Assembly: GCA_002255955.1 (NCBI GenBank)
Contig: NKIM01000003.1
Coordinates: forward strand, 124,001 to 188,000
Direction of reading: 5' to 3'
Source of the DNA: Burkholderiales bacterium PBB2
GTDB lineage: Bacteria > Pseudomonadota > Gammaproteobacteria > Burkholderiales > Burkholderiaceae_C
DNA: 64,000 bases
This document shows positions 1-64,000 of this stretch, piece after piece (position 1 is the first letter of the stretch; every line of letters begins with the position of its first letter). The position numbers and the translations under genes were made by a program. Under the pieces are notes generated by a model. That model did no database searches, was not told where the DNA came from, and saw only the letters and a list, made by a program, of their open reading frames with translations.

Positions 1-1004
1 GTCGCCTCGGCCAAAGACACGGCACGCAGCGCCAGCGCCAGCGCCTCATCGACACGGGCATGGTGCAGGTAATTGGAGGCCAGGTTGTGGAACACGCCCA
101 ACTGCGCCGAGGGGTTGGCCGCGGGGTGACGCTCGATGATGCGCAAGGCGTCTTCCAAGGCCTGCTGCGAGCGGTCCATCTGCTCCATCTGCCCATAGAT
201 GGCGGCCAACGAAGCCAAGGCATCCAGCATATCGGGCGTCTCTCCTCGGCCCATCCGGCGCAGCAGTTCAGCCTCTTGCTCGGCATAGCTGGCCGCCAGC
301 GCCAGCTGATCCTGGGCATGGCTGACGACGGTGCGCAGGTTCAAAACTTCGCCCATCAAGGCGCTGAGCGCCAAACCATGGCCTTGCAGCAAGGCCGAGG
401 CCTCGCTCAAGCTGGCCTCACTGCGCTCGACCCAGCCCGGCGCCTGACGGCGCCAGCTGGCGGCGATCTCCAGCACTCGCAGCTGGGCCAGCATCACATC
501 GCGCTCAGCGCCACCGACCTGCTGTGCCAGCAACAGGGACAGGGCCTCGCTCACCAGAGGCACGGCCTCGTCGCGCGCGGCACGATCCAGCGCGGCGCGG
601 GCAGCCAGCATCAAGGACCAGACCCGCGCTTCTTCGTCAACCCGGGCGCCCGCGACAGGCTCCAGCCCGGCCAGCGCCTCATTCAGCTCGGCGCTGAACG
701 GTCGCTCGAGCAGCTGCCACGCCATGCGCCCCTGCTGCAAGGCCACGGCCAGAGCAGCCGATGTTGACGGCGGCCGCGCGCAGATCCGGGCCAAGGCGGC
801 CGCCGGCTCGCGCAAAAGCTGTTCAAGCAGGGGCAGGCTTGCGTCGATGGCAGCGGTCGCAGGCGCGGCATCGCACAGCACCGCCATGGCCCGGCGCGCC
901 GCATGGGCACCGGCGTGGTCGTCGACCTGTGGCGCACTCCACGCGGGAACCGCAGCCAGGCCTGCCACCAGCCAGCACATGCCGGACCACAGTGGCCGCC
1001 TCAT
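1..1004 (-). CDS. Secreted helical-repeat (TPR-like) protein, 3' end beyond window
   Basis: Reading leftward from the ATG at 1004 gives 334 uninterrupted codons to the window edge, so the C-terminus is missing. The N-terminus has a short positive stretch and a hydrophobic segment ending near AWSA, typical of a Sec signal peptide. The rest is Ala/Leu-rich paired helices, with TPR-like repeats from about residue 230 on (for example NLASNYLHHARVDEALALAL). The ATG overlaps the stop of the preceding gene (ATGA), so it is the third gene of an operon with an ECF sigma factor and a putative anti-sigma protein. Secreted TPR proteins in such operons often end in a CHAT protease domain; that part would lie outside the window and is not seen. 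Confidence 0.75.
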   Translation of the reverse strand, partial: MRRPLWSGMCWLVAGLAAVPAWSAPQVDDHAGAHAARRAMAVLCDAAPATAAIDASLPLLEQLLREPAAALARICARPPSTSAALAVALQQGRMAWQLLERPFSAELNEALAGLEPVAGARVDEEARVWSLMLAARAALDRAARDEAVPLVSEALSLLLAQQVGGAERDVMLAQLRVLEIAASWRRQAPGWVERSEASLSEASALLQGHGLALSALMGEVLNLRTVVSHAQDQLALAASYAEQEAELLRRMGRGETPDMLDALASLAAIYGQMEQMDRSQQALEDALRIIERHPAANPSAQLGVFHNLASNYLHHARVDEALALALRAVSLAEA

Positions 1005-1699
1005 GGTTGTGCTTGCGCGGGGCCCGCGCTCAATTCCAGCATCAGCACGCCATCGCCCGGCCAGGGGAGGCCGCGGCGCTTCAAGATCGCATGCACAGGC
1101 GCCTGGCGCTCGGCGGGCAGGCCGTTCAACTCCACATCCAGGCCCAATCGACCGAGGCGTTCATAACGCCGAACCTCCAGACCCTTGGCCTGCAGATCAC
1201 TGGCCAGTGCCTCACGCCAGGCCAGCGGGTTGGGCACGCGCAGTTGCAACACGCCGTCGCTGCCGCGGGTCACCCCGCCATCGCCGGAGGTGCTGGCAGA
1301 AGCCGGCGCCCCGTCATCGACCGGCCAGGGCTGCTGCTGCGGCAAGCCCAGCCAGACCATCAGACTCAAGGCCAGAGCCCCTGAGAAGGCGCCGCCCCAG
1401 CGCCAAGCAGGCGCCCGCCAGACATCGCGCAAGGCCTCGCGCCAGACCCGGCAGCGCTGGCAGCCTGTGGCGCGGAACAAGCCCTCTCGCTCGGCACGTT
1501 CCAGCATCAGCTCAAGCTCATGCGGCGACACAGCCGGCGGCTCGACCGGTGTGGCCGAAAGCGCGCGTTGCAGGCATTGGCCCTCGGCATGGGATCGCAG
1601 GTCTGCGTCAGACGGCGGGGTCTGGCCGCGCAGGCCACGAAGCCAGGCCTCCAGCTCGGCCTCTTGGCCGCGAGTCAAGGGATCATGTTCAGCCATCAT
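1001..1699 (-). CDS. Putative membrane anti-sigma factor
   Basis: A 232-residue protein beginning at a tandem ATGATG right after a strong GGAGGAGAAGG ribosome site that lies inside the end of the sigma gene. The N-terminal ~110 residues are acidic and soluble; one hydrophobic segment (about 118-135, GALALSLMVWLGL) is followed by a ~95-residue domain after a Ser/Ala/Gly-rich linker. This topology and the position directly behind an ECF sigma factor suggest an anti-sigma factor. No HxxxCxxC zinc motif is present and no family was recognised, so the role rests on context. It overlaps both neighbours by 4 bases or less, implying translational coupling. Confidence 0.6.
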   Translation of the reverse strand: MMAEHDPLTRGQEAELEAWLRGLRGQTPPSDADLRSHAEGQCLQRALSATPVEPPAVSPHELELMLERAEREGLFRATGCQRCRVWREALRDVWRAPAWRWGGAFSGALALSLMVWLGLPQQQPWPVDDGAPASASTSGDGGVTRGSDGVLQLRVPNPLAWREALASDLQAKGLEVRRYERLGRLGLDVELNGLPAERQAPVHAILKRRGLPWPGDGVLMLELSAGPAQAQP

Positions 1700-2295
1700 C
1701 CTTCTCCTCCGGCCACCTCGGCATACCAGGGGGCCAGATAGTGCCGCGCCTTGCGGCGGCATTGATACAGGTACTGCCGGGTGGCCTGTGGCGTGCGATT
1801 GAGCAGACGGGCCACGTCCTCGATGCTCAGCTCGTCTTCGGCAATCCATCGGATCACGGCAGCCGCCTCGGGATCGGCCGCTTGGAATCGGGCCTCGCAC
1901 TCGCGGTAGCGTTCCAAGGCCAGGCGCGTGGCGGTCAAAGCCTCGGGGCCTGGCAGACCATCGGGCAGCGCTGGGTCGAGCTCTTGCTCCCCGCCAGCCA
2001 GGCTGTGGCTGCTGGGCGGGCGCACGGCACTGGCCCGCAGCTCGTCGATCGCCACCGAGCGCGCCACCCGCTTGAGCCAGGGAAATAGCTCGGAATCTCC
2101 ACGGTAGCTGGCGCAGGATTTCCAGATCCTGAGCAGGGCATTCTGCAAGGCATCGCGTGCTGCCTCCGGGTCACGCAGGCAGAGGCTGCACTCGCGCAGC
2201 AAGGCGCGGCCATAGTCCTGATACAGCTGACGAAACGCGAGCCGCATGTCTTCGCCTCCTTGCGCGCAGGCCCGCTTGAACACCTCTCGTTCCAT
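1696..2295 (-). CDS. ECF-type RNA polymerase sigma factor
   Basis: A 199-residue sigma-70 family protein of group 4. Region 2 is at about residues 15-85 (FRQLYQDYGRALLRECSL, then DALQNALLRIWKSCASYRG and FPWLKRVARSVAIDELR). Region 4 is at the C-terminus (AVIRWIAEDELSIEDVARLL then RTPQATRQYLYQCRRKAR). The ATG at 2295 fits the usual ECF length; an in-frame GTG four codons upstream is an alternative. It directs RNA polymerase to a small set of promoters and is probably held by the membrane protein encoded next. The divergent lipoprotein/caspase operon starts 280 bp away and is an obvious candidate target, but no shared promoter motif was established. Confidence 0.9.
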   Translation of the reverse strand: MEREVFKRACAQGGEDMRLAFRQLYQDYGRALLRECSLCLRDPEAARDALQNALLRIWKSCASYRGDSELFPWLKRVARSVAIDELRASAVRPPSSHSLAGGEQELDPALPDGLPGPEALTATRLALERYRECEARFQAADPEAAAVIRWIAEDELSIEDVARLLNRTPQATRQYLYQCRRKARHYLAPWYAEVAGGEG

Positions 2296-2574
2296 GTCGC
2301 CGATCACTCCCACCGGTTCTTGTAACAAAGTGAGTCTAACGAGCGATTGCGACAGCGTGATTGCCCCGGCGCTGCATTTCGGGCCTGAAAGCAGCCTGCC
2401 GACACCCAGAGACGAGGGGGCGGAGAAAACGTCAGGGCTGCTTGCGCGGCCATCTCCCTGGTGAAAACCCCAGGCCATGCAGCCCTGACGAATCGTGGCG
2501 CCATCCGTCCCTCCCTGCATGCATGCCGCCTCAGCGCAGCGCGGCCCCAGAACCAGCCTCGGAGGAAGAAGCCT
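2296..2574. promoter_or_regulatory. Divergent intergenic region, sigma operon / lipoprotein-caspase operon
   Basis: 279 bp between divergent start codons must hold the promoters of both operons. Close to the sigma gene is the interrupted inverted repeat TTGT-A-ACAA (2330-2338). I could not identify a convincing -35/-10 pair in either direction. Confidence 0.45.
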
Positions 2575-4542
2575 GTGAACATCCGCGCCTTGCTTGTGAC
2601 TGCGTCCCCTCGCCCCAGCCAGAGCCTGCTGCTGCTCTTGCTGGCCCTGGCCGGCTGCGGCAGCAACCCGATCCAGAAGCTCAAGGACAGCATGCCGGAG
2701 CTGCCCAGCATCAGCCCGCTTCGCCCCAACAGCTCGCTGCCGACCATTGCCCCGCCGCAAATGGGCCAAGGGGGCAAGGCGGTGATCAGCGAAGGCTTCA
2801 TCGAGCAGTTCTTCCAGAAGCGGCAGGTCAGCGGCGAGGAGCTGCTGTTCGAACTGGTTGCCATCCGCCAGGCCGCCGGCAAGCTCAAAAGCGGGGCGGG
2901 TCTGATGGACTTGCTGGGCGCCCAAGATGCAGCGTCGCGCCCAGCCGCCAATGACAGCAATGCCGTGATGGCCGAACTTCAAATGGCAGCGATGCGCACG
3001 GCACTCAGCGCCATGGAGAGCCAGCTCGACAAGATGGTCAAGAGCGGCGGCTCAGCCCAGGAGCTGGATCAATACCTGGGCAGCTTGTTGGAAGCCAAGC
3101 AGGCCCTGGCCGAAGAGAAGATCGAGCTGCCCTCAGGCTCGGGCCTCAACGCCCAGCAAAAGCGTCGCCTGGTGACCATGGCGGCCATGTTGGTGGCCAT
3201 GCGCCTGAGCAACAAACAGCTCGATCAAGCGCGCAAGGACTTTGCCGGTATCGAGGACGACTACCTCAAGCTGATCGAGCGCCGCGAGCAAGCCGCCAGT
3301 CTGCTCTACGAGCTGCTGCAGCAAAAGCAGCCAGGCTCGCCCTCCGCCGCAAGCAGCCAAGCCGCGGGCTTCAGCCGCGCGGATCAAGACTTCCTGGCCC
3401 AACGCAGCAGCAGCCTGAGCCTCAAGGAGTTCTCCAACGACATGGGCGTGCAGAACCTGGCCCTGCGCTTGCTGCGCCAACGCGATCCGGCGCTGTACGC
3501 CGACTACCGCGCCGGCGTGGACCGCAGCAGCAAACGCACGCAAGCCTATGTGCGCTCCATGGTGGGTGGCGCCGCCTTCGGCAGCCTGGTGTCGGCATTC
3601 GGGAGGCAGCTGCTGCACATCTACAAAGACAAAAAGAACGAAGAGATGCTGGCGGCTGCGCCCCTGGTGCTGGCCTACGGCAACGAAGTGCGACGCGGCC
3701 TGGGACTGAGTTGGGACGTCACCGCCCAGGGGATCTTCCCCGACCTGGGCAAGTCGATGCGAGCCGCGCGCTTCCGCCTGAGCCAGGGCGAGCAAACCCT
3801 GGAGCTGTCCAGCGCCGCCGAGGTGATGGCCGAGCTGGACAAGGGCGAGGCCGGCAAGCTGCTGCGCGAAGCCCTGTTCCGCGACCACGCCCTGGGCCTG
3901 ATTTATCGCGTCTACCTGTGCGACCGGGCCGAAGCAGGTCGCATGCTGGACCGCACCATGCCGGCCGAACGACGCGACCTGGCCGCACGGGCCTACCTGA
4001 ATCAGCCCGAGCTGCAAGGCTTCAGCTTCGCCGCCAGTTTCTCGGGTCGGCCGGACAGTGCGCGCGAGCTGGAGCTGGGCGACAAGCTGCTGCGGCGCGA
4101 CCACCGGCGGCTGAGCGACGACAGCGGCGGCGCGCTGTCGCAGATCCAACGCAGCGTGACCGAGCGCAGCCGCGAGCTGAGCAATGACCAGCTGCTGCGT
4201 CTGATCTTTGCCAATCGCGAGGGCTCGGCCATGCGAGCCAGCCTGGATCTGGGGCGGGTGAGCCTGCGCGCTGTGCCGTCGATGCAGGCCGTGTACGCCT
4301 ACGAAGCCCAGGTCGATGGTTGCCGCAGCTCAGTCGCTTCAGCGGCCAGCGATGACCCGCCCAGCCCGCCGACGCCGCCAAAGCCACTCAAGCCGCGCGA
4401 CAAGGTCGAGCAAAGCCGCCAGGACAACAAGTCCAGCAGCAAGACTCCGCAAGGCGCCAAGCCAAGCCCTGGCGCCCAAGCCCAAGCCCAAGCCCAAACG
4501 CCGTCCACCACACCGGCCGCAAACAGCCGCGCCGGCAACTGA
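2575..4542 (+). CDS. Large lipoprotein of unknown function
   Basis: A 655-residue protein starting at GTG 2575, chosen because GGAGGAAG lies just upstream and because the signal peptide then has normal length: hydrophobic core LLLLLLALAGC with the lipobox cysteine at residue 28. The mature part is mostly helical and charged, and the last ~70 residues are a Pro/Lys/Gln/Ala-rich, low-complexity tail. No family recognised. An upstream in-frame GTG at 2461 would bury the signal peptide. It is first in a run with a CsgG-like lipoprotein, a caspase-like protease and a small secreted protein, so it is probably an envelope component of that system. Confidence 0.7.
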   Translation: MNIRALLVTASPRPSQSLLLLLLALAGCGSNPIQKLKDSMPELPSISPLRPNSSLPTIAPPQMGQGGKAVISEGFIEQFFQKRQVSGEELLFELVAIRQAAGKLKSGAGLMDLLGAQDAASRPAANDSNAVMAELQMAAMRTALSAMESQLDKMVKSGGSAQELDQYLGSLLEAKQALAEEKIELPSGSGLNAQQKRRLVTMAAMLVAMRLSNKQLDQARKDFAGIEDDYLKLIERREQAASLLYELLQQKQPGSPSAASSQAAGFSRADQDFLAQRSSSLSLKEFSNDMGVQNLALRLLRQRDPALYADYRAGVDRSSKRTQAYVRSMVGGAAFGSLVSAFGRQLLHIYKDKKNEEMLAAAPLVLAYGNEVRRGLGLSWDVTAQGIFPDLGKSMRAARFRLSQGEQTLELSSAAEVMAELDKGEAGKLLREALFRDHALGLIYRVYLCDRAEAGRMLDRTMPAERRDLAARAYLNQPELQGFSFAASFSGRPDSARELELGDKLLRRDHRRLSDDSGGALSQIQRSVTERSRELSNDQLLRLIFANREGSAMRASLDLGRVSLRAVPSMQAVYAYEAQVDGCRSSVASAASDDPPSPPTPPKPLKPRDKVEQSRQDNKSSSKTPQGAKPSPGAQAQAQAQTPSTTPAANSRAGN

Positions 4543-4611
4543 GACCTCACCACTCCCCCGCTCCCCCCCCCCTTCACCCACCCCTTCGACTCTCAGACGG
4601 AGCTTTCGCCC

Positions 4612-5601
4612 ATGCCGCGCATCTGTTCCCCCATCCACGCCGCCTCGGCCGCCCTGGCCTGCCTGATGCTGGCCCTGGCCGGCTGCAAGAGCAACCCGCC
4701 CAGCCCGCACGAAAAAGACAAGATCGAGCTCAGCAAGGGCGCCATCCGCATGCCCTCAGGCGTCTACCTCGGTGGCCTGCAAACCATCGACCAGGCCGCC
4801 CGAACCAAGCTCTACGTGAGCATGGAAAGCATCGGCGACCCCAGCAACCCCAAGCTGCTGTTCCCGCCTGAGATGGCCCAGGCCGTGGGCCTGAGCAACC
4901 GGCAAATGAACCGCAATCTGATGGACACCATCTTGGCCTCACGCCGCTTCGATGTGCTGGAGATGGGCAACAGCGTCACCGCCGAGGCCTCCAGCTTCCA
5001 GGTGGCCGCCATGGTCAAAGATGCCTGGCAAAGCCTGGAGCCCCTGGAGGGCGGGCGCCGGGTGGCGGTGACGCGCGTGCTGCTGTCCTTGCAGATCAAG
5101 GACCTCTACACCGGCGAGCTGCTGCAGGACCGCGCCATCTCGGTGGAGGGCCAGAGCGGCCAGAGCAGCGGCGACCGCACCGTGCTGGGACCGCAGGACA
5201 AGCCCAACCTGCCCCTGGTGCAGCAGGCCCTGGCCAATGACTACAAAAAGGCCATGCACCGCGCCTTCAAGGAGGCCACGCTGCGCATCCAGGAGGTGTT
5301 TCGCCCCCTGGGCAAGGTGGTCTCGTTGGACGGCGACACCATGGGCCTGTTCGGCGGCATCCGCCAGGGCTTCCAGGGCAAGGATGAGCTGGTGGTCTTC
5401 CGCGTGCGCACCATGCGCCTGCCCAATGGCAAGGAAGAGATCACCAGCACCATCCCCGTGGCGGCGGTTCGCTGCGACGGGGTGGGCAGCAACACCAGCC
5501 AGTGCGACATCATCCGCAAGCATCCGCAGCACCAGGTGCAGCCGGGCGACTACGCCGTGCTCAGCGAGTACTCCAAGGACAACGGCGCGAGGATGGAATG
5601 A
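4612..5601 (+). CDS. CsgG-like lipoprotein
   Basis: A 329-residue lipoprotein with signal peptide ending LALAGC (Cys25). Residues ~35-220 resemble the CsgG/HfaB fold: a strand-rich start, the helix and strand pattern LMDTILASRRFDVLE (CsgG proteins have a similar 'ALxxSGRFxVLER' stretch), and the later strand with DLYTGELLQDRAI. CsgG-type proteins are periplasm-facing outer-membrane lipoproteins that form secretion pores or assemble envelope structures; whether this one forms a pore is unknown. Its stop codon overlaps the start of the caspase gene (ATGA/ATGATGA), so the two are translationally coupled. Confidence 0.65.
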   Translation: MPRICSPIHAASAALACLMLALAGCKSNPPSPHEKDKIELSKGAIRMPSGVYLGGLQTIDQAARTKLYVSMESIGDPSNPKLLFPPEMAQAVGLSNRQMNRNLMDTILASRRFDVLEMGNSVTAEASSFQVAAMVKDAWQSLEPLEGGRRVAVTRVLLSLQIKDLYTGELLQDRAISVEGQSGQSSGDRTVLGPQDKPNLPLVQQALANDYKKAMHRAFKEATLRIQEVFRPLGKVVSLDGDTMGLFGGIRQGFQGKDELVVFRVRTMRLPNGKEEITSTIPVAAVRCDGVGSNTSQCDIIRKHPQHQVQPGDYAVLSEYSKDNGARME

Positions 5602-7298
5602 TGCGCAGCCGCCATCTGACTCATCTCACGTCTGGCGCGGCGATGAGCCGTCGCGAGCTGATCCATCGCGGCACCGCGCTGGGGCTGAGCTCGAACCTGG
5701 TCCCGCTCGGCGTCGCCTCGACCGGCTTGACCCTGCTCGCCGCACCCCGGCCGGCCGGCTCGGCGCCCTCGCCCCAGGCCCTGCCCCTGACCGTGCTGTA
5801 CCGCCGCGAGGCGGCCGGTGCCTCGGCCCGGCTGGACCCGGTGGTGCAGACCGCCACCCTGGCCCTGGAGGAAGCCTTCCAGCAGCAAGGCCTGCGCGTG
5901 ATGCAGCCCAGCGCCCAGGTCTACCAGCTGATGGATGGCGGCCCGGGCGTGGTCGTCACCTTCGCTGAAGATGCCGGTTACTCCATGGTCTTCAGCGCCT
6001 ACCGCAATCTGCGCCCGGTGCCCGGGCAGGAGGCCGGCATTGCCGAGGTGCGGCTGCAAGCCCGTGTGTTTGTGGGCCGCCAGATCCTGGTATCCGATGA
6101 AGGTCGGGGTCAGATGTTCACGCGGCTGGAGGATGGCCAGCAGGAGTTTGGTGAGCGCCGTGCCCTGGAGCTGGCAGCCCGCCAGGCCGCCCGCGAGCTG
6201 GCCGAGCGCACCGGCCAGCGCCTGCGCCAGCACAACCTGGTGCCCGTCAAGCCCGGTGGCAACGCCGATCTGGTGGCCAGCAGCCAGACCATCAGCACGC
6301 CGGAAACACAGCTGCCACCAGCCGCGCCACCGCCACCTCCGCCGCCACCCGCAGCGCCCCCAGCTGCACCTTCACCTGCGCTCACACCTGCGCTCACACC
6401 TGCGCCCGCCGCTGCGCCATCGCCGGCGCCCACTCCCATGCCGCCGGCAGCGGCCAACCCGAGCCTCAGCCTGCCGCCGCCCAGCAAACGCTGGGCCCTG
6501 GTCGTGGGCATTTCCGACTACTCCAGCGTGCGCCAGCGCGAGGGCATCGAGATCAGCGATCTGCAAGGCGTAGCCAAGGACACGGAGAACTTTGCCCAAG
6601 CCATGCTGGACATGGGCATGCCACGCAAGAACCTGGCCGTGCTGCGCAATGCCGACGCCACCAGCGAGGCCATCCGACGCGCGCTCAAGCAACTGGCTCG
6701 CCAGGTCGCGCCGGACGATATGGTGGTGTTCGCTCTGTCCGCCCATGGCGGCTCCAAGGACATCTCGATCTCGGGCTATGGCGCGCCCATCCTGGCCGAT
6801 TTCAAGCGCAGTGGCGACAACGCTTCGGCCCTGGACTTCTGGGAGCTGCAAAGCCTGTGCAAATCACTGCCCTGCCAGCAGGTGCTGTGGGTGATCGACA
6901 CCTGCTTCTCGGGCAATGCGGCCCGCGATCTGGTGACTGTCGAGATTTCGGCTCAGGGCGTGCAAGCCGCCCAAGGCATCGGCGGCCCCGATGCCAACCG
7001 CGTGGCCCAGGGCTTCGGTGCCGGCGACGGCAAGGCTTTTGCTGTGGTGACGGCCGCCAGCAGCGAAGAGGTGTCTTGGGACACCCCCGCAAAAGGCGGC
7101 ATCTTCACGGTGCACATGCTGGCGGCCCTGCGCGCAGCCCAAGGCCGCAGCTCCATCGAGCAATTGGTGGTCAAAGAGGTCCGACCCAAGGTGATCGAGC
7201 AATCGCGAGACATCTGCCGGCGCCGGCGCGACTGCTCCATGCCGCAGCAGACCCCGGTGTTTGCCTACGCCGGCCTGGGCAACCAGATCAAGCTCTGA
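5598..7298 (+). CDS. Exported caspase-like (peptidase C14) protease with N-terminal envelope domain
   Basis: A 566-residue protein. Residues 16-45 include SRRELI followed by a hydrophobic stretch ending AAPRPAGSA, which looks like a twin-arginine signal (a start at ATG 5643 is possible). Residues ~55-220 form an alpha/beta domain resembling the neighbouring CsgG-like protein. A Pro/Ala-rich linker (~235-290) containing a run of eight prolines leads to the caspase domain (~295-566): KRWALVVGISDY, catalytic His383 in SAHGG and Cys436 in DTCFSG, both intact. Caspase-like enzymes cut after basic or acidic residues; the substrate here is unknown. The linker and export signal suggest periplasmic or surface action. 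Confidence 0.85.
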   Translation: MMRSRHLTHLTSGAAMSRRELIHRGTALGLSSNLVPLGVASTGLTLLAAPRPAGSAPSPQALPLTVLYRREAAGASARLDPVVQTATLALEEAFQQQGLRVMQPSAQVYQLMDGGPGVVVTFAEDAGYSMVFSAYRNLRPVPGQEAGIAEVRLQARVFVGRQILVSDEGRGQMFTRLEDGQQEFGERRALELAARQAARELAERTGQRLRQHNLVPVKPGGNADLVASSQTISTPETQLPPAAPPPPPPPPAAPPAAPSPALTPALTPAPAAAPSPAPTPMPPAAANPSLSLPPPSKRWALVVGISDYSSVRQREGIEISDLQGVAKDTENFAQAMLDMGMPRKNLAVLRNADATSEAIRRALKQLARQVAPDDMVVFALSAHGGSKDISISGYGAPILADFKRSGDNASALDFWELQSLCKSLPCQQVLWVIDTCFSGNAARDLVTVEISAQGVQAAQGIGGPDANRVAQGFGAGDGKAFAVVTAASSEEVSWDTPAKGGIFTVHMLAALRAAQGRSSIEQLVVKEVRPKVIEQSRDICRRRRDCSMPQQTPVFAYAGLGNQIKL

Positions 7299-7339
7299 TC
7301 GCCGGCTTCGATGCACGCCGACCTGCAAGGAACTTCACC

Positions 7340-7852
7340 ATGAACGTCTCTCACCGAAAGACCGTACCCAGCGGCACTGTCTTGTGGTCGCTGCTATGGG
7401 TGATCGGCATGAACACGGCCTATGGCGCACCCCGGGCTCCAGCCCCAGCCGCAGAACGCTTTCTGATCAGCGAAACAGAGTGGAAGCAGGAACGCGCCAC
7501 GCCGGCGCCGCCCAGCCCCAGATTCAGCCCCATACCCGGCGCGCCACGCTTGGAGCTGCTGCAGCCCAAGCCCGGGCCGGACACCCTGGCCAGCCCTTTT
7601 GACATCCAGCTGCGCTGGAATGCCGAAGGCGAGGCCCGCATCGAGCCGCAGACCCTGCGCATCCGCTACGGCTGGATGGGGCTGGACATCACCCAGCGCG
7701 TGCTGGCCCAGGCCGAAGTGACGGCCGAGGGCTTGCGCATCCGCAAAGCAGCCCTGCCCAGCGGCGAGCACAAGCTCGCCGTCGAGATCGCCGATTCCCT
7801 GCAGCGGGTGGGGCGGCGGCAGTTTGAAGTCAAGGTGCAAGCCGCGCCCTGA
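7340..7852 (+). CDS. Small secreted protein of unknown function
   Basis: 170 residues from ATG 7340, preceded by AAGGAA. A Sec signal peptide (VLWSLLWVIGMNTAYGA) is followed by a Pro-rich stretch and, from about residue 75, a strand-rich domain (FDIQLRWNAEG, TLRIRYGWMGLDIT, HKLAVEIADS, GRRQFEVKV) that reads like an Ig-like fold. No family recognised. It lies 41 bp behind the caspase gene and ends at a strong terminator, so it is the last member of that operon and likely works with it in the periplasm. Confidence 0.7.
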   Translation: MNVSHRKTVPSGTVLWSLLWVIGMNTAYGAPRAPAPAAERFLISETEWKQERATPAPPSPRFSPIPGAPRLELLQPKPGPDTLASPFDIQLRWNAEGEARIEPQTLRIRYGWMGLDITQRVLAQAEVTAEGLRIRKAALPSGEHKLAVEIADSLQRVGRRQFEVKVQAAP

Positions 7853-7859
7853 AAACGCA

Positions 7860-7886
7860 AACAGGGCCGCAGCATGCGGCCCTGTT
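7860..7886. terminator. Bidirectional intrinsic terminator
   Basis: Perfect 12-bp stem AACAGGGCCGCA / TGCGGCCCTGTT with a GCA loop, between two convergent genes. It lacks a long T tract on either side, but the position and stem strength suit a shared terminator. Confidence 0.75.
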
Positions 7887-7913
7887 CAAAGGGTGCGGAT
7901 CAAGAAGACGGGT

Positions 7914-8837
7914 TCAAGGCGTCATCAGAAGCGCGCGGTCATTGCTGCTGTCGCTGTCGCCACGGGCACGCACGGCGGCTTCGAAGACCAGGCCGGCACG
8001 TTGGCCCGGAGCGAAGCTGTAGGGCAGGCGGAAGACCAGGCTGCCGTCCTTCGGCAGGCTCGCCACGGTCATGCCCACGGCTTTAAGTTCGGTCGGGCAC
8101 ACGGCGCCGCCGCTGGCGCTGCAGCTCATGGCGCCGAGGATGGCGGCGTTCTCGCTCGGCGAGCTGACCAGTTGGTTGGCGATCAGCACATCCTTGGCGG
8201 CGTCGGGGCCCTTGTTGCTGACGGTCACCACATACTCAAAGCTGCCGCCGGCCGGAACGGCGCTGCTGGGGCCGCTGGCCTGCACCGCGACATCGGCGCT
8301 GTAGGCCTTGAAGCCCACGCCCATCTTGCTGCTGGACAGTTGGGTGCCCGTGCCGGTGGTGGCCGAGGCTTCCAGATTGACCGTGCTGCTGGTGCCGAGC
8401 TTGACGGTGCCGGTGACATCAAAGGTGAGCGTGGCGCCCGGCTGCAAGTTGCTGACCGTCATGCGCGACCCGGTGGCGGGGCAGGCGGTGCCGGCGTTGT
8501 CGGATTGGCAGTTGACGACCTTCATGCCCTCGAGCAGCGCGTCGGCCACGATGTTGACATCGGTGGTGGCCGCCACGCCCTTGCCGACATTGCGCAGCTT
8601 GATGGTGGCCATGGTCTGGGTGTAGCCCGAGGGCACTTCGGCGCCCGGCAGGCTCAGGATGACCATCAGCTCGGGTGCATTGGCCGGCGGCGGCGGGGGC
8701 GGGGGCGTGACTTCACCGCCGCCGCTGCCACCACCGCCGCCGCAGGCGGTGAGCGCCACCAGAGACGACAAGGCCAGAGCCGCCCAGACCGGACGAAGAC
8801 GAGGAGCGGAAGCGAAGCGGGTGGGCAGCGAAGACAT
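7914..8837 (-). CDS. DUF11-type repeat lipoprotein
   Basis: A 307-residue lipoprotein: signal peptide with lipobox VALTAC (Cys32), then a Gly-rich and Pro-rich spacer. Two Ig-like DUF11 repeats of ~110 residues follow; each has the 'VPSGxxxxYxxTxxNxG' start (PSGYTQTMATIKLRNVGKG and PAGGSFEYVVTVSNKGPDA) and a 'CxxSxGxxCP' disulfide-like pair. DUF11 repeats are common in surface and cell-wall proteins of unknown binding function. It is a clear paralogue of the gene at 10808-11722; an S41 peptidase lies between them on the same strand. Confidence 0.8.
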   Translation of the reverse strand: MSSLPTRFASAPRLRPVWAALALSSLVALTACGGGGGSGGGEVTPPPPPPPANAPELMVILSLPGAEVPSGYTQTMATIKLRNVGKGVAATTDVNIVADALLEGMKVVNCQSDNAGTACPATGSRMTVSNLQPGATLTFDVTGTVKLGTSSTVNLEASATTGTGTQLSSSKMGVGFKAYSADVAVQASGPSSAVPAGGSFEYVVTVSNKGPDAAKDVLIANQLVSSPSENAAILGAMSCSASGGAVCPTELKAVGMTVASLPKDGSLVFRLPYSFAPGQRAGLVFEAAVRARGDSDSSNDRALLMTP

Positions 8838-8953
8838 GGGATTTCCTGATTTGTGCGGTGCGGGCTGAGTGGTTTTCAGGCCAGGTCATCGACCTGCTGG
8901 ACGCCACTCAGATTTGGAGCCGCAAGTGTAGAAACCCTAGGCTTCGCCGTCTG

Positions 8954-8968
8954 TGTACGTTTTGTACA
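8954..8968. promoter_or_regulatory. TGTAC-N5-GTACA palindrome upstream of DUF11 lipoprotein
   Basis: A perfect 5-bp inverted repeat with a 5-bp spacer, 117 bp upstream of the lipoprotein start and 28 bp past the peptidase stop. It is in a short AT-richer patch, so it may be an operator for the downstream gene. No regulator is assigned. Confidence 0.3.
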
Positions 8969-8995
8969 AATCTTTACAGGCCGGCTCTTTGGGCC

Positions 8996-10696
8996 TCAGC
9001 GGCTGGCCGTCGACGAGGCGCTCAGGCGGGCCAGCGCTGCTTCCAGCACCTCGTCGCGGCCGGCCCGCCAGCCGGTCAGCGTGGGTCGAGCCAGCAGGTC
9101 GGGCTGCAAACCCTTGCCGACAAACTCGGTGCCATCGGGCAATCGGTCACGCTTGCTGCAGACCCGGGCGCTGCCACCACCGGGCAGCTTGAAGAACAAG
9201 GGCTGGCCGGTGCTGCCGCCGGTGGCTTCGCCCACCACGGGTCCGCGCGCCATGCGTTTGAACGCAGCCACAAAGTCCTCCGCCGCCGAGTAGGTGCCGC
9301 CACTGGTGAGCACGGCAACGGGGCCGGTGAACTGACGCTGCGCATCGGGCTGCACCAGCCCAGGGCTGCCGCCCTCGATGGTCAGCGGCAAGCCCCAGGC
9401 GCGCCAGGCCGAGACCTGCGAGCGCGTCCACCATTGCGAAGTCTCGAAAGCCTGGGGGCTCAGAGTCGCGAGGATGCGGTAGCCGACGCTGCTGTTGCCC
9501 CCGCTGTTCTCGCGCAGATCGAACACGATGGCGCGGGCCTGAGCGATCTGCTCGAAGGCCGCGCGGTAGGCCTTGACCGGCTCGTCGTCACCGAAACCTC
9601 GCAACTCCACCACGGCCACTTCGCCCGGCAACATGCGCCAGCGGAAGCTGGCGTCGTCCGCCTTGGCCAACAGGGCCGCGCGAGCCTTGCCATCCAGCCG
9701 TGGCACCCGCAGCACCCGGCTTGCGCCGGTCTGTGTATCTTTCAGCGTCAGCCGCACCGCGCGCCGGGCATCGCCGCGCAGCAGGTTGTAGTCGTAGAGC
9801 CGCTGCGCCAGGTCCTGCGGCGTGGACGCTGAGGTGAAGGGCTGGACATGGCGCTCCACATAATCCGCCACTGGCAGCCCCTCGATGGCCATGATCTCCA
9901 GGCCCACAGCCAGGCCGAGGTCGGACAGCTCGGGGTCCAGCAACTCCGTGATCAGCACCTGCCCCTCGATCCAGCGCGTGCGCAAGGCCGGCCGAGCCTG
10001 CATGCGGTCCCGCAAGGGCTCGGGCAAGACAAGCCCGCTGTGGCCATCGTGCAGCTGCGCCATCATGCGCATCAGCTCGCGGTAGTAGTCCTCCGTGCGT
10101 GGGGTCCGGCTGACCCGCTCCAGCGTCTGCAGATAGAGCGCGTCCCAGTCCAGCCCAGGCACCAGCTCGAAATTGACGAAATGGGTCTTGACCTCGGCCC
10201 AGAGACGGGACAGTCCGGCCAGTCGCTCGTTGAGCGGCAGGGTTTCGCGAAATGGTGTCTCAAGCGCGGCAGCGCCGTAGAGGCGCTCGCGCAAGGCGTC
10301 AAACGCACGCGCCTGCGCCAATGCGGTCGACCAGCGTGGGTCATCACGCAGAGGAGCCAGCTCCTTGGCCGTCTCAAGCCAGCGGGCCGGCACCATCTGC
10401 CGCTCGTCGGCCATGCGGGCCAGGGTCTGCCAGGCGGCGTCCAGCTGGCCGGCCGCGGCCTGCAGCTGCAGGAGCAGCCAGGCATTGCGCAGCAGCAAGC
10501 CCTCATCGCTGACATCGGCCTGCACCAGGGCCAGTGCTTCATCCACGCGGCCGGCCCGCTGCAGCAGTTCGGCCTGATCCAGGCGCTGCTTGGCCGGCGG
10601 CCGCGGCGCCGCCTGGCTGAGCAAGGGGCTGCTGCCGCCCACCACAAGCAGCAGCGAAGCCAGCACGGAACACAGGGGGCGAACGCTTTTCCTCAT
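8996..10696 (-). CDS. Secreted S41 family (C-terminal processing type) peptidase
   Basis: 566 residues from ATG 10696, chosen because GGAGAG precedes it; an in-frame start 7 codons upstream lacks this. A Sec signal (VLASLLLVVGGSSPLLSQA) is followed by a helical TPR-like region (~30-130), a PDZ-like middle and the S41 core. The nucleophile is Ser470 in GGTYSAAEDF; IVFDLRENSGGNSS is the S41 'DLRxNxGG' signature. These enzymes cut proteins in the periplasm at C-terminal regions. It sits between two paralogous DUF11 lipoproteins on the same strand, so these could be substrates or partners. Confidence 0.85.
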   Translation of the reverse strand: MRKSVRPLCSVLASLLLVVGGSSPLLSQAAPRPPAKQRLDQAELLQRAGRVDEALALVQADVSDEGLLLRNAWLLLQLQAAAGQLDAAWQTLARMADERQMVPARWLETAKELAPLRDDPRWSTALAQARAFDALRERLYGAAALETPFRETLPLNERLAGLSRLWAEVKTHFVNFELVPGLDWDALYLQTLERVSRTPRTEDYYRELMRMMAQLHDGHSGLVLPEPLRDRMQARPALRTRWIEGQVLITELLDPELSDLGLAVGLEIMAIEGLPVADYVERHVQPFTSASTPQDLAQRLYDYNLLRGDARRAVRLTLKDTQTGASRVLRVPRLDGKARAALLAKADDASFRWRMLPGEVAVVELRGFGDDEPVKAYRAAFEQIAQARAIVFDLRENSGGNSSVGYRILATLSPQAFETSQWWTRSQVSAWRAWGLPLTIEGGSPGLVQPDAQRQFTGPVAVLTSGGTYSAAEDFVAAFKRMARGPVVGEATGGSTGQPLFFKLPGGGSARVCSKRDRLPDGTEFVGKGLQPDLLARPTLTGWRAGRDEVLEAALARLSASSTASR

Positions 10697-10807
10697 CGGA
10701 CTCTCCAGGACCACCATCGGCCCACCACAAAGGTCCGGATTCTCAGCGCAGCGCCCCCCGCGGCGCCAGCGCCAGAAGTGAGGGCGGATGGCATGGATGG
10801 GCGAGCT

Positions 10808-11722
10808 TCAGCGCGCGATCGACGTGTAAGCGTTGTTGAGCGCGCTCGGGTCGCCCTTGGACAGGGCGGTGGCGTTGAAGATCAGGCCGGAGTTCACGCC
10901 GGGGGCGAACTGGTAGGGCAAGGTGATCACCAGGCGAGCACCGCTGGGCAGTTGCAGATCGGTCAGGGCGCTGCTCTGCAGATCGGCCGGGCAGACGGCA
11001 CCGCCGCTGGCCACGCAGGTCTTGGTGCCCAGCACCGGCGTGCGGTCGGCCGCGGCCAGCAGCAGCGATTCCAGGCGCACCTTGCGCGAGGCATCGGGCC
11101 CGGCATTGCTCAGGTCCAGCACATAGGCAAAGCTGCCGCCCGAAGGCACGCGCTCGGTCGGCCCCTGGCCCACGAGGACCAGATCGGCGGCATAGGTCTG
11201 GAACTTGTGTTCCACGCGCTTGTCGCTGCTGCCGGTGTCACCTTCGGCCTGTGCGGTCACGGCGACGCTCACCTGGCCACTCGCCCCGGGCTTCACCGCG
11301 CCTTTCAAGACCACGTTGACGCTGGCCCCGGCGGCGAAATTCTTGATCGTCAGCCCCGGGCCTGATGTGCCGGGGCAGACGGGCGCAGGCACACCCAGGC
11401 TGCCGCTGCAGCTGAGCTCCAGGCTGACGCGCGCGGTGTCGGACTGCAGGCCCAGGTCCACGCTGCGCGCCTCGCCCTGCCCCTTGTTTTCCAGCGTGAA
11501 GCTGTAGCTGATGTTCTCGCCGCTGGGCACCTCGTCATCGGGCTTGCTCAGCAGGGTCAGCTTCATCTCGGGCTTCAAAGCCGGCGGCGGAGGCTCCCCC
11601 CCGCCACCGCCACCACCCCCGCAGGCACTCAAGCCCAGGCTGAGGCTCAACAGCAGCAAGAAGGCCCCGGCCAGGCCCGGCTTGCGAAACGAATCGTCAT
11701 TCAATGGACGGCTGTTATTCAT
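10808..11722 (-). CDS. DUF11-type repeat lipoprotein (paralogue)
   Basis: 304 residues with signal peptide and lipobox GLSAC (Cys34), then Gly8 and a Pro run. Two DUF11-like repeats follow (VPSGENISYSFTLENKGQG and VPSGGSFAYVLDLSNAGPDA), each with a Cys pair (for example CVASGGAVCP). The layout matches the lipoprotein at 7914-8837 across the whole length, including the ending 'LVITLPYQFAPG', so the two arose by duplication. The start is supported by GGGAG eight bases upstream. Function unknown; predicted to be anchored at the outer membrane. Confidence 0.8.
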   Translation of the reverse strand: MNNSRPLNDDSFRKPGLAGAFLLLLSLSLGLSACGGGGGGGGEPPPPALKPEMKLTLLSKPDDEVPSGENISYSFTLENKGQGEARSVDLGLQSDTARVSLELSCSGSLGVPAPVCPGTSGPGLTIKNFAAGASVNVVLKGAVKPGASGQVSVAVTAQAEGDTGSSDKRVEHKFQTYAADLVLVGQGPTERVPSGGSFAYVLDLSNAGPDASRKVRLESLLLAAADRTPVLGTKTCVASGGAVCPADLQSSALTDLQLPSGARLVITLPYQFAPGVNSGLIFNATALSKGDPSALNNAYTSIAR

Positions 11723-11781
11723 GTGCTCTTCTCCCTTGGTTAAAAATTCTTGTCGTCCAAGGCCTCGCAGGGCCCCGGCCC

Positions 11782-13473
11782 TCAGGCCTCTGGCAAGCTC
11801 ACCCCCGCCGCCTGCGCCAGGCGCGCCGGCAGCACGGCCAGGGCGGCCGCGTCCCAGGCGCCCATCAGGCAGATCTGCAGCCAGTTGCGCTGCTGCAGAT
11901 AGGCGCTCTGCCAGGCCAGCTTGAAACCGGCCCGCTCCAGCTGCGCGCCGATGCGAGCGGCCTGCAGATGCGGCGCCAGGGCCAGGGTCAGGATGCCGGG
12001 CATGGCTTGATCCGGCGCCACCACGGCCTGCCAGGGCATGGCGGTGGGCAAGGCGGCGTTGCAGCCCAGGGCACGGCGCAGCTGGGCATCGGCGCTGCGC
12101 ACGGCGCGCCAGCGCGCGGTCCAGTCGATGCCGAGCGCTGCCTCCAGCGCGGCCAGCAGATTGGAGCTCTGGGTGTAGGGCACGCCGTCCGCTGGCGCGA
12201 AGGCCGCCAGATCGATGGCACGCGGCAGCTGACCCTCAGGCTGCAGTGCGCCCTCGTGCAGCACGATGGCCAGGCCCGAGAACGCGCCCAGAGCCTTGCC
12301 GCTGACGGCACTGGCCAGCCAGACCCCGCGCAAATCCAAGGCCTGTTGGCCGAGCGCACTGACCGCATCGACGCACAGGCGCACGCCGTGCCGGCGACAG
12401 GCCGCACGCAAGAGGCCCAGGTCGTTGCGCATGCCGGTGGAGGTCTCGCTGAGCACGGCCCAGAGCCAGGCCGGGCGCTGCGTTTGCAAGGCCTGCTCCA
12501 GTGCCTCGGCCGAGAGCGGCTGGCCCCAGTCCAGGCGCAGGGCTTGGTGCGGCAGGCGCCAACGCCGGGCATGGTCGAGCAGGCGTTCGCCAAACTCGCC
12601 GTTGCTGATCACCAGGCCCGGGCCGTCCAGCAGCGAGAGCTGGCCGGCGATCGCGTCGTTGGCCAGGGTGCCCGTGCCCGGAAAGATCAGCGCATCCTCG
12701 CTTCCGCTGAGCGCGCAGAGGCGCTCGCGCACCCGGGCCAGGCGCAGCAGATGCTGGGGCCCGCGGTGGGAGTGGGCCGGTTCGGCCAGGGCCTGCACCA
12801 CCGCCTCGGACATGGCCACCGGGCCGGGCAAGAAGCTGGCATGGCGGCCATCCGACAGGAACTCCAGATGCGCGCAATGCGCAGCGTAATCGGGCAGGCG
12901 CATCAGCATGGGCTGGTAAGGCGCCTCGGCGCTGCCCACCAACGGGCCGAAGGGCTGAAAACCCAGATGGCGGTAGAGCCGCGTCTGGCGCAGCGTGCCC
13001 GAGATCAGGGCCAGATCGCAGCCCTGGGCGCGGAAGTGCCGAGCCAGCACGCCCGACAGGCGCGCGAACACGCCATGCTTGTGGAAGTTTCGGAAGGCTG
13101 GCGCCACCGCCAGCAGGCGCACTTCCATCGCCCGCTGGTGCGGCGGCAGATGGCTGTCCAGATCGGGCAGCTTGCCGTCCAGCGAGAACGGCCGCGCGCT
13201 GCGTCCGGCAATCATGCCGACCAGCTCGCCTTCATGCAGGGCGATGGCATAAGTGTTCTCGTCGTGAAAGCGGTCGACCAGGCGCCGCGCCGCATTGGGC
13301 GCATGCTGCGGGATCTCTTCGACGAAGGTCCGGTAGTTGAGCCGGTGGATGGCCTCGAACTCCGAGTCCTGATCGGCGATCTTGAACTGCAGGCGCGGGC
13401 TGGCGCAGGGCTCGCTCGGCGCTTCTTCATCAAGCACAGCCTGCGGCTGGGCGGTGGTACTGCGGCTCGTCAT
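11782..13473 (-). CDS. GNAT acetyltransferase - class V aminotransferase fusion
   Basis: 563 residues from ATG 13473, which has AAAGGAGC upstream. Residues ~25-200 form a GNAT-like acyltransferase (ALHEGELVGMIAG, VRLLAVAPAFRNFHKHGVFARL). Residues ~205-563 form a PLP-dependent class V aminotransferase of the alanine-glyoxylate type: FLPGPVAMSEAV, FPGTGTLANDAI, the cofactor aspartate in LCVDAVSALG, and the PLP lysine K393 in AVSGKALGAF. Both halves appear complete. The substrate is unknown; linking acylation and transamination of the same small molecule is one reading. No obvious pathway partners are adjacent. Confidence 0.8.
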   Translation of the reverse strand: MTSRSTTAQPQAVLDEEAPSEPCASPRLQFKIADQDSEFEAIHRLNYRTFVEEIPQHAPNAARRLVDRFHDENTYAIALHEGELVGMIAGRSARPFSLDGKLPDLDSHLPPHQRAMEVRLLAVAPAFRNFHKHGVFARLSGVLARHFRAQGCDLALISGTLRQTRLYRHLGFQPFGPLVGSAEAPYQPMLMRLPDYAAHCAHLEFLSDGRHASFLPGPVAMSEAVVQALAEPAHSHRGPQHLLRLARVRERLCALSGSEDALIFPGTGTLANDAIAGQLSLLDGPGLVISNGEFGERLLDHARRWRLPHQALRLDWGQPLSAEALEQALQTQRPAWLWAVLSETSTGMRNDLGLLRAACRRHGVRLCVDAVSALGQQALDLRGVWLASAVSGKALGAFSGLAIVLHEGALQPEGQLPRAIDLAAFAPADGVPYTQSSNLLAALEAALGIDWTARWRAVRSADAQLRRALGCNAALPTAMPWQAVVAPDQAMPGILTLALAPHLQAARIGAQLERAGFKLAWQSAYLQQRNWLQICLMGAWDAAALAVLPARLAQAAGVSLPEA

Positions 13474-13668
13474 CGGTGATGCTCCTTTTTTCGCATCCTC
13501 CAGCCTGGCGGGCACCGACCGGACGACGAGACAAAGAACAGCACACGGGGGACAGCAAGGCGGTCGGGCGGCCCGAGCCAAGGCGGGGCAGGCCATGCTA
13601 ACCAGCAATGCCTGCGGAGCGCAAGCCGGGCGAGAAGCATCGCTTCACGCGCCCGGCGGCATCGGTCT

Positions 13669-14799
13669 TCAGGCCAGGGCGCGGCCGATCAGGATCTTCT
13701 GCACTTCGGAGGTGCCTTCGTAGATCTGGCACACGCGCACATCGCGGTAGATGCGCTCCACCGGGAAATCACTGACATAACCATATCCGCCATGGACCTG
13801 GATGGCGGCCGAGCAGACCTTCTCGGCCATCTCGCTGGCGAAGAGCTTGGCCATGGCGGCTTCCTTCAGGCAGGGCTGGCCGGCGTCCTTCAGGCTGGCG
13901 GCATGCCAGATCAGCTGGCGCGCAGCCTCGATCTGGGTGGCCATCTCGGCCAGCTTGAACTGCACCGCCTGGTGCTGAAAGATGGGCTGGCCGAAGCTCT
14001 CGCGCTCCTTGCTGTACTTGAGCGCCGCCTCAAAAGCCGCGCGCGCCATGCCCACGCTCTGGCTGGCGATGCCGATGCGGCCGCCCTCCAGGCCCGAGAG
14101 CGCGATCTTCAAGCCCTGGCCTTCTTCGCCCAGGCGGTTGGCCGCCGGCACGCGGCAGTTCTCGAAATTGATCTGCGCCGTGTCGCTGGCGTGCTGACCC
14201 ATCTTGTCTTCGATGCGGGCCACCTGGTAGCCGGGCGTGTTGGTGGGCACCAGGAAGGCGCTGATGCCCTTCTTGCCCGCGGCCTTGTCGGTGACGGCCA
14301 TGACGATGGCGACATCGCCGTTCTTGCCACTGGTGATGAACTGCTTGACGCCGTTGAGCACGTAGTCATCGCCATCACGAACGGCCGTGGTGCGCAGGCC
14401 GCCGGCCTCCGAGCCCACATGCGGCTCGGTCAGGCAGAAGGCGCCCAGCATGTCGCCGCGCGCCAGGGGCTTGAGGAAGCGCTGCTTCTGGTCCTCGTTG
14501 CCGAAGGCCATCAGGATGGAGCAGACCGGGCAGTTGTTGACACTGACCACGGTGGAAGTGGCGCCATCACCGGCGCCGATCTCTTCCAGGATGATGGCCA
14601 AGGCCAGGTAGTCCAGGCCGGCGCCGTCGTACTCGGTGGGCACGGCCACGCCGTAGCAGCCCAGCTCGGCCAAGCCCTTCAGCTCCGCGGCGGGAAAGTG
14701 GTGGCTCTTGTCCCACTCGGCCGCCTTGGGCGCGATCTGGTCTTGGACGTAGGAACGGATCGCGTCCTGAATGGCGCGGTGGTCTTCACTGAGCAGCAT
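13669..14799 (-). CDS. Acyl-CoA dehydrogenase
   Basis: 376 residues, the usual family length. It oxidises an acyl-CoA at C2-C3 with FAD and passes electrons to ETF. Visible landmarks: the FAD/substrate stretch FCLTEPHVGSEAGGLRT, FITSGKNGD, the FAD-binding QVHGGYGYVSDFPVERIYRD, and the catalytic base Glu361 in QIYEGTSEVQ. Glu in that late position is the short/medium-chain type rather than the isovaleryl-CoA type. ATG 14799 is chosen because the conserved N-terminus (LLSEDHRAIQDAIR) begins there. It stands alone, so chain-length preference cannot be told. Confidence 0.92.
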   Translation of the reverse strand: MLLSEDHRAIQDAIRSYVQDQIAPKAAEWDKSHHFPAAELKGLAELGCYGVAVPTEYDGAGLDYLALAIILEEIGAGDGATSTVVSVNNCPVCSILMAFGNEDQKQRFLKPLARGDMLGAFCLTEPHVGSEAGGLRTTAVRDGDDYVLNGVKQFITSGKNGDVAIVMAVTDKAAGKKGISAFLVPTNTPGYQVARIEDKMGQHASDTAQINFENCRVPAANRLGEEGQGLKIALSGLEGGRIGIASQSVGMARAAFEAALKYSKERESFGQPIFQHQAVQFKLAEMATQIEAARQLIWHAASLKDAGQPCLKEAAMAKLFASEMAEKVCSAAIQVHGGYGYVSDFPVERIYRDVRVCQIYEGTSEVQKILIGRALA

Positions 14800-14895
14800 G
14801 GGTCGGTTACGGCGAGTTTCGTCGCCGCGATTGTGCCAGCCAGCCCTGCCGCGGCGGGGCGGGCTTCGACATGCCCCCACTCCGCCAAAACAAAA

Positions 14896-14926
14896 CCAGC
14901 CCTGCGGACACCGTCCACAGGGCTGG
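14896..14926 (-). terminator. Intrinsic terminator of the PEP-CTERM gene
   Basis: Stem CCAGCCCTG-(C)GGAC / GTCC-(A)CAGGGCTGG with an ACC loop. On the minus strand it is followed by TTTTGTTTTGG, placing it 58 bp beyond the PEP-CTERM stop codon. Confidence 0.8.
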
Positions 14927-14983
14927 AGAACTCAAGCATGCGAGCCCAGACCGCCTTCGCGGCTGGTTGGGCTCCAAACAGGC

Positions 14984-15658
14984 TCAGCCCTGCTTGTTGC
15001 GGCGGCGGGCCAGCGTCATGCCGGCCAGGGCCAGGCCCACCAGGGCCAGCGAGGCCGGCTCGGGCACCTGATTGCGCTGGCTCAAGCTCACATCGTTCAG
15101 GGCAAAGAAGTCGGAGTTGGTGTCGCGGCCACCGGCGCCAAAGCCATAGCCGATCCAGCGCATGGAGTAGCTGCCTGCGGCCAGGCCGCTGCTCAGCGTG
15201 AGGTGCTCGGTCGCGCTGGTGGTGTCGTTGGAGGCCGTCAAGCCGGCAGCCAGATCGGTCCAGCCGCTGCCGCTGTTGATCTGCACCGCGTACTTGTAGC
15301 TGGGCCTGGTGTTGCCGAAGTTGTGGTTGTGGTAATGGGTGAAGGACAGGGTCAGGTCATTCAGCGAGTTCGCCAGCGTGAAGTTCAGCGAGAGCGTGTT
15401 GCTGTTGCTGCCGAAAAACTGCGTCCCCACGACATTTCCATAGGGGGCGCCCCAGTTCCACACGCCCGCGTTGGCCGTGCTGAAGTTGGCGTTGCTCACA
15501 CCCGCTGCGGCCGTCGATGCGGCGATGCCGCCGGGCTGGCCGGGCGCCGCGTTGTCAAAGCTCCAACCCACGACCACACCGGCCTGGGCGCTTGCTGCCA
15601 GAGCCAGGGCCACTGCGCCGAAGCTCACTTTGGAAATCAGATTGTTGGTTTGCGTCAT
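14984..15658 (-). CDS. PEP-CTERM sorting-domain exported protein
   Basis: 224 residues from ATG 15658. A Sec signal (VSFGAVALALAASAQA) precedes a strand-rich, Asn/Ser/Thr-rich mature region. The C-terminus is a textbook PEP-CTERM tripartite signal: VPEPASLAL, a hydrophobic helix, then RRRNKQ. Such proteins are processed by exosortase (EpsH/XrtA-type) and usually go to the cell surface or extracellular matrix in exopolysaccharide-producing Gram-negatives. No exosortase is in the window. The mature part has no recognised enzymatic motif. Confidence 0.92.
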   Translation of the reverse strand: MTQTNNLISKVSFGAVALALAASAQAGVVVGWSFDNAAPGQPGGIAASTAAAGVSNANFSTANAGVWNWGAPYGNVVGTQFFGSNSNTLSLNFTLANSLNDLTLSFTHYHNHNFGNTRPSYKYAVQINSGSGWTDLAAGLTASNDTTSATEHLTLSSGLAAGSYSMRWIGYGFGAGGRDTNSDFFALNDVSLSQRNQVPEPASLALVGLALAGMTLARRRNKQG

Positions 15659-16021
15659 TTGTCTTGTCCGTCCGAGCAATGAATGAATGGATGCATAAAT
15701 GAATGAATCCATCGTTCTCTCAATCCATGAATCACCTCGTCGATCCGTCCCTCAACTCCGGTCCAGATCGCCCCCTGCCAAACCGCGACCGCAGATCGTT
15801 GGGCGAAGCGGATTATTCAAGAGCAGCGGCCCGCCCTCACCCCCGCAGGCACGGGTGTAAAAAGTTGGCACTTGAGCTCCGGTCTGCCGGGCCGAGGCCG
15901 CACAGGCCCGATGCCATCGGGCTTCTCCGGTCGGCAGCACCTCCAGCGACGCCAGACGCCGAATCCCCCCTGACTCAGGGGGTGGCCCGGGCAGCATCGC
16001 GTGCCGCGATGCCTCGCTTCG
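15659..16021. other. 363-bp intergenic region with AATG tetranucleotide repeats
   Basis: Upstream of the PEP-CTERM gene. Between 15678 and 15708 the tetranucleotide AATG occurs in two short blocks (three copies, then two and a part copy) separated by GATGCATA, and GAATC/AATCC variants continue to about 15735. The rest is GC-rich and I see no gene. The PEP-CTERM promoter should lie here; no clear -24/-12 or -35/-10 element was identified. Confidence 0.5.
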
Positions 16022-17449
16022 TCAGAGCGGTGCCAGCGGCCAGCTGCGGCTCAGGCCGCCGGGGCTGGGTGTCACCGGCTTGGCCCAGGGCAGCACACGC
16101 AGGCTCAACCCGTCCTCGCTGAGCGTGATGCGCTCGCGCTGGCTGGGGGTCAGGTCTTGCCTGGCCAGCCAGACCTCACGCTCAGCCACGGGGACGTTTT
16201 GTGTGGCGAGGGCCAGCGCCAGCTGGGCCACGCGGTGGTCCAGCTGCAGATCGGCCTGCTTGGCCGGGTAGTCGGCAAAAGCCGGATGGGCCACCGCGAG
16301 CAGGATGGCGCCGATGGTGTTGCGCCAGGGCAGATCCCACATCGAGAACTCGCGCGCCTGCTGCGCCTGCAAATGCTTCAGCAAGGCCTCGGGCCCGGCC
16401 TTGGCAGCCTCATGCTGCTCCAACCACCAGGCGTCATTGGCCTGCTGAGTGCGCTGGGGCATGAAACCAAAATTGCAGAGCCAGCGGTCGATCAGGCCGG
16501 CCTGCTCCAGCAGCTGGCCGCCTTCGTTGCGGCCGCAGAGCTGGGCCATCTCCTGCATGGCTTGGGCGCCGAAGAAGGACTCGGCCGCCATCCAGGCACC
16601 GGCATCGCGGGCGCGTTCGGGCAAGGGCCCCAGTTGTGCCGTCAGGCGCGGGGCCAGGCCGGGCTCCAGCGCCAGCAAGCCAGCCAGCAAGCGCAAGCGT
16701 TGCCGCTCATGGTTCCATGCCAGGACGGTGGAGATCAGGCTCTGGCTGCCTTGCAGCAGGGCCCGGGACAAAGCCTGGGCACGGCCCAGCGCCTGCAGCA
16801 GCGCCTCGGCCTGGCCCTGGGACTGCGCCCAGGCGGCTTGCAGCTGGAAGCCGCGAGCACAGACGCGCGCGCCCTGCAGATGCGGCGCCACCGGCAGGCC
16901 CAGATACTGGTCGCTGGCGCGGCGCAGCTCCGCACGCGGCTGCTGCAGCAGTTCATCGAATCCCAGGCGCCCGTCCGACAGACCAGCGGCCAGGGCCGAG
17001 CAGCGCTCCAGCAGCAGGGCCTGCTCGGCCAAGCGCAGGCGCAAGCCCTCCTTGTCTTGCAGCCACAGGCCCAGGCAGTCATTCAGATCCCAGCTGCAGC
17101 TCCAGGCGGCATCGCGTGGCTGGGGCAGGAGATGGGCATCGGCCACGGTGGCCTGCTCCGGTGTGGGCGTGGCCCACAAGGCCTGGCCCACGCGCGAGGG
17201 CTGGGCCTGCGGCCCGGCGAACAAGCCGCTCAGGTCAAAGAACACATTGGCCTCGGGCGCCAACGCAACAGACCGCGGCTGCAGCGCGGCCGGGCGCGGC
17301 TGCGCCTCGGCATCCACCCACCGGTTGTTGCTGGCCAGCCAGGCCAGGACCAGCAGGATCAAGCCCAGGCACAGCCCACCCACACCCCAGGCCAGGCGCC
17401 GCAGCACCGTCTTGGTCTTCGTCGTCATGGCCATGCGCACCACCCTCAC
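16022..17449 (-). CDS. Single-pass inner-membrane protein, function unknown
   Basis: 475 residues if started at GTG 17449, which overlaps the stop of the SDR gene (GTGA); ATG codons at 17434 and 17428 are alternatives. One N-terminal membrane helix (GGLCLGLILLVLAWLA) is followed by a ~430-residue, Leu/Ala/Gln-rich, largely helical periplasmic part with several cysteines (CSWDLNDCLG, LCGRN, WLCNFG). No family recognised. Overlap with the SDR gene implies one operon, but that gives no functional clue. Confidence 0.65.
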   Translation of the reverse strand: MRVVRMAMTTKTKTVLRRLAWGVGGLCLGLILLVLAWLASNNRWVDAEAQPRPAALQPRSVALAPEANVFFDLSGLFAGPQAQPSRVGQALWATPTPEQATVADAHLLPQPRDAAWSCSWDLNDCLGLWLQDKEGLRLRLAEQALLLERCSALAAGLSDGRLGFDELLQQPRAELRRASDQYLGLPVAPHLQGARVCARGFQLQAAWAQSQGQAEALLQALGRAQALSRALLQGSQSLISTVLAWNHERQRLRLLAGLLALEPGLAPRLTAQLGPLPERARDAGAWMAAESFFGAQAMQEMAQLCGRNEGGQLLEQAGLIDRWLCNFGFMPQRTQQANDAWWLEQHEAAKAGPEALLKHLQAQQAREFSMWDLPWRNTIGAILLAVAHPAFADYPAKQADLQLDHRVAQLALALATQNVPVAEREVWLARQDLTPSQRERITLSEDGLSLRVLPWAKPVTPSPGGLSRSWPLAPL

Positions 17450-18114
17450 CAGCTCAGGCGTTCGCCGTCGTAGTTGATGAAGCTGCCGTTGTCGGCCGCG
17501 CTCAAACCCGCCATTACCGTGCGCATGCCGGCCACGCTGGTCTGCACATCGATGTCGCCATCGGCGCCGCCCATGTCGGTGCGCACCCAGCCGGGGTGAA
17601 AGCTGATGCAGCAGGCCTTGCCCTGCATCAGCAGGGAGGCATCCTTGAGCACCGAATTGACCGCCGCCTTGGACGCCCGGTACAGCCAGCCATGGCTGCC
17701 GCTGCGCAGGCTGATCGAGCCCATGCGCGAGGAGATGATGGCGATGCGCGCGCCCGGCGCCAAAACATCCTGCAGCTGCGGCAGCACCCGCATGGGGCCC
17801 AGCACATTGGTCTGCATGACGGTGTTGAATTCCGCCTCGGTGGGCGTTTGCATGCCCGTGCTGCGGCTGCCGAAGACCCCGGCCACCAGGGCGATCTGGT
17901 CGAAGGCATAGCCATCGATCTGCCAGGCCAGGCCGGAGGCGCTGGCCGTGTTCATGACGTCCAGTTTCAGCGCCACCGCGCCCAGATCGCGCAGGCGCTG
18001 CAGCCCTGACTCATCGCGCGCCGTGGCCACCACCCGGTCGCCCGCCGCGCGCGCCTGGCGCACCCATTCCAAACCAATGCCGCGCGAGGCGCCGACGATC
18101 AAGACTGTGGCCAT
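17446..18114 (-). CDS. Short-chain dehydrogenase/reductase
   Basis: 222 residues from ATG 18114, with AGGAA upstream; a TTG two codons earlier is less likely. The Rossmann NAD(P) site is VLIVGASRGIG (residues ~4-14), and the catalytic set is visible as Ser in IISSRMGS and the YRASK (Tyr/Lys) motif; VAGVF replaces the usual NNAG. FHPGWVRTDMGG is the typical 'PGxVxTDM' loop. Substrate unknown. The gene overlaps the membrane protein that follows and has a LysR regulator 79 bp downstream of its start region on the same strand. Confidence 0.88.
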   Translation of the reverse strand: MATVLIVGASRGIGLEWVRQARAAGDRVVATARDESGLQRLRDLGAVALKLDVMNTASASGLAWQIDGYAFDQIALVAGVFGSRSTGMQTPTEAEFNTVMQTNVLGPMRVLPQLQDVLAPGARIAIISSRMGSISLRSGSHGWLYRASKAAVNSVLKDASLLMQGKACCISFHPGWVRTDMGGADGDIDVQTSVAGMRTVMAGLSAADNGSFINYDGERLSW

Positions 18115-18192
18115 GTTCAAGAGTTCCTAGGGGACAGGGGAGCGGCGATTCTGCCCCAGCCTCTTCGGCGAGCCTGCGCGCCGCCTTCCTGC

Positions 18193-19134
18193 TCACAAGC
18201 GCCGCACCAGGTCCTCGGCCAGGCCGTCGAAACAGCTGCGGATCAGCGGGTTGCTGACGATCTCACGATGCGTCACCAGCCAGAGCGGCAGCTGCGGCAG
18301 CGGCAGGGCCGGCAGGATGCGCTGCAGCCCCGTGCTTGGCCCGACCAGATAGCTGGCCGCAAAGCCGATGCCCACCCCCGCTTTCAGCGCCTGCAGCAAG
18401 GCCGCCTTGTCATCGGTGCGCAGCACGAAATGGGCGCGGTTCAGCTCGGGCGCCACCTGTTCGAACCAGCGCCGCATCTCAGGCAGCTTGTCCGGGCCCA
18501 CCAGACGGTGCTGCTGCGCCAGCAGCTGGGCCAGGTCCTTGGGCTCGCCATGCCGCGCCAGATAGGCCGGGCTGGCGCAGGCCTGGATCTGGAACTCGCC
18601 CAGGCGGCGGCAGACCAGGTCCAGCGGCCGCGGCGGCTCGGCCACCCAAAGGCCGATGTCGGCCTCGCGCGCCAGCAGATCGGGCGGCGCATCGCCGCAG
18701 ATCAGCTCGATCTGCAGGCCCGGCCGCGCCGCCAGCAGGCCCGGCAGCACCTCGGGCACCAGCAGGCCGGCCAGCAGCTGGGTCGTGTGCAGGCGCACCG
18801 TGCCGCTGAGCTGCTCGCGCCGCGCGCTCAGGCGCAGGCTCAGGCGGCTGGCCGCCTCTTCCATCTGCAGGGCATGCTCCAGGATCTGCTCAGCCGCGGC
18901 GGTGGGATGCAGGCCACGCCGGCTGCGCTCGAACAAGCGCGTGCCCAACTGCGCCTCCAGCTCGATCAGCTGCCGGCTCAGCGTCGGCTGCTGCAGCTGC
19001 TGGCTGCGCGCCGCAGCGGCCACGCTGCCGGCCCGGTAGATCGCCAGAAAGCCGCGCAACAAGGCCCAGTCGAACTGCTGGGCGTCCAGCCGCGCCGCCG
19101 GAGCCGGCTCGCTCGAATCCATACGTTTTTGCAT
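18193..19134 (-). CDS. LysR-family transcriptional regulator
   Basis: 313 residues. The winged-helix domain covers ~20-80 (LLRGFLAIYRAGSVAAAARS, QPTLSRQLIELEAQLGTRLFERSRRG) and the ligand-binding domain ~105-305 (VRLHTTQLLAGLLVPEVLPG, LKAGVGIGFAASYLVG). LysR proteins bind a small effector and regulate nearby genes, often including a divergent one. Here the divergent neighbour is a CPBP membrane protease and the downstream neighbours are an SDR and a membrane protein. Confidence 0.92.
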   Translation of the reverse strand: MQKRMDSSEPAPAARLDAQQFDWALLRGFLAIYRAGSVAAAARSQQLQQPTLSRQLIELEAQLGTRLFERSRRGLHPTAAAEQILEHALQMEEAASRLSLRLSARREQLSGTVRLHTTQLLAGLLVPEVLPGLLAARPGLQIELICGDAPPDLLAREADIGLWVAEPPRPLDLVCRRLGEFQIQACASPAYLARHGEPKDLAQLLAQQHRLVGPDKLPEMRRWFEQVAPELNRAHFVLRTDDKAALLQALKAGVGIGFAASYLVGPSTGLQRILPALPLPQLPLWLVTHREIVSNPLIRSCFDGLAEDLVRRL

Positions 19135-19212
19135 CGCCAGCTATGCATCCATGTGAATTGCGCATGGTAGCCCCAAGCCCTAGCCTCCCGCATTCAGTCT
19201 CGCGCCTCACTC

Positions 19213-19236
19213 GTTCACCTGTTCACTGGTTCACCG
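19213..19236 (+). repeat. Three 8-bp GTTCACNN direct repeats in a leader
   Basis: GTTCACCT, GTTCACTG and GTTCACCG lie in tandem just upstream of the CPBP protease start. Three copies are few, but they sit in the leader between the divergent LysR and protease genes. Confidence 0.45.
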
Positions 19237-19241
19237 GCCCC

Positions 19242-20084
19242 ATGTCCCTGCCCCGCCATCCCCTGCTCCGCCTGCTGCTCGCCCTCGTCCTGATCGGCGC
19301 CCCTTTCGCCCTTGGCGCCAAGCTGTTCCAGCTCGTCCTGCCCACCGCCCCCGACTGGCGCGTCGTCGGCAATCTGCTGCGCGGCAGCTGGATGCTCTGC
19401 GTCTATGCCGGCTATGTGCGCTGGGTCGAGCGCCGCCCGGTGCTGGAGCTGGGCCTGCGCGGCGCTGGCCGCGAGTTCGCCACCGGGGCCGGCCTGGCCA
19501 CGCTGCTGATCGCCGCCTTTGTCGGCCTGCTGGCCGTGACGGGCCATTACCGCCTGCAAGGCCTCGACCCGGCCCAGGGCTGGGTGGCGCTGAGCTCGGT
19601 GCTGCCGGCCATGTTGGTGGTGGCGATCGCCGAAGAGCTGCTGCTGCGCGGCCTGCTGTTCCGATTATTGGAGCAGGCCTGGGGTTCCTGGGCGGCGCTG
19701 GCGGCCTCCTCGCTGATCTTCGGCCTGCTGCACCAGTTCAACCCCCATGCCAGCCTCTACACCTCGCTGGTGCTGGGCCTGGAGCTGGGCGTGATGTTCG
19801 CCGCCGCCTACATGCTGACGCGCCGGCTCTGGCTCTGCACCGGCCTGCATTTCGGCTGGAACTTTGCGCAGGCGGGGGTATTCGATGTGCCCATGTCCGG
19901 CTTCGAGGCCAAGGCCTGGTTCCAGGCCAAGATCGACGGCCCCACATGGCTCAGCGGTGGCGCCTTCGGGGCCGAGGGCGCCCTGCCGGGTCTGCTGCTC
20001 TGCCTGGGCTTGAGCGCCTGGCTGCTGTGGCGCGCGCGGGCGGCGGGCCGCATCCTGCGGCGCGGCGAAACGCTGCGCGACTGA
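19242..20084 (+). CDS. CPBP-family intramembrane glutamic endopeptidase
   Basis: 280 residues from ATG 19242 with about eight membrane helices. Motif 1 EELLLRG (with the Glu-Glu pair and Arg), motif 2 FGLLHQF and motif 3 HFGWNF are all present, the signature of CPBP (Abi/CAAX-like) intramembrane proteases. Family roles include prenyl-protein processing, bacteriocin self-immunity and regulated proteolysis; nothing local decides among them. An upstream start at 19143 would add a stretch unlike a membrane-protein N-terminus. Confidence 0.85.
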   Translation: MSLPRHPLLRLLLALVLIGAPFALGAKLFQLVLPTAPDWRVVGNLLRGSWMLCVYAGYVRWVERRPVLELGLRGAGREFATGAGLATLLIAAFVGLLAVTGHYRLQGLDPAQGWVALSSVLPAMLVVAIAEELLLRGLLFRLLEQAWGSWAALAASSLIFGLLHQFNPHASLYTSLVLGLELGVMFAAAYMLTRRLWLCTGLHFGWNFAQAGVFDVPMSGFEAKAWFQAKIDGPTWLSGGAFGAEGALPGLLLCLGLSAWLLWRARAAGRILRRGETLRD

Positions 20085-20120
20085 GAGCGCCCCAAGCCCG
20101 GCGCCGGGCGGCTGTCACAT

Positions 20121-20149
20121 CAGGCGGGCATACTGCCGCCTGATTCTTT
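20121..20149 (+). terminator. Intrinsic terminator after the CPBP gene
   Basis: CAGGCGG / CCGCCTG stem with an 8-base loop, followed by ATTCTTTT. It ends 7 bases before the next start codon, so it could also act as a leader structure. Confidence 0.6.
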
Positions 20150-20155
20150 TGCACC

Positions 20156-23100
20156 ATGCCGCCTCCGCCTCCGCCCCTGCCTACGTCTCCCGCGCCCACG
20201 GCTGCCCCGGCCACACCCGCACAGCCCTGCCTCAGCCCGTCTTTGCCCCAGTTGCGCCTGCTCGGCGGCTTTGAACTGCGCGGCCCCGAGGGCCAGGTCT
20301 TGCCCCTGCCCTACGACAAGGTGCGCGCCCTTCTGGCCATGCTGGTGCTGCAGACCGGGCCGCTGGCGCGCGAGCTGCTGGCCGAAACGCTCTGGCCGGA
20401 TTCCACCCTGGATCAAGCGCGCGCCAATCTGCGCCGCGCCCTGTTTGACCTGCGCCGGGTGCTGGCCCAGCTCTGGCCCGATCAGCCCGCGCTGGAGCCC
20501 CTGATCAGCGACAACAAAAAGCAGCTGCAGCTGCGCGAGGACCTGGCCTGGCAGCTGGACTGCCGTGACTTCGCCCTGGCCCAGCTGGACGCCGCCACGC
20601 CCCAACCCGAGGCCCGCCGTCAAGCCCTGCAGCAAGCCCTGAGCCTGTACCGCGGCCCCTTGCTGGACGGCCTGCAGCTGCCCGAGGCGCCCGGCTTCGA
20701 AGCCTGGCTGCAACCGCGCCGCGAGGCCTTGCTGCGCCAGGCCCAGCAGCTGCTGGAGGCCCTGGGCCAGCTGCACGAAGACGCCGGCGAGACCGAGGCC
20801 GCCCTCGCCTGCGCCCGCCGCGCCCTGGCCCAAGACCCCTGGTGCGAGCCCGCCCTGCGCCGCTGCCTGCGCATGTTGGCGCCCTCGGCGGCGGGCGAGG
20901 CCCTGGCCTTGTTCGAGCAGTTCCGCGCCCAGCTGCAGGCCGAGCTGCAGCTGCAGCCGCAAGCCGCCACCCTGGAGCTGGCCGAGCGCCTGCGCCACAG
21001 CGGCGCGCACACGCCGCCCAGCCCCGCCGCCCGCGCCGAGCGCCGCCGCGTCGTCGCCCTGGCCTGCGAGTGGGAGGCCCCGGCCGAACAGGCCGACCGC
21101 GAGGCCGAGGCCCTGGCCGCCGCCCTGCAGGCCCGGATGCACGCGGCCCGGCAGTCGCTGCAGGCGCGTGGCGCCCATGTGCAGCGGGCCGAGGGCGGCG
21201 AGCTGCTGGCCTTTTTCGGCCACCCGCGTGCGCAGGAGCAGGCACCGCGCCTGTCCCTGGATGCCGCGCTGGAGCTGGCTGCAGCGCACAACACCGAACA
21301 CGAGCCCTGGGCCCTGCGCCAGGGCCTGCATGTGGGCTGGGTCCATGCCGACCCCGAGCAGGCCTCGCCCGACAGCGTGGGCGCGCTCTCGCGCCAGGCG
21401 CGCAAGCTGGCCCTGCAGGCCGAGGCCGGGCGCATCCGCGTCAGCGCCGAGCTGCAGCAGCAAAGCGAACGCCACCACCGCTTCACCGCCCCCAGCAGCG
21501 CAGACGGCAGCGCCGAGCTGCTGGGCGCCCGCCCGCTGCAGGCCGCCAGCCGCCTGGACACGCTCAAGCCCATGGTCGGCCGCAGCGCCGAGCTGGCCCA
21601 GCTGCAGCAGGAATGGGCGCGCGCCCAGCAGGCCGCCCGCACGGTCTGGGTGCAAGGCGAGCCCGGCCTGGGCAAGACCCGGTTGCTGCTGGCCCTGCGC
21701 CAGCAGCTGAGCAGCGGCCACGGCCAGCCCGCCCCGCCGATCTCGCAGCTGCACTGCCGCCCCGAGTACCGCCACACCCCGCTGCAGCCGGTGCGCGCCA
21801 CCCTGCGCCGGCGCCTGGGCGCGGCCCTGGAGGGCGACGAAGCCCAAGCGGAGCAGGCGCTCGGCGTGCTGCTGCAACACGCGGGCATCGCCCAGGCCGC
21901 GCAGGCTGCCGCGCGCAGCCTGCTGCGCCCCTTGCTGCTGCAGTCGCAAGCGGGCGCGCCCTCGAGCGAACCCCTGCACAAGCGGGAGCTGCAAACCCTG
22001 CTCTGCGAGCTGTTCGAAGGCCTGGCCCAGGGCCGGCCGCAACTGCTGCTGCTGGAAGACCTGCACTGGGCCGACCCCTCGACGCTGGAGCTCTTGCAGC
22101 AGCATCTGCAGCGCCCCGCCGAAAGCCGCGCCCCGGGGCTGCTGCTGCTCAGCTCGCGCGAAGCGCCACCCGAGGAACTGCGCGCCAGCCTCGAGCTCTG
22201 CCTGAACCTGCAGCCTCTGCCGGCCGAGGACATGGGCCGCCTGATCGACCAGCTCGACGGCAGCCCGCCGCCGCCGGCCCAGCGCCTGCAGGTGCTGCAG
22301 CGCGCTGGTGGCGTGCCCCTGTTTGCCGAAGAGCTGGCCCGCTCGCTGCGCCTGCGCCCCGAGGACAAGGTGCCCGCCACGCTCTGGGATCTGCTGGCCG
22401 CCAGCCTGGACCGCCTGCCGTCCGAGGCCAAGCGCCTGGCCCAGGGTGCGGCCCTGCTGGGCAGCAGCTGCTCACCGCCTTTGCTGCAAGAGCTGCTGCA
22501 GCTGCCCGCCGGCCCGCTGCAGCAACAGCTGGCCCAGCTGGCGCGGCTCGATCTGCTGCAGGCCATCGGCCCGCAGCACTGGCAGTTCCGCCATGCCCTG
22601 ATCCGCGATGCGGCGCTGGAGACCCTCAGCGCCGCCGAGCGCCGCGCCCTGCACCGCCGCGCCGCCCAGGCCTTGATGGGCCCGTTTGCCAGCATGGCCG
22701 CCGATGCCCCCGAGGCCCTGGCCCAGCATCTGCACGCCGCCGGCGACCCGGTGGCCGCGCACTACTGGCTGCAGGCAGCCGAGCGCGCCGCCGCCCAATC
22801 GGCGCACCAGGAAGCGCGCCACGGCTTCGAGCAAGGCCTGGCCGCCCTGCAGCTGCCCGAGGCCACGCCCGCCCTGGTGCAGCGCTTGCGCCTGCCCCTG
22901 CTGATGGGCCTGGGCCATGGCCTGCTGGCCCTGGAGGGCTATGGCTCGCCGGCCGCGCGCCAGTGCTACCGCCAGGCGCTGGAGGCCTGCGACGAGCCCG
23001 GCGCCAGCAGCGGCCCGGGCCAGCGCTTCCAGGCGCTCTGGGGCCTGTGGCTGGGCAGCCGCAGTGGCCCGGACGAACGCCCGGTGCTGGCCCTGGCGCA

Positions 23101-23959
23101 GGAGCTGCTGGCCGTGGCCGCCGACACCGGCGACGCCGCGGCCGCTGTGCAAGCGCGTTATGCCCTGGGCAACAATCTGTTCTTCCTGGGCCAGCTGCAG
23201 GCCTCTTGCGAGGCCCTGGCCGAGGCCGCGGCCGCCGGTGATCGCCTGCCCGCCCGCCAGCTCACGCAACTGACCCAGCGCTTCGGCGAGCACGGCGGCA
23301 TTGCCGCGCGCGCCATGCTGGGCTGGCCCCTGGCCTTGCAAGGCCGGGTGGACGAAGCTCTGGCACAAAGCCAGCTGGGCCTGCAGCAGGCGCGCGAGCT
23401 CGGCCACGCCCACACCCTGGGCTTTGCCCTGGCCATGAACGCGGTGCTGCTGCGCCATCTGCGCCGGCCCGAGGCCGCCTTGCCGCTGAGCCTGGAGCTG
23501 CTGGCCCTGGCCCAGCGCCACGGCCTAGCCCTGTGGCAGGCCGTGGGCGCCCTGGTGCTGGGTTGGAGCCAGGCGGCCGGCGGCGACCCGGCCGGCCTGC
23601 TGCCCATCCGCCAGGCGGCCAGCGCCTCGGCCGTGGCCATGCCCAGCACCGAAGCCACCTTCCTGTCTTTCCTGATCGAAGCCCTGCTGAACCTGGGCCA
23701 GGCCGAGGAAGCCCTGGCGCAGATCGACGCCTGCCTGCCCAAGGCGCGCGAGCGCCAGGAGTTCTACCTGCTGCCCGAGCTCTGGCGCATGCGCGCCCAG
23801 GCGCTGGAGGCCTTGGGCGACCCACGCGCCGAGGGCGAGCAGGCGCTCGAGCAGGCCCAGCAAGCCGGCCAAGCCATGGGGGCGGGCCTGCTCCTGCAGC
23901 GCACGGCCGCCCAGCGCCAGGCCTTGCCTGAGATCGATTCAACGCAAATTCAACGCTGA
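20156..23959 (+). CDS. Giant BTAD-ATPase-TPR transcriptional regulator
   Basis: 1,267 residues. Residues ~30-125 are an OmpR-type winged-helix DNA-binding domain (LRLLGGFELRGPEG, VRALLAMLVLQ, ANLRRALFDLRRVL); ~130-265 a bacterial transcriptional activator (BTAD) helical-repeat domain (CRDFALAQLDAA, LYRGPLLDG); ~285-450 a segment recalling a degenerate cyclase-homology domain. The STAND/AAA-type ATPase starts at ~470 with Walker A GEPGLGKTRL (501-510) and LLLLEDLHWAD as Walker B. The C-terminal ~500 residues are TPR-like repeats. Proteins of this type integrate a signal through the ATPase/TPR part. Its target is unknown; the barrel/phosphate cluster begins 68 bp downstream. Confidence 0.85.
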   Translation: MPPPPPPLPTSPAPTAAPATPAQPCLSPSLPQLRLLGGFELRGPEGQVLPLPYDKVRALLAMLVLQTGPLARELLAETLWPDSTLDQARANLRRALFDLRRVLAQLWPDQPALEPLISDNKKQLQLREDLAWQLDCRDFALAQLDAATPQPEARRQALQQALSLYRGPLLDGLQLPEAPGFEAWLQPRREALLRQAQQLLEALGQLHEDAGETEAALACARRALAQDPWCEPALRRCLRMLAPSAAGEALALFEQFRAQLQAELQLQPQAATLELAERLRHSGAHTPPSPAARAERRRVVALACEWEAPAEQADREAEALAAALQARMHAARQSLQARGAHVQRAEGGELLAFFGHPRAQEQAPRLSLDAALELAAAHNTEHEPWALRQGLHVGWVHADPEQASPDSVGALSRQARKLALQAEAGRIRVSAELQQQSERHHRFTAPSSADGSAELLGARPLQAASRLDTLKPMVGRSAELAQLQQEWARAQQAARTVWVQGEPGLGKTRLLLALRQQLSSGHGQPAPPISQLHCRPEYRHTPLQPVRATLRRRLGAALEGDEAQAEQALGVLLQHAGIAQAAQAAARSLLRPLLLQSQAGAPSSEPLHKRELQTLLCELFEGLAQGRPQLLLLEDLHWADPSTLELLQQHLQRPAESRAPGLLLLSSREAPPEELRASLELCLNLQPLPAEDMGRLIDQLDGSPPPPAQRLQVLQRAGGVPLFAEELARSLRLRPEDKVPATLWDLLAASLDRLPSEAKRLAQGAALLGSSCSPPLLQELLQLPAGPLQQQLAQLARLDLLQAIGPQHWQFRHALIRDAALETLSAAERRALHRRAAQALMGPFASMAADAPEALAQHLHAAGDPVAAHYWLQAAERAAAQSAHQEARHGFEQGLAALQLPEATPALVQRLRLPLLMGLGHGLLALEGYGSPAARQCYRQALEACDEPGASSGPGQRFQALWGLWLGSRSGPDERPVLALAQELLAVAADTGDAAAAVQARYALGNNLFFLGQLQASCEALAEAAAAGDRLPARQLTQLTQRFGEHGGIAARAMLGWPLALQGRVDEALAQSQLGLQQARELGHAHTLGFALAMNAVLLRHLRRPEAALPLSLELLALAQRHGLALWQAVGALVLGWSQAAGGDPAGLLPIRQAASASAVAMPSTEATFLSFLIEALLNLGQAEEALAQIDACLPKARERQEFYLLPELWRMRAQALEALGDPRAEGEQALEQAQQAGQAMGAGLLLQRTAAQRQALPEIDSTQIQR

Positions 23960-24027
23960 CCCGCCAAGCTCCCGCTCAGTTTCAGACCCGCCAGCCATGA
24001 CGCGGGTCACAGCGAGGGGAAGCTTTG

Positions 24028-25440
24028 ATGCGGACACAAGGAAAAAAACACGCAGCCAGCCAGCGCCGCGCCGCTTGGCTGCTGGCCGCTGCCGCGGGCC
24101 TGACCGGCCTGCTGGCCGGCGCCAACGCCCGCGCGCAAGCAGCGGGCGAATCCGTTGAACCGGGTACAACGGCTGCAGCGGGCGGCGGCCAGGGCAGCGC
24201 CCTGCGCTTCTCTGGCTTTGCCACCCTGGGCCTGGCCCACAACGACAACGCCACGGCCGGCGTCATCACCTCCTTCTCGCAGCTGCGGCCGGTGCAAAAA
24301 GGCTGGTCGGCGAATATGGACACGGCCCTGGGCCTGCAGCTGGAATGGCAGCCCGCCCAAGGCACCACGCTGCAAGTGCAAGGCGTGGCCCGGGCCGGCG
24401 AGGACATGAAGCCACGCCTGCGCATCGCCGCCCTGCGCCAGCAGCTGGGCCAGGGCCTGAGCCTGAACCTGGGCCGCCTGCGCAGCCCGCTGTTCTTCGA
24501 CTCCAGCATCGCCGAGATCGGCTATGCCAACCTGACCGTGCGCCCAGCGCCGGCCATCTACGCCCTGACCAACAGCGTGGCCAGCCTGGACGGCGCCGAT
24601 CTGCACTGGCGCCTCAACCTCGGTGATGCCAGCCTGCTGGCGCAAGTGTTTGGTGGCCGCTACGACTACACCCACCGCTTCAACAACTTCGCGCCCGCCA
24701 TCTCGGCCGATGCCAGCCTGCGCGGCCTGCTCGGCTTCAGCCTCAGCGCCAATCTGCAAGACCTGACCCTGCGCGTTTCGCACACCCGCATCGACCGCTA
24801 TGTGCTGCGCTCCGCCCAGGTCGATCAACTCAACAGCGGCCTGGATCAAGTCAACGGCGCGCTGCAGCAACTGGCCCAGAACCCCCTGCTGCCAGCGCCC
24901 ATGCTGGCTGCGCTGCAGGCCAAGTCGCGCGGCCTGGCGGCCCTGCGCAACCCCTTCGACAACCGGCCCGACTACACCAGCATCGGCCTGGACGGCAACT
25001 GGCAGCACTGGCGAGTGCTGGCCGAGCTGACCTGGATGAACCCGCACAACGACCTGGTCGGTCGCGGCCGCGGCTACAGCCTGACCTTGGCACGCAGCTT
25101 CGGTGACTTCACGCCCTACCTCGCCGTGGCCCAGATGAAGCGCTCCAGCGCCGTGCTCGACACCAGCGCCCTGGCAGCCACGGGCCTCAGCCCGCAGCTC
25201 GACGGGGGCTTGCAGCAGTTGCAGCAAGGCTTCGACACGGCCCAGCAGTTCGCCAACATCAGCAGCCGCTCGCTCAGCCTGGGCCTGCGCTGGGACTGGC
25301 GCGAGAACATGGCGCTCAAAACCCAGCTCGACCTGATGCGCACGCCCAGCCCCGGCACGCCCGGCCCCCTGGCCGTGCCCGCCCTGCCCTTCAAGCACAA
25401 GCTCCAGCTGTTCAGCGTCACGCTGGACCTGGTGTTCTGA
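24028..25440 (+). CDS. Outer-membrane beta-barrel (porin-like) protein
   Basis: 470 residues from ATG 24028, behind AGGGGAAG; a TTG one codon upstream is possible. Signal peptide LLAAAAGLTGLLAGANARAQA, then many alternating amphipathic strands (FSGFATLGLAHND, LQLEWQPAQGTTLQVQGVA, LSLGLRWDWRENMALKTQLD) and a terminal Phe (VTLDLVF), the outer-membrane barrel insertion signal. In the middle, residues ~265-310 form a helical insert. It is followed by a PstS-like protein 13 bp on, so it may be a specific outer-membrane channel for the same solute. Confidence 0.8.
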   Translation: MRTQGKKHAASQRRAAWLLAAAAGLTGLLAGANARAQAAGESVEPGTTAAAGGGQGSALRFSGFATLGLAHNDNATAGVITSFSQLRPVQKGWSANMDTALGLQLEWQPAQGTTLQVQGVARAGEDMKPRLRIAALRQQLGQGLSLNLGRLRSPLFFDSSIAEIGYANLTVRPAPAIYALTNSVASLDGADLHWRLNLGDASLLAQVFGGRYDYTHRFNNFAPAISADASLRGLLGFSLSANLQDLTLRVSHTRIDRYVLRSAQVDQLNSGLDQVNGALQQLAQNPLLPAPMLAALQAKSRGLAALRNPFDNRPDYTSIGLDGNWQHWRVLAELTWMNPHNDLVGRGRGYSLTLARSFGDFTPYLAVAQMKRSSAVLDTSALAATGLSPQLDGGLQQLQQGFDTAQQFANISSRSLSLGLRWDWRENMALKTQLDLMRTPSPGTPGPLAVPALPFKHKLQLFSVTLDLVF

Positions 25441-25453
25441 GGAGGGCCCCACC

Positions 25454-26203
25454 ATGAAATTGAATCTGCTCTCCTCCCTGCTGCCACGCGTCGCCCTGCC
25501 CATGACGGCCCTGCTGGCCCTGTTCTGGGTCACCGCGCCCCAGCCGTCCCTGGCGGCCACCGAACTGATCGTCATCGCCCACAAGGATGTGGCCCTGGAC
25601 AAGATCAGCCCCGAGCGCGTCACCCAGATCTTTCTGCGCCAGCAGCAGAACTGGCCCGACGGCCAGCCCATCCAGCCCATCGATCTGCGCGAAGGCACCA
25701 GCCTGCGCCGCAGCTTCTACGACCAGGTGACCGGCCGCAGCCCCGGCCAGCTGCGCGCCTACTGGGCACGCCAGAGCTTCACCGGCATGGGCCTGCCGCC
25801 GCGCCAGGTGGACAGCGACGAGGACGTGGCCCGCCTGGTGCAAAGCACGCCGGGCGCCATCGGCTACGTCTCGCGCAAGCCCAACGGCGCCGGCGTGAAA
25901 GTCCTGCTGACCGCCAATCTGGACTGCCCCGGCCATGAAAGCCGCCGCCACCGACCCCGGCCTGGAGCAGGCCTCCTGGCTGCGCCTGCTGGCGCCGGCC
26001 AGCTGGCTATCGGGTCGGCTGAGTTTTTCGCGCAAGTTCCTGCTGGTCGGCGCGGTCATGCTGCTGGCCCTGGCCTTGCTGAGCTGGCCCCTGCTGCGCA
26101 AAGCCGGGCAAGACGCCCAAAGCGCCGAGCTGGAACGCCGCGGCCTGGCCGCCCTGGCGCAACAGGCGGCCGTGCTCAACACCCTGGTGCGCCAGCGCGG
26201 TGA
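25454..26203 (+). CDS. PstS-like solute-binding protein, reading through into next gene
   Basis: A periplasmic protein with signal peptide (ALLALFWVTAPQPSLAA) and a short phosphate-binding-protein domain (TELIVIAHKDVALDKISPERVTQIFL, SLRRSFYDQVTGRS, PGAIGYVSRK). The recognisable domain ends near residue 152 (GVKVLLT). The frame then stays open for ~95 residues of Arg/Pro/Ala-rich sequence that is only the out-of-frame reading of the next gene. In the neighbouring frame, GGA CTG CCC CGG CCA TGA would stop precisely over the next gene's ATG. A one-base indel around 25905-25930 is therefore likely. Confidence 0.7.
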   Translation: MKLNLLSSLLPRVALPMTALLALFWVTAPQPSLAATELIVIAHKDVALDKISPERVTQIFLRQQQNWPDGQPIQPIDLREGTSLRRSFYDQVTGRSPGQLRAYWARQSFTGMGLPPRQVDSDEDVARLVQSTPGAIGYVSRKPNGAGVKVLLTANLDCPGHESRRHRPRPGAGLLAAPAGAGQLAIGSAEFFAQVPAGRRGHAAGPGLAELAPAAQSRARRPKRRAGTPRPGRPGATGGRAQHPGAPAR

Positions 26204-28484
26204 GCTCAAAGCCGAGCGGGCCGACAGCCAGGCCGCCAGCGCCGAGCTGAACGCACTGTTGGCCTGGGCCGCCGAGCCGCAGCTGGCCCCCAGCGCCTTG
26301 CCCAACGCCCTGCCCAGCACCCTGCACGCCCTGGCCCAGCGCCTGCAGCAGCAATGGCAGCAGCTGCAGGACCTGGCCGCGCAGGACGACGACGCCCAGC
26401 GCCGCTTTGCCGCCCACACCGGCACCATCAATGCCTTGCTGGCCCTGATGCGCGAGAGCGCCCGCGCCCACCGCCTCAATGTCGACCCGACGCTGGACGC
26501 GGCCTTCGAGATGCTCAGCCATCGCCTGCCCCTGCTGATGGAAACCCTGGCCAAGCAGCAGGACGCACTGGCCCTGTCCAGCGACAGCATGGCCAGCTAT
26601 GCCGTGGCCGCCCAGGTGGTGCTCAGCGAGGCCACGCCGGCCCTGCGCGCCGGCATGCAGCAGCTGCTGGCCCCGGGCGACCGCGCCGGCCTGCAGGCCC
26701 AGCTCGATGAGCTGCTGGCCCGCATCGAGCGCCAGCAAGACGCCGTCGACAAGGTGCTGGACACGCCCCAAGCCCTGTCCGAGCTGCGCCCCATCGCCAG
26801 CGCCAACCTCGCCCAGGCCCAGGCCCTGCTGGTGGCCAGCACCGTGCAGGCCGATGCCTTGCTGCAGGAGCGCCTGACCCAGCTGCGCCGCAGCCAGTGG
26901 CAGGTGGGCGCGCTGCTGGTGGGGGCGATGGCGGCGATCGCTTACCTCTTCGCCGGCATTTATGTCTCGACCCTGCGCTCGCTGCGCCAGCTCTCGCAGG
27001 GCACGCAAGACTTCTGCGCCGGCCGCCTGGACACCCGCATCCGCATCGACACGCAGGACGAGCTGGTCCTGGTGGCCGGCAATTTCAACACCGTGGCCTC
27101 CGAGGTCGGGCGCCTGCTCGATGTGATCCGCGAGCAGAACGAATCGCGCCAGCGCGAGCTGGAGCGCCTGGTGCAGCAGCGCACCCTGGAGCTGGCCGAC
27201 AAGAACGACCAGCTGCACCTGGCCGCCCTGCGCGTGCAGGAAGAGCTGGAGTCGGCCCGCGACATGCAGCAGGCCATCCTGCCCCAGCATTTCCCCGACA
27301 CGGCGGACTTCTCCATGCAAGCCTGCATGCACCCGGCGCGCGAGCTGGGCGGTGACTTTTACGACTGCTTCGCCCTGTCCGAAGGCCGCTGGGGCTTTCT
27401 GGTCGCCGATGTGGCGGGCAAGGGCGTGGGCGCGGCCTTCTTCATGGCGGTGTCGCGCACGGTGCTGCAAGACCTGGCACAAGACGAGCTGAGCCCCGAG
27501 GAGGTGCTGGCCCGCGCCAACGACATGCTCAGCGGGCGCAACCCGATGGAGCTGTTCGTCACCGCCTGCTACTGCATCTACGACCCGCGCGACGGCAGCC
27601 TGGCCTACGCCAGCGCCGGCCACCCCGCCCCCTTGCTGCGCACCGCGCAGGGCGAGGTGCTGGCCCTGGACTGCCCGCGCGACATCGCCCTCGGCGTGCT
27701 GCCCGGCATGAGCTACAGCCGCCAGCATGCCCGCCTGGCCTGCGGCGACACCCTTCTGCTCTACACCGACGGCATCACCGAAGCCTTCAACGCCGCCGAG
27801 CAGGCCTACGGCGACGACCGCCTGATCGCCTGGCTGCGCAGCAGCCGCGAGCCGCAAGCCGCCGCCAAGCTGGCCAGCCTGGTGCGCGATGTGGCCGCCT
27901 TCGTCGGCGGCGCCGAGCCCAGCGATGACCTGACCGCCCTGCTGCTCTGCCGCAAGCCGCAAGGCGAGGCGCCCGCCGCCCTGCTCGCTCCCTCCACCAC
28001 CGACACGCCCGCCAGCCCACAAGCCCGAGGAGCTCTGACCGTGAGCCATGCCCCCCTGGAATTGAAGAACAAGACCCTGCTGCTGGAGTACCGCCTGGAC
28101 AGCCGCGTCGAGGAGATCGCCGCCCTGGCCGAGGCCGTGGACGAAGCCCTGGCCGAGCGCCCCGACCTGGCCTTTGCCGTCAACCTCTGCCTGGAAGAGC
28201 TGATCACCAACACCATCCAGCACGGCCTGCACGGCGCGCCCGACCGCCCCATCCATGTGCGGCTTTCTCGCTCGGACGAATGGCTGGAAATCATCCTCAA
28301 GGACGACGCCCCGCCCTTCGACCCCTTCGTCCAAGCCCCCGCCCCCAGCCTCGACGCCAGTGTCGAAGCGCGCGAAGTGGGCGGCCTGGGCGTGCACATG
28401 GTCAAAACCATGATGGACGAGGTGCGCGCCTTCTACGACGGCAGCGGCAATCTGATCGTGCTCTTGAAGACCCTCAAGCGCTAA
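25935..28484 (+). CDS. RsbU/RsbW-like fusion: membrane sensor, PP2C phosphatase and anti-sigma-type kinase
   Basis: 849 residues. TM1 at ~33-50 and TM2 at ~322-345 enclose a ~270-residue helical periplasmic sensor; a HAMP-like region and coiled coil (~345-440) follow. The SpoIIE/PP2C phosphatase (~455-665) keeps its metal aspartates: GGDFYDCF, VADVAGKGVGAA, LYTDGITEA, EPSDDLTAL. A GHKL ATPase domain (~700-848) has the N-box LCLEELITNTIQHG and GGLGVHMVK. It thus joins a phosphatase and a serine kinase acting on a STAS antagonist, encoded next. No ribosome site is visible; translation probably depends on the upstream gene. Confidence 0.88.
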   Translation: MKAAATDPGLEQASWLRLLAPASWLSGRLSFSRKFLLVGAVMLLALALLSWPLLRKAGQDAQSAELERRGLAALAQQAAVLNTLVRQRGELKAERADSQAASAELNALLAWAAEPQLAPSALPNALPSTLHALAQRLQQQWQQLQDLAAQDDDAQRRFAAHTGTINALLALMRESARAHRLNVDPTLDAAFEMLSHRLPLLMETLAKQQDALALSSDSMASYAVAAQVVLSEATPALRAGMQQLLAPGDRAGLQAQLDELLARIERQQDAVDKVLDTPQALSELRPIASANLAQAQALLVASTVQADALLQERLTQLRRSQWQVGALLVGAMAAIAYLFAGIYVSTLRSLRQLSQGTQDFCAGRLDTRIRIDTQDELVLVAGNFNTVASEVGRLLDVIREQNESRQRELERLVQQRTLELADKNDQLHLAALRVQEELESARDMQQAILPQHFPDTADFSMQACMHPARELGGDFYDCFALSEGRWGFLVADVAGKGVGAAFFMAVSRTVLQDLAQDELSPEEVLARANDMLSGRNPMELFVTACYCIYDPRDGSLAYASAGHPAPLLRTAQGEVLALDCPRDIALGVLPGMSYSRQHARLACGDTLLLYTDGITEAFNAAEQAYGDDRLIAWLRSSREPQAAAKLASLVRDVAAFVGGAEPSDDLTALLLCRKPQGEAPAALLAPSTTDTPASPQARGALTVSHAPLELKNKTLLLEYRLDSRVEEIAALAEAVDEALAERPDLAFAVNLCLEELITNTIQHGLHGAPDRPIHVRLSRSDEWLEIILKDDAPPFDPFVQAPAPSLDASVEAREVGGLGVHMVKTMMDEVRAFYDGSGNLIVLLKTLKR

Positions 28485-28533
28485 CGCTGCCTCTCAGCGC
28501 CACCCCAAATTCGACCCGAAGAAAGACAACCCC

Positions 28534-28878
28534 ATGAGCTTCGAACACCACAGCAGCGATGAGCAAGGCGCCCGCCTGGTTCAACTCAAGGGCCGCATCG
28601 ACAGCGCCACCGCCGGCGCCTTCGAGCTGGCCGTGCAGGACCTATTCGCCACGCCCGGTGCCCGCGCCCTGCTGGACTTTGCCACCGTGGACTACATCTC
28701 CAGCGCCGGCCTGCGCGTGGTGCTGATGGCGGCCAAGCGCGCCAAGCAGGCGCAAGGCCGCCTGCTGCTCTGTGGCCTGCCCCAGCATGTGCGCGAGGTG
28801 TTCGAGATCAGCGGCTTCCTGAAGATCATCGAGAGTGTGAGTGATCGCGCTGAAGGTTTGCGTCAACTGAACGCCTGA
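28534..28878 (+). CDS. STAS-domain anti-sigma factor antagonist (RsbV-like)
   Basis: 114 residues, a single STAS domain. The phosphorylation-site loop is intact: LLDFATVDYISSAGLRVVL with serines 56/57. In partner switching, the kinase phosphorylates this serine and the PP2C phosphatase removes it; the unphosphorylated form binds the kinase. Kinase and phosphatase are both on the fusion protein encoded 49 bp upstream, so the cycle is complete apart from its output, since no sigma factor lies next to it. Confidence 0.9.
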   Translation: MSFEHHSSDEQGARLVQLKGRIDSATAGAFELAVQDLFATPGARALLDFATVDYISSAGLRVVLMAAKRAKQAQGRLLLCGLPQHVREVFEISGFLKIIESVSDRAEGLRQLNA

Positions 28879-28901
28879 CTGCGGATTCCCACGGTTCCCC
28901 C

Positions 28902-30560
28902 ATGAGCATCTTCATCAGCCTGTTCGCCGGGCTGGGCCTGTTCTTCATCGGCGTTCGCCTGATCAGCAGCAATCTGCGTCAGGTGATCGGCCGCCGCCTG
29001 CGCCAGCTGATCGCGCGCGCCGTCACCGGCCCGGGCTCGCTGGCCTTGTTCGGCCTGCTGGCCGGCGCGGTGATGCAGAGCGTCAACGCTGTGATCCATG
29101 TGCTGGTGGCCCTGGTCACCGCCGGCGCCATGGACCGCAAGCGCGCGTTTCCCATCATCCGCTGGACCAATCTCGGCACCTCGATGCTGGCCCTGGTGGC
29201 CGCCATCGACCTGCACGCCCTGGCCCTGTGCCTGGTCGGGCTGACCGGCATCGCCTACTACCGGCAGATCGACCAATCGACCCGCTGGCGCCATGCCGTG
29301 GGCGCCCTGCTGGGCCTGGGCCTGCTGTTTCTGGGCACCGATTTCATCAAGAGCGGCGCCGCCCTGCTGCGCACCGAACCCTGGCTGCGCCTGCACATCA
29401 GCGAGCTGGGCGTCTGGCTGCTGCCCAGCTTTGCCATCGGCGCGGCCGTGGCCTGGGCCGCGCAATCGTCCACCACCGTGGTCGTCATCACCATGAGCCT
29501 GGCGGCCGGCGGCCTGATCGGCTGGAACGGCGGCGCCATGCTGGTGATGGGCGCCGGCCTGGGCTCGGCCGCTTCGGCCTGGAGCCTGGCCGGCCGGCTG
29601 CAGGGCAGCGCCCGCCAGTTGGTGCTGTTCCAGGTGCTGCTGCGCCTGCAGGGCCTGGTGCTGACGCTGGCGTTTTACGCTGGCAACCGTTGGCTGCTGG
29701 ATGATCCCTTCGGCCGCCTGCTGGACCAGTTCCAGATGGGCCTGCCGGCGCGGCTGGCGGCTTTCTACATGGTGGTGCAGCTGCTCAGCGATCTGGCCAG
29801 CCGCGCGCTGGAGGCGCCCTCGCTGCGCTGGCTGGAGGCCTGGGCCGCGCCCTCGCTGCAAGAGAACCTGAGCAAGCCGCACTTTGTGCACGACGAGGCC
29901 CTGGACGAGGCCGAGACCGCCCTGCTGCTGGCCGACAAGGAGCAGCAGCGCCTGCTCGCCTGCCTGCCCGCCTACCTCGACGCCTTGCGCCAGGACGCAC
30001 CCGCGGCCCTGACATCGGCGGACACACGCCAGGCCGCCGAGAGCCAGGTGCTGCAGCTCTGCGAGCAGTTCCTGGTGGAGCTGGCCGACCGCCAGCGCAG
30101 CCGCGATGTGCTGGAGCGCAGCATGGTGCTGCGCGACCGCAACCGCCTGCTCGCCTCGCTGCAGGAGTCGCTGGTGGAGCTGCACCAGGCCGCCCAGGTG
30201 GCCGGCGGCGGCGATGATGATGACAAAGCCGGCCGCGCCACCGTGGCCCAGCTGCTGGACCAGCTGGTGCAAAGCCTGCACCTGATGCTGGAGGCCCTGG
30301 CCGAAACCGCCGCCCGCGCCCAGCCCGACGCCGAAGACCTGGAGCTGCTGCGCAGCCTCACCCACGACCGCTCGGAGCTGATGGACGGCATCCGCCGCCG
30401 CCTGCAAGGCAGCGATCTGGAAGCCGGCCTGCGCCAGGCCGTGTTCAGCGCCACCACGGTGTTCGAACGCTGTGTCTGGCTGGCGCGGCGCTATGTGCTG
30501 CTGCTGGACAGCCCGCTCACAGCCACGGGTACGGCCACGGCGCCCTCCACCAAGACCTGA
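28902..30560 (+). CDS. Na/Pi cotransporter family protein with PhoU-like C-terminus
   Basis: 552 residues. The membrane part (~1-310) has the two inverted repeats of the NptA/PhoU family: the second keeps the QSSTT motif (residues 188-192, WAAQSSTTVVVITM), while the first reads MQSVNAVIH instead of QSSSA. The cytosolic C-terminal ~230 residues are helical and PhoU-like. The family imports or exports phosphate with sodium. Its location behind a PstS-like protein and a partner-switching module suggests phosphate is the common theme. The altered first motif may change substrate or coupling. Confidence 0.82.
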   Translation: MSIFISLFAGLGLFFIGVRLISSNLRQVIGRRLRQLIARAVTGPGSLALFGLLAGAVMQSVNAVIHVLVALVTAGAMDRKRAFPIIRWTNLGTSMLALVAAIDLHALALCLVGLTGIAYYRQIDQSTRWRHAVGALLGLGLLFLGTDFIKSGAALLRTEPWLRLHISELGVWLLPSFAIGAAVAWAAQSSTTVVVITMSLAAGGLIGWNGGAMLVMGAGLGSAASAWSLAGRLQGSARQLVLFQVLLRLQGLVLTLAFYAGNRWLLDDPFGRLLDQFQMGLPARLAAFYMVVQLLSDLASRALEAPSLRWLEAWAAPSLQENLSKPHFVHDEALDEAETALLLADKEQQRLLACLPAYLDALRQDAPAALTSADTRQAAESQVLQLCEQFLVELADRQRSRDVLERSMVLRDRNRLLASLQESLVELHQAAQVAGGGDDDDKAGRATVAQLLDQLVQSLHLMLEALAETAARAQPDAEDLELLRSLTHDRSELMDGIRRRLQGSDLEAGLRQAVFSATTVFERCVWLARRYVLLLDSPLTATGTATAPSTKT

Positions 30561-30572
30561 GAGTCCCACACC

Positions 30573-32453
30573 TTGATCCACCACGCTCTGAGCCGCTGGC
30601 TGCCCCCGTCCAAGCCGGTGCGCCGGCCCTTCGAGCTGATCTACGCGGCCGATGAATGCCCGCCGCGCGGCGCCCTGGGCCTGTTGGCCTTGCAACATGC
30701 GGCCACGGTGCTGGCCCTGATCGCCCATGTGCTGGCCGCTGCCAAGATCGCGGGCCTGAGCCTGCCGCAAACCCACTCCATCGTCGCCATGACCCTGCTG
30801 GGCATGGCCATGGGCACGGCCCTGCAAGCCTGGGGCGGGCGCTGGGGCAGCGGCACCCTGCTGGTCTTCCAGCCCGACCCGATGATGATCACCGTGGCCG
30901 GCGCGGCCATCGCCAGCTACGGCCTGGGCTCCCTGGTGCAGGTGAGCCTGATCGCCGCCGGCGTCACGCTCTGCGTGGGCCCGCTGATGCGCCATCTGCG
31001 CGCCCTCTTCCCGCCCACCGTGGTGGGCACGGTGGTCTGCATGGGTGGCTTGGGGCTGGTGGAGCCGGCCATGCGCAATGCGCTTGGCATCCATGAAGCA
31101 TCAGCCGGTGCGGCCACCGGCTTGCAAACCCTGCAGATCGACGGCATCAGCGCCCTCATCGCGGGCGCGACCCTGGCCAGCATCGTCGTGCTCTCAGTCT
31201 GGGGCGGGCGGCGCTTCAAGTTGCTGGGCGTGTTGGCGGGCTTGCTGATGGGCCTGCTGATCGCCGCGCTCAGCGACCGCCTGCTTGGCCTGGAGTGGCT
31301 GCACAGCGCACCCTGGCTGGCCCTGCCGCAGCCGATTGCGCCCAGCTTCAACCTGGGCCCCGAGATCATTTTTGCCATCGTGCTGATCGCCACGCTCAAC
31401 CAGCTGGACAACATCGGCTGCCTGATCGTGATGGACAAGACCGACAACGCCGACTGGCGCCGCGCCGACATGCAGATGGTGGGCCGCGGCATCCGCGCCA
31501 ACGGGGCCAGTGATTTTCTGAGCGGCCTGTTCGGCAGCTTCCCCACCGCGCCCAGCTCGGCCAATATCGCCCTGGTGCACGCCACCGGCTCCAGCAGCCG
31601 CTACATCGGCCTGGCCTGCGCAGCCCTGCTGCTGCTGGTGGCCCTGAGCCCGCTGCTGACCATGGCGCTCACCCTCATCCCGCAAGCCGTGCTGGGCGCC
31701 ATCTCGCTCTACGCCGCCGCGTACTTGATCGTCTCCGGCATCGAGATGATCGCCACCCGCGCGCTCGACAGCCGCGGCATCTTCATGGTCGGCTTGTCGC
31801 TCTGCGCCGGCCTGGCCACCATGTTGATGCCGGGCCTGAGCCAAGGCCTGCCCGAGGGCGTGGCCATGCTGGCCGGCGATGGCTTTGTGGTCACCGGCGT
31901 CTGCGTGATGAGCCTGAACCTCTTGTTCCGCCTCGGCACCCGCTTGCGCGCCAGCTGCGAGCTGGACCCCGGTCAAGGCACTGGTCAGGGTTCGATCAAC
32001 CACCAGCTCACCGCCTTCGTCGAGCGCCAAGGCGGCGCCTGGGGCGCCCGCATGGACATCGTCCGCCGCGCCGCCCTGGCCGCGCTGGAAGCCAGCGAAG
32101 CGATCCAGGCCGCCGGCGGCGGCCGCCTGCTGGTGATCCGCGGCAGCTTCGATGAATTCAACTTCGACCTGGAGTTGCTGCACGAGGGCGAGCCGCTTCA
32201 GCTGGGGGCGTCGGCTGCGGGGTCGGGCGATGGCTCAGCGGGCGCAGCTGCAGCGGTAGAAGCGCCGCTGGATCTGGATGCGTTGATGAACATCGACAGC
32301 CCCGACGCCGACAATGCCGCTGAAATGGAACGCCAGCTCGACGCCGCCATGGCCCGCGTCTCCGGCGTCCTGATCCGGCACCTGGCCGACAAGCTCAGCA
32401 GCGCCAGCCTGGGGTCGGGGCAGGCGGTGTTGAGGTTGCATTTTGATCATTGA
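30573..32453 (+). CDS. NCS2-type permease with C-terminal GHKL-like domain
   Basis: 626 residues from TTG 30573, 12 bp after the Na/Pi gene. Residues ~20-460 are a 14-helix nucleobase-cation symporter (uracil/xanthine type) with FPTAPSSANIALVHATG near the substrate site. Residues ~475-626 are soluble and follow the pattern of an RsbW-like ATPase: a helix ALAALEASEAIQ in place of the N-box (Glu where Asn is expected), FNFDLELLHEGEPLQL, and a final VLRLHF strand. The nucleotide-binding residues appear lost. This suggests a permease with a regulatory, protein-binding tail related to the adjacent partner-switching proteins. Confidence 0.75.
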   Translation: MIHHALSRWLPPSKPVRRPFELIYAADECPPRGALGLLALQHAATVLALIAHVLAAAKIAGLSLPQTHSIVAMTLLGMAMGTALQAWGGRWGSGTLLVFQPDPMMITVAGAAIASYGLGSLVQVSLIAAGVTLCVGPLMRHLRALFPPTVVGTVVCMGGLGLVEPAMRNALGIHEASAGAATGLQTLQIDGISALIAGATLASIVVLSVWGGRRFKLLGVLAGLLMGLLIAALSDRLLGLEWLHSAPWLALPQPIAPSFNLGPEIIFAIVLIATLNQLDNIGCLIVMDKTDNADWRRADMQMVGRGIRANGASDFLSGLFGSFPTAPSSANIALVHATGSSSRYIGLACAALLLLVALSPLLTMALTLIPQAVLGAISLYAAAYLIVSGIEMIATRALDSRGIFMVGLSLCAGLATMLMPGLSQGLPEGVAMLAGDGFVVTGVCVMSLNLLFRLGTRLRASCELDPGQGTGQGSINHQLTAFVERQGGAWGARMDIVRRAALAALEASEAIQAAGGGRLLVIRGSFDEFNFDLELLHEGEPLQLGASAAGSGDGSAGAAAAVEAPLDLDALMNIDSPDADNAAEMERQLDAAMARVSGVLIRHLADKLSSASLGSGQAVLRLHFDH

Positions 32454-32498
32454 GGGTTCATCGGCAGCTTAGAGGCAAGGCTCTGTTCGGCCAGAGGT

Positions 32499-32523
32499 AC
32501 TTCAGATTTAAGGCCTGACCCTC
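32499..32523 (-). repeat. Left copy of 25-bp inverted repeat flanking the island
   Basis: On the minus strand reads GAGGGTCAGGCCTTAAAT followed by CTGAAGT. It matches the copy at 37150-37174 at 24 of 25 bases in the opposite orientation. The 4.6 kb between them contains the whole nuclease-helicase pair. Confidence 0.8.
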
Positions 32524-32549
32524 AGGCCCGCTTGACCCTCAGGCCCGCT
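32516..32549 (+). repeat. Two tandem 17-bp copies of TGACCCTCAGGCCCGCT
   Basis: Two perfect head-to-tail copies, overlapping the end of the left inverted repeat. The core TGAGGGTC (minus strand) also recurs at 37148, 38471 and 39488. Confidence 0.8.
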
Positions 32550-32971
32550 CAACTGCCCCCCGATGGCGCCCTGACGGGCTCGGCCGTTTCAACCTCAAGT
32601 TGGGCGATGACCGTGCTGTTGCGCGCGGCCTGCGGCAAATCGAAACGAAGGCTGAGTGCCTGAGCGCCCTGGGCCCAAACCAGGGCCAGCGTCGAGGACC
32701 ACGAGTGCTTGTTGTTGAACTTCAAGGATTTGCTCCCTGTCTGATGCATAGCCAAAACGTCGTCGCAGAGTTGATAGGGCCTTAAGATTCAGGACATGAC
32801 TCTCGCGCCTGGATGACCCTCGCGCCTTGCTCGCGACTCGCGATGCTAGAAAGGTCAAACCGCAGGCGGCGGATGCGCAATCGGCTTGGCTTCAACACCG
32901 ATCTCGGTTTCCCAAAGGTACACTAACCGTAAAAATTATCGGGGTTCCACGAGGAGCTGGGAGGTGGTCAT

Positions 32972-33745
32972 ATGGCGATTACTCTGACGGCATTCACCGA
33001 TCAGGCGAAGTGGGAGGGCTGTACTTGGAGCGTGCCCTCTGTAGACGAGTTGGCAAACGCCATTGCCATCATCGCGGTGGGCCAGGCTCTTCATGTCGCC
33101 AAGATCTTGCACGGCGCAGGCATTGCAGGTAAGCCCACTACAAAGGGGGCGATCAAGGGAGCTACAAGGCTCCTCACTTCGTCTGGCAATATCGCTCACA
33201 GGGATGGCTGGATGTTTCAGGTCATGTCTTGGCTCGCCGCTCAGTTGCGCACCCCGGGTGCGTTGATGAACACGCCACACATGATTCACGCCCACAAGGG
33301 CTTGGATGGACTCCAAGTGTCCATCGACGGAGCCGATAAGGTGACTGCCGTCGTTCTCTTCGAGGACAAGGCGACTGAGAACCCTCGGTCCATGGTGCGC
33401 GATAAGGTCTGGCCCGAGTTCGCGGAATTCGAGACTGGTGAGAATGAGCACCTTATCGCCGCAGAGGTAGCTCTGCTCCTCAACAGAGCTGGGCATTCTG
33501 ACCCGCAGCAGGCGGTGGCTGACGTCATGTGGAGTCAGGTCCGTCGATATCGCCTGAGCATTACAGCCGAGCAAAGCACCGAAGAGACTCAGAGCCAGCT
33601 CTTCAAAGGGTACGAGAGGATTGTTCCTGGCGAGGCGATTCGCCGGCGCGCTGAAGTCTTCGAAGTGGTGAACCTTCGCAAGTGGATGGACGACTTGGCA
33701 ACGTTGGCCATCAAGAAGGCAGAAGCGTTGGCAACTTCCGACTGA
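32972..33745 (+). CDS. Hachiman HamA / AbpA-like predicted nuclease
   Basis: 257 residues from ATG 32972, behind a strong GGGAGGTG site. The central part fits a PD-(D/E)XK nuclease core: Asp112 in [13 protein letters not shown], then a hydrophobic strand [12 protein letters not shown] with Glu131 and Lys133. Size, this core and the large helicase gene 10 bp downstream match the HamA (DUF1837) + HamB and AbpA + AbpB antiphage systems, where the nuclease is released to degrade DNA when the helicase meets phage DNA. Codon use and lower GC differ from neighbouring genes, suggesting transfer. The family assignment comes from architecture; overall similarity could not be measured. Confidence 0.65.
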
Positions 33746-33755
33746 GAGCTACCTA

Positions 33756-36700
33756 GTGTTTGATGATCCAACTTCGGAGCTCATTCGCTCTGCCCCAGAA
33801 CTGTCTGGCCTTGACCCCAACTCCCTGCCCAAAGCGCTAACAAAGGCCTACGCGGAGATTGTTGCGGTGCGGCTTCGCCTCCGAAAAATCTCTGGTGGTT
33901 CATCCAACGCTGCTGATTTGCTGGCCCCACTGCAGCCCGAACTCCAACGACTCAGGAAAATTGCCTTTACCCAGGAGGCTATGGCCTCTGTGAGCTCTGA
34001 AGGTCCTCAGCGGCGCGGCGCAGCCTTCCTCGCAGCGACAGCGCACTACGTTACCTTGCAGGCGCAGCTCCTTGCGAGCCCTACTAGCCCCGATAAGTTC
34101 GGCCCGCTTACGGTCGGCGGAATTGCGCCTGAGGTCTCGGCGACGCTCTTGTTCCTTGCCGCTGGAGCTAGCCCTGACGCTGCTGAAATGTCTCGCCAGA
34201 TTCAGCTGTCTGATGGCTTGTTGCCTTTGGAGCGCAGGCTCTTGCAGGATATCAAGCGGTTGGCTATCGGTGACCTTGACGCGCTGCTCGCTGATTCGTC
34301 CGTCCCGGAGCCTCCATCTTTGGAGGGCGATTTCACTTTGGCCGAAGTCGGCGCTAGTGCTCTTTATCTGATGCTGCACCGTTGCGTTCGAAGCATCGCT
34401 GCCGAGGTGCTGGGGCGTCCAGGCTATCAGGCGTCATCAGTGGAGCTGGAGCGTGTTGAAGGGTTGTGCACAGAGCCGGCCGTGCAGTTCCTGAATCGAC
34501 TTGGCAACAGCGCCTTCCCTGGACCTCGTCACCTGGCGTCTTTGTTGAGGGCCGTTGGCCGCGAACTACCGGCTGACAGCCTTGCTCGTCTGCCAGCGCC
34601 ACCAGGCATCGGCACTTCGCTTTGGATTTCGGGCCTGACGCTGATCGCGAAAACTAGGCCATATCTTTGGGCGAATCACCGAGATGCCGTTGCACAGGGC
34701 TACCTGGCGCCCGGGGTATCGGCTGCGATCAGCTTCCCTACTGGGGCGGGGAAATCGACACTTTCCGAGCTAAAGATTCTTTCGAACTTGTGTCTGGGAA
34801 AGGACACCATCTTTCTCGCTCCCACGTTGGCGCTCGTCGACCAGACCGCGCGTGCACTTCAGAAGGCCTTTCCTGATGCGCGACTGAGTCGTGAGCGGGC
34901 AAATGACAACCCGTTCGACTTTGAACTGGGCACCCGACTGCCGCCGATGTCGGTGATGACGCCGGAGCGTTGCTTGGCGTTGATGGGGGTGCAGCCGGAG
35001 CTTTTCAAGGAGGTCGGCTTGCTCGTGTTCGACGAGTGCCACCTGCTACACGCCGGTGTGAACGACCGCAGCAGACGCGCTATTGATGCGATGCTTTGCA
35101 TACTGAACCTTTCCACACAAGCGCCCGCGGCGGACTACTTGCTACTCTCGGCCATGATGAGCAATGCCGAAGAGGTGGCGGCTTGGATTGCCGAGCTCAC
35201 GGGTCGAAAGTGCTTGCCATTGAACATGGCGTGGAAGCCGACGCGGCAAGTACGTGGTTCCGTGGTCTTCCCCAGCGACCAAATCGCTGATTTGCGCAGC
35301 AAACTTGAGGCCAAGCGCCAGGAGTTGTTAGCCGCCGGTAAGCGCAAGTCTGGGCCGTCGGCCGCGCTTAAGCGCGAACTCAAGGCACAGCCGCTTGGAC
35401 TTCTTGGGCTCAAGTTCAAATGGGACTCGATGCTGCGAGATGACTACTTGTTGGTGCCGCTATCTGACAGTGAGATGCTTTTATCGGTAAATGCGACGAC
35501 ATGGCGGCTAACGCCGAATGTGAACAGCGTGGCCGCGGAGCTTGCATCGCTAGCTTCCCGCAACAAGGGGGTTAAGTCGCTCATCTTCGCGCAGACGATC
35601 CCGTACGCTATGAGTGCTCAGGAAGCCGCAGGAAAGCATCTTGGTGAGGCAAACATCGCTCTGACGGTAGAAGAGCGACACCTGTATAGCCTTGCGCTCG
35701 ATGAGTTGGGGGACGAATCTGCACTCTACGTCGATGTCGTCGCAGGGCGGGTCGCTCGGTGGCCTAGCCTCTGTCACCACGGGCTGCTTCTTCCGACTGA
35801 GCGGCAACTACACGAGTCGCTCTTTCAGCGTCCGGACGGAGTGTCCGTACTTGTTGCTACTTCAACTTTGGCTCAGGGAATGAACCTTCCAAGCCATGTC
35901 GTCATCATCGCCGGCGACAGCAAGTTTGATGCGGAGAATAAGCAGCTTGCTCAGATGAAGGCGCATGACTTGCTCAACGCTGCTGGTCGGGCTGGGCGGG
36001 CCGGCCAGAGCTCTTACGGACTTGTGCTGGTGGTTCCGAGTAACGTCGTGGAGATCAACGATTCCAACAGTCAGATCGGCAAACACTGGAAGAGCCTTCA
36101 AGGCATCTTCTCGCAGAGTGATCAGTGCCTTGCCATAGAAGACCCGCTTGAGGGCATCCTTGACCGAATCCAAGAACTTGGTGCGGACGCGGGAGGCGAC
36201 GCGGACTACCTAATGCGTCGGCTTCCAATCTCGACACAGGCCGCAGATGTCGATGGCCCAGCCAAGACGCTTTTGATGAAGTCATTCGCAGCCTACAAGT
36301 GGAGGAAGCAGGCGCAGGAACGCCAAGTGAATGACCGGATCAACCATGTGCTTCTTGCTCGCAGGAAGCTTCAAGAGTTGGATGAGGAGCCCGGCTGGGC
36401 CGACAAAATGGCCGCGAACTACGGCGTACCGTCGGATGTGTTTAGCGAACTGGGGGCACGCCTTGAGACGTCGCCTCCTATCGGGCGAACGACGTTGGAT
36501 TGGTTCACGTGGACAGTGACCTGGTTGACTGAGCGACCCATCCTCCTCTCACAGATGATCAGGCGCGAGAGCTTGGATGGGTTCATGGGCGAGAAGTTCA
36601 AGTTGTGTGGGGACGACAAGGAGCGGGGTGAGCTCGCAGTTGGCGACGTGCTGGCCGCGCTGAAGTTGTGGGTCAGTGGACAGACGCTGGCGGAGATTCA

Positions 36701-37082
36701 GAAGCTGAAGACCACTGCCCAAAAGCCAAAGCACTTTGAGCAAGCGCGACGCTTTGCGCTACGGGTTCTGCCCGAACTCGCCTACCTTTTCTCTCTACCC
36801 GAGCTTGTGCGCCGACACTTAGCTGCGGAAGAGCACGCCTTGAGCATGGGAGAGCTCGCTTCCGTCGAACTCGAGAAGCTCGGAAGCTGTGTTCGCGAGG
36901 GCTATGACACCGTTGAGAAGTTGGCGCTGGGGAAAGTCCGCGGTAAGACAACCTCTCGAGTGGGTGTTCATCGTCAGTGGGGTGAGATTGACTGGTGGAT
37001 GGCTCCCAAGGTGTCCGGCGAGACCTGGCAAGAATTGTTCGAACGAGTCAAGCTCAGTACTGATGTCTACGACCAAATGTGA
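33756..37082 (+). CDS. Hachiman HamB / AbpB-like SF2 DECH helicase
   Basis: 1,108 residues from GTG 33756. A ~320-residue helical N-terminal domain without clear motifs precedes an SF2, Ski2-like helicase core: Walker [10 protein letters not shown] (327-335), [11 protein letters not shown] (motif Ia), DECH at 426-429, LLSAMMSN (motif III, usually SAT), [12 protein letters not shown] (motif V) and [11 protein letters not shown] (motif VI, ~741-751). The last ~330 residues are helical. It would move on nucleic acid and control the nuclease encoded just upstream. Gene order nuclease-helicase, sizes and lower GC all fit a Hachiman-type defence island. Confidence 0.75.
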
Positions 37083-37149
37083 GTTCTGCCTTCATGCAGG
37101 CCCGCCATCTGGGCGAGCTGCTCCTCGGAAACAATCAAGAGGCCGGCGT

Positions 37150-37174
37150 GAGGGTCAGGCCTTAAATTTGAAGT
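37150..37174 (+). repeat. Right copy of 25-bp inverted repeat flanking the island
   Basis: Reads GAGGGTCAGGCCTTAAAT followed by TTGAAGT on the plus strand, 24 of 25 identical to the inverse copy at 32499-32523. Confidence 0.8.
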
Positions 37175-37220
37175 CCGTGACGACCCCAGGAGCTTCTCCA
37201 CAGCTACCCACAAGAATGAT

Positions 37221-37238
37221 GGTCAGGCCTTAATTTTG
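37221..37238 (+). repeat. Partial third copy of the junction repeat
   Basis: GGTCAGGCCTTAATTTTG matches the core of the 25-bp repeat (first 13 bases identical) in the same orientation as the copy 50 bp upstream. Confidence 0.65.
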
Positions 37239-37242
37239 CTCA

Positions 37243-38043
37243 TCAAGCCGCGGCTTCCAGCACCGCACGGGTTTTGGCGTCGGCCGGGAAGACATGCTCC
37301 ACCCGCAGCGAGGCCAGCGTGATGTCTTGCGGCGTGCCGAAGGTGGAGAACATGCTGAAGAAGGCCAGTTCGCCGTGGACGGTGGCGAAGCGGGTGGTCA
37401 AGACCGGGGCCAGTTGGCGCGTCCAGGGCGCCAGCGTTTGGCCGCCCAGGCGCGCTTGAAACTGCGCCGCCAACTGCTCCACACGGGGTAGCAACTCGGG
37501 CACGACCGAGGCGTCGTCGCGCAGATGGGCCAGCAGGGCGGGGGCCACTTCGTCCAGATTGCTGATGTGGCGGCTCATGCCTTCGGGGTGCAGCAGCAGG
37601 TCCAGCATATTGAGGCTCTGGCCCGGTGGCTGCCCGGCCAGCCAGGGCATCAGCGTCAGCGCCATCCAGCGGGCGCCTTGGTTCATTTGCAAGATGTTCC
37701 AGCCGGCGTCCATCACCATGGCGGGCAGCGGGTCATGGGCCGCCAGCATCAGCGTCAGGGCCTCGCGCACCGGCGCCAGCACCGCCGCGCCCAACTCATT
37801 GCCGCTGTAGGCGGCGGCAAAGCCGGCTTGTTGCAAGACGGTGTTGCGCAGGGCCAGCGGCGCTTGCAGCTCCTGCAACCAGGCCAGCAGCAGCTCACGG
37901 CTGGCCTGGGCCCGCCCGCTCTCGACAAAGCTCACATGGCGCTGGCTCACCCCCAGGCGCAAGGCCAAGTCCAGCTGACTGATGCGGCGCGCCTTGCGTG
38001 TGCTTTGCAGGGTTTCGCGAAGTGAGGGGCTGGCGGCGAGCAT
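37243..38043 (-). CDS. XRE-family regulator with MmyB-like ligand-binding domain
   Basis: 266 residues. Helix-turn-helix at ~8-65 (LRETLQSTRKARRISQLDLALRLGVSQRHVSFVESGRA). The C-terminal part (~100-262) matches the MmyB/MLTR ligand-binding family, a PAS-like fold thought to bind fatty-acid-like or other small molecules (PAMVMDAGWNILQMNQGA, TRFATVHGELAFFSMFSTFGTPQDITLASL in two pieces). It is divergent from a small membrane protein gene, which is a likely target. High GC returns here, so it belongs to the host backbone and not to the island. Confidence 0.85.
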   Translation of the reverse strand: MLAASPSLRETLQSTRKARRISQLDLALRLGVSQRHVSFVESGRAQASRELLLAWLQELQAPLALRNTVLQQAGFAAAYSGNELGAAVLAPVREALTLMLAAHDPLPAMVMDAGWNILQMNQGARWMALTLMPWLAGQPPGQSLNMLDLLLHPEGMSRHISNLDEVAPALLAHLRDDASVVPELLPRVEQLAAQFQARLGGQTLAPWTRQLAPVLTTRFATVHGELAFFSMFSTFGTPQDITLASLRVEHVFPADAKTRAVLEAAA

Positions 38044-38173
38044 GAGCGGATTCCACCACAGCCCGGCCGGCTCTTTTCAATGACCTGCGAGGTAATTGCG
38101 GCGCTGGTGCGCGGCTCGGACACTGCCCTTCTTCATTCGATTTTTTGACAGCGAGCAAGGAAGGAAACAAACC

Positions 38174-38473
38174 ATGAACAAGCCCGTGTTGATCGTCGTG
38201 CTGCTGCTCTTCAGCGCTCTGAGCCTCTACGCCGTGCAGCATGCCGGCGGGGTGCTGGAGTTGGTGCAAGTGCTGCTGCGCATCCCCGAGGGTTGGCAGG
38301 TGATGGCCGATCTGATCATCGTCATGGTCTTGCTCTTGGTCTTCATGCGCCGCGACGCGCAAGCCCAGGGGCGGCCGTTCTGGCCCTGGGCGATCTTCTC
38401 GCTGGTGGTGGGCTCCTTCGGGCCTTTGCTCTACTTCATCACCGCGCGCCGCAAGCCCGAGAGTGGGGCATGA
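38174..38473 (+). CDS. Small three-helix membrane protein (DUF2834-like)
   Basis: 99 residues from ATG 38174, with GGAAGGAAAC upstream. Three membrane helices: VLIVVLLLFSALSLYAV, ADLIIVMVLLLVFMRRDA and WAIFSLVVGSFGPLLYFI. The FMRRDA...FWPW...GSFGPLLYF pattern resembles DUF2834 proteins of unknown function. It is 130 bp from the divergent XRE gene, so the two probably share a regulated intergenic region. Confidence 0.7.
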   Translation: MNKPVLIVVLLLFSALSLYAVQHAGGVLELVQVLLRIPEGWQVMADLIIVMVLLLVFMRRDAQAQGRPFWPWAIFSLVVGSFGPLLYFITARRKPESGA

Positions 38474-38495
38474 GGGTCGGGCTTTCAAATTGAAG
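38471..38495 (+). repeat. Diverged copy of the junction repeat
   Basis: TGAGGGTCGGGCTTTCAAAT then TGAAG: similar to the 25-bp repeat with a few substitutions and an extra base. It follows the stop of the small membrane protein gene, so the repeat family is not confined to the island edges. Confidence 0.55.
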
Positions 38496-38660
38496 ACCCC
38501 TAGATCCTTGGCTGAGTTCCCAGCATGACCCGCCCCCCCTTGTGCATCGAGTTTCCCTGCGCCGGGTAGCAAATCAATGCATGAGGCGATTGGCGCAAGC
38601 CCATCTTTGAACCCGACGAGCTTGTGAGCCCGCGCCGTGCTCGCTGGGTATCATGCTTCG

Positions 38661-39464
38661 ATGATGCCGCTCCGCTCAGTTCTGCTGCTGCTGATGTGCC
38701 TGGTCGCTTGGGCGCCGCACAGCAGCGCGAAGGAGCCGGTGCTGCGCGCCTGTGGCCACCCGGCCGCGCCACCGATGAGCTGGGACCAGGACGGCCAGCT
38801 GACCGGCGTTTGTGTGGCCGCAGCGCGGCGGGCCTTCGCTGCGGTGGGGCTGACGCTCCAGGTGGAGCCACCCATGCCTTGGGCGCGTTGCCTGCGGATG
38901 GTCGAAACCGGTGAGGTTGACGTCAATCTGTGCGGATTCGTGAACGACAAGCGGCTTGAGCACGCGGTGATGATGGAGCCTCCGGTCGGCCACAACGATG
39001 CGGTGCTCATCGTGCGCCGCGACAGCAGCTTGGTCTACAGATCCCGGGCTGACCTGAACGGGCTGCGCATCGGCATGGGGCGCGGGGTCAGTTTTGGGGA
39101 AGAGTTCGACGCCTATCTGGCTCGGCATACTCAGTTCGATCTTGCGCTCAGCGAAGCACACAACCTGCAGAAGCTCTTGCTGGGAAGGCTGGACGCTGTG
39201 GTCACCGCAAGGCACGCGGGCCAGCAACAGATTCGCGCCACAGGCTGCGAAGCTCAGCTGCGCTTGCTGCCCGGCAAGGTGGTTGGCGGCCCGCTGTTCA
39301 TGCAGATGTCCAAGCGCTCCCAGCACCTGGGTGTGTTGCCACAAGTGACGGCCTTCATGAAACAGCCGACCCAGATCGAGTGGGTGCAAGGCCAGCAGGC
39401 TCGTTTTGAAGCGATGTATGCCTCAATGAATCCGCCAGCGCAGTCCAAACTTTGCAGCCGCTGA
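38661..39464 (+). CDS. Periplasmic solute-binding protein (SBP_bac_3-like)
   Basis: 267 residues from ATG 38661. Signal peptide SVLLLLMCLVAWAPHSSA, then a two-lobe type 2 periplasmic-binding fold: PPMSWDQDGQLTGVCVAAARRAF, the second-lobe entry LNGLRIGMGRGVSFGEEF (split here for length) and LLLGRLDAVVTARHAG. Such proteins bind polar amino acids or similar for ABC uptake, or act as sensors. No permease or ATPase gene is adjacent, so it may be an orphan sensor or scavenging protein. Confidence 0.75.
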   Translation: MMPLRSVLLLLMCLVAWAPHSSAKEPVLRACGHPAAPPMSWDQDGQLTGVCVAAARRAFAAVGLTLQVEPPMPWARCLRMVETGEVDVNLCGFVNDKRLEHAVMMEPPVGHNDAVLIVRRDSSLVYRSRADLNGLRIGMGRGVSFGEEFDAYLARHTQFDLALSEAHNLQKLLLGRLDAVVTARHAGQQQIRATGCEAQLRLLPGKVVGGPLFMQMSKRSQHLGVLPQVTAFMKQPTQIEWVQGQQARFEAMYASMNPPAQSKLCSR

Positions 39465-39513
39465 GACCCTGGCAGCGCCCTGAGGGCTGAGGGTCACACG
39501 GGCATCAGCACAT

Positions 39514-40155
39514 TCACCCCCGCCCGATCTCCTGCAACAAGCTCCGCACCTTGGTGGTGATGATGTCCACCGCCGGGCCGTTGGCGCCGTGGGGCAGGAT
39601 GACGTCGGCGTTGCGCTTGGTCGGCTCGATGAACTGCTTGTGCATGGGGCGCACGGTGTCCATGTACTGGTTCACCACCGACTCGGTGCTGCGGCCCCGC
39701 TCCGAAATATCGCGCTGCAGGCGGCGGATGAAGCGCACGTCCGAGGCGGTGTCCACGTAGATCTTCAGCGACATCATGTTGCGCAGCTTGGTGTCGTACA
39801 GGGCAAACAGGCCCTCGACCACGATCACCGGCGCAGGCGCCACGGTGATGGTGTCGCTGGAGCGGTTGTCGGCCGCGAAGTCATACACCGGCATGGCGAT
39901 GGCCTCACCCTTGCGCAGTGCGGCCAGGTGCTGGGTCATCAGCGGCCAGTCGAAGGCATCCGGGTGGTCGTAGTTCTGCTTGCGCCGGTCTTCCGGCTGC
40001 ATATGCGATTGGTCGCGGTAGTAATCGTCCTGCATCACCACCGCCACGTTCTCCGGCCCGATGGCAGCCACCACCTGGCGCGTCACCGTCGATTTGCCGC
40101 TGCCGCTGCCGCCTGCGACACCGATGACGAAAGGTTTGTGGGTAGTTTTGGGCAT
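39514..40155 (-). CDS. udk: Uridine kinase
   Basis: 213 residues from ATG 40155. It phosphorylates uridine and cytidine with a nucleoside triphosphate in pyrimidine salvage. The P-loop is GVAGGSGSGKSTVTRQV, followed by MQDDYYRDQSHM (catalytic Asp), NYDHPDAFDWPL (the substrate stretch), and VIVVEGLFALYD. RFIRRLQRDISERGRS is the usual lid. Length and motifs agree with Udk. The open frame extends upstream to 40626, but that part is low-complexity and unlike the family. Confidence 0.95.
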   Translation of the reverse strand: MPKTTHKPFVIGVAGGSGSGKSTVTRQVVAAIGPENVAVVMQDDYYRDQSHMQPEDRRKQNYDHPDAFDWPLMTQHLAALRKGEAIAMPVYDFAADNRSSDTITVAPAPVIVVEGLFALYDTKLRNMMSLKIYVDTASDVRFIRRLQRDISERGRSTESVVNQYMDTVRPMHKQFIEPTKRNADVILPHGANGPAVDIITTKVRSLLQEIGRG

Positions 40156-40634
40156 GAGGGGGTACTGCAGGAGAGGATGGAAGGGCAAGAGACGGGGCTC
40201 GGCTTTACAGCGGGCAAGTGAGCACGCCAGCAAGCAAAAAAGCGGACGGACAAACGAACGAACGAACGAACAAGCCGGGCGGGGAATGCGCGATTTTAAG
40301 AGGGGCGTGGCCGGGGGCCGCGTTTCGGCAAGAAGCGGCGCCCGCCACCTTGGCGCTCTGCTCGCCCGCCCGTGCCAGCCGAGCCGCCGCTCGCCGCGCC
40401 CATTCAGCCATTCGCCGCAGCTGGGCGCCAGCAGGCAACCCGAATCGCTAGCATGCCGCCGCGCGCTGGCTTTGATGGAGCCACGCGCTGAAGCCGGGTG
40501 TGCCCACGGGCGCCTGCTTGCCCTCCCCTTCTCATTCCCTTTGCCTTTCTGCCAAGCCCCCAATGCGATCGAGCTCCCGCCCTTGCAGCACCGCCTTTTC
40601 TGCCACGCACAACAAGCTCGCTGCAAAGCGACCC
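40156..40634. other. 479-bp intergenic region upstream of udk with (AACG)n repeat
   Basis: The tetranucleotide AACG is repeated 4.75 times at 40253-40271, about 100 bp upstream of the udk start codon. The rest is GC-rich and has no convincing gene. Divergent promoters for udk and the exported protein are expected here. Confidence 0.5.
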
Positions 40635-41888
40635 ATGCACTGGGCCTTGCGGGCCACAGGCGCAGCCATCTTCATGGCAGCCCTGACAGGTGCGGCCTTG
40701 GCCTCAACGAGCGCGGAGCCTGCCGCTCCCCCTGCATCGGCATCCGCATCGGCCGAAACCGCCGAGCCGGCAGCGTCCTCTCCCGCATCCGCCGCAGCGT
40801 CTGAGCTCACCCCGCAAGCGCCGCGGCAGCCCTTGCCCACCATGGCCCCCGTCGCCGTGCAGGGCCAAAGCACGGCGGCGCGGGATGCCAAGACCCTGAG
40901 CCATCTGCTCAAGGCCGAGCAGATCTTCCTGGCCGAGCGGGCCCTGGCGCCCGAGGGTGTTTTGCGCTTCAAGGTGTTCGGGCGCAAGGAGGCGGAGGCC
41001 TCGCGGCTGGTGGATCTGGTGCTGCTGGCGCCGCAGAGCGCGCTGCCGATTGCGCTGGAGGCCGATGGCCGCTTTGCGCTGGACGAGGCCTGGCGGACGC
41101 TGGAGCCGGGCACCGAGCTGCACAGCCGCCTGCGTGAGGGCAAGGTCACCTGGCGGGCCGATGTGCGCACGCCGGGCAGCACGCCGCAGCTGCGCCGCCT
41201 GGGCGATTTGCGCCTGCAATGCCGGGCCAGCTTCTTCAGCGGCATGGCCCGCACTGCCGGGCCCGGTGGCCTGTTCATCCACCTGCTCAAGCCCCTGCTC
41301 AATGGTTGCGACAGCAGCCGCTTTGGCTGGAGCAGCTTTGCCGATGCGCCGGTGTTCGGCATCCGGCTCAAGCACGGCCACCGGGTGCAGCAGATCAGCC
41401 AGATGGCGCTGGGCGGCATGGGCCATCTGGAAGGCCTGCGCCTGCCCGTGTTCGACTGGAGCTACAGCCTGCGCCAACAGCTCTACCGCCTGCCCCTGGG
41501 CGACAGCACCTGGCCCGACGACACGGTGGTGGAGTTTGAAAGCATCGACCAGGACGCCGCCACCACACCGCTCGACCCGGCCCTGCTGCAGGCCCCCGGC
41601 GCCTTGCCCGAGGCGGCCCGCAGCCTGCAGGCTGGCGAACTGAGCCTGTGGGACGAGATCAAGACCCGGCTGGGCAAGGACCAGGGGATGATGCGTTATG
41701 ACAGCGGCCTGCGGGTGGTGCTGTACACGCAGGAGCGCCGGCCGGCCGCCGATGCCAGCACCAAGCCCACGCCGGAACTGGAGCTGGTGCTGCTGTTCGA
41801 CGCTCAAGACCGCTTGCTGAAATGGAGCCTGCGCGCCATGGGCGAGCAGCGCCTGGCGGAGGCCGCAGCGGCGCCCTGGTCGCGCTGA
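40635..41888 (+). CDS. Exported protein of unknown function
   Basis: 417 residues if started at ATG 40635, where a normal signal peptide begins (ATGAAIFMAALTGAALA); an ATG at 40563 is possible. A ~50-residue Ala/Ser/Pro-rich stretch follows, then a globular domain (~85-410) with strands such as VLRFKVFGRKEAEASRLVDL and LYTQERRP, and one Cys pair (LRLQC, NGCDSS). No family recognised. No operon partner: the flavohemoglobin gene converges on it from the right. Confidence 0.65.
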   Translation: MHWALRATGAAIFMAALTGAALASTSAEPAAPPASASASAETAEPAASSPASAAASELTPQAPRQPLPTMAPVAVQGQSTAARDAKTLSHLLKAEQIFLAERALAPEGVLRFKVFGRKEAEASRLVDLVLLAPQSALPIALEADGRFALDEAWRTLEPGTELHSRLREGKVTWRADVRTPGSTPQLRRLGDLRLQCRASFFSGMARTAGPGGLFIHLLKPLLNGCDSSRFGWSSFADAPVFGIRLKHGHRVQQISQMALGGMGHLEGLRLPVFDWSYSLRQQLYRLPLGDSTWPDDTVVEFESIDQDAATTPLDPALLQAPGALPEAARSLQAGELSLWDEIKTRLGKDQGMMRYDSGLRVVLYTQERRPAADASTKPTPELELVLLFDAQDRLLKWSLRAMGEQRLAEAAAAPWSR

Positions 41889-41910
41889 GCTGCGCGCAAG
41901 CCCCGGCCAG

Positions 41911-43140
41911 TCAGGACGGCAGATCGCCAAACAAATCCGGCCCGAACACCTCATAGTGAATGCGGCTGCGCTCCACACCCTGGGCCAGCAGCGTGCGCCG
42001 CTGCGCCTGCATGAAGGCCAAAGGGCCGCAGAGGTAAAAGTCGGCATCGGCGGGCCAGGGGGCCAAGTCGTGCGGGCTGTCCAGGGCCATGCGGCCGGGC
42101 ACGGCGCCGGGGCAGCTTTGGCTGCCCTGCTCCAGCCAGAGCTGGTAGCGCGCGTGGGGCAGGCGGGCCAGGGTGGACTCCACCTCTTCGCGCAGCGGAT
42201 AGTGCGCGGGGCTGGTGGCGGCATAGGCAAAACACAGCGGACGCTCGGGCTGGCTGTGGGCGATGTGCTGCAGCATGGACACCATGGGCGTGATGCCCAC
42301 GCCGGCGCTGATCATCACCACGGGCTGCAAGCCCGGGCGGAGCTGGAAGTCACCCGCAGTAGGGCTCACGCGCAAGCGGTCGCCCACGCGGATCTGCTCA
42401 TGCAAGCGGGTGGAGACCAGGCCGTCGGGGCGGCCTGCCGGCTCGCCCTCCTTCGACGCCTCGCCTCGCACGCGCTTGACGGTGATGCGCCAGACGCCCT
42501 CGCCAGGCCGGTTGGACAGGCTGTACTGGCGGATCTGGTTCAGGCCCAGCTCGGGCAGGGGCAGCGCCACGCTGAGGTATTGGCCGGGGATGAAATCGGG
42601 CAGCGGCCTGCCGTCTGGCGCGCGCAGGGTCAGGCTGAGCGTGTCTTCGCTGCTGGCGTGCAGATCGCAGACCTCCAGCTCGGGCCAGGCGCCGCCGACG
42701 GCCCAGTGGCGTTCCTGGTAGAGCCGCGCTTCGCGGGCGATCAGCTCGGAGGCCATCAACCAGTAGACCTCGTCCCAGGCGCTGGCGATGTCGACCGTGA
42801 TGGCCGCGCCCAGCACCTCGCCGATGCTGGCCAGCAGGTGACGGCCGACGATGGTGTACTGCGCCGGCGTGATGCCCAGGCTGACATGCTTGTGGGCAAT
42901 GCGCTCCAGCACGGGGGCGATCAGCAGCGGTTGGTCCATGTGCGCCGCGTAGGCGTAGACCGCACGGGCCAGGGCCTGGGCCTGCTCGCCCTGTGACTGG
43001 TTGCTGAGGTTGAACAGATTCTTCAGCTCGGGGTGCTGGCCGAGCATGCGTTGGTAGAAGTGCCGGGTGATGGCTTCGCCATGTTCCAGGACCACGGGCA
43101 AGGTGGCTTCGATCCAGGGGCGTGCGGTGGTGGAGAGCAT
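41911..43140 (-). CDS. hmp: Flavohemoglobin, nitric oxide dioxygenase
   Basis: 409 residues. It turns NO and O2 into nitrate using NAD(P)H, FAD and haem. The globin domain (~1-140) has the proximal haem His in RIAHKHVSLGI and the distal Tyr in HFYQRML; the FAD domain has RQYSLSN; the NAD domain has SAGVGITPMVSML and YLCGPLAFMQAQ. All key residues are present. It follows a small membrane protein 60 bp away on the same strand, and both lie downstream of a strong NsrR operator with nsrR divergent, so NO should induce it. Confidence 0.95.
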   Translation of the reverse strand: MLSTTARPWIEATLPVVLEHGEAITRHFYQRMLGQHPELKNLFNLSNQSQGEQAQALARAVYAYAAHMDQPLLIAPVLERIAHKHVSLGITPAQYTIVGRHLLASIGEVLGAAITVDIASAWDEVYWLMASELIAREARLYQERHWAVGGAWPELEVCDLHASSEDTLSLTLRAPDGRPLPDFIPGQYLSVALPLPELGLNQIRQYSLSNRPGEGVWRITVKRVRGEASKEGEPAGRPDGLVSTRLHEQIRVGDRLRVSPTAGDFQLRPGLQPVVMISAGVGITPMVSMLQHIAHSQPERPLCFAYAATSPAHYPLREEVESTLARLPHARYQLWLEQGSQSCPGAVPGRMALDSPHDLAPWPADADFYLCGPLAFMQAQRRTLLAQGVERSRIHYEVFGPDLFGDLPS

Positions 43141-43200
43141 GAGAGTGTCGAGCTTGTGAGAGGAAACGGAGGCTTGAAGGTGCTGCAGGCGGCGCCGGGC

Positions 43201-43593
43201 TCAGGCCACGCGCGCCAGGGCTTCTTGCGCAGCGAGGCGGGCGACATAGCCGAGCTTGAACACGCCGGCCGCCACCGGAATGGCCAGGTGGGCCACGATT
43301 TGCGCCGGCAGCGAGAGCTTGTGCGCCAGGGGGTAGGCCAGCACCACGGCCGCCGCCACCACCAGGGCCGAATAGCCCATGGCCCGGCGCGACCAGGCGA
43401 GCACACGGCGGGCCTCCCAGGCCGGCGCGTCGGCGGCCTTGGGCCCAGCGACCACAGCGACCACAGCGGGCGCAGCGGCCGCAGCGGGGGCTGGAGCGGC
43501 GGCCACGAGCCCGGACACGCGTGAAAGGCGGCGGGCCGGTGCGGCCGAGATCAGGGCAGAGCCGGGGGCATAGGAGAGTGCGAGCGATGACAT
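43201..43593 (-). CDS. Small membrane protein in the NsrR regulon
   Basis: 130 residues from ATG 43593. An Ala/Pro-rich N-terminus (~1-60) leads into two hydrophobic helices (MGYSALVVAAAVVLAYPLA and IVAHLAIPVAAGVFKLGYVA). No family recognised. Its start lies 33 bp from the NsrR operator, so it is the first gene of the hmp transcript. An NO-stress role follows from position only. Confidence 0.7.
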   Translation of the reverse strand: MSSLALSYAPGSALISAAPARRLSRVSGLVAAAPAPAAAAAPAVVAVVAGPKAADAPAWEARRVLAWSRRAMGYSALVVAAAVVLAYPLAHKLSLPAQIVAHLAIPVAAGVFKLGYVARLAAQEALARVA

Positions 43594-43625
43594 GGTGGTC
43601 TTTCTTGGCTTGGGTTTGAATTTAT

Positions 43626-43648
43626 AAGATGCATTTTGCATGCATCTT
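43626..43648. promoter_or_regulatory. NsrR operator
   Basis: Perfect inverted repeat AAGATGCAT-N5-ATGCATCTT between divergent hmp-operon and nsrR genes. It closely matches the known NsrR consensus (AAGATGCNTTTNAAAGCATCTT-like). A TATAAA on the minus strand abuts it, so NsrR binding would block the hmp-operon promoter until NO damages the iron-sulfur cluster. Confidence 0.9.
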
Positions 43649-43722
43649 TTAAGCCTGAATCCAACAGGGCTATTGCTGATCGCCCCGAGATAGGCCATTC
43701 GGCCCTGGTCTACCATGGGCGC

Positions 43723-44172
43723 ATGCAAATCACCCAGCACACGGACTACGCCCTGCGGGTGCTGATCTACCTCGCCAGCAACGAGGAACGATTGGCCACC
43801 GTGCAGGAAATCGCCGAGCGATTCGACATCTCACGCAACCACCTGACCAAGGTGGTGAACGGCTTGATCCGCAGCGGCTTTGTCGAAGGCCTGCGCGGCA
43901 AAGGCGGCGGCTTGCGCCTGGCCCGCCCGCCGGCCGAGATCGGCGTGGGCGATGTGGTGCGCCAGATGGAAGGCGAGCCGGTGTTGGTGGAGTGCTTCGG
44001 CGAAGACAACCAATGCGTGCTGGGCGCCAACTGCCGGCTCAAGGGTGCACTGAAAAGCGCCCTCAAGGCCTTCTTTGCCGAACTGGACGCCGTCAACCTG
44101 GCCGATCTGTTGGGCAAACCGCAGTGGCGCCTGATGCACGCGCCGACCCGGCCGGCACCGCGCTCGGCCTGA
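43723..44172 (+). CDS. nsrR: NO-sensing Rrf2-family repressor
   Basis: 149 residues from ATG 43723. Rrf2 winged helix: MQITQHTDYALRVLIYLA, then FDISRNHLTKVVNGLIRSGF. Three cysteines, C91, C98 and C104 (ECFGEDNQCVLGANC), are the iron-sulfur cluster ligands. NsrR represses hmp and related NO-detoxification genes and releases DNA when NO nitrosylates the cluster. The divergent hmp gene and the operator between them support the name over IscR or another Rrf2 member. Confidence 0.93.
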   Translation: MQITQHTDYALRVLIYLASNEERLATVQEIAERFDISRNHLTKVVNGLIRSGFVEGLRGKGGGLRLARPPAEIGVGDVVRQMEGEPVLVECFGEDNQCVLGANCRLKGALKSALKAFFAELDAVNLADLLGKPQWRLMHAPTRPAPRSA

Positions 44173-44200
44173 GCCAAGGCAGGGCAGCCCCGGCGCACAG

Positions 44201-44236
44201 AAAAAAGCCAGCGGCCTTTTCGGCACGCTGGCTTTT
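44201..44236. terminator. Bidirectional intrinsic terminator between nsrR and collagenase
   Basis: AAAAAA-GCCAGCG, a 12-base loop, CGCTGGC-TTTT. It can end transcripts from both convergent genes. Confidence 0.8.
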
Positions 44237-44288
44237 CATCACCGCTCGCTCACCCGGCGCCGTCGCGGCGCCGCGCAGGAGCTGAGGC

Positions 44289-47051
44289 TCAGTAGCGGGT
44301 GCTCAAGCTCAGCCCGCTGAAGGCGGTCTTGCCGCTCACCGTCAGGTAGATATAGCCCGGCGTGTAGACCGGCACCACCACGGTTTCGGCGTTGCCGCTG
44401 TTGGTGGAGCGGTAGTTGTGCGAGCTCGGGCTGGCCCAGCCCTGGGTGTTGACGTAGAGGTCGGCGTTGCCGCTGCCGCCGCTGGTCTGAATGGTCAGCT
44501 GCACATTGGGTTTGTCCACGTAGATGTAGTAGTAACGCAGATCCCCCGCGGCACCGGCCAGACCGGCGCGCACGCAGCCATTGCTCATCTGATCGCTGCG
44601 GCCGGGGCAGAGATTCGGCGTGCTGGTGGACACGGTGAAGCTCTGGCTCTTGGGCGGGTTGCTGCTGGCACCGGCGTTGTCCTTGACCGTCAGGGTGACG
44701 GTGTAGGTGCCGGCGGCGGCAAAGGTCTTGCTCGGGTTGCGCGCTGTGGAGCTGCTGCCGTCGCCAAAGGTCCAGGCCCAGCTCACCACGCTGCCGTCGG
44801 CATCGCTGGAGCTGTCGGCGCAGTTCAGGGTCAGGCCGGTGGCGGTGCAGCTGAAGTTGGCGATCGGCGCCTGGTTGCTGGCGGCCCTCACCGTCACCTG
44901 CTGGGTTTTAGGCGGGTTGCTGGCGGCGCCCTTGTTGTCCTTGACCGTGAGCGTGACCGTGTAGGTGCCGGCTTGGGCGTAGGTCTTGCTCGGGTTCTTG
45001 ACGGTGGAGCTGCTGCCGTCACCAAAGCTCCAGGCCCAGCTGGCGACGCTGCCATCGGGGTCGGTCGAGGTGTCGGTGAAGTTGGCCGTCAGGCCCGAGG
45101 TGCTGAAGGTGAAGCCGGCAGTCGGCGCCACATTGGCGGGCGGCGTGCCGTTGGCGCAGTTGACGCCGTTGGTGTTGACCGTGCCCAGCCAGCTGCGGAA
45201 CTCGCTGTCGTAGCGGCTGCCGATGGTGCTCTTGAGGAAGCTGCGCGCGCCCGTCCAGTCGCCCTTGCGGTAGAAGCCCAGCAAGGTGCTCACGTCGGCG
45301 CGGTGGCGCTCCATCATGAAGCTGACGGCCAGATAGCCCCAGCGGTAGACGCGGTCCTGGTTGCCGTAGTCGGTGTCGAAGAGCTGGTTCAGCGTGTAGG
45401 TGTTGCTGCCGGCCATGCTCAGCGCCGCGTCGTAACGCTGGTTGAGGTAGCAGTACGCCACATGCTCGGCCAGACCCTCGCTCCACCAGACGGTCGGCGT
45501 CGTCATATTGGCGCTGAAGTCGCCGTACATGTCGAAGCGGCCATCGAGGTAGTGGGTGTACTCGTGGTTCAGGTTCCAGACCTGGAAGCTGGGGCGCAGC
45601 CAATCGGCCTCGTAGGCCACGAAGCGGGCCTGGTTGCCGGCAGCGGCTGGATCGCCCTCGAGGTACATGCCGCCGTTGTTGGTGTCCATGCCGAACAGGG
45701 CGCCACCGTAGTCCTCGTAGTCACTGGGGCTGTCGAAGACCACCAGCTCCAGGCTGCTGTTGAAGTCATTGGCCACGGGCTGGCGATTGGTTTGCAGCTT
45801 GTCGTGAAAGTAACTTTCCTGGTTCACCACCGAAGTGCAGGTGCTGGTCTGCTCGGCCGCCGTCATGGACTGGGCGCGCAGGGCCAGGCTGGGGCTGCAG
45901 GTCTTGCGCAGGGGCAGGATGGCCGCTTCGGTGCGGGCCTTCCAGTTGCAGTTGCCGTAGTAGTTGCAGTTGCCGGCATCGTAGTAGTCGGTCATGTCAG
46001 CCAAACCAACCCAGATGCCGCCCGAGGGCGTGTTCAGGCTGCTGCGGGTGGTCAGGCCCTGCACCAGCGGCCGCACCGTGGGCTTGAGGCTGGCGTACTG
46101 CAGAAAGCGCGAGAGCTCACGCGAGGCGTTCTTGGTCAGGAAGGCATTGCCGGTGCCCAGCAGGTTCCAGTTGCGGCTGGCGAAATCACTGAGCGCGTAG
46201 ACGGTGGAACTGTCGCTCTGCACGGCTTGCTGGAAGTCGGTCTCCTGGTGGCCGCGGAACAGCACCGTGAAGGCGTTGTTGGCGGCGTTGCGCATGTTCC
46301 AGGAGCTGTTCCAGCTGGCGCTGTAGTCGTTCAGCAAACGGCGCACGACCCAGAGGTAGCGGGCGTTCTGCACCGAGGAGTCGATCAGGATGACCGCCTC
46401 GGACAGGGTCTCGCCGTTGGCATCGCTGTTCTGGAAGATGTTGGCGTTGTTGAACAGGGTGTCCAGCGCGCCTTGCAGCGAGGTCTTCAGGCCCGGGCCG
46501 TAGCTGCCCACATCGCCGGCGTTGTAGTACTGGACGTAGTAACCCGCACGCAGGTAGAGCACCAGATTGGCCGCGCCCTGGCTGTTGTTGCCCGGGTAGC
46601 TGGCGGCATAGCTGCGCAGGCCATCGGCCACGCTGCGCATCTGCGCCTCGCTGAAGGCGCTGCGGGCATTGCTGCCGGTGAAGCCGAAGGTTTCGTTGAC
46701 GCACTCCATCGTGCTGCCGCGGATCGCATCGACCAGGGCCCAGCCGGAGTTGCGGGTGAAGATGCTGGTGTCGCAGGCGGCCAGCGTGGCCGCGCCGGTC
46801 TTGGCGGCGGATTTGCGCAGCGCATCGCGGCTGTGGTGGTCACGCAGGTGGTCGAGCGAGCTGGGCGTGGGCGCGCGGTCCTTGGCGCTGAGCGGCTTGC
46901 GGGCGGGAGTGCGCTCCGCATCCAGGCTGGGCTGGGGGGCCAGATGGGACGCGGGCAGCGCCTCACGTTGCGGGGCGGCTTGGGTCGGGGCCGAGAGGCT
47001 CAGGCAGCTCGCCAAGGCCAGGCTGACGCCGGCCAGATGGTGGGTTTTCAT
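44289..47051 (-). CDS. Secreted M9 collagenase with two PKD domains and a PPC domain
   Basis: 920 residues from ATG 47051. Signal peptide (HLAGVSLALASCLSLSAPTQA), a pro-region (~25-90), and an M9 metalloprotease unit (~95-640). The zinc site is HEYTH (496-500) with the third ligand Glu525 in WWSEGLAEH. Two PKD domains follow (both with WxWxFGDGSSST and GTYTVTLTVKDN), then a C-terminal prepeptidase (PPC) domain ending at the stop. Such enzymes cut native collagen outside the cell; the PKD and PPC parts help substrate binding. It is flanked by a shared terminator and an AT-rich promoter region. Confidence 0.93.
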   Translation of the reverse strand: MKTHHLAGVSLALASCLSLSAPTQAAPQREALPASHLAPQPSLDAERTPARKPLSAKDRAPTPSSLDHLRDHHSRDALRKSAAKTGAATLAACDTSIFTRNSGWALVDAIRGSTMECVNETFGFTGSNARSAFSEAQMRSVADGLRSYAASYPGNNSQGAANLVLYLRAGYYVQYYNAGDVGSYGPGLKTSLQGALDTLFNNANIFQNSDANGETLSEAVILIDSSVQNARYLWVVRRLLNDYSASWNSSWNMRNAANNAFTVLFRGHQETDFQQAVQSDSSTVYALSDFASRNWNLLGTGNAFLTKNASRELSRFLQYASLKPTVRPLVQGLTTRSSLNTPSGGIWVGLADMTDYYDAGNCNYYGNCNWKARTEAAILPLRKTCSPSLALRAQSMTAAEQTSTCTSVVNQESYFHDKLQTNRQPVANDFNSSLELVVFDSPSDYEDYGGALFGMDTNNGGMYLEGDPAAAGNQARFVAYEADWLRPSFQVWNLNHEYTHYLDGRFDMYGDFSANMTTPTVWWSEGLAEHVAYCYLNQRYDAALSMAGSNTYTLNQLFDTDYGNQDRVYRWGYLAVSFMMERHRADVSTLLGFYRKGDWTGARSFLKSTIGSRYDSEFRSWLGTVNTNGVNCANGTPPANVAPTAGFTFSTSGLTANFTDTSTDPDGSVASWAWSFGDGSSSTVKNPSKTYAQAGTYTVTLTVKDNKGAASNPPKTQQVTVRAASNQAPIANFSCTATGLTLNCADSSSDADGSVVSWAWTFGDGSSSTARNPSKTFAAAGTYTVTLTVKDNAGASSNPPKSQSFTVSTSTPNLCPGRSDQMSNGCVRAGLAGAAGDLRYYYIYVDKPNVQLTIQTSGGSGNADLYVNTQGWASPSSHNYRSTNSGNAETVVVPVYTPGYIYLTVSGKTAFSGLSLSTRY

Positions 47052-47500
47052 TGCTGGTTGTCTCCGTTGTTGTGGGGATATGCCCAAGGGCCGAGAGGCC
47101 GTGTCACGCTTGTGCCGCAACTGGCTTCTCGCTTGGGCCTGCAGCGCTGCGGCGCCGGCTCCGCAAGGCCTACCAACGGTTCAAAGCACCGCGCATGTGC
47201 ACCCGCTGGAATAGATATATTGGCGATATGCGCACAATATTCATATCTGGTTAACCCCAGATGTCAGCGGCGGAAGCCCTGTGGTATTTGCCGATGAGCT
47301 TGGGCGTCAGGCCCCGAGACGGAGCGCTCCGTGGGAGCTCAGGCGCGCCACTCGATCCGACGGACGGGCTGCGCACACCAGCGCGCGCAGCAAAGAAAAA
47401 AGCCAGCGGCCTCCCGGCCACTGGCTCTTTGTTTACCGCTGATTTTCTTGGTTATCCCAGATTAGCTCAACAAGGCAGGCTCAGCCGCCTGCCCCGAGGT
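47052..47500. other. 449-bp region: collagenase promoter side and thiolase terminator side
   Basis: An AT-rich island at 47206-47256 (TAGATATATTGGCGATATG and CACAATATTCATATC) stands out from the GC-rich surroundings and is the likely collagenase promoter. The thiolase terminator lies at 47394-47430. No gene seen. Confidence 0.5.
47394..47430 (-). terminator. Intrinsic terminator of the thiolase gene
   Basis: AGCCAG-C-GGCC / GGCC-A-CTGGCT stem with a 4-base loop. On the minus strand it is followed by TTTTTTCTTTG. It lies 70 bp beyond the thiolase stop. Confidence 0.8.
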
Positions 47501-48682
47501 TCACAGGATCTCGACGCCCACGGCCGTTGCTTCGCCGCCGCCAATACACAGCGCGGCCACACCACGCTTCAGACCGCGGTGCTTGAGTGCGCCAATCAAC
47601 GTGACCAGGATGCGGGCACCCGAGGCGCCGATCGGGTGGCCCAGGGCGACCGCGCCGCCATTGACGTTGACGATCTCGTGCGGCAGCTTGAACTCGGCCA
47701 TGGCCGCCATGGTGACGGCGGCAAAGGCTTCGTTGACTTCCCAGAGGTCGACGCTCTTGGCGTCCCAGCCGTTCTTGTCCAGCAACTTCTGGATGGCGCC
47801 GACCGGGGCGGTGGTGAACCACTCGGGGGCGTTGGCATGCACGGCGGTGCCGACGATGCGGGCGACGGGCGCCAGGCCCAGCTTGGCGGCGGTGCTTTCA
47901 CGCATCAGCACCAGGGCGGCGGCGCCGTCGGAGATGGAGCTGGAGGTGGCGGCGGTGATGGTGCCGTCCTTCACGAAGGCGGGCTTGAGGCCGGCGATCT
48001 TGTCCAGCTTGGCCTTGAAGGGCTGCTCGTCGCGGCTGATGACGGTGTCGCCGGCACGGCCGGAGATGGTGACCGGCGCCATTTCCCAAGCAAAGCTGCC
48101 GTCTTCATTGGCGCGCTTGGCGCGCTCGGTCGAGGCCACGGCGAAAGCGTCTTGCGCTTCGCGGGTGAAGCCGTATTTGCTGACGCAGGTTTCGGCGAAC
48201 ACACCCATGGCCTTGCCGCGCTGGTAGGCGTCTTCCAGGCCGTCCAGGGCCATGTGGTCGTACATGGCAGTGGCGCCGTACTTCACGCCCTTGCGCGCGA
48301 ACATCAGGTGCGGGGCGTTGGTCATGGATTCCATGCCGCCGGCGATCAGGATGTCGGCGCTTTCGGCCTTCAGCGTGTCATGGGCAAACATGGTGGCGCG
48401 CATGCCGGCGCCGCACATCTTGCTCAGCGTGACCGCGCCGACCGATTGCGGCAGGCCGGCCTTGAGCACGGCCTGGCGGGCGGGGGCCTGGCCCTGGCCC
48501 GCCATCAGGCAGTTGCCGATGAAGGCTTCCTGGATGGCATCACCCGGCACACCGGCGCGCTCGACGGCGGCCTTGATGGCCACGGCCGCCAGCTCCCAGG
48601 CTTGCAGGCCGGCGAAATCACCGAGCAGGCCGCCGATGGGCGTGCGGGCGGCGGAAACGATAACGATGGATTCAGTGGACAT
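47501..48682 (-). CDS. Acetyl-CoA C-acetyltransferase (thiolase)
   Basis: 393 residues from ATG 48682, with AAGGAGCC just upstream. It joins or cleaves acetoacetyl-CoA or longer 3-ketoacyl-CoA. Landmarks: acylated Cys90 in LSKMCGAGMRA, NEAFAAV, the catalytic His in GGAVALGHPIGASGAR, and the second Cys in LCIGGGEATA. Length and N-terminus fit the biosynthetic AtoB/PhaA type, but chain preference cannot be set by sequence alone. It has no obvious operon partner; the next gene upstream is aceK. Confidence 0.93.
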   Translation of the reverse strand: MSTESIVIVSAARTPIGGLLGDFAGLQAWELAAVAIKAAVERAGVPGDAIQEAFIGNCLMAGQGQAPARQAVLKAGLPQSVGAVTLSKMCGAGMRATMFAHDTLKAESADILIAGGMESMTNAPHLMFARKGVKYGATAMYDHMALDGLEDAYQRGKAMGVFAETCVSKYGFTREAQDAFAVASTERAKRANEDGSFAWEMAPVTISGRAGDTVISRDEQPFKAKLDKIAGLKPAFVKDGTITAATSSSISDGAAALVLMRESTAAKLGLAPVARIVGTAVHANAPEWFTTAPVGAIQKLLDKNGWDAKSVDLWEVNEAFAAVTMAAMAEFKLPHEIVNVNGGAVALGHPIGASGARILVTLIGALKHRGLKRGVAALCIGGGEATAVGVEIL

Positions 48683-48756
48683 GAGAGGCTCCTTGGGGAG
48701 TTCAACAACAAACAAAAAAAGAACGGGGACAGCGAGAGATAACGGGCGCGAGCGCT

Positions 48757-50553
48757 TCAGTGCAGCGCCGCCGGGGTGGGCGGTGGCTGCTGCAGAAAAC
48801 GCCGCTGCGAGTCGTAGGGAAAGACGTCGTGCACATGGCCGTCCAGCGTGCGCTGCTGGTGGCGCTGCCAGAACGCGGGGTCGAGCAGATCGGCGTGGTG
48901 CCGCATGAAGACCTCACGCACGCCGGGGTGGCCGAGCAGGAAGGGACCGAAGGTCTCGGGGAAGACATCGCGCGGGCCGACGGCGTACCAGATCTCGCCG
49001 GACAGCTCCTCTTCCTCGTTGCGCGGCGTGGGCACGCGGCGGAACTGGCAGTCCGTCATGTACTCGATCTCGTCGTAGTCGTAGAACACCACCTTGCCAT
49101 GGCGGGTGACGCCGAAGTTCTTCCACAGCATGTCGCCAGGGAAGATGTTGGCGGCCAGCAGGTCCTTGATGGCATGGCCGTACTCGATCACCGCATGTTC
49201 CAGCTGCGCGGGCGTGGCCTCTTGCAGATAGATGTTGAGCGGCACCATGCGGCGCTCGATGTAGACATGGCGCAGCACCAGGTGCTCGCCGCCTTGCTTG
49301 TCACCCTCTTCTTCGAGCAAGCTGGGGCAGAAATGGCGCAGCTCGGCCAACAGTTCCTCGTCAAAGCGATGGAGTGGCAATGCGACGTTAGAGAACTCCA
49401 GCGTGTCAGCCATGCGGCCGACGCGGTCGTGCTGCTTGACCAGCAGGTACTTGCTCTGGATCAGCTCCCGCGTGGTGTTTTCCTTCTGCGGCGGATAGAA
49501 ATCCTTGATCAGCTTGAAGACAAAGGGGTAACTCGGCAGATCGAACACCAGCATGACCATGCCCTTGATGCCGGGGGCGATGCGGAACTTGTCGCTGGAA
49601 TGGCGCAGATGGGCGAGCAGGTCGCGGTAGAACAGGTTCTTGCCATGCTTTTGCAGGCCGATGGCGCTGTAGAGCTCGGCGCGCGGCTTGCGCGGCATCA
49701 GCGAGCGCAGGAACTGCACGCAGGCGCTGGGCACGGCCATGTCCACCATGAAATAAGCGCGGGCGAAGCTGAACAGCATCAGCAGATCGTCTTCGCCGAA
49801 CAGGGCGGCGTCGATGCGCAGCAGGCCTGATCGCTCGGCGTGGAGGATGGGCAGGGCAAACGGCGTCTCTGTGAAGCCGTTGATGATCTTGCCAACCAGA
49901 TAGGCGCCCTTGTTGCGGTAGAACAAGCTGGACAGCACCTGGATCTGGAAGTTCGCGCGCCAGCGGAAATCACCGAGCTGGCGCTGCACCGCCTGCAGCA
50001 CCAGGTCCACATCACGGCCCAGGTCTTCGAACTCGACCTCGAGCTGGAAATTGGTCAGCACCCGGCACCAGGTGTCGCGCAGGTTCTGCGGCGTCGGGTA
50101 GTAGGCGCGGTAGGTCGCGCGGGCGGCCGGCTCCTCGTTCTCGATGTACTCGGTGGACACGGCCGGGCGCACGAAAAGAAAGGAGTTGTGGAAGTAGCCG
50201 CGGTGCAGGATGCGGGTGCAGACGGAATTGAAAAAGGTCTCGGCCAGCTCGGGCTGCAGGTGGTCGATCAGCAGGCCGATGAAGTGCAGCTTGACCTGCT
50301 GCCAGACATCCATGGCCAGCTGGCTGGCCTCGAAGCGTGCTTCCAGCAGGGCCACGGTTTCGTCCACCCGCTGCTCGTAGAACTCGATGCGCAGGGCCTG
50401 CGCGCGCTGCTGGCCCTGCCAGTCGGCGCGCTCGAAGCGCTGCTTGGCGGCGGCGCTGGTGGCGCTGAAGAGCTGGTAGTGGCGGTCAAAGCCGCCGAGC
50501 AAGGTCTGCGCGATCTCGAAGGCACGGGCGTCGGTCAGCTTCTGCGGAAACAT
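48757..50553 (-). CDS. aceK: Isocitrate dehydrogenase kinase/phosphatase
   Basis: 598 residues, matching AceK length. AceK phosphorylates and dephosphorylates isocitrate dehydrogenase to divert isocitrate into the glyoxylate shunt. The regulatory half (~1-310) includes [14 protein letters not shown]; the kinase-like half has the ATP stretch [20 protein letters not shown] and the loop [20 protein letters not shown] with YDYDEI for metal binding. aceA and aceB are not next to it. Confidence 0.96.
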
Positions 50554-50623
50554 GGACGGGCGCGCCGGGCTGGGACGAGAGAATCAAAAAGACCGAGACG
50601 ATGCAGCAAGCCGCCGCCGCGAC

Positions 50624-51304
50624 TCAGGCCGCCGGCTGGAGGCGCGCGGCCTCGTAGCGTTGCTTGACGGCCGCCAGCGCGCGCTGGAAGGCGGGCGCCA
50701 CCTGATCGGCCGAGGCGGCGGTGATGCGCAGATCCTCCAGCAAGCCGTTGTGCAGGCCGTAGACCCAGCCATGCACGACGATCTCCTGGCCGCGGGCCCA
50801 GGCGTCTTGGACCACCGTGGTCTGGCAAGCATTGCGGGCCTGCTCCAGCACATTGAGTTCGCATAGGGCGTTGACTCTCTGCGCAGCGTCGATGCTGTCC
50901 AGCCACTCGCTGTGGTGGTTGCGCACGTCCTGCACATGGCGCAGCCAGTTGTCGACCAGGCCGGTGCGCGCATCCAGCAGCGCGGCCTTCACGCCGCCGC
51001 AGTTGGAATGGCCGACCACGATGATGTGCTTGACCTTGAGTGCATCCACCGCGAACTGCATGACCGAGAGGCAGTTCAGGTCCGAGTGCACCACGACGTT
51101 GGCGACATTGCGGTGCACGAACAGCTCGCCCGGCAGCAGGTTGACCAGCTCATTGGCCGGCACGCGGCTGTCGGCACAGCCGATCCACAGGTATTGCGGT
51201 GTCTGCTGCTTGAGCAGGCGCGAGAAGAATCCCGGCTCACGGGTTTCCGTGTCAGCCGCCCATTGCTTGTTGCTGTCCAGCAGTTCTTGAAGTTCGGTAC
51301 TCAT
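50624..51304 (-). CDS. can: Beta-class carbonic anhydrase
   Basis: 226 residues from ATG 51304. It interconverts CO2 and bicarbonate with a zinc bound by Cys43 (WIGCADSR), His99 and Cys102 (VVGHSNCGG), with Asp45/Arg47 as the active-site pair. Length and motifs match the Can (YadF) type. It lies 70 bp upstream of aceK on the same strand. A putative bicarbonate transporter is encoded 6 kb away. Confidence 0.95.
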   Translation of the reverse strand: MSTELQELLDSNKQWAADTETREPGFFSRLLKQQTPQYLWIGCADSRVPANELVNLLPGELFVHRNVANVVVHSDLNCLSVMQFAVDALKVKHIIVVGHSNCGGVKAALLDARTGLVDNWLRHVQDVRNHHSEWLDSIDAAQRVNALCELNVLEQARNACQTTVVQDAWARGQEIVVHGWVYGLHNGLLEDLRITAASADQVAPAFQRALAAVKQRYEAARLQPAA

Positions 51305-51436
51305 AGGGTTCGCATTCTGGTCTTGTTGCACTGCAGCAAGCTGACATTCTCGCTGCTGAGCCATCGGCAGTGGCTTGAGCCAAGAACAGGCCGGTTCAGC
51401 GCTCGTACACAGAGAGGCCGCATGGAGACCATGGGC

Positions 51437-52360
51437 TCAGGCAGCTCGCCAGCGCTGCAGCAACTCCACACTCACACCCACGCCGCCACAAACCTCCACC
51501 AGGGGCCGCTGGAAGCGCGCAAACACCTCGGGATGGGCGCTCAGCGCCGCCAGGGCGGCACCGCAAGCGGGCTCGACCATCACGCGCATGGCATCGGCAA
51601 AGCGGGCGCAGGCGGCGGTGGCCTGGGCGTCGCTGACGGTCAGGCTGATCGTGGGGTGAACCTGGGCCAGGCGCAAGGCCTCATCGGCGACCCGGCGCGC
51701 ACCCAGCGAGGTGGCCACCGAGGTGATGGCCGGCAGTGTGACGGCATGGCCGGCCTGCAGGCTTTGGCTGAAGCTGTCGGCACCGACCGTCTCCACCGCA
51801 ATCACCGGCACCTGGTGCAGGCCGTGGCGCTGCAAGCCCTGGACGATGCCGCTGTACAAGCCACCGCCGCCGACGGCGGTGACCACGGCGTCGAAGTCCA
51901 GGCCTTGATCCCGCACCTCGTCGATGAGGCTGGCGTGGCCCTCGAACAGCAAGGGGTGGTCGAAGGGATGGACGTAGGCGGCGGCGCGCTCCTCGGCCAG
52001 GGATGTGGCAAAGCGGTGCGCCTCGTCCCAGACCGCGCCGTGGCGCAGCACCTGGGCGCCGCGTGCCGCGATCATCTCGGCCACGGCGGCGCTGCTGCTT
52101 TCCGGCAGCACGATGGTGACGGGCAGGCCCAGCGCACGCGCCGCGTAGGCCGCCGCAAAGCCAGCGTTGCCGCCCGATGCGCAGACGATTTCACGCGCGC
52201 CGTTCTGCGCCGCCTGCTGCACCAGTCGCCCCACGCCGCGCAGCTTGAAGCTGCCGCTGGGCTGCAGGGCGTCCATCTTGAGCCAGACCTCGGCTTGGGG
52301 GAACAAGCCCGGTGCCGCGCGCAGCAGCGGGGTGTTCAAGTGCAGCGCGTCCAGACGCAT
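51437..52360 (-). CDS. PLP-dependent serine/threonine dehydratase-like protein
   Basis: 307 residues from ATG 52360, overlapping the stop of the isovaleryl-CoA dehydrogenase gene by one base (TGATG). The fold-type II PLP enzyme has its lysine in SGSFKLRG, the phosphate-binding loop in VGGGGLYSGI, and SGGNAGFAAAYAA. Family members remove ammonia from serine or threonine, or act as racemases; the catalytic domain stands alone without an ACT domain. Coupling with ivd suggests an amino-acid-catabolic role. Confidence 0.85.
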   Translation of the reverse strand: MRLDALHLNTPLLRAAPGLFPQAEVWLKMDALQPSGSFKLRGVGRLVQQAAQNGAREIVCASGGNAGFAAAYAARALGLPVTIVLPESSSAAVAEMIAARGAQVLRHGAVWDEAHRFATSLAEERAAAYVHPFDHPLLFEGHASLIDEVRDQGLDFDAVVTAVGGGGLYSGIVQGLQRHGLHQVPVIAVETVGADSFSQSLQAGHAVTLPAITSVATSLGARRVADEALRLAQVHPTISLTVSDAQATAACARFADAMRVMVEPACGAALAALSAHPEVFARFQRPLVEVCGGVGVSVELLQRWRAA

Positions 52361-53538
52361 CACATGGTCTCGGCGAAGAGTTCACGACCGATCAGCATGC
52401 GGCGGATTTCACTGGTGCCCGCCCCGATTTCATACAGCTTGGCATCGCGCCAGAGGCGGCCCAGCGGGTACTCGTTGATGTAGCCGTTGCCGCCGAAGAT
52501 CTGCACGCCTTCGCCGGCCATCCAGGTGGCTTTCTCGGCCGTCCAGAGGATGACCGAAGCGCAGTCCTTGCGGACCTGGCGCACATGCTCGGCGCCCAGC
52601 AGGTCGAGGTTCTTGGCCACGGTGTAGGCAAACGAGCGGCCGGCTTGCAGCACGGTGTACATGTCCGCGACCTTGCCCTGGATCAGCTGGAATTCGCCGA
52701 TGCTTTGGCCGAACTGCTTACGGTCGTGGATGTAGGGGATCACGTTGTCCATCACGCTTTGCATGATGCCCAGCGGGCCGCCGGTCAGCACGGCGCGCTC
52801 GTAGTCCAGGCCCGACATCAGCACCTTGGCGCCACCGTTGACGGCACCCAGCACGTTCTCGGCCGGCACTTCCACGTTCTGGAACACCAGCTCGCCGGTG
52901 TGGCTGCCGCGCATGCCCAGCTTGTCGAGCTTTTGCGCGATGGAAAAACCCGGCATGCCTTTTTCGATCAGGAAGGCGGTGACGCCGCGCGCGCCCAGCT
53001 CGGGCTCGCTCTTGGCGTAGACGACCAGGGTGTCGGCGTCGGGGCCGTTGGTGATCCACATCTTGCTGCCGTTGAGCAGGTAGTAGCCGCCCTTGTCTTC
53101 GGCCTTGAGCTTCATGCTCAGCACGTCGGAGCCGGCACCGGGCTCGCTCATGGCGAGCGCCCCCACATGCTCACCCGTGATCAGCTTGGGCAGGTACTTG
53201 GCTTTTTGCGCGGCGTTGCCGTTGCGCTTGATCTGGTTGACGCAGAGGTTGCTGTGCGCGCCGTAGCTCAGGCCCACCGAGGCGCTGGCGCGGCTGATTT
53301 CTTCCATGGCGATCATGTGGGCCAGGTAGCCCATGTTCGCGCCGCCGTACTCCTCGCCGACGGTGATGCCCAGCACGCCCAGGTCACCCATCTTGCGCCA
53401 CAAGTCCATGGGGAACTGGTCGCTGTGATCGATCTCGGCCGCACGCGGCGCGATCTCGGCCTGTGCAAAGTCACGCACGGCGTCACGCAGCGCGTCGATG
53501 TCTTCACCAAGTTGGAAATTCAGGCCGGGCAAATTCAT
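52360..53538 (-). CDS. ivd: Isovaleryl-CoA dehydrogenase
   Basis: 392 residues, a full-length acyl-CoA dehydrogenase of leucine breakdown (isovaleryl-CoA to 3-methylcrotonyl-CoA). The catalytic base is Glu247 in [14 protein letters not shown], the position specific to isovaleryl-CoA dehydrogenases, while the late position used by other members reads [12 protein letters not shown], with no Glu where they have it. [11 protein letters not shown] and [11 protein letters not shown] are FAD/substrate loops. A LiuR-like palindrome lies 145 bp upstream. The other leucine genes (mccA, mccB, liuC) are not in the window. Confidence 0.93.
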
Positions 53539-53682
53539 GGGTGTCTCCAGGATCTCTCGATGGGGTCAGAGTCATTTTGCTTGGCCCAGCCGGCGCTTGA
53601 GAGCGCCTGACCGGGCAGCAGCCGGCCATGGTAAGCCGGGCCCCGAACCGGCACCAGCGCCAGCTCGGACATCGTTTGATTG

Positions 53683-53698
53683 ACGTTTACGTAAACGT
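53683..53698. promoter_or_regulatory. LiuR-like MerR-type palindrome upstream of ivd
   Basis: Perfect 16-bp palindrome ACGTTTACGTAAACGT, extended imperfectly on both sides. LiuR-type MerR regulators of branched-chain amino acid breakdown are known to use TTTACGT/ACGTAAA-type sites upstream of ivd (liuA), so this is the likely ivd operator. No liuR gene is in the window. Confidence 0.65.
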
Positions 53699-53714
53699 TA
53701 ACCGCATGCAGATT

Positions 53715-54620
53715 CTAGTCGCCGGATGGCTTGGCCGGTGCACGGCTGGGCAGCAGTTTTTGCACCAGGGGGTGACTGACCTTTTTGTCGGCGGCGATGG
53801 CGAAGAACTGCTCCTCCACCCCCTCGCAAGGGCCGACACGCCGCAGCTCATAGCGGGCGGTCAGCTTCTCATGCATCAGCTCGGCGGCCGGGAACACGCC
53901 CAGGCCACCGGCGCCAAAGGTGGCCAGCAAGGCGCTGTCTTCAAACTCCCCAGCGATGCGCGGGCGCAGGCCGTGGCGTTCAAACCATTGGTCGATGCGC
54001 GGCCGCACCGCCGCATGGTGAATCGGCAGCAGCACCGGCACCTGCGACAGCGAGGCCGGAAAGTTGGCCGAGGCCTGCTCGAACCAGACCTCGGGCGCAT
54101 ACCAGGCCAGAGGCGAGGCGCCGAGCGAATGGCTGTAAACCTTGAGGCTGGGGTTGGGCGGCGCGGGCCGATCGGCCAGCACCACATCGAGGCGGTGCAG
54201 GGCCAGGTCGCTGAGCAGGCCTTCGAACTGGTCCTCATGGCAGTAAAGCCGCAGATTGGGCGCGCTGGTCACCGGCATCAAGAGCCGGCGCACGGCCAGC
54301 GTGGGTAGGCCGTCCGAAATGCCCACCGCCAGCCGGAGCACCGGCGCGCTGGCGGCATCGCGCACCACGTCTTCCAACTGCTCACCGAGCTGAAAGATGG
54401 CATCGGCCTGGCGGAGTGCCGCCTGACCGGCTTCGGTCAGTGCCACGCCGCGGCCGGCCGGTTTGAGCAAGGCGTGGCCGAGGCTGCGTTCCAGCTCGCG
54501 CACCTGGCTGCTGACCGTTTGCACGGCCATGCCCAGGCGCTCGGCGCCGCGCGACATGCCGCCCTCCTTGGCCACCACCCAGAAGTAGTACAGATGCTTG
54601 TAGCTGAAACCAAGGCTCAT
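53715..54620 (-). CDS. LysR-family regulator, NhaR-type
   Basis: 301 residues from ATG 54620. The winged helix begins with the NhaR-like LGFSYKHLYYFWVVAKEGGM and continues AVQTVSSQVRELERSLG; the effector domain (~95-290) is full length. NhaR in E. coli activates a Na+/H+ antiporter, but this subgroup also sits near unrelated genes, so no specific name is given. The next gene on the other strand starts 127 bp away. Confidence 0.88.
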   Translation of the reverse strand: MSLGFSYKHLYYFWVVAKEGGMSRGAERLGMAVQTVSSQVRELERSLGHALLKPAGRGVALTEAGQAALRQADAIFQLGEQLEDVVRDAASAPVLRLAVGISDGLPTLAVRRLLMPVTSAPNLRLYCHEDQFEGLLSDLALHRLDVVLADRPAPPNPSLKVYSHSLGASPLAWYAPEVWFEQASANFPASLSQVPVLLPIHHAAVRPRIDQWFERHGLRPRIAGEFEDSALLATFGAGGLGVFPAAELMHEKLTARYELRRVGPCEGVEEQFFAIAADKKVSHPLVQKLLPSRAPAKPSGD

Positions 54621-54747
54621 GGGCGCGCTCCGACTGACAGGCAATCACTTCTGTTTTTTGTGAACAACTCTGCCGCATTGTCTGCTTTTTAAGAAAACAC
54701 ACGAGCCCTAGTCTGCGAGCTCCTTGTCCCCAAACCGGAGGTCTGCC

Positions 54748-55098
54748 ATGCAAGTGCACTTTGAATCCCGTGATCCCGAGGGCGCGCAGCTGCGCGAACT
54801 GGTCATCGAGCGCCTGCGTTTCGCCTTGCGCCGGGTGGATCTGCACCCGGCCAGCGCGCACATCAGCCTGAGCGACACCAACGGCCCGCGCGGCGGCATT
54901 GACAAGCGCTGCACCCTGTCCTTGAACACGCAGGGCGCTGGGCATCTGGTGATCCACGCCAGCGCCAGCTCCTGGCGCGCCAGCTTCGAGCTGGCCCTGG
55001 CCCGGCTGGCCCGCAACCTGGTTCGAGCCTGGCAGCGCCAGCGCAGCCACCCGCGCAGCAACAGCAAGCGCCACTTGCCCGCACCGTCGGCGGATTGA
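54748..55098 (+). CDS. HPF/RaiA-family ribosome-associated protein
   Basis: 116 residues from ATG 54748, behind a GGAGGT site. The sequence fits the small S30AE family: MQVHFESRDPEG, HISLSDTNGPRGGIDKRC and VIHASASSWRASFELALARL. Such proteins bind the decoding centre of the 30S subunit and stabilise idle ribosomes during stress or stationary phase. It opens a run of small genes on the plus strand. Confidence 0.8.
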   Translation: MQVHFESRDPEGAQLRELVIERLRFALRRVDLHPASAHISLSDTNGPRGGIDKRCTLSLNTQGAGHLVIHASASSWRASFELALARLARNLVRAWQRQRSHPRSNSKRHLPAPSAD

Positions 55099-55184
55099 AC
55101 GCGCCCCAGGCCACGGCCTGCCGCCCGTCGAAACCTCAAGCTCTCCCAGCCCTTCACACGCAACCCTCTCAAGGAGCCCTCACC

Positions 55185-55607
55185 ATGCGCAGCTACCCCC
55201 GCAACAGCCCCGAAGCAGCCGCCCGCATCCTGTCGCTGGCGGCCTTGTCAGACGGCCACCTCTCGCGCGTCGAGATTGACACCATCGCCGGCATCGGCGC
55301 CTGCGAGCAACTCGGGCTGAGCCGGGAGCGCATGGAAGAGGTGCTGCACGGCTTCTGCGAGGACCTGCTGGAGGCGGAACGCATGAGCTGGGCCGAGGTC
55401 TGCCGGCTCGATGCCAAGACCCTCGGGCAATTGATGGCAGAGGTCGACGACCCCGCGCTGCGCCGCAAGCTGCTCAGCCTGTGCGTGGCCGTGGTCGAGG
55501 CCGATCAGCTGATCGCCGACGGCGAGGCCCTGGTGCTGCTGGCCGCGGCAGAACACTGGGGCCTGCATGAACTCCCAGTGCCGCTCGAACGCGAGGCCGC
55601 GCACTGA
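55185..55607 (+). CDS. TerB-like protein
   Basis: 140 residues from ATG 55185, with AAGGAG upstream. All-helical, with the TerB/DUF533-like pattern of paired acidic metal-site segments: SDGHLSRVEIDTIAGI and ADQLIADGEALVLLAAAE. TerB-like domains are found in tellurite-resistance and envelope-stress contexts. It lies between the ribosome-hibernation-like and BI-1-like genes; a stress role is inferred. Confidence 0.7.
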   Translation: MRSYPRNSPEAAARILSLAALSDGHLSRVEIDTIAGIGACEQLGLSRERMEEVLHGFCEDLLEAERMSWAEVCRLDAKTLGQLMAEVDDPALRRKLLSLCVAVVEADQLIADGEALVLLAAAEHWGLHELPVPLEREAAH

Positions 55608-55763
55608 CCTGCGCACGGAGGCGACAGAACCGAGGCCCGACCACGGCACCCTGTTACTTCGTTTTTTTCTGAGCAATCCTATTGAATCCTCTTCTTTTTA
55701 AAGATGGATTCTTTGCCTAAGCTCAGGGCTCCTACACCACTGCCTGTCTTCAGGAGGTACGCC

Positions 55764-56459
55764 ATGGAAACCACCCACACCCCCTCGTCCACCGCGCTGC
55801 GCGAGCTGCCCCTCGTGGCGCAGGGCGCCGGCGCTGCCGACGCGCGCGGTCTGGAGGCCGCGCGCACCAAGGTGCTGCGCAACACCTACGCTTTGCTGGC
55901 CATGACGCTGCTGTTCAGCGCCGGCGTGGCCGCCACCAGCGCCAGCCTGCAGCTGCCCGGCCCGGGCCTGCTGCTCAGCCTGGGCCTGAGCTTCGGCCTG
56001 CTGTTTGCGGTGCACAAGCTGCAGAACAGCGCCTGGGCGCTGCTGGCGGTGTTCGCCTTGACCGGCTTCCTCGGCTACTCGCTCGGCCCGGTGCTGAATC
56101 GCACCCTGGCGCTGGAAGGCGGTGGGCAGATCGTCGCCCTGGCCCTGGCCAGCACCGGCGCCAGCTTCCTGGCCGTATCGGCCTGGGTGCTGGGCAGCAA
56201 GCGCGACCTGTCCTTCATGGGCGGCTTTTTGATGGCCGGCATGGTCGTGGCCTTGCTGGCCGGCCTGGCGGCCGTGTTCTTCGAACTGCCGGCGCTGAGC
56301 CTGGCCGTGTCGGGCATGGTCGCCCTGCTGTCCATCGGCCTGTTGATGTTCGAGACCAGCCGCATCGTCAATGGTGGCGAAACCAACTACGTGCTGGCCA
56401 CGGTCAGCCTCTTCAGCGCACTGCTGAGTCTGTTCGGATTCGGCAGCTCGCAGGAGTGA
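55764..56459 (+). CDS. Bax inhibitor-1/YccA-family membrane protein
   Basis: 231 residues from ATG 55764, behind AGGAGGT. Seven membrane helices: starting TYALLAMTLLFSAGVAAT and closing with IVNGGETNYVLATVSLFSALL, including the BI-1 signature FETSRIVNGGETNY before the last helix. YccA in E. coli restrains the FtsH protease; BI-1 proteins generally act as pH-sensitive calcium leaks. It is the third gene of the small-gene run. Confidence 0.9.
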   Translation: METTHTPSSTALRELPLVAQGAGAADARGLEAARTKVLRNTYALLAMTLLFSAGVAATSASLQLPGPGLLLSLGLSFGLLFAVHKLQNSAWALLAVFALTGFLGYSLGPVLNRTLALEGGGQIVALALASTGASFLAVSAWVLGSKRDLSFMGGFLMAGMVVALLAGLAAVFFELPALSLAVSGMVALLSIGLLMFETSRIVNGGETNYVLATVSLFSALLSLFGFGSSQE

Positions 56460-56531
56460 CGCGTGACTCGCCGGCCCCGGGCACAGCCACCCTGCCCCTT
56501 TCACCTTGATTTGTACTGAAAGACCCAAGAC

Positions 56532-56687
56532 ATGACTGAGATCGCCATCGGCATCGCCCTGCTGGCCACCGCCGTGCTCTACGCCGCCGCACACGAGTAC
56601 TTCTCGGACAACCGGCGCGATGCCAAGCTGCTGGCGAGCTTGGGCGGCGGCGGCGCGCTGGCCAGCCTGAGCCTGGCCCTGCTGTGA
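56532..56687 (+). CDS. 51-residue small membrane protein
   Basis: ATG 56532 to TGA 56687, begins MTEIAIGIALLATAVLYAA, then a charged centre (HEYFSDNRRDAKL) and a Gly/Ala/Leu-rich end. Its stop overlaps the GTG of the ExoD-like gene (GTGA), which supports real translation. No ribosome site is obvious and no family recognised. Confidence 0.6.
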   Translation: MTEIAIGIALLATAVLYAAAHEYFSDNRRDAKLLASLGGGGALASLSLALL

Positions 56688-57322
56688 GCGCGCCGCCCTG
56701 GCGCACAGCCATGCGCCTGCGGCGGGCCGCGGCCCGGGTGCCGAGCGCAGGCTTGTCCCTGCAGGAGCTGGCAGCCCTGCAGGGCTCTGCCGCTCAAGGC
56801 TCTCTGCTTTTGTTGCTGGCCGCGCCCTGCCTGCTGCCGGTGCCCGGCGTGGGCACGGTGCTGGGCCTGGGCTTGCTGACCCTGGCCGCCCTGCTCTGGC
56901 GTGGCGAATCGGCCGCACTGAGCCTGCCGGCGCGCGTGGCCGGGCTCAATCTGCCTCAGCGCTGGGCCGCGCGCGTGCTGCAACTGCTGTCGCGCTGCCA
57001 TGGCGCCGCCCAAGGCCTGCTGCGTGAGCGACTGCCGCAACTGACCCCCGCCAGCCATGAGCCGGCGCCGCGCTGGCTGGCGGCCAAGGTCGGCCTGATG
57101 GCGCTGCTGATCGTGCTGCCGATTCCTTTCGGCAATGTGCTGCCGGCCCTGGCCTTGATGTTGGCTGGCCTGGCCCTGGCCGCCCGCGACGGCCTGGTGC
57201 TGCTGCTCTCCCTGCTGATGGCCGGGCTGGCCACCGCCTTCGGCCTGGCCGTGAGCGTGCTGGGCTGGATCTGGGGCAGCCAGGCGCTCAGCTGGATCTG
57301 GCAGCAACTGCCCGGCAGCTGA
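56684..57322 (+). CDS. ExoD-family membrane protein
   Basis: 212 residues from GTG 56684. Several membrane helices with ExoD landmarks: APCLLPVPGVGTVLGLGLL, PIPFGNVLPALALMLAGLAL and AARDGLVLLL. ExoD proteins affect exopolysaccharide production and alkali tolerance in rhizobia; the mechanism is unknown. The start overlaps the stop of the 51-residue gene, implying one transcript. Confidence 0.82.
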   Translation: MSAPPWRTAMRLRRAAARVPSAGLSLQELAALQGSAAQGSLLLLLAAPCLLPVPGVGTVLGLGLLTLAALLWRGESAALSLPARVAGLNLPQRWAARVLQLLSRCHGAAQGLLRERLPQLTPASHEPAPRWLAAKVGLMALLIVLPIPFGNVLPALALMLAGLALAARDGLVLLLSLLMAGLATAFGLAVSVLGWIWGSQALSWIWQQLPGS

Positions 57323-57403
57323 CCAGGCTGAGCGACGCGACCCAGCTGCGCGCGTCTTACTCAGCCCTCTCTCTCCACAACACCAAGAAAGCCACACCCA
57401 CGC

Positions 57404-58366
57404 ATGCAGAGCTTCCTCGACCCCGCCATCCTGTTTTTCGTCTTCGGGCTGTTCGCCGGTGCGATCAAGTCCAATCTCGAAATCCCGCCGCAGATCTCGC
57501 GTTTTCTGTCGCTCTATCTGCTGATGGCCCTGGGGCTCAAAGGAGGTTTTGCACTGGCCAAATCGGGCCTGACGCCGGAAGTCAGCATCAGCCTGGGCCT
57601 GGCCCTGCTGCTGGCGGTGCTGGTGCCGGCCATGGGCTATCTGCTGCTGCGCCGCTGGCTATCGGGCTTTGATGCTGCTGCCATTGCAGCGACCTACGGC
57701 TCGGTCAGCGCGGTCACCTTCATCACCGCCGTCCAGCATCTGGACAGCCAGGGCATCGCCTTTGGCGGGCATATGGCCGCGGCCATGGCGCTGATGGAAT
57801 CGCCCGCCATCATCATGGCCGTGCTGCTGGCCAATCTGGTCAGGCGCAAGCAGGGGGCCGGCGCGAGCTCGCCCGGGCCGCTGTCCAAGGTGCTGCACGA
57901 GGCCCTGACCGACGGTGCCCAGCTGCTGCTGATCGGCGCCATGCTGGTGGGTCTGATGACCGGTGCGGCGGGCGAGGCGGCGATGAAGCCTTTTGCCGGC
58001 GACCTGTTCAAAGGCATGCTGGCCTTCTTCCTGCTGGACATGGGCTTGCTGGCCGCGCGCCATATGGGTGGCCTGCGCCAGCAGCCGCCGCTGCTGATCG
58101 TCTACGCCCTCGGTGCGCCGCTGGTGCATGCCGGCATCGCCCTGGGCCTGAGCGCTCTGTGCGGCCTGAGCGCCGGCAACGCCGGTCTGCTGATGGTGCT
58201 GGCGGCCAGTGCGTCCTACATCGCCGTCCCGGCCGTGCTGCGCCATGCCATCCCCGAGGCCAACCCCGGCCTCTACTTCGGCATGTCGCTGGGACTGACG
58301 TTTCCCTTCAACATCCTGTTCGGCATTCCGCTCTACACAGGCCTAGCCCAGCGCGTGCTGGGCTGA
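57404..58366 (+). CDS. SbtA-like sodium-dependent bicarbonate transporter
   Basis: 320 residues, about ten membrane helices. Starts MQSFLDPAILFFVFGLFAGA and contains ATYGSVSAVTFITAVQHL and MALMESPAIIMAVLLANL, the conserved SbtA substrate-site regions. In cyanobacteria SbtA brings in bicarbonate with Na+; in heterotrophs its solute is not certain. No SbtB-like PII gene is adjacent. The stop is 7 bp from the end of the convergent DUF1854 gene. Confidence 0.82.
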   Translation: MQSFLDPAILFFVFGLFAGAIKSNLEIPPQISRFLSLYLLMALGLKGGFALAKSGLTPEVSISLGLALLLAVLVPAMGYLLLRRWLSGFDAAAIAATYGSVSAVTFITAVQHLDSQGIAFGGHMAAAMALMESPAIIMAVLLANLVRRKQGAGASSPGPLSKVLHEALTDGAQLLLIGAMLVGLMTGAAGEAAMKPFAGDLFKGMLAFFLLDMGLLAARHMGGLRQQPPLLIVYALGAPLVHAGIALGLSALCGLSAGNAGLLMVLAASASYIAVPAVLRHAIPEANPGLYFGMSLGLTFPFNILFGIPLYTGLAQRVLG

Positions 58367-58372
58367 AGGCGA

Positions 58373-58855
58373 TCACAAGAATCGTTCCAGCAGCTTGCGC
58401 GAATGACGGTCCAGGGCGAAGCGGTCCTGAATCAGAAACTGCAGGCCATGGCTGCTGGCGATCAGCAGGCGGCCTTCGCCGAGGCGACGGATTTCCTCTT
58501 CGGTGCGCAAGATGAAGCTGGCCTCGCCGCGGTCGGTCTCCACCGTCCACTGGCTGGGCGTGGAGAAGGTGGACACGCTCTTCAAGCGCGTCACGCGCGG
58601 CATGAAATCGCGGCTGGCCAGCTCGGCCTCCAGCAACTCACGCTCGGCCTGCGGCAGGGCTGAGAGGCGGTCAATCCAGGCCAGCTCATGGCCATCCACA
58701 CCGACCAGGGACAGGCCCTCGTCGGGCGCCGAGATCGGGTGCGCACGCACCGGCACCACGCCCTCGTGCACCGTGCCTGCGGCATCGGTCAGGATCAGGC
58801 GGCCGAAGCTGTCGCGTTCGAGTTTCTGGTACTTGGTTTCGGGGCTGCTGCTCAT
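58373..58855 (-). CDS. Cyanophycin-associated DUF1854 protein
   Basis: 160 residues. The sequence (FGRLILTDAAGTVHEGVVPV, APDEGLSLVGVDGHELAWI, RFALDRHSRKLLERFL) fits DUF1854, a family found with cyanophycin genes in betaproteobacteria. The molecular role is not known. The ATG is 3 bp from the stop of the ABC exporter gene, so both are on one transcript. Confidence 0.85.
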   Translation of the reverse strand: MSSSPETKYQKLERDSFGRLILTDAAGTVHEGVVPVRAHPISAPDEGLSLVGVDGHELAWIDRLSALPQAERELLEAELASRDFMPRVTRLKSVSTFSTPSQWTVETDRGEASFILRTEEEIRRLGEGRLLIASSHGLQFLIQDRFALDRHSRKLLERFL

Positions 58856-58858
58856 GGC

Positions 58859-61147
58859 TCAGGCTCCTGCAGTGTGGGCGGACAGATTGGGCGGGATCAT
58901 CGACATCTCGTCGGCCCCATCCACACGGCGCGCCTGCGCCTCGTACAGCCGCCAGTAGGCGCCCTTCTTCTCCATCAGCTCGTCGTGCGGGCCGACCTCC
59001 ACCACCTGGCCGCGGTCCATCACCACCAGGCGGTCGGCCTTGCGCAGGGTGGACAGGCGGTGGGCGATGGCAATCGTGGTGCGGCCTTGCACCAGGTTGT
59101 CCAGGGCCTTCTGGATTTCCTTCTCGGTCTCGGTGTCCACCGAGGAGGTGGCTTCGTCCAGGATCAGGATGCGCGGGTCGATCAGCAGGGCGCGGGCGAT
59201 CGAGATGCGCTGACGTTCGCCGCCACTCAAGCCCTGACCCCGCTCGCCGACCAGGGAGTCGTAGCCCTGGGGCAGGCGCAGGATGAATTCATGGGCATGG
59301 GCGGCGCGGGCGGCGGCGACGATCTCTTCGCGCGTCGCGTCGGGCTTGCCGTAGGCGATGTTCTCGGCAATGGTGCCGAAGAACAGGAAGGGCTCCTGCA
59401 GCACCAGGCCGATGTGGCGGCGGAAATCGGCCACGGCGATGCGGCGCAGGTCGACGCCATCGACGCGGATGCCGCCTTCGGTCACGTCGTAGAAGCGGCA
59501 GATCAGGTTGACCAGGGTGCTCTTGCCCGAGCCCGAGTGGCCGACCAGGCCGATCATCTCGCCCGGCTTGATCTCCAGGCTCAGGCCTCGGATGACGGCG
59601 CGGTTGCCGTAGCGGAAGCCGATGTCCTGGATCTGGATCGCGCCCGTCACCCGCTGCAGCGGCACCGGGTTGGCCGGGTCCGGCACATTCGACTGGTGGT
59701 CGAGGATGTCGAAGATGCGCTTGGCGCCGGCCGCCGCTTTCTGCGTCACCGAGACGATGCGGCTCATGGAGTCCATGCGGCCGTAGAAGCGGCCGATATA
59801 GGCCAGGAAGGAGGTCAGCACACCGACGGTGATGCTGCCACCGGCCACCAGATAGATACCGAAGGCCCAGACCACCAACAAGCCCATTTCGGTCAGCAGA
59901 GACACCGTGGGGCCGAACAGGCTCCAGGTTTTGTTGAGCCGGTCATTGACCTTGAGGTTGTTCTGGTTGGCGTCCTTGAAACGGGCGGCTTCGCGCTTTT
60001 CCTGGGCAAAGGCCTTGACCACGCGGATGCCCGGGATGGTGTCGGCCAGCACGCTGGTGACCTCGCCCCAGACCCGGTCGATCTTCTCGAAGCCCGTGCG
60101 CAGGCGGTCGCGCACCAGGTGGATCATCCAGGCGATGAAGGGCAAGGGCAGCAGGGTCGCCACCGCCAGCGCCGGGCTGATGGACACCATCATCACCGTG
60201 ATCATCACCAGCATCAGCACGTCGGTGATGAAGTCCAGCGCGTGCAGGGACAGGAAGACGCTGATGCGGTCGGTTTCCGAACCGATGCGGCTCATCAGGT
60301 CGCCGGTGCGCTTGTTGCCGAAATACTCGAGCGACAGGCTCAGCAGATGCTCAAAGGTGGCGGTGCGCAGATCGGCGGCAATGCGCTCGGAGGCCAGGGC
60401 CAGGATGTAGGTCTTGGCCCAGCCCAGCAGCCAGGACACCAGGCCGGCGCCGAACAGGCCACTCAGGTAGAAAGCCACCAGCCAGGGGTCGATCTTGTGG
60501 CCTTGCTGGAAGGGGATCAGCACCTCGTCCATCAGCGGCTGGTACAGATACGGGCCCACCAGGGTGGCGGCCGTGGAGCCCAGCATCAGCAGGAAACCCG
60601 CCAGCAGCTGGCCTTGGTAAGGCTTGGCGAAGCGGCTCAGGCGCAAAAGCACCCAGGTGCTGGGCGGTGTGTGCAGCTCGCGGGCGCAGGTGGGGCATTC
60701 TTCGCTCTCAGGCGGCAGCGGCGCCTGGCAGCTGGGGCAGAACTCCAGCTCCTCGACCTCGGTCTTGGGCGGCTCGTCGCGCTTCTCAAACGCCTCCTGC
60801 CAGCGCTGTGCCTGCAGATTGATCTGCAGGGTGAAGCGCCACTGGGCCAGCCGGCCGCTGGCGTCCACCAGATCCAGGCTGCCGACGCCAGCATGGTCGT
60901 GGATGCGCATGGCCAGATCGGGGCGCAGCGCCCACTCCGCCCAGCTCCGCTGGGCCGGGTCGTAAGCCAGCAGCCGCTCGGACGTCAGGACCAGCAGGCC
61001 GCGCGCAAAGTGCATGCGGGCGTCCAGGTCAACCTCCAGCTGGGCTTTGACGTTCTCTCCGGGACGCAGTCGCGCGAGCATGGCGGCCCACTCCGGGTGC
61101 TGCAGCGCGGGCTGAGAAGAGGAATCGGGGTGAGCGTGATCGTGCAT
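58859..61147 (-). CDS. Cyanophycin-associated ABC exporter half-transporter
   Basis: 762 residues from ATG 61147. Unusually, a ~150-residue soluble N-terminal domain with a zinc-ribbon pair (FCPSCQAPL, ECPTCAREL) precedes the six-helix ABC exporter core (~165-480). The ATPase has Walker A GHSGSGKST, signature LSGGERQRIS and DEATSSVD. The family is found next to cyanophycin synthetases; the substrate is unknown. It is divergent from cphA' across 238 bp and followed by the DUF1854 gene. Confidence 0.9.
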   Translation of the reverse strand: MHDHAHPDSSSQPALQHPEWAAMLARLRPGENVKAQLEVDLDARMHFARGLLVLTSERLLAYDPAQRSWAEWALRPDLAMRIHDHAGVGSLDLVDASGRLAQWRFTLQINLQAQRWQEAFEKRDEPPKTEVEELEFCPSCQAPLPPESEECPTCARELHTPPSTWVLLRLSRFAKPYQGQLLAGFLLMLGSTAATLVGPYLYQPLMDEVLIPFQQGHKIDPWLVAFYLSGLFGAGLVSWLLGWAKTYILALASERIAADLRTATFEHLLSLSLEYFGNKRTGDLMSRIGSETDRISVFLSLHALDFITDVLMLVMITVMMVSISPALAVATLLPLPFIAWMIHLVRDRLRTGFEKIDRVWGEVTSVLADTIPGIRVVKAFAQEKREAARFKDANQNNLKVNDRLNKTWSLFGPTVSLLTEMGLLVVWAFGIYLVAGGSITVGVLTSFLAYIGRFYGRMDSMSRIVSVTQKAAAGAKRIFDILDHQSNVPDPANPVPLQRVTGAIQIQDIGFRYGNRAVIRGLSLEIKPGEMIGLVGHSGSGKSTLVNLICRFYDVTEGGIRVDGVDLRRIAVADFRRHIGLVLQEPFLFFGTIAENIAYGKPDATREEIVAAARAAHAHEFILRLPQGYDSLVGERGQGLSGGERQRISIARALLIDPRILILDEATSSVDTETEKEIQKALDNLVQGRTTIAIAHRLSTLRKADRLVVMDRGQVVEVGPHDELMEKKGAYWRLYEAQARRVDGADEMSMIPPNLSAHTAGA

Positions 61148-61385
61148 TGTTGTTGGAGCCCGGGGCTGTGCCCGGGGAAAAATGCGGAAGAAGCCCCGGG
61201 CCAAAGCTGGATTCTCTCTCACTCAAGCAGCCAGACTGTGGCCGCACCCGGGCGTTGCCCCGAGGAAACGCGCCAGCCCCGCTTCCGGCTGACCGCCGCC
61301 CGCTGAGCGCACAATTGCGGCCTGCCGCACACTGCTGCATATCTGCCCCGACAAAAGCATTCGGCCCTGACCCGGCCCGCCATCC
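61148..61385. promoter_or_regulatory. Divergent region between ABC exporter and cphA'
   Basis: 238 bp that should hold promoters for both halves of the cyanophycin locus. No operator-like palindrome or clear promoter boxes recognised. Confidence 0.4.
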
Positions 61386-63581
61386 ATGAGCAAGACCCGC
61401 AAAGACGACATCCAGCTGCTGCGCATCAACTACCTGCGTGGCCCGAATATGTGGACCTACCGCCCGGTGCTGGAAGTCTGGCTCGATCTGGGTGAGCTGG
61501 AGGAGTTCCCCAGCAATCTGCTGGAAGGTTTCACCCCGCGCCTGACCGCCGCCCTGCCTGCCCTGGTCGAGCACCACTGCGGCGTGGGCGAGCGCGGCGG
61601 CTTTTTGCAACGCCTGGAAGAAGGCACCTGGTGCGGCCACATCCTGGAGCACATCGTCATCGAGTTGCTCAATCTGGCCGGCATGCCCACCGGTTTCGGC
61701 CAGACCCGTTCGACCAGCCAGCGCGGCGTCTACCGCATGGTGTTCCGCGCCCGGGACGAGAAAGTCGCCCGCAGCGCCCTGGCCGAAGGCCATGCCCTGC
61801 TGATGGCCACCATCAACGACGAGCCCTTCGACGTCAACGCCGCCGTCGCCCGCATCCGTGACGAGCTGGATGACTCCTACCTCGGCCCCTCGACGGCCGC
61901 CATCGTCGCCGCCGCCACCGACCGCCGCATCCCGCACATCCGCCTGAACGAAGGCAATCTGGTGCAGCTGGGCCACGGCGCCCGCCAGCGCCGCATCTGG
62001 ACGGCCGAGACCGACATGACCAGCGCGATCGCCGAAGGCATCGCCAGCGACAAGGACCTGACCAAGAACCTGCTCAAGGCCGTGGGCGTGCCCGTGCCCG
62101 AGGGCCAGGCGGTCAAGACCCCGGCCGAGGCCTGGGAAGTGGCCCAGGACCTGGGCCTGCCCGTGGTCGTCAAGCCCAGCGACGGCAACCATGGCCGCGG
62201 CGTGACCCTGGACCTGCAGACCCAGGCCGATGTCGAAGCCGCCTTCAAGGTGGCCGACGAAGAAGGCTCCGAGGTGCTGGTCGAGCGCTACATCCGCGGC
62301 AACGAGCACCGCATCCTGGTCGTCGGCGGCCGGGTGGTGGCCGCCGCGCGCGGTGAGGCCGCCTGGATCACCGGCGACGGCCAGCAGACCGTGCGCCAGC
62401 TGGTCGACAGCCAGATCAACACCGACCCCCGCCGCGGCCTGACCGAAGACTTCCCGCTCAACCGCATCACCCTGGGCGAAGACCCGGTGGTGATCCTCGA
62501 TCTGCAAAGGCAAGGCCTGACCCCCGAGTCGGTGCCGGCCGCCGGCCGCCAGGTGCTGATCCAGCGCAACGGCAATGTCGCCATCGACTGCACGGCCGAG
62601 GTCCACCCCGATGTGGCCCATGCCGTGGCCCTGGCCGCCCGCGTGGTCGGCCTGGACATCGCCGGCGTCGACCTGGTCAGCGAAGACATCTCCAAGCCCA
62701 TGGCCGAGACCGGTGGCGCCATCGTCGAGGTCAATGCCGGCCCGGGCCTGCTGATGCACCTGAAGCCGGCCGCGGGCAGCCCGCAGCCGGTCGGCCAGGC
62801 CATCATCGACCACCTGTTCGCCGAAGACGAAACCGGCCGCATCCCGGTGGTTGGCGTGGCCGGCTCGCGCGGCACCCACACCATCAGCCGCCTGGTCGCC
62901 TGGCTGCTGCACCTGAACGGCCGCCATGTCGGCCTGGCCTGCCGCGACGGCCTGTTCCTGGGCACGCGCCGGGTCGAGCGCCGCCCCTCCAACCGCTGGG
63001 ACGCGGCCCACCGCCTGCTGATGAACCGCGGCGTCGACGCCGTGGTGATCGAGAACAGCGCCGCCAATGTGCTGCGCGACGGCCTGGCCTACGACCGCTG
63101 CCAGGTCGGCGTGGTCACCGATATGGGCGGCATCGAAGGCCTGGCCGAATTCGATGTACACAGCGAAGACCAGCTCTACAAGGTGCTGCGCACCCAGGTC
63201 GACGTGGTGCTGTCGGAAGGCGCCGCGGTGCTCAATGCCGATGTTGCCCGCCTGCTGGACATGGCCGAGCTCAGCGACGGCGAGGTCGTGCTCTACGCCC
63301 TGGACGGCGCGGCCGACAGCCTGAAGGCCCACCGCGAGCAAGGCGGCCGTGCCGTCTTCCTGCAAGGTGGTGCCGCGGTGCTGGCCCAAGGCCACTCGGA
63401 AACCGTGGGGGCCAATGTCGACGCCCTGCTGCGCCGCTTTGCCGCCAGCCCGGCCGGCGCCGGCGCCGAGGTCGATGCCGCCACCGTGCTGGCCGCCGTG
63501 GCCACGGCCTGGGCGCTGGGCATCCCGCCCGAGCTGATCTCGGCTGGCCTCGACACCTTTGTTCTCGAACTGCAGGCCTGA
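61386..63581 (+). CDS. cphA': Cyanophycin synthetase variant CphA'
   Basis: 731 residues, about 140 shorter than full-length CphA. The N-domain (~1-160) and ATP-grasp domain are intact (VVVKPSDGNHGRGVTL, EVLVERYIRGNEHRILVV, EVNAGPGLLMHL). In the C-terminal Mur-ligase-like domain the P-loop at 490-499 reads GVAGSRGTHT, so the Lys of the usual GTNGKTT is missing. The ATP-grasp half, which adds aspartate in CphA, should work, while the arginine-adding Mur half may be altered or inactive. It is followed 52 bp later by a second cphA. Confidence 0.88.
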   Translation: MSKTRKDDIQLLRINYLRGPNMWTYRPVLEVWLDLGELEEFPSNLLEGFTPRLTAALPALVEHHCGVGERGGFLQRLEEGTWCGHILEHIVIELLNLAGMPTGFGQTRSTSQRGVYRMVFRARDEKVARSALAEGHALLMATINDEPFDVNAAVARIRDELDDSYLGPSTAAIVAAATDRRIPHIRLNEGNLVQLGHGARQRRIWTAETDMTSAIAEGIASDKDLTKNLLKAVGVPVPEGQAVKTPAEAWEVAQDLGLPVVVKPSDGNHGRGVTLDLQTQADVEAAFKVADEEGSEVLVERYIRGNEHRILVVGGRVVAAARGEAAWITGDGQQTVRQLVDSQINTDPRRGLTEDFPLNRITLGEDPVVILDLQRQGLTPESVPAAGRQVLIQRNGNVAIDCTAEVHPDVAHAVALAARVVGLDIAGVDLVSEDISKPMAETGGAIVEVNAGPGLLMHLKPAAGSPQPVGQAIIDHLFAEDETGRIPVVGVAGSRGTHTISRLVAWLLHLNGRHVGLACRDGLFLGTRRVERRPSNRWDAAHRLLMNRGVDAVVIENSAANVLRDGLAYDRCQVGVVTDMGGIEGLAEFDVHSEDQLYKVLRTQVDVVLSEGAAVLNADVARLLDMAELSDGEVVLYALDGAADSLKAHREQGGRAVFLQGGAAVLAQGHSETVGANVDALLRRFAASPAGAGAEVDAATVLAAVATAWALGIPPELISAGLDTFVLELQA

Positions 63582-63633
63582 TCTCGGCCTGCGCGACGCT
63601 CCCCATACCTTTCCAAGCTCTGGAACACGCACC

Positions 63634-64000
63634 ATGGAAGTTTCCCGCACACGCGCGCTGCGCGGCCCCAATATGTGGAGCCGCCACACGGCCATCGAAG
63701 CGGTCGTGCACTGCACGCCGGCCGAGCAGTCGATCGCCGACATGCCCGACTTTGAAGCCCGGCTGCGCGCCCTCTTCCCCAGCATCGGCGCCCTGCGGCC
63801 CGCCAGCGCCCAGCGCACGCCCATCACCCTGGCCCATGTGCTGGAGCAGGCCACCCTGGCCCTGCAAGCCCAGGCCGGCTGCCCGGTGACCTTCAGCCAC
63901 ACCCACATCACCTCCGAGCCCGGCAGCTACCAGGTGGTGGTGGAGTACAGCGAGGAAGACGTGGGCCGCATGGCCTTCGAAGCCGCCTGCAAGTTGGTGG
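63634..64000 (+). CDS. cphA: Cyanophycin synthetase CphA, N-terminal part (cut by window)
   Basis: 122 codons are visible from ATG 63634 and the frame is open to the window end. It starts MEVSRTRALRGPNMWSRHTAIEAVVHC, split as MEVSRTRALRGPNMWSRHTA and IEAVVHC. This is the N-domain typical of full-length CphA, which builds the Asp-Arg storage polymer cyanophycin. It is distinct from the cphA' just upstream, and the pair is the usual proteobacterial arrangement. Confidence 0.85.
   Translation, partial: MEVSRTRALRGPNMWSRHTAIEAVVHCTPAEQSIADMPDFEARLRALFPSIGALRPASAQRTPITLAHVLEQATLALQAQAGCPVTFSHTHITSEPGSYQVVVEYSEEDVGRMAFEAACKLV

Follow-up and report, generated by a model that had tools for sequence, protein, structure and literature searches.

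What kind of system is encoded by two adjacent genes whose base composition departs from that of their chromosomal surroundings, and how did they come to lie where they do? We addressed this question in a window of 64,000 nucleotides, the whole stretch of DNA that was analysed, from contig NKIM01000003.1 of Burkholderiales bacterium PBB2 (GCA_002255955.1). A preliminary description had reported open reading frames of 257 and 1,108 residues, 10 bp apart, and both were found as claimed, with GAGKST and DECH motifs present in the larger, a helicase (Table 1). Its claim of an atypical composition holds for GC content (57.8% and 58.4% in the nuclease and helicase genes against 69% and 68% in the two genes flanking the slot) and for GC3 (69% and 66% against 90% and 87%), the one measure by which codon use was assessed; the slot stretch with the pair is 58% GC and both flanks are 66%. 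We consider, with a probability of roughly 0.8, that the two genes form a defence system of the Hachiman type, from a divergent lineage, and are carried as cargo of a repeat-walled slot in the chromosome.

Table 1. Features of the locus, as positions in the 64,000-nt window; bit scores refer to R1, the model of the repeat
Feature	Position	Strand	Details
Xan_ur_permease-family gene, left slot wall	30573..32453	+	
Left inverted repeat (RAYT-associated repeat end)	32499..32531	+	34.9 bits
Two 17-nt tandem units, inner side of left repeat	32513-32546		
HamA-like nuclease gene	32972..33745	+	ATG to TGA, 257 aa, D112...E131-x-K133
HamB-like Ski2-type SF2 helicase gene	33756..37082	+	GTG start, TGA stop, 1108 aa
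Right inverted repeat	37142..37174	-	37.1 bits
Further weaker repeat copy	37217..37238	-	13.6 bits; homology to two sister genomes resumes there
HTH regulator gene, right slot wall (here, G002, G009)	37243..38043	-	
RAYT gene 5'-end remnant, decayed repeat ahead	38465..38654	+	75% DNA identity to L124 3931-4109

The pair is enclosed by two inverted repeats of 33 nt that are 91% complementary. The preliminary description bounded the locus at 32499 and 37174, which are the outer ends of these repeats, although the repeats themselves went unmentioned. Apart from the pair, the interval between them holds only short or overlapping frames, and a simple transposon or insertion sequence was rejected because a Y1_Tnp search found no transposase inside the repeats and a duplication of the target could not be established.

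Ten ends in the window's genome, both window repeats among them, were collected by pattern searches allowing up to 3 mismatches (one end by local scan) and used to build R1; the strong R1 matches in this genome are the same ten, with no strong copy beyond them. These good copies (E<=1e-4) lie at six places, at three of which (C2, C56 and C83:244 kb) a single end was found. GC is lower on the inner side of all ten, and also of two weaker copies that belong to the C26 and window slots, but not of the pattern matches C26:12714 (0.65 v 0.64) and C32:14175 (0.69 v 0.57). Across the genus, neighbouring copies at distances of 0.3-8 kb converge in 12 of 18 cases. With the window's genome excluded, convergence is seen in 9 of 14 neighbouring pairs (p 0.002), and GC drops inside 10 of 12 convergent pairs (p 0.005); both tests, of orientation and of GC, were picked after the pattern had been noticed. 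One or both ends are weaker than E 0.001 in three of 15 convergent pairs (L120, L123 and L124). By individual end, GC is lower inside at 35 of 48 and not at 13, the ends being taken from 50 of 73 R1 matches (at least 20.9 bits) with 2 left out for short flanks; GC is higher inside the L127 and L128 cassettes and almost equal in L126.

Cargo differs between sister genomes in four slots, and homology stops within 15 bp of the repeat in the eight junctions listed. Other slots hold Gabija-, DRT-, GmrSD-, RES- and SIR2-type proteins (among the 25 of 173 cargo families listed) as well as cargo that is not defence-like, namely TauD, Lcl_C and PEP-CTERM. Cargo and flank frames were chosen by eye among ORFs of at least 100 aa, and the PADLOC cargo tallies count families rather than proteins, the assignment of proteins to matches being presumptive save for L117. 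It is an even question whether the repeats of these slots are passive, such that homologous recombination between conserved flanks swaps the contents and the repeats form the inner margin with no recombinase acting on them. The flanks of sister genomes are ~84-96% identical over long stretches, which is sufficient for flank-driven replacement, and passivity is also favoured by the permease slot of G002, which shows no left repeat, by the places with a single end and by relatives of the cargo from other genera that lack the repeat. Among the latter, orthologues of the pair at five loci (L011, L017, L036, L038 and L085) have ~78-81% DNA identity confined to 32938-37083; the repeats were therefore not carried along. 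The lower GC inside the ten good copies, the convergence of neighbouring copies in the genus and the halt of homology near the repeat in several independent slots argue against passive repeats.

A more tentative reading, which we think unlikely, is that the slots hold interchangeable cassettes of ~1-5 kb throughout the genus, many with defence systems and each between convergent copies of a RAYT-associated repeat; these would in effect be giant REPINs, whose repeats a RAYT, a single-strand HUH transposase, would recognise in trans so as to move or exchange entire defence systems from one fixed slot to another. Independently of this reading, the pair does lie between short inverted repeats that recur on either side of a RAYT transposase gene. 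At locus L124, a RAYT frame (3991-4869) is bracketed by inverted repeats at 3933-3963 (-) and 4852-4877 (+). This RAYT was identified by sequence and is 52% identical to the Y1_Tnp locus L061 (C83:55707), its nearest counterpart in the window's genome, where the adjoining repeat match is weak (11.3 bits); in a genome of another genus, a RAYT that is 65% identical also lies beside repeats. No GTAG-type head occurs in the alignment of repeat ends, and the folding of eight ends as DNA gave a mixed signal for a conserved hairpin, with z from +0.42 to -2.68. If this reading is true, RAYT elements take part in immune turnover.

The identity of the cargo was approached from the nuclease. The residues Asp112...Glu131-x-Lys133 singled out in the preliminary description are present, are shared without exception by 22 of 22 aligned sequences and by 19 of 19 of a wider, overlapping set, and are by analogy the predicted catalytic residues. 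E131 is preceded by F in 12, S in 7 and C in 3 of the former set and by F in 11, C in 6, S in 1 and Y in 1 of the latter; the G of the motif given for HamA as D-GEXK (PMC12799240) precedes it in neither. A Pfam search of the window nuclease (P0001) returned no match, and the Pfam HamA profile (PF08878) matches just two members of the set of 22 and two of the set of 19 (best E 0.011). PADLOC HamA matches 1 of 22 (E 0.0034) and leaves the window protein unmatched, so that the profile check against DUF1837/HamA proposed earlier did not recognise the nuclease. Alignment of the nuclease family with 13 HamA sequences by hhalign gave a probability of 5.9%, subsets of HamA gave ~4% or lower, and profile-profile comparisons in several groupings, local and global, gave no significant match. 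The sole PADLOC match of P0001, Cas5_IIIh (17 bits, shared by 1 of 22 members), was attributed to chance, as were weak PDB sequence matches to DMIP13, a nucleotidyltransferase fragment, beta-xylosidase and 14-3-3.

The predicted structure gave a different result. An AlphaFold model of the nuclease (mean pLDDT 89.9) matches E. coli HamA (8vx9_A; E 9.4e-6, probability 1.00, TM 0.65/0.65) over 268 columns aligned to the 259-residue chain, the sole match at E<=0.001 among 628 PDB matches, and a moderate one (rmsd 5.5). The helicase model (pLDDT 82.1) has HamB chains as its top three structural matches (E 1.8e-22 to 8.1e-22), with query TM values of 0.62-0.64 across alignments of 1220-1254 columns, followed by Hel308 at TM 0.45. 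PADLOC HamB profiles match all 17 aligned helicases, most strongly in the helicase core. Predicted folds and gene order agree with HamAB, in support of the Hachiman resemblance that the preliminary description had proposed, and its suggestion of a possible new subtype is supported by HamA profiles missing the nuclease and by helicases that form their own clade.

It is improbable that the pair belongs instead to a distinct defence family of helicase and nuclease, such as the PADLOC candidate PDC-M23 kind, with the HamAB architecture reached by convergence or ancient sharing; such a pair may sense RNA or modified DNA and cut another target. The window helicase scores 109.9 bits with PADLOC HamB and a close 108.2 bits with the candidate PDC-M23B, eukaryotic Ski2-like helicases lead its PDB sequence matches with HamB twelfth, and sequence does not connect the nuclease with HamA. 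In a tree of 16 window-type helicases, selected from those retrieved, and 10 HamB rows (from 13 HamA loci, leaving out G619 and G741, not retrieved, and L155, where no frame was found), the former are a separate clade on a long stem of 2.47 changes per column. However, the stems of other HamB groups range from 2.14 to 3.93, and both window chains independently match E. coli HamA and HamB best by a clear margin, which argues against a separate family.

The distribution of the pair is consistent with acquisition, as claimed previously: rather than a housekeeping locus in all sister strains, we found nuclease profile matches in three of 399 genomes of the family, the window's genome counted, and sister genomes that differ at the slot. 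The helicase gene directly follows the nuclease gene in 21 of 23 genome-contig loci, the exceptions being L014, truncated where its contig stops, and L033, which is interrupted. The order is kept in all eight plasmid records opened, with a broken helicase in L073 and a split one in L077. No relatives of the nuclease were found in phage records at E<=0.01, and of 47 viral contig stretches that matched a pattern, one (L163) encodes a relative; L163 and L015 agree in their percent identities to each of the two proteins and are probably one and the same sequence. That the pair serves DNA repair or housekeeping with no defence role is very improbable, for all that the repair helicase Hel308 follows HamB among the structural matches, since a match is absent from 396 of 399 genomes of the family, six of 11 plasmid records with relatives were typed as conjugative, and the Beijerinckia relative (one locus opened) adjoins a short pAgo pair and TIR genes.

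By analogy with HamAB, a Hachiman-type pair would form a complex in which the helicase, bound to DNA, keeps the nuclease inactive. Exposure of 3' single-stranded DNA by infection or damage may be the trigger, upon which ATP-driven movement of the helicase would switch the nuclease on. The active nuclease (D112, E131 and K133) would then cut DNA of any origin and the cell would die ahead of phage spread, providing the putative antiphage effect.

The likeness of this nuclease to HamA was seen by folding alone. As the HamA models used here miss the lineage (best E 0.0034, for one relative), counts of Hachiman-like systems that rely on them are suggested to be too low. The repeat provides a handle for finding defence cargo through its borders instead of its neighbours and, because some of the systems between repeats are known, unassigned cargo of the same slots forms a candidate list. 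What RAYTs do for their hosts, to our knowledge an open question, would become testable should a RAYT prove to act on the slot borders.

Compared with Hachiman (8VX9), the window pair has the same two genes in the same order, both full-length folds (as predicted here), the D...E-x-K residues and a Ski2-like helicase. It differs in a nuclease undetected by Pfam and PADLOC HamA profiles, in having F, S, C or Y rather than G ahead of the catalytic E, in an HRDG(W) helix motif at a putatively corresponding place where HamA sequences, compared by eye, show G/S-E/D-x-G/A-E, and in helicases that cluster apart from HamB. AbpA-AbpB likewise combines a nuclease with a Ski2-like helicase, and AbpA, as described in PMC12278908, has a HamA-like C-terminal part with inactive residues and an extra N-terminal Cap4-like nuclease domain. 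The window nuclease lacks that domain, retains D, E and K and has 257 aa against 565 aa in AbpA chain 8zue_A; protein size and domain content rule out an AbpAB identity, and the earlier likening to AbpAB was not upheld. The PDC-M23B helicase profile gives its 108 bits across the helicase core, whereas P0001 matches no PADLOC profile besides the chance Cas5_IIIh.

Among repeat systems, rayt genes are flanked by two inverted repeat copies, according to PMC2817692, and the RAYT gene described here is similarly placed. REPINs are also inverted pairs, for which spacings of 71 or 110 bp are common (PMC3116915), whereas 0.9-5 kb of cargo lies between the repeats here, and copy number is low, at ten good copies in the window's genome. 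In E. coli and P. aeruginosa, defence hotspots, as their abstracts describe them (PMC10121019, PMC10250203), likewise hold strain-specific defence cargo at a fixed chromosomal place, while in the slots described here the edges of the cargo share a repeat of ~30 nt.

We consider that the adjoining nuclease and helicase genes of the window probably encode a Hachiman-like defence pair from a divergent lineage (probability about 0.8). By sequence, the nuclease is recognised as HamA by none of the tools tried; the catalytic D and E-x-K fall in register with HamA in a single hhalign alignment, whose probability (3.7%) is negligible. In a structure search, E. coli HamA was the only PDB match of the nuclease model (mean pLDDT 89.9) at E<=0.001, with an E-value of 9.4e-6, probability 1.00, a TM of 0.65 by either length, an rmsd of 5.5 and 12% identity. 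Residues R77, D78, G79, W87, D112, E131 and K133 are among those invariant across both nuclease alignments. For the helicase model (pLDDT 82.1), three HamB chains are the best structural matches (E 1.8e-22 to 8.1e-22, query TM 0.62-0.64), followed by Hel308 (TM 0.45). Helicases of the group that includes the window protein align profile-to-profile with HamB helicases at 99.7-100% probability across the core. A tree of 27 helicases includes 16 of this group, which a single branch (96/100) separates from all the others; their stem measures 2.47 as compared with 2.14 to 3.93 for the other HamB groups in the sample, in a tree for which the program warns of long branches.

Features of the window and of related loci (C, contigs; L, loci; G, genomes)
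Feature	Location	Remarks
Inverted repeats around the two genes	window 32499-32531 and 37142-37174	33 nt, 91%
Nuclease gene	window 32972-33745	257 aa
Helicase gene	window 33756-37082	1108 aa; adjoins nuclease gene
Shared slot	C26 of this genome; C397 of G002	
Shared slot	C27 of this genome; C12 of G009	
Shared slot	C83:244 kb of this genome; C272 of G002; C1:538 kb of G009	one wall has an AraC-like gene (by eye)
Shared permease slot	window, G007, G009, G015; also G002	
RAYT gene	L124 3991-4869 (G007, beside permease slot)	assigned by sequence; 52% identical to Y1_Tnp locus of this genome
Decayed RAYT start and decayed repeat	window 38465-38654	

Both genes of the pair have a GC content of 58% (GC3 69% for the nuclease and 66% for the helicase), with GGGAGGTGGTCATATG as a likely ribosome-binding site upstream of the nuclease start; the genes beside them have 68-69% GC and 87-90% GC3. 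When the genome_contigs collection was scanned with a pattern, 23 loci encoding a nuclease relative were found; from their record titles we take these, as far as is known, to be from Pseudomonadota only. In 21 of them the helicase adjoins the nuclease; of the other two, one stops at the end of a contig and one has an interrupted gene. Relatives also occur on 11 plasmid records, and each of the eight that were opened has a helicase frame or annotation downstream (apparently broken in L073 and split in L077); in one of the eight, the neighbours are a short pAgo pair and TIR genes. The nuclease profile matched in 3/399 genomes of the window's family and a close helicase was found in 3/399 genomes of the order, this genome being included in each count; in G613, the nuclease sits upstream of its close helicase. 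Because of these counts and the adjacency of the helicase across loci and plasmids, we describe the pair as rare, accessory and seldom separated.

Further features were seen at several loci. A Ruegeria homologue (L033, 10001-10500) is broken after about residue 119 by a transposase-like frame (by eye). In G415, a stretch of roughly 1.4 kb (L038, 2284-3683) in which an IS4-like transposase frame is read by eye lies directly upstream of the nuclease, apparently with a 9-bp duplication on comparison with L017. On Shewanella plasmid pSA70-3 (L073, 6061-12468), the nuclease relative and its apparently broken helicase have predicted resistance genes a few kilobases away. Two members of the genus, G006 (L034) and G003 (L035), have a Pfam-recognised HamA (113 and 112 bits, respectively) and an adjoining helicase, so that the genus has both kinds.

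Pattern searches found related copies of the inverted repeat elsewhere in this genome. A model (R1) was built from ten ends: two in the window, three on C26, two on C27 and one each on C2, C56 and C83:244 kb; at E<=1e-4 it matches only these ten in this genome. GC content is lower in the inner 1 kb at all ten ends (mean difference 0.096), a drop absent at two other pattern matches in this genome. R1 matched at E<=1e-4 in 4/150 family genomes, this one included, and several genomes of the genus have many matches. Neighbouring matches in the genus (E<=0.001, 0.3-8 kb apart) were convergent in 12 of 18 cases (p 2e-4), or in 9 of 14 (p 0.002) when this genome was left out, and GC was lower inside 13 of the 15 convergent pairs examined.

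Four slots are common to several genomes, which carry unlike cargo in them. At eight listed junctions, which are not all of the junctions, the point where homology stops and the repeat's inner edge are 0 to 15 bp apart; in L123 homology resumes about 45 bp past the right repeat, and no right repeat was found at the matching slot of this genome. Genomes differ in the right wall of their permease slot, and in G002 no left repeat was found there. Within these limits, exchangeable, repeat-bounded slots are supported in this genus. In G009, two copies of roughly 180 bp from the 3' end of the HTH gene (L069, 7059-7238 and 8159-8338) flank a PIN7-domain gene.

The cargo found between the repeats of this and the sister genomes, whose assignment to single cassettes is partly inferred, includes a Gabija pair (GajA 1.3e-238, GajB 1.6e-210), a two-piece DRT-type reverse transcriptase accompanied by a SLATT protein, proteins of GmrSD type, RES and HEPN_RES domains, a SIR2-like protein and a kinase, together with genes that are not defence-like; the G002 permease slot holds an FRG protein of candidate system PDC-S15. 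At E<=1e-5, 27 cargo proteins matched 173 PADLOC families, as against 9 matched by 35 flanking proteins. Five more low-GC cargo stretches of this genome are edged by the same repeat (L080 on C26, L081 on C2, L082 on C56, L083 on C83:237-252 kb and L084 on C27); they include, by eye, a TIR/SEFIR-like protein of 969 aa and an ATPase-like protein of 689 aa, and by inferred assignment a RES/HEPN-type gene. Proteins of 776 aa (L125, 2241-4568) and 707 aa (L121, 2328-4448), each the sole long frame between convergent repeats, are candidates for unknown defence genes. In G007 (L130 on C40, 1-4000), a run of small ORFs with the similar start M-R/W-I-W-G-x-W-T-A-S-L-G, accompanied by two repeat copies, recalls an integron-type cassette array.

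The RAYT gene of L124 is bracketed by two inverted repeat copies, one overlapping its stop codon, and a RAYT 65% identical to it, in a member of a different genus, adjoins the repeat as well; among 64 loci scanned, RAYT matches occurred at just these two places. A second copy of the permease gene 3' end also lies beside the L124 RAYT (4904-5031). According to PMC2817692, two inverted REPs flank rayt genes in every case, and in PMC3116915 REPINs are described as doublets of inverted REPs separated by short spacers. The repeat of the window has neither a GTAG head nor a consistent hairpin, and we therefore term it RAYT-associated rather than REP. Among the titles listed by literature searches that covered RAYT and REPIN as well as repeats and defence, none dealt with this topic. 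RAYT is a possible mover of the slot cargo, a reading that we rate as less likely than not.

In HamAB, as set out in PMC12278908, the helicase restrains the nuclease on intact DNA, DNA damage activates the nuclease, and the activated system is reported to degrade all cellular DNA. Since the window pair has the same parts and the conserved D, E and K, a mechanism of this type is our best guess: by analogy, the helicase would restrain the nuclease on intact DNA and release it upon DNA damage, and the released nuclease would degrade all DNA in the cell. The same source proposes AbpAB as a Hachiman variant bearing an extra nuclease domain, whereas the window system is without that domain.
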